Positions 1 through 11,384 of a stretch of DNA of 11,384 nt are shown in pieces. The stretch lies in NCBI GenBank assembly GCA_014804495.1, contig JAAUZS010000033.1, forward strand, positions 1 through 11,384, given 5' to 3'. The stretch is from Lachnospiraceae bacterium. Its GTDB lineage: Bacteria > Bacillota > Clostridia > Lachnospirales > Lachnospiraceae. The translations under genes were made by a program, and so were the position numbers. The notes under the pieces are model-generated. The model saw nothing but the letters and a program-made list of their open reading frames with translations. It searched no databases and had not been told where the DNA came from. Every line of letters begins with the position of its first letter. Within the stretch, counting starts at the first letter, position 1.

Positions 1-63
1 TGTTTTAACAAATTCTTTTCTATGATATGTACAAATCACTACTGCTATACGGACATTGTTCAT
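1..63 (-). CDS. Family 2 glycosyltransferase, N-terminal 21 codons only (cut by window edge)
   Basis: The complement of the first 63 bases reads MNNVRIAVVICTYHRK and continues open to the window edge. A hydrophobic first strand ending in 'VVICTYHR' is the typical opening of GT2 (GT-A fold) glycosyltransferases, where the T-Y/H-R segment starts the nucleotide-sugar site. The ATG at 63 is chosen because AAAAGG lies 8 bases upstream (72-77). An in-frame ATG at 87 has no such site, and an in-frame TAA at 129-127 closes the frame above it. It is probably the next sugar-adding enzyme of the cluster. No catalytic motif is inside the window, so sugar and linkage cannot be said. The family call rests on about 16 residues and is moderately sure. 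Confidence 0.6.
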   Translation of the reverse strand, partial: MNNVRIAVVICTYHRKEFVKT

Positions 64-253
64 AGTTGATACCTTTTCATAAAACATATAGCCAAAACAT
101 AATAACCAGAGTGCTTGATTATATACTTATAGAGTTCTTTACAATTAAGCCTCATCACTTCTTCATATATCTTTTAACTAGCTTCTCATGAATATCTCCA
201 TCGATTAGTACATTTACCTGCTCTTAAAAATTTTGTAGTCCTTCAATAATCAT
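60..253 (-). pseudogene. Probable decayed coding remnant upstream of the left-edge glycosyltransferase
   Basis: No intact gene lies between the pyruvyltransferase gene and the GT2 start, but protein-like stretches are present. One frame, read from 250 downwards, gives IIEGLQNF, a TAA at 226-224, then EQVNVLIDGDIHEKLVKRY and a TGA at 157-155. A second frame, open from 173, gives KIYEEVMRLNCKELYKYI and runs to a TGA at 62-60 that overlaps the GT2 ATG as ATGA. Adding one base to the A-run at 175-172 would join the two frames as ...DIHEKLVKKIYEEVM. This looks like the 3' end of a former gene that was translationally coupled to the GT2 gene. I do not recognise the family. Alternatives are chance open reading or a real 31-residue ORF starting at the ATG at 155. 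I see no terminator here. Confidence 0.35.
72..77 (-). promoter_or_regulatory. Ribosome binding site AAAAGG for the left-edge glycosyltransferase
   Basis: AAAAGG sits 8 bases before the ATG at 63. It decides this start over the in-frame ATG at 87, which has no purine-rich site upstream. Confidence 0.5.
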
Positions 254-2584
254 CTATTTTTGCTCTTCAATCTTAACTGTAGCTTCTTCTGAAATTACTA
301 TTCCACTAGGGCATTGTCCCTGAAGGTACCTATCTATTTTCTTTTCCAATTCGCAAATCTTCTCATCTTGCTTTCTAAGCAAATTATGCACTAATTTATG
401 GTAACTCATGGGTTGCTTAGGTCTTTCCAGTGCCTGTGCAAGCCAGTTCAAACTTTTCTGCCTCTCTTCTTTAAGCACCTTCATACAATATTCATACGAA
501 ACAACGCTACCACATAAATCTTTAATTTGATCTTCTTCAAAATTCTCATCAATAAGGCGATCTTGTAACTCCAACATCTGTATGAGCGATATAAATCTAG
601 AATTTCCTCTCTTTCTATTTTTAATCGAAATAAAATTTCTATTATTAATTATTGAAAAACATGTCCCATGATAAGAGTCAGTAATCACAAAATCCGCATC
701 CATAATAAGCCTAAGCCATGTTTCAATCTCAACCTCTTTCAATACATCCTCTTCTCCCATCACCTTTGCAAGTTCGTCTTTGTTTTCTGCCTGTCCATCA
801 ATCACTATAACCATTCTCTTATTTAACAAACTCTTAACTTGATAAATCGCTTTTTTCTTTTCCTCGGTCGGGTTAAGAATATAAACAAAAATATATGGTT
901 CCTCCACCTTATAGGCAGATTTCTCCGCAACCGCATCATATATTGTCTTTTCACACAAAAAAACAGGATCCAATACCCAACTTGACAAGATGCCAAAATC
1001 GCGATATAAAATGTCAACCGCTTCCTGCTCACGAACCGATACACTGTCAAACTCCTGTAAAAGTTCTGCCACTCTTAATCTTTCATCTTCAGGGAAAAAG
1101 GTTCGCGAGTGTCCGAAAGAAGTTCCATATGCTATTTTTATCTTTTCATTATTTACAAAATCAAGCAGAAAATGATTTCCGACCTCCTTAATTGAATACC
1201 AATTCCATAGTTGATCCGAGCCTAAAACAAACTTTTCACAGAAGTAATTCAGACTGCCATACTCCTCTATACTTCTTTTCATACTTATTTCATAGTGTTT
1301 TTTTGCAAATCGCATGGATTTATCGTCGGTCTTAAAAGAATCAGTTCCCGGCCAGCTTATCATAAGAACTGTTTTGTCAAACACTCTTGTTAATACTTCA
1401 TGCAACGCAAAATTGGTTAACACGCTACCATAATTTGCACCATACCACCAACCTACAAATCCAATATCAAATCTTCTATTGATTCCGTAATCTACAGCCT
1501 TAGCCAAAGGATACTTGTCTAGTATTTTGTAGAATCTTGACCATCGCCCACTCACCCATGGTGACTCTATAATATTTCTATTTTCTCCAACCGCCCACTC
1601 TAATGGTACTTCCTCTAAACACAAGCATTTTATCTTTGTCATTTGAAGATATATATTTCCCTTTTCTGTATTGACCAACACTACACTGGTCCCATAATCA
1701 TCATCCAAGTCAGCTCTGTATTTTGATATCCCCCAAAAATCACCTATTGTGATATCACCTTGCCTAGGTAATTTCGCAAATTTGCACGAACCACATCCTC
1801 CTCTGATAGAAAGTGATTTTAAAAAAGGGGTTAAAAAATCGCATTTACCTCTCTCTTCAACAACTCGCCCTTTTTCTGAATCAAATGCCATTGCATGGCT
1901 TCTGTGCCAACCGCCTTCCTCAAGCTCCTTAGTTCTGAACCTAAGATTACGAATTTTTCCATACTTTTTTTCTTTTTCAGCAATATACTTTTGAAGTACT
2001 CTTGGAGAAGATACTCCATGGCAAATCAAATCAATTGTAATTAGGCGTTCATATTCGCGTCCCAAAAATCGATTTAGTCCTGCAATCTGGCATGGACAGC
2101 CCGAATACAAAACCATTCTGCCAGCCTTTAAGAGTTTTTCTGTCTCTACATAAGTATCCAATGTGTCACTCTGCACATATTTAGAACCTTGCAACAATGA
2201 CAACTCATTTTTATCTTCAATAAATTTATGCATTACAGTTACATTATCTTCTTTTAACGCCGCTCCACACACTATACCACCCTTGTCAAGGATAGCTTCT
2301 GCCAGAACAGTAAAAGCTCCTCCTGATGAGCTTTTCTTTCTCGTTTCGTTGTCTGACCATAGAGCATAGCATTTGGGCTCTTTATTATTTTTGTAAACCG
2401 GATTTGTAATGGGGCAACTCATCAAACACATTTTACAATCAACACATTTTTCATCATCAATCTGCGGATGCAAAAATCCATTTTCATCAGGCCACATATT
2501 TATTGCGTCAAATTTACACTTATTAAAACATGCACCACATCCTGTGCAAATTCCTTTATCAACTTGATTTACGTTGTCTTTCAT
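254..2584 (-). CDS. Ferredoxin / FrhB-like / polysaccharide pyruvyltransferase fusion protein
   Basis: From the chosen ATG the protein is 776 residues. Residues 13-57 hold two four-cysteine clusters (CTGCGACFNKC and CVDCKMCLMSC), a bacterial-type 2[4Fe-4S] ferredoxin. Residues about 70-360 resemble the beta subunit of coenzyme F420 hydrogenase/dehydrogenase (FrhB), with SGCPCQIAGL near 161, CHGVSSP near 188 and a Cys-rich GGCGSCKF followed by GDITIGDFWG near 262-285. Residues about 372-690 are a polysaccharide pyruvyltransferase domain (PF04230-like): GWWYGANYGSVLTN near 378, GSDQLWN near 455 and DSYHGT near 636. A short charged helix closes the chain. Pyruvyltransferases of this family add pyruvate ketals from phosphoenolpyruvate to glycans; the substrate of FrhB-like domains in glycan clusters is not established. 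No signal peptide or membrane segment is seen, so it is cytoplasmic. A start at 2617 would add 11 residues but lacks a ribosome binding site. An ATG at 2602 has a weaker one. The gene ends in TAG and is 66 bases downstream of the DUF6270 gene. Confidence 0.88.
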   Translation of the reverse strand: MKDNVNQVDKGICTGCGACFNKCKFDAINMWPDENGFLHPQIDDEKCVDCKMCLMSCPITNPVYKNNKEPKCYALWSDNETRKKSSSGGAFTVLAEAILDKGGIVCGAALKEDNVTVMHKFIEDKNELSLLQGSKYVQSDTLDTYVETEKLLKAGRMVLYSGCPCQIAGLNRFLGREYERLITIDLICHGVSSPRVLQKYIAEKEKKYGKIRNLRFRTKELEEGGWHRSHAMAFDSEKGRVVEERGKCDFLTPFLKSLSIRGGCGSCKFAKLPRQGDITIGDFWGISKYRADLDDDYGTSVVLVNTEKGNIYLQMTKIKCLCLEEVPLEWAVGENRNIIESPWVSGRWSRFYKILDKYPLAKAVDYGINRRFDIGFVGWWYGANYGSVLTNFALHEVLTRVFDKTVLMISWPGTDSFKTDDKSMRFAKKHYEISMKRSIEEYGSLNYFCEKFVLGSDQLWNWYSIKEVGNHFLLDFVNNEKIKIAYGTSFGHSRTFFPEDERLRVAELLQEFDSVSVREQEAVDILYRDFGILSSWVLDPVFLCEKTIYDAVAEKSAYKVEEPYIFVYILNPTEEKKKAIYQVKSLLNKRMVIVIDGQAENKDELAKVMGEEDVLKEVEIETWLRLIMDADFVITDSYHGTCFSIINNRNFISIKNRKRGNSRFISLIQMLELQDRLIDENFEEDQIKDLCGSVVSYEYCMKVLKEERQKSLNWLAQALERPKQPMSYHKLVHNLLRKQDEKICELEKKIDRYLQGQCPSGIVISEEATVKIEEQK

Positions 2585-2590
2585 ACATTT

Positions 2591-2598
2591 CTTCCTTC
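2591..2598 (-). promoter_or_regulatory. Ribosome binding site GAAGGAAG for the FrhB/pyruvyltransferase gene
   Basis: GAAGGAAG lies 6 bases before the ATG at 2584. It favours that start, which leaves 12 residues before the first cysteine of the ferredoxin motif, over the ATG at 2617, which has no such site. The ATG at 2602 has AGGA 5 bases upstream and remains a possible alternative. Confidence 0.5.
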
Positions 2599-2650
2599 TC
2601 ATAAAATTCCTAAACATCTGAATGTTTATTTTATTGTTTTCAATTATCCT

Positions 2651-3859
2651 CTATTCCAGAAGTTCAGAAATAAGAACAGCACATACTTCTTCCTTTTTTG
2701 GGGGAATAATTCTATGCACATCAGCACAAACAACAACATCTGATTGCCTACACAACTCAAATTCTTCATCCGTCAAATCATCAAAGGTTATCTTAGATGA
2801 AATAAATAAAGTCGGGATTTCAAATTTTTTTAAGGCTACCGTCAAAATCTGTCCCGCAACATTTTGAGAAACTAAAACAGATATCTTTGCATTCTGTTCT
2901 TTTTTTGTTGTCAACCACAATTTAAATTTTTCTCCTCCAAACTGATCAAAAATCATATTCTTACAAAAGTTCAGAGCGTTTTTTGTCCAATACAATTCAT
3001 TTTTCAAGTTCAAGTTTTCATTTAATTGTGAAAATTTATCTGTATAGTTCTTTCTTAATTCTTCAAGAACCACTGCCTCTTCATCGTCAAAAAAATTCTG
3101 ACAAATAATCTTCACCGCCTCAGCTCCGTATTCATAATACGATTTCTCATAGTGAAGCGGGTGCAATCCAAGTGGATTTGCTTTATCAGACATTACGTTT
3201 TCACAGAACTTAATTACATGACAACCTTCCATTTTTTCTTCAAAATAAGTATTTACCTTTTTTGCCAGTTGATTATATTGATTCACTTCCTCAACGCGCT
3301 TTGTACTGAAGGTTTTGTATAATGGCGGTTTATCATCAATATACTTAGCAGTTCCATAGCATTCATGAAAAATAATCTGATTAAGAGAGTAATATTTCAA
3401 AATAAAATTACAAAACTTATCAATATACTCATACCATGTATCAATATTAATATCATAAGGCGTAACCATTTCATAATTATCCAACCTATAGTCCTCGAAT
3501 ACTTTTTCTTTATTTAGTACATAGGGATATCCACAAACTATGTAATGCTTTTGTTTTTTTAACATATTCAACCGAATGGACATCAAATCAATCAACAAAT
3601 AATCTGCTTTTCTTTCTATCAGATAATCTAAAGCTGTTTTATTAATATCCTGACAAAAACATCTCTTTTCAAAATTGCTTCCCCTATAATCTTTCAAATC
3701 ATCAATTTTAACTTCAAATCTTCCCTTATCAGAAAAAGCCGATATGGGGTGTGATGTTCCCACTCCAACATATTGAAGCACCCTTAATTTCCCTTTGCTG
3801 ACAAGGGGATTCAATATATCTCTTGTCATACAATTTCCCCAAACATTTATAGTAATCAT
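2651..3859 (-). CDS. DUF6270-like protein with an unrecognised C-terminal alpha/beta domain
   Basis: A 402-residue protein. Residues 1-255 match the pattern I associate with DUF6270: GNCMTRD at 8-14 (family form G-S-C-x-T-R-D), 'DINKTALDYLIERKADYLLIDL' style segment at 71-92, FHECYG at 164-169, and GLHPLHYEKSYY at 231-242. The family occurs in polysaccharide clusters and has an SGNH-hydrolase feel, so a role in glycan acyl modification is possible but is my inference. Residues about 258-300 are helical. Residues 325-402 alternate hydrophobic strands and helices (KISVLVSQNVAGQILTVAL, then DVVVCADVH) like a small Rossmann-type domain, whose family I cannot name. No signal peptide or membrane helix is visible. 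The start is supported by AAGGAGA just upstream (3864-3870). The gene lies 35 bases after the tandem GT2 gene and ends in TAG. Confidence 0.7.
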   Translation of the reverse strand: MITINVWGNCMTRDILNPLVSKGKLRVLQYVGVGTSHPISAFSDKGRFEVKIDDLKDYRGSNFEKRCFCQDINKTALDYLIERKADYLLIDLMSIRLNMLKKQKHYIVCGYPYVLNKEKVFEDYRLDNYEMVTPYDINIDTWYEYIDKFCNFILKYYSLNQIIFHECYGTAKYIDDKPPLYKTFSTKRVEEVNQYNQLAKKVNTYFEEKMEGCHVIKFCENVMSDKANPLGLHPLHYEKSYYEYGAEAVKIICQNFFDDEEAVVLEELRKNYTDKFSQLNENLNLKNELYWTKNALNFCKNMIFDQFGGEKFKLWLTTKKEQNAKISVLVSQNVAGQILTVALKKFEIPTLFISSKITFDDLTDEEFELCRQSDVVVCADVHRIIPPKKEEVCAVLISELLE

Positions 3860-3894
3860 TTATTCTCCTTTAACATATAATCTTTATAGAAATA

Positions 3895-5853
3895 TTAAGC
3901 CTGTTCATAATATTTTTGAGAAATATCTGCTAAGAAAATATGCCGTTCTTTCATCAACTCACATAAAATAGTTACATATGACTTAGACAAATCATAACCC
4001 GCCTCTTCCAATAATTCTGAATCAATTGCCTGCATAATCTTATACAACGCTTTTACTGATTTAATCTGACTATTCTCCCCATTCGGACATTGCCATTCTT
4101 CCATCGCATAACATCTAGTATTGTTAATTATTATTTTTTTATAGAGATCGTTATTTAGGATTGATAGAACCCTCGCCTGTATATCTGCCGCTTTTTTTTC
4201 ATGCGCCGTCTCCATAATTTCAACAAAAGCTTCCAGAATATTTTCGCATTTCTTTGTAGAAATCCAGTCTGGCCGATGTATTATTCTCTGTATGTACATT
4301 TCTTCGTCTATATAGTATTTACTATGCGCTGCCAAAGTACTCTCCAAAAGAAAAATCATTCCAGTAAAAAACGAACATTCCTTAAAAATTAAATTACTTT
4401 CTCTTAAAAAATCTGTTTTGTATAACACATTATGAAAATCACAATTTATATATTCCAATTCTGCTTTTTCCGAATAATTGCTAGCTTTGTAGTTTTCTTC
4501 TCCAAACGCCTTGCCCCCTGCAACACTAACCACACTTGCACATAAATCTGCCTGCAATACACTAGCCATATCATACCACTTATGTAACGCTTCATTGTTT
4601 TTAAACCATCCGGAATCTTCTACAAACAGAATATACTCTCCTGCTGCTAAATTGATTCCTGTATTTAAAACTTCCGAATAAGCGCTTTTTTTCATATTAC
4701 AAAGGCGGATTCGGCTATCTAGATATAAATTTTTTTGCAATATTGAATAAACTACATCTTGCGTCCCACTGTTTACAATAATAACTTCAATTTCTTTCAA
4801 AGACTGTTGATATATGCTACTTAAAACCTCTGAAACATAGACTCCATTATCATTTATCGGAACTATAACGGAAACTTTTGGCATTGATATTACCTCTGAC
4901 TTCTCTGCCATGGTTTGAAAATAACAATGTTGCTCCACAATCCTAGCTTCTAATTTTCTCCTAAAGCGATAGTATCCGCTTTGAATCCAACAGTTTATCA
5001 ATGCCTTAGCTAATACTACTTTTTCTTGCTCTGCTAAATAAATAAAATCGGTATACAAAAAAGGAACACTCCACTTTATAAACTGCTCTTTTGTCTCTTC
5101 ACTTTCTTCTTTAACCAGATCTGCTATACGAAGAACAAGATTCGTATGATTCTTCCCCTTTTGCCCAAACGATTTATAAACGCCTTGCTGCATCATAGAC
5201 CCTTCTCTATACCAGCAGTAATGGTACAATTTATCTGAAATCACCGTAATTCCATAAGCTTTTGTATAAATCATAGTCTGAAATAACTTATCTTCGCCCA
5301 GCAAAATATTTTCATCTAATCTAATCTGATACCGCTCAATCAAATCCCGTTTCACAAACACCCTCCACAAAAATGGTGTAGTGGCAGAATTGGAAAACAA
5401 CAATTCCGGCTCAAATTTATCATATTTCTTATATTGAGGCGACAGCGCAGCCTCAAGCCAATCGCTCGGACTCGGATCCTCTGGAAAAATCTGCGCTCCA
5501 CAGATTACGACCTCGGTTTGTTCTTTTTCCGCAGTCTTATACAGTTTTTTGAACATATTTTTGTCTACAAAGTCATCAGAGTCTACAAACCCTATATACT
5601 TTCCCCTTGCCACATTTATGGCTGCATTTCTCGCAGACGGTAACCCTCCATTTTTCTTATTCACAATCACAATCCGAGAGTCTTTCTTTTGATACTTTTT
5701 TAATATTTCAAGACTCCTATCCGTAGAACCATCGTTTACACAAATAATTTCAATATTAGTCAAGGTCTGCATAATTAGACTATCAAGACACCTCTCGAGG
5801 TAATCCTCAACATTGTACACTGGAACTGTTATCGATACCAAAGGAGCACGCAT
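3895..5853 (-). CDS. Tandem GT2 glycosyltransferase: intact first domain, degenerate second domain
   Basis: A 652-residue cytoplasmic protein with two GT-A domains. The first (about 5-225) has all the expected marks: VSITVPVYNVEDYLERCLDS at 6-25, VNDGSTD at 39-45, the metal-binding DSDD at 91-94, and GED at 186-188 as the likely catalytic-base region. It should transfer a sugar from a nucleotide donor to a growing glycan. The second (about 324-520) clearly has the same fold, opening with MPKVSVIVPINDN. It reads NSGTQD where NDGSTD is expected, VEDSGWF where the DSDD motif belongs (411-417), and lacks a GED-like acidic pair. It is probably not catalytic and may bind acceptor or serve as a scaffold. 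The remainder to 652 is helical and unassigned. The ATG follows the TAA of the upstream gene with no gap and has a full AGGAGG site. Donor and acceptor cannot be told. Confidence 0.9.
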   Translation of the reverse strand: MRAPLVSITVPVYNVEDYLERCLDSLIMQTLTNIEIICVNDGSTDRSLEILKKYQKKDSRIVIVNKKNGGLPSARNAAINVARGKYIGFVDSDDFVDKNMFKKLYKTAEKEQTEVVICGAQIFPEDPSPSDWLEAALSPQYKKYDKFEPELLFSNSATTPFLWRVFVKRDLIERYQIRLDENILLGEDKLFQTMIYTKAYGITVISDKLYHYCWYREGSMMQQGVYKSFGQKGKNHTNLVLRIADLVKEESEETKEQFIKWSVPFLYTDFIYLAEQEKVVLAKALINCWIQSGYYRFRRKLEARIVEQHCYFQTMAEKSEVISMPKVSVIVPINDNGVYVSEVLSSIYQQSLKEIEVIIVNSGTQDVVYSILQKNLYLDSRIRLCNMKKSAYSEVLNTGINLAAGEYILFVEDSGWFKNNEALHKWYDMASVLQADLCASVVSVAGGKAFGEENYKASNYSEKAELEYINCDFHNVLYKTDFLRESNLIFKECSFFTGMIFLLESTLAAHSKYYIDEEMYIQRIIHRPDWISTKKCENILEAFVEIMETAHEKKAADIQARVLSILNNDLYKKIIINNTRCYAMEEWQCPNGENSQIKSVKALYKIMQAIDSELLEEAGYDLSKSYVTILCELMKERHIFLADISQKYYEQA

Positions 5854-7179
5854 TTACTTCTTTCCTCCTACCAACTTACGAAAACCATATTTTATCGTCT
5901 GTTTTATACCATTATGCTTATAATAAAATTTCAATTTACCCCAAAAAGAATATTTTCGCCAATCCTCTTGCTTAGAATGTGCAAATGCCGCTCGATTTAT
6001 CTCTTTTTGCCCATTTGCAAAATAAATCTCTAATACCGTTAAGCTACAGGGAACAAATTCGAACATCACCGGAACCTTAGTTGCAAAGTCCCACCAAAAA
6101 ATGCTAAAAGTTTCCTGTGGATTTTCCCACGGCAAAAGATTACCATAAAATACAATAGGCTTCCATGCTGCATCTGCCAGTTGACTTGCCCTTGTCTTAT
6201 TCTTGTCAAACATTTCTTTTTTATCCATCTTCTCTGCTAAGGTCATCAAATACCATGGAACATATCCTATCTGTCCCCTTAAAACAGTGTTTATTATAGT
6301 AGCTGATTCTCTTCCCATCTCTATCTCGGGCATTACTTTCTGCATAATCTTATGTCTACGCAGACTGGCACAGTTTATAACCATAAAAGAAGGATCCAAT
6401 TCTTTCTCTGTTTCATAAATATCATAGTTTCTTAAAGGTGCACCAACTACGTAGTAATCATCCACACTGCAAACACGATAAAATTCGCTTAAATCTTTCA
6501 ACGCTAAAGAATTATCTTCCATATAGATACACTTATTAACCATTGGCAGCAAACCAGCCATCACTATAGGATAATATTCTCGCTTTATATTTGTAACGAT
6601 GAATTCTATGTTACAGTTCTCATATATACTACAAAGAGAATGTATTTTCTTTTTTATATTTTCAGTTATGTCAGAATCCGTCACAAGATAAATATCATAC
6701 TTACTTTCTGGCTTTTTATTCGACAATAGAGAAACAAGCGTCGTCGCCAACGCAAACTGATTGTCCTTCTCCCCAGGTAAAACAATAGGTATATTAACTG
6801 CTTCTTCAACAAACGAGATTGGTACTGCTTTATACTTCAATTCCTTATTTTTCATTAACTTTGCAATATATACGCCCGTCAGCCTCTCAGAAATAAAAAA
6901 ACGCTTTTCGGAAATATCCACTCTTTTTTCAAATTCCCCCAAAAGCTCAAACATCCATTCGCAATAGTCAAAAAAAAGCTCTCTACGCATTATAAACATA
7001 TTGCAAAAATTACTATAATTACCTGAAAGATATTCCTTGGCAATTTCCTTATAATCGGGGAATTTCTCATACAAAATTTCAAATGCCAAGTCTATATCTT
7101 CCTTCCTATGATTCTCTATGTAATGATTATACACATGATTCACTTTTCCGATATGAGTTACAAAATCACAATTTTCCAC
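5854..7179 (-). CDS. C-terminal part of a TAG-interrupted DUF4422-GT8 glycosyltransferase
   Basis: This 441-residue frame is the direct in-frame continuation of the preceding one after a single TAG; the GTG taken as its start is just the next codon. Residues 1-125 are the second half of a DUF4422 domain: YNHYIENHRKEDIDLAFEIL, CNMFIMRRELFFDYCEWMFE at 59-78, then RLTGVYIAKLMKN. DUF4422 is found in capsule and exopolysaccharide glycosyltransferases. Residues about 127-372 resemble GT8 (LgtC-like): NIPIVLPGEKDN, YDIYLVTDSDI, and KCIYMEDNSLALKDLSEFY at 216-234. The usual metal-binding DxD is replaced by EDN at 221-223. The C-terminal HxxGxxKPW motif reads FYGNLLPW at 344-351, with the metal-binding His missing. 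The tail (373-441) is basic and unassigned. If the TAG is real, reinitiation at the GTG is possible but poorly supported: the nearest AGGA is about 16 bases upstream. It would also give a truncated DUF4422. Confidence 0.75.
   Translation of the reverse strand: MENCDFVTHIGKVNHVYNHYIENHRKEDIDLAFEILYEKFPDYKEIAKEYLSGNYSNFCNMFIMRRELFFDYCEWMFELLGEFEKRVDISEKRFFISERLTGVYIAKLMKNKELKYKAVPISFVEEAVNIPIVLPGEKDNQFALATTLVSLLSNKKPESKYDIYLVTDSDITENIKKKIHSLCSIYENCNIEFIVTNIKREYYPIVMAGLLPMVNKCIYMEDNSLALKDLSEFYRVCSVDDYYVVGAPLRNYDIYETEKELDPSFMVINCASLRRHKIMQKVMPEIEMGRESATIINTVLRGQIGYVPWYLMTLAEKMDKKEMFDKNKTRASQLADAAWKPIVFYGNLLPWENPQETFSIFWWDFATKVPVMFEFVPCSLTVLEIYFANGQKEINRAAFAHSKQEDWRKYSFWGKLKFYYKHNGIKQTIKYGFRKLVGGKK
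5864..5869 (-). promoter_or_regulatory. Consensus ribosome binding site AGGAGG for the tandem GT2 gene
   Basis: A perfect AGGAGG lies 10 bases before the ATG at 5853. It sits inside the last codons of the upstream gene (Val-Gly-Gly-Lys-Lys-stop). The TAA and ATG are directly adjacent, so termination and initiation occur at the same place. Confidence 0.75.
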
Positions 7180-7182
7180 CTA
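7180..7182 (-). other. In-frame TAG interrupting the DUF4422 domain
   Basis: Codons run CAA AAG TAG GTG GAA AAT TGT GAT in one frame, so the two adjacent open frames would be a single 575-codon gene without this triplet. TAG also ends three full-length genes in this window (254-256, 2651-2653, 7632-7634), which argues that TAG is an ordinary stop in this organism and not a recoded sense codon. It may be a true nonsense mutation, an off-state variant or a base-calling error. Confidence 0.7.
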
Positions 7183-7581
7183 CTTTTGTATATTTTCCTG
7201 AGAATAATTAATTTCCTCAAAATAATGCTCCCCCATATTGTCAAAAGAAAACACATCTATCTCGCCTTCACACAGAATAAAGTGACGCCTATAATGCATC
7301 ATACCTATATAATCAGGTTCTCCCAACTCTTTATAGTTCTTCCATGCCCAGTACAGACTGGTCATTTCATTGTAGGAACTGTTTTTATAAGATATATTAT
7401 CTCCTGTATCATCACCAATCAGGTTTTCCATAAGCCACTGATAATCAGCGCTACTCACATCCATTCTGTTTTTTGCCAGTGCGCGTCCTACATGAATTGG
7501 CACAAAAATTTCATCTTTCAACAATTGCGACGGCTTATGATAACAAACTAACAGTTTTACTTTTGTCTCTCCCACCTTCAT
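7180..7581 (-). CDS. N-terminal part of a TAG-interrupted DUF4422 glycosyltransferase
   Basis: The 133-residue frame holds the first half of DUF4422: KLLVCYHKP at 9-17, IFVPIHVGRALA at 25-36, IGDDTGDNIS at 55-64, YNEMTSLYWAWKN at 70-82 and YIGMMHYRRHF at 91-101. Family members normally continue well past this point (the domain is about 220-250 residues), and the missing half follows in the same frame after the TAG. The start is firm: AGGAAAGG lies 7 bases before the ATG (7589-7596), and the hydrophobic first strand of the domain follows within ten codons. The gene begins 50 bases after the exporter ATPase and is the first of the glycan assembly genes downstream of the exporter. As a stand-alone peptide it is unlikely to be active. 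With readthrough it would form an N-terminal glycosyltransferase domain attached to the GT8-like domain. Confidence 0.8.
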   Translation of the reverse strand: MKVGETKVKLLVCYHKPSQLLKDEIFVPIHVGRALAKNRMDVSSADYQWLMENLIGDDTGDNISYKNSSYNEMTSLYWAWKNYKELGEPDYIGMMHYRRHFILCEGEIDVFSFDNMGEHYFEEINYSQENIQK

Positions 7582-7631
7582 TGTCAGACCTTTCCTAAAT
7601 CTCTTTGTAATATTTTATAAATCCATTTTCT

Positions 7632-9506
7632 CTACCCATTCATCCTCCGATACTCCTCGCAAACCACCTTCGGGTCCCCCGCCATCTGCAGCTCACCTTT
7701 CTCAATCCATACACACCTTGTACAATTCTCCAGAATCGTCCCCATACTATGGCTCACCATCAGTACCGTACTTCCTCCATGTATCATCTCTTTTATCCTC
7801 TTAAGGCTCTTCTGCCTAAAGAACTCATCCCCGACACTTAAGATTTCATCCAATATCAGAATCTCCGCCGCATCCCCCGCTGTTGCAATAGCAAATCCGA
7901 GACGGCTGACCATACCGCTTGAGAAGTTCTTGACCTTCTCATCCATGAAGTCCTGAAGCTCTGCAAACTCCACGATTTCTTCATAATGCTCTTCTAAGAA
8001 TTCCTTCCTGTAGCCGATAATAGAGCCGTTTAAGAATACGTTCTCTCTGGCGGTCAGCTCCATGTCGAATCCTGTACCAATAGTCAAAAGCTGCACTTTC
8101 TTGCGACCTGCGATTTCCACATACCCGCTGGTAGGCTTAAGCGCTCCTGATACAATCTTAAGCAATGTGGATTTACCGGAACCGTTGGTTCCAATCACGC
8201 CTATTACCTCGCCATGATATACATTAAAAGACACATGATAAAGGGCATACAGCCTGCGGTAGGATACTTCTCTTTTTAGCAGTTGTACTATATATTCCTT
8301 CAACCCTGACGGATTCACCGAAGAAAGCCTGAATTCCATAGTCACGTCTTTGACTTTGATAACCGGTCTTCCCTTCTGCCATTCCAGCTCATATTCCTCT
8401 TCATTCATCTGGTTTATAAGCTCTTTTTTCCGTTTCGCACGTTTTGCTTCTGTGCTTGCCTCTGATTCATCAAAGTCGAAATCAATCAGCTCTACTTCAT
8501 CCACTCCATCTGCGGTTTGCCTTACGTTCTCTATGCGACTATGTGAAACTTTACGGTATCTATTCCGTTTTTCTTCTATCTTTTTCTGCTTTTCTTCTTT
8601 CCTCTTACGCTTTGCCCTGGCGCTCTTTATGATTACCCATACGACCATCTCTACAAGTACGATGAGTAAAATTATTGCAAGTACAATTATGAAATAAACA
8701 TTAAAAATGAAAAAATGACGTTTCTCCTGTCTTGTCTGTACTGTTCCACTGTTTCCGCCGCTTTCTTCATCACCGGCATTCTCATCTGATTCAGACATTC
8801 CTTGTTCCAAGTCCCCAACTTCCGCCATATACCCACCGGAAGTTTCCTGTCCTGTATCTGCATTACCCCCGGCTCCATCTATGCCCTGTCCATCTATTCC
8901 GGCACTATCTCCGTTTCCGCTATTTTCCCAATCTTCTCCTGTTCCCTGACCGACCTGTTCTGCCTCTGTCCTTTCCTGTTCCTCTACCGCATGTTCTGCC
9001 TCTGCCCTCTCAGCCTCAGCCGCCATCTGTGCTTCTATCTCTGCTGCCGTATCTTCTCCGCTTAAATGAACCGGCGCACTGTCATATTCGGTGATATTAA
9101 AAACCTCACCATCTGCATTATCCCGCAATGTGGCTTCTGCAGAGGCTATTTCAATGTATGCCTCGCCGCCGCTTATTGCCCTGAACCTGACCCAGAACTT
9201 AATCTCCCTGCTGTTCTGGTTTCCTTCAAGTATAAGCACTCCGTTTTCCTCATCTGCTGTGTCGGCGCCGTCTACGTATTCAAGACGCAGGTTGTCATAT
9301 TCAATTTCTATATGATAATCACCGATTGCTGCGTTTGCTGTCAGGTATACGCCCACTGGGAAAGTATCTCCGCTCTTTTTAGTATACCAATTCGAGCCAA
9401 AGGTTACCGTCGCATCCGCTGCATGTACATATAACGGTCTTACGAAGACCCCTAAGATAACAGCAATTAGCAGCGCTGCCACCCTGAATTTCCGCTTTGC
9501 TTTCAT
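7632..9506 (-). CDS. Polysaccharide ABC exporter ATPase fused to an extracellular cohesin-like domain
   Basis: A 624-residue chain. Residues 1-29 are a signal peptide (KRK, hydrophobic core, likely cleavage after VHA). Residues 31-150 look like a cohesin-type beta-sandwich: SGDTFPVGVYLTANAAIG at 45-62, EIEYDNLRLEYVDGA, then EIKFWVRFRAISGGEAYIEI. Residues 151-184 are an Ala/Glu-rich helix and 185-260 a Gly/Asp/Glu-rich linker. Residues 265-293 form one membrane helix, followed by a strongly basic stretch, so the ATPase faces the cytoplasm. Residues 381-624 are a Wzt/TagH-type ATPase: Walker A GTNGSGKST at 439-447, signature NFSSGM at 527-532, Walker B ILILDE at 549-554, D-loop SVGD, switch His586. 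It should power export of an undecaprenyl-linked glycan with the permease 25 bases upstream. The chain stops shortly after the ATPase core, so the C-terminal glycan-binding domain of classical Wzt is absent. GAAGG lies 7 bases before the ATG. An internal start at Met367 has no strong ribosome binding site. Confidence 0.9.
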   Translation of the reverse strand: MKAKRKFRVAALLIAVILGVFVRPLYVHAADATVTFGSNWYTKKSGDTFPVGVYLTANAAIGDYHIEIEYDNLRLEYVDGADTADEENGVLILEGNQNSREIKFWVRFRAISGGEAYIEIASAEATLRDNADGEVFNITEYDSAPVHLSGEDTAAEIEAQMAAEAERAEAEHAVEEQERTEAEQVGQGTGEDWENSGNGDSAGIDGQGIDGAGGNADTGQETSGGYMAEVGDLEQGMSESDENAGDEESGGNSGTVQTRQEKRHFFIFNVYFIIVLAIILLIVLVEMVVWVIIKSARAKRKRKEEKQKKIEEKRNRYRKVSHSRIENVRQTADGVDEVELIDFDFDESEASTEAKRAKRKKELINQMNEEEYELEWQKGRPVIKVKDVTMEFRLSSVNPSGLKEYIVQLLKREVSYRRLYALYHVSFNVYHGEVIGVIGTNGSGKSTLLKIVSGALKPTSGYVEIAGRKKVQLLTIGTGFDMELTARENVFLNGSIIGYRKEFLEEHYEEIVEFAELQDFMDEKVKNFSSGMVSRLGFAIATAGDAAEILILDEILSVGDEFFRQKSLKRIKEMIHGGSTVLMVSHSMGTILENCTRCVWIEKGELQMAGDPKVVCEEYRRMNG

Positions 9507-9531
9507 AGAATTACCTTCACAACTAAACCTT

Positions 9532-10320
9532 TTATACTCTCTGCATGACCTGATTTTCTCCGCGTTTGAAAACGGCTAACCCCAGCCACATAATTCCCAG
9601 ACTCCAGCATACCAGTTTAACCCACATCATGACATCAGGCACTTTACCGTACATCACACATTCTCTCGCGAATGCTATAACCAGATATATAGGATTGAAG
9701 CCGATAAATTTCTGCATTGATTCGGGCAGCCCTGAAATCGGGTAAAAAAGCGCCGACATATACATCCATAGCGTCAGAAACACGGAATACAGATATTTTA
9801 CATCTGCAAAAAAAACATATACCACCGACAGGATATAGCTGACTCCGATAGAAATCATTAACATAAAAACAACGGCCAACGGAAACAGCAGCATGGCAAA
9901 TGTCGGTTTAATACGGAATATGACTAGCATCAACACATATGCGATGCAGGTATATCCGAAATTTACAAGCGTAGTATAAATCCTCGATAGGACAAAAGTC
10001 TGCTTTGGCAGTTTAGCCTTAATCAGCAGGTTTCTATTGTCTACAAGCGCTGTCATTGCCGAATTGGTGGCCCCGCTGAAAAGCGTCCAGAAAATCTGTC
10101 CGGTCAGGTAATAAATCGGGAAATTTTCGATGGAACGCCTAAACATTGTGGAGAAAATCAGTGACATGACAACCATATTAAGAAGCGGATTCAGCACACT
10201 CCATATAATCCCCAGAGAGCTTCTGGCGTACTTGCGCTTGATTTCTCTTGCTGTCAATTCACGGATTACGAATATGTATTGTCTGATATCGCTGTTATAA
10301 CCATTGTTATCTGCTTTCAC
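9532..10320 (-). CDS. Polysaccharide ABC exporter permease, Wzm/TagG type
   Basis: A 262-residue ABC-2 type membrane protein. The N-terminal cytoplasmic segment ELTAREIKRKYARSSLGIIW (21-40) is the hallmark interface helix of the Wzm/TagG family, followed by about six hydrophobic segments near 38-58, 69-88, 111-135, 143-170, 176-195 and 232-252. FYPISGLPE at 192-200 and FNPIYLVIAFARE at 208-220 are also characteristic. It forms the membrane channel through which a lipid-linked polysaccharide is passed, paired with the ATPase encoded next. The start is a GTG that overlaps the TGA of the upstream gene as GTGA, with an AAAGG 10 bases before it, so translation is probably coupled. The length is normal for the family. 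Whether the product resembles teichoic acid, capsule or an O-antigen-like polymer cannot be decided from this gene. Confidence 0.92.
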   Translation of the reverse strand: MKADNNGYNSDIRQYIFVIRELTAREIKRKYARSSLGIIWSVLNPLLNMVVMSLIFSTMFRRSIENFPIYYLTGQIFWTLFSGATNSAMTALVDNRNLLIKAKLPKQTFVLSRIYTTLVNFGYTCIAYVLMLVIFRIKPTFAMLLFPLAVVFMLMISIGVSYILSVVYVFFADVKYLYSVFLTLWMYMSALFYPISGLPESMQKFIGFNPIYLVIAFARECVMYGKVPDVMMWVKLVCWSLGIMWLGLAVFKRGENQVMQRV

Positions 10321-11384
10321 TTGCCAACTGCCTTTCTTATATACATAAGGCTCTTATACAGCCGTTCCTGTCTCATATTCATTTCAGTCTTTATCCCAAG
10401 TCTTGCTATACTGCCTTCCGGCCATGCGCTCTCGTACAGTCTGTTGGATTTCAGATTCATCTTGATTAAAAGCTTACTTAAAAACTGATTCTCTCGAAGT
10501 TGCTCTTCATCCCACTCGGCCGCCACAGGCTGCAAGTTAAGCTCCAGCACATCATCACAAAAAAGCAGTTCACCGAATGCCTTTGCTTCCTGCATTGTAG
10601 GATTTCCCATCATGGGTTTTAAAAGTTTTGACACAAAACGGACACTTTTTGCATGACTTCTATGGCTGGCAGATAAATTATAAAATGACGTTTTCAATGC
10701 TATTGATGATTTCGATAACTCTGCTGTTGATGTTACATTTGCCGCCCCAATATAGGCAGATGCATATTCCGATAACAACTCAGAAAAACGTTCCATAACT
10801 TCTGCATTTGGATTTTTTACATCACTTTCTAAAGTTATTGCTTTATCCGATATCATCCCAAACCCACAAGTCATCCCTTCCGGTGCAGACAAAACCGTCT
10901 CAAACAGACAGTTAGAAAATCTTACTTTTCTCCATACCTGTTTTTCACCAAAATAAAACGCCTTATACTGATTCGCATCTGTTCCCTTTGGTCTTTCATA
11001 TATTCCAAAATAATATCCTTGTAGTCTTATATCCCTCGAATCCTCATGCGCAATCACTCTCTGCAAACTAAGCTGTAAGCTTCCAACCCATCCGCTGTCC
11101 ACAATAGCATATGAAACCGGCTCTAATAATCCTTCCTGTCTTAAATACGCTGCCGTATTCTCATAACAGGTTTTGGAGTGTTCTTTTATATAAATAAACA
11201 ACTGCTCGAGCCGTGATAAATCTTCTTTAAGTTTGCGAAGCTGTCTGTAGTTCAATGGTGTTTTATAGGTCTCCGTTCGTCCTGCCAGTCTTGCAATATG
11301 AAGCGCCTCTCCTTCTGTGAGGTTTGCCCTTTTCATAATCTTTTCAAAAGTTATGTCGATTCCGCCCACACACAGGGTATCCAG
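10317..11384 (-). CDS. HAD-superfamily-like protein (COG5610 type), 3' part only
   Basis: The frame is open through the right edge: before the GTG at 11369 it still reads Leu-Asp-Thr-Leu-Cys, so the true start is outside and about 355 codons are visible. The segment VSYAIVDSGWVGSLQLSLQR, then GYYFGIYERPKG and FETVLSAPEG, matches what I recall of the C-terminal half of large HAD-like proteins found in polysaccharide clusters. Their catalytic HAD motifs lie in the N-terminal half, which is not in the window. The function is therefore uncertain; a phosphatase or glycan-modifying role is only a guess. The C-terminal part (about 210-350 from the GTG) is helical, with basic segments and no membrane helix or known motif. 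The gene ends in TGA overlapping the permease start, which ties it to the exporter. Confidence 0.6.
   Translation of the reverse strand: MDTLCVGGIDITFEKIMKRANLTEGEALHIARLAGRTETYKTPLNYRQLRKLKEDLSRLEQLFIYIKEHSKTCYENTAAYLRQEGLLEPVSYAIVDSGWVGSLQLSLQRVIAHEDSRDIRLQGYYFGIYERPKGTDANQYKAFYFGEKQVWRKVRFSNCLFETVLSAPEGMTCGFGMISDKAITLESDVKNPNAEVMERFSELLSEYASAYIGAANVTSTAELSKSSIALKTSFYNLSASHRSHAKSVRFVSKLLKPMMGNPTMQEAKAFGELLFCDDVLELNLQPVAAEWDEEQLRENQFLSKLLIKMNLKSNRLYESAWPEGSIARLGIKTEMNMRQERLYKSLMYIRKAVGK

Follow-up and report, generated by a model that had tools for sequence, protein, structure and literature searches.

An exporter ATPase with a cohesin-fold domain outside the cell: a putative docking arm between polymer export and wall attachment

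Why would the motor subunit of a polysaccharide exporter, whose work is done in the cytoplasm, carry a folded domain on the other side of the membrane? The window, by which we mean the whole 11,384-nucleotide stretch of Lachnospiraceae DNA analyzed here, raises this question with a single minus-strand frame (7632-9506) that runs uninterrupted over 624 amino acids. Its parts and neighbors are as follows.

7632..9506, minus strand: exporter ATPase with extracellular cohesin-fold domain, whole protein, 624 aa (open reading frame; order kept in 120 of 120 listed homologues)
9420..9506, minus strand: signal peptide, residues 1-29 (n/h/c pattern and conserved alanines at the site)
9042..9419, minus strand: cohesin-fold ectodomain, residues 30-155 (AlphaFold model; top Foldseek and VIA-align matches are cohesins)
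8721..9041, minus strand: acidic, Gly-rich stalk, residues 156-262, length varying among relatives (composition; ectodomain-to-TM distance)
8631..8720, minus strand: transmembrane (TM) helix, residues ~263-292 (hydropathy; helix in the model; N269, W290)
8364..8630, minus strand: basic cytoplasmic linker, residues 293-381 (composition)
7635..8363, minus strand: Wzt/TagH-type nucleotide-binding domain (NBD), residues 382-624 (PF00005; NCBIfam TagH; TagH and ABC exporter chains in the PDB)
9532..10320, minus strand: Wzm-type ABC-2 permease, the partner subunit (PF01061, 50.6 bits, cut-off 26.9)
10317..11384, minus strand: cassette gene without a Pfam match, running off the window
254..7581, minus strand: downstream glycan-building genes (DUF4422, GT2 pair, DUF6270, pyruvyl transferase/FrhB), context only (Pfam)

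Architecture of the fused subunit

The open reading frame, Pfam and the structural models confirm the layout given in the original prediction, with its signal peptide, ectodomain, acidic/Gly-rich stalk, TM helix, basic flank and complete ABC ATPase, and this one-chain architecture supports the claim that a module outside is physically tied to the motor inside. Cleavage of the signal peptide was judged by pattern (n/h/c regions and alanines), and A29 and A32 at the predicted site are invariant in 20 aligned sequences, window included, as are N269 and W290 of the TM helix in the same alignment. The stalk holds 29 Asp and Glu, 4 Lys and Arg and 20 Gly residues; the linker holds 25 Lys and Arg and 21 Asp and Glu. 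The ATPase part reaches 75.9 bits with PF00005 (ABC_tran, cut-off 25) and 179.8 bits with the NCBIfam TagH model, under its equivalog cut-off of 320, and a PDB sequence search retrieved TagH and ABC exporter chains, which places it nearest TagH/Wzt-type exporters. Pfam detects no PF14524 (Wzt_C) in the protein, which ends with the NBD.

The upstream neighbor of this gene is the permease, which matches the NCBIfam galactan permease at 73.2 bits, under the cut-off of 380. A Wzt/TagH-related ABC ATPase thus lies beside an ABC-2 permease, the arrangement of a Wzm/Wzt-type exporter, and the exporter role proposed at the outset gains support from this Wzm-like partner. The same pairing holds in all nine ATPase-fused loci of the survey described below, as the original prediction had asked of homologues with the same domain order. 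Elsewhere in the same genome, a second Wzt (L002:934-2226, minus strand) has a conventional C-terminal Wzt_C domain (PF14524, 141.9 bits), and therefore the species uses both designs. Three surveyed loci (L087, L090 and L017) have two Wzm-type permease genes each and possibly encode heterodimeric exporters.

Modeled alone, the ectodomain (AlphaFold, residues 29-160) is predicted to be all-beta with a mean pLDDT of 90.8, and cohesins are its top matches by Foldseek and VIA-align, in agreement with the cohesin-like beta-sandwich that had been predicted. The full-length model is poor (mean pLDDT 51.8 overall, with the ectodomain mostly at 77-89 and never under 70, and the TM helix at about 70) and was too poor for a fold search. 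Sequence similarity to cohesins is faint. Identity to cohesin modules, among them the Clostridium perfringens cohesins 2vo8, 2w1n and 2jh2, is 14-19%, and a profile search of solved structures gave weak matches (best E 0.056), 9 of 11 of them cohesin or cohesin-like chains. Pfam PF00963 (Cohesin) gives 14.5 bits to the ectodomain and 23.6 bits to a stand-alone relative. The cut-off of 24.1 is not reached by the ectodomain, and for this reason we call it cohesin-fold and do not file it as a cohesin. A search of the window genome with Pfam Cohesin at E<=0.001 gave no match, a threshold that the window's own domain also misses.

The domain order is not an accident of assembly. A whole-protein search returned 3849 matches, and all of the best 120 listed have, in this order, a hydrophobic segment at the N terminus, the ectodomain, a TM segment and the ATPase, so that a chimera or chance joining of two genes, an outcome that would have undone the original prediction, is ruled out. 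Among these 120 listed relatives of the 3849, the ectodomain-to-TM distance ranges from 55 to 193 residues, and neither stalk nor linker is conserved. With the ectodomain region as query, 258 proteins matched and 120 were listed; the two listings pooled comprise 162 distinct proteins, 160 with the ectodomain-then-ATPase order by parse, while P0122 (389 aa, on a short contig) has no ATPase match and P0139 parses ambiguously. In the second, ectodomain-search set, an N-terminal hydrophobic stretch exceeds the threshold in only 25 of 40 proteins. A motif, [FY]Nx[YF], lies between ectodomain and ATPase in 119 of the 120 listed close relatives and at the TM start in the window; it is absent from the TM stretches of seven of the nine ATPase-fused survey proteins. 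The source names, few of which are given in either listing, mention only an ABC ATPase. Named relatives from metagenome-assembled genomes (MAGs) are labeled Lachnospiraceae, Lachnobacterium, Blautia, Clostridia, Muribaculaceae (perhaps misbinned) and Candidatus Allocopromorpha (Eubacteriaceae). We did not find the architecture described in the open-licence PMC literature, which does not establish its absence from print.

Recurrence of the module and its gene neighborhoods

An ectodomain profile matches 172 of 397 Lachnospiraceae genomes at E<=0.001. Neighborhoods were drawn for a hand-chosen subset of these matches, mostly better-scoring ones, together with the 30 best ATPase matches; with the window excluded and a duplicate locus removed (L164 = L085), the survey set comprises 80 ectodomain ORFs. 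Thirty-eight lie beside a gene for a secreted SH3/cadherin-like protein (group A, the sister stand-alone proteins) and 21 beside a LytR-CpsA-Psr (LCP) gene, nine are fused to the ATPase and one to the permease, three lie near Wzz, and eight are placed otherwise. New here is that other loci have the domain fused to the permease or encoded by a gene of its own, the latter either close to soluble Wzm/Wzt or within capsule loci of the Wzz type. The permease fusions (L014, L015 and L013, which is one locus with L086) run in the order signal peptide, ectodomain, further extracellular stretch, TM helix and Wzm part, and in ATPase and permease fusions alike the topology is consistent, a single TM helix taking the chain from outside to the subunit's cytoplasmic start. 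In L217 a separate ectodomain gene has LCP genes before it and soluble Wzm and Wzt immediately after it; in L216 a gene for 818 aa comes between the ectodomain gene and Wzm, with soluble Wzm/Wzt and LCP nearby. Wzz-type capsule loci with LCP and sortase (L113, L218 and L220) contain a stand-alone ectodomain gene; L220 also encodes a secreted protein with an SPKTG signal and L113 one that ends in PKTGEF without a tail, neither with an established sequence tie to the window's SPKTG protein. In the isolate Roseburia inulinivorans DSM 16841 the domain is found both on the permease and on a protein whose gene immediately precedes an ATPase ORF of its own. This ecto-TM protein (L014:5992-8081) has Flg_new and FN3 matches below cut-off after its TM helix and ends shortly before the ATPase ORF, which is in another frame; the split of the ATPase gene in this draft assembly is either a frameshift or real.

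Two trees describe how the module has moved. A domain tree of 87 rows, built on 121 columns (flagged as few), has a clade (support 99/97) that holds all 17 exporter-fused domains, three Wzz-linked and two unclassed ones, and four of the 38 group-A domains; the three permease-fused domains form a clade of their own (99/90). On a 40-row ATPase tree, in which L014 was scored as soluble (ectodomain and ATPase being separate ORFs in the draft), the soluble, TM-only and ectodomain states need 10 changes, and the ectodomain alone needs nine, at least six of them forced by supported branches. Read from these sequences, the ectodomain is a module often gained or lost.

Beyond the window's upstream end the contig encodes, in the same direction, a sortase, an LCP protein, a 226-aa secreted protein with a C-terminal SPKTG motif and hydrophobic tail, and two glycosyltransferases (GTs), so that an LCP, a sortase and an SPKTG-type substrate share the locus as a sortase/LCP wall-attachment cassette. 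The LCP protein matches PF03816 at 67.3 bits and the sortase PF04203 at 49.3 bits; we name the latter sortase B-like because the class B model TIGR03064 is its best NCBIfam match, yet at 132 bits falls below the cut-off of 153.75. C. difficile SrtB is reported to cleave SPKTG peptides (PMC4155245). L009-L012, L193-L196 and L200 likewise have the LCP gene, both GTs and the SPKTG-type protein, with the surface protein lacking the motif in L194 and carrying SPRTG in L010 and SPQTG in L193; a sortase gene accompanies them in L193-L196 and L200, and in L009-L012 its place is beyond the stretch examined. The Pfam-less cassette gene (10317-11384; L009:3646-5190) encodes mostly 386-584 aa in relatives and occurs also in L106; none of its copies has a Pfam match, nor has the L009 copy an NCBIfam match.

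The closest relative, L009, separates what is constant from what varies. Its ectodomain is 98% identical to the window's, its permease 99%, its SPKTG protein 94%, both GTs 96-98% and its LCP 93% over the part compared. The ~6 kb downstream holds different genes, the first a CDP-glycerol glycerophosphotransferase, and none of the window's downstream glycan genes was found in the 6 kb 3' of the ATPase. Conservation of the arm therefore follows the attachment cassette and not the downstream glycan genes. In close relatives the ectodomain is part of a constant cassette with the sortase, the LCP ligase and the SPKTG protein, an association that is also new. Among the downstream genes, the DUF4422 glycosyltransferase gene of the window (5854-7581, minus strand) has an in-frame TAG at 7180-7182, and its two halves match successive parts of PF14393; the TAG is either a real nonsense codon or a MAG error.

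Whether ectodomain and LCP genes associate more widely was counted by genome. An LCP gene lies upstream in 6 of 10 genomes with an ecto-ATPase, both of those with a separate ectodomain gene, 2 of 4 with a TM-only ATPase and none of 12 with a soluble ATPase and no ectodomain gene, in upstream stretches of ~3.6-18 kb (less than 10 kb for L091, L098, L193 and L207). Counting either side, with ~8 kb covered downstream (less for L091 and L094), gives 7 of 10 ecto-ATPase genomes against 1 of 12 soluble ones (G232, downstream); at ectodomain loci, downstream LCPs were counted for L016 and L202. Four of the 10 ecto-ATPase genomes have no LCP upstream and three have none on either side. One-sided Fisher tests give p 0.0028 (upstream) and 0.0046 (both sides) on rows that are related to each other. 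A relatedness-aware test by independent pairs (33 rows, 6 pairs) was not significant: LCP went with the ectodomain in 1.4 pairs and against it in 0.5 when counted upstream only (median p 1), and in 3.1 and 0.3 pairs when counted on both sides (median p 0.25). The association, drawn from gene neighborhoods, is suggestive only.

A possible docking arm and its rivals

The explanation that we favor, at a probability of roughly 0.42, is that the ectodomain is an outside docking arm that couples polymer export to wall attachment through a putative ligand. The protein would serve as the ATPase of a Wzm/Wzt-type exporter that delivers a cell-wall glycopolymer, with a cohesin-fold docking domain held outside the membrane on a flexible stalk, presumably in two copies per exporter dimer at the exit site. 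The target of the arm would be some constant member of the attachment machinery, with the LCP ligase and the SPKTG surface protein as the likeliest candidates, and the arm would keep ligase and acceptor beside the emerging lipid-linked chain so that export is coupled to covalent attachment. In this it might resemble the outer SH3b portion of Bacillus TagH, with another fold and in reversed order. The computed support consists of the architecture, the fold, the adjacent permease and the recurrence on or beside polysaccharide export systems and, for the closest relatives only, the shared cassette of LCP, sortase and SPKTG protein. The strongest fact against an essential role is the whole cassette beside an armless ATPase in G370 and G203: the genus-mate G370 has only a TM-ATPase and no ectodomain match anywhere in its genome, and G203 likewise has a TM-ATPase without ectodomain, so the arm is dispensable. 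The downstream LCP control, in which the soluble G232 has an LCP too, lowered our confidence slightly. A fuller version is unlikely as a whole: a hitherto undescribed export-and-attach line in gut Lachnospiraceae in which the arm, swappable among ATPase, permease and separate membrane protein, docks the LCP ligase and/or the SPKTG protein at the exit pore and the polysaccharide is transferred, perhaps onto the SPKTG protein. Glycosylation of that protein is only conjecture.

The original prediction offered sensing or holding of the polymer, binding of a dockerin, and docking to the wall or a partner, and of these putative roles docking fares best. The dockerin claim is not supported for this organism. 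Its genome, 94% complete, has no PF00404 (Dockerin_1) match at E<=0.001 and no match at E<=0.1 with a lineage-specific profile (A5), and canonical cohesin-dockerin pairing in this organism is thereby rejected. The same two profiles found nothing in 11 of the 12 exporter-group genomes (G000, ten others with an exporter fusion, and G370, without ectodomain); only G307 has a match. That the domain is a true cohesin docking a dockerin-bearing wall protein, as its stand-alone sisters probably do, is accordingly the least probable of the explanations weighed here, although the sisters lend it something. Group-A genes adjoin those for secreted SH3/cadherin-like proteins, of which 15 of 39 tails were judged dockerin or degenerate dockerin and 5 of 7 examined have PF00404, and group A likely forms cohesin-dockerin pairs, judging by these sequences; for the exporter group such pairing is not likely. 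Among other genomes with an export-type domain, G156, whose stand-alone ectodomain gene belongs to a capsule locus, has three dockerin matches elsewhere, G087 has one weak match (E 0.036), and G083 and G120 have none; G214, with a separate ectodomain gene, has two and G148 none. EF-hand-like motifs occur in 2 of 23 LCP-cluster proteins, inside low-complexity tails. As an observation apart, L139 (4606-8832), L132 (3820-7310), L143 (5507-9070) and others represent non-cellulosomal cohesin/dockerin pairs in Lachnospiraceae, in which a stand-alone membrane cohesin-fold gene lies directly 3' of a secreted SH3_3/cadherin-like/dockerin gene.

The main rival to the docking arm is that the ectodomain holds glycan outside the cell, binding some invariant portion of the chain, such as the linkage unit or the first sugars, to stop backsliding, as the cytoplasmic Wzt_C does inside. 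The ecto-ATPase has no Wzt_C, whereas the second Wzt of the same genome has one, and the upstream GT4 and GT2, conserved with the cassette, could build a constant linkage unit; PMC11466899 also likens the SH3b-like outer domain of TagH to wall-polymer-binding domains. We nonetheless consider this somewhat unlikely. Downstream glycan genes can differ while the ectodomain is unchanged, and the sensing of a finished polymer is weakened by the same 98% identical ectodomain beside different genes over ~6 kb in L009. Cohesin folds are, moreover, known mainly as protein-binding modules. No Wzt_C structure appears among the 50 fold matches listed (Foldseek, VIA-align), to which we give no weight. It is improbable that only the membrane anchor matters and the ectodomain is a historical passenger. 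TM-ATPases without the ectodomain do make up 5 of the 40 ATPase-tree rows, two of them (L195:817-1842 and L200:769-1830, both with the sortase/LCP/SPKTG cassette kept) inside ectodomain clades and another, L015, with the domain on its permease, and the three ATPase states need 10 changes on that tree. Against this, permeases and genes of its own carry the domain as well, and the ectodomain is 98% identical to that of L009 and 73-79% to those of L010, L012 and L193, while in the latter three the stalk has no detectable similarity to the window's, from which it follows that the ectodomain is under constraint. Equally hard to favor, and slightly more so, is a sensor in which an outside ligand is signaled through the TM helix to the ATPase and gates export. 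One helix does link domain and ATPase, and the near-constant [FY]Nx[YF] motif of the close relatives may mean specific helix contacts, but the stalk, being long, of low complexity and variable in length, would make a poor lever, and the absence of the motif from the TM stretches of most ATPase-fused survey proteins counts against this reading.

Comparison with known systems

How the lipid-linked chain is handed over from Gram-positive polymer exporters to LCP enzymes outside is, to our knowledge, largely unknown. An outward-facing module on the motor, traveling with LCP and sortase genes in the closest relatives, makes this hand-over testable, and a docking arm would extend the cohesin fold from enzyme scaffolding to polymer export in common gut bacteria.

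The Wzm/Wzt exporters of the subgroup with Wzt_C share the NBD and permease families found here. Wzt_C is C-terminal and cytoplasmic; the present protein has none, and its extra domain is N-terminal and outside. Compared with cohesin modules such as those of C. perfringens (2vo8, 2w1n, 2jh2), the fold is here fused to an ABC ATPase, in a genome where no dockerin was found. An ABC transporter protein of Pseudobacteroides cellulosolvens has a C-terminal dockerin and is described by its authors (PMC5590126) as a two-ORF fusion in a cellulosome gene cluster with a suggested role in uptake. Both are ABC proteins with a cellulosome-type module, but that transporter carries the dockerin and the window protein a cohesin fold on a polymer exporter. 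In Actinomyces oris, the LCP enzyme LcpA is reported to glycosylate the cell wall-anchored surface protein GspA (PMC6381275); here an ABC exporter with an ectodomain stands in the same cassette.

A further likeness is to Bacillus subtilis TagGH. According to PMC11466899, a source that labels the subunits inconsistently (TagG is given as the NBD in its text), the ATPase chain of TagH has a single membrane crossing and, at its end, an SH3b-like module outside the cell on a flexible linker; two TarGH structure papers (PMC11971408, PMC7078476) yielded no matching passage on TagH or an extracellular domain. Both systems are thus of the type V polymer exporter kind with a single-crossing ATPase chain and a module outside, and that type V description supports the reversed order that had been claimed: NBD, TM and SH3b in TagH, and here the ectodomain first, behind a signal peptide. 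The present ATPase stays below the TagH equivalog cut-off (179.8 vs 320 bits), and where TagH has SH3b it has a cohesin fold, a module that its relatives also carry on the permease or alone.
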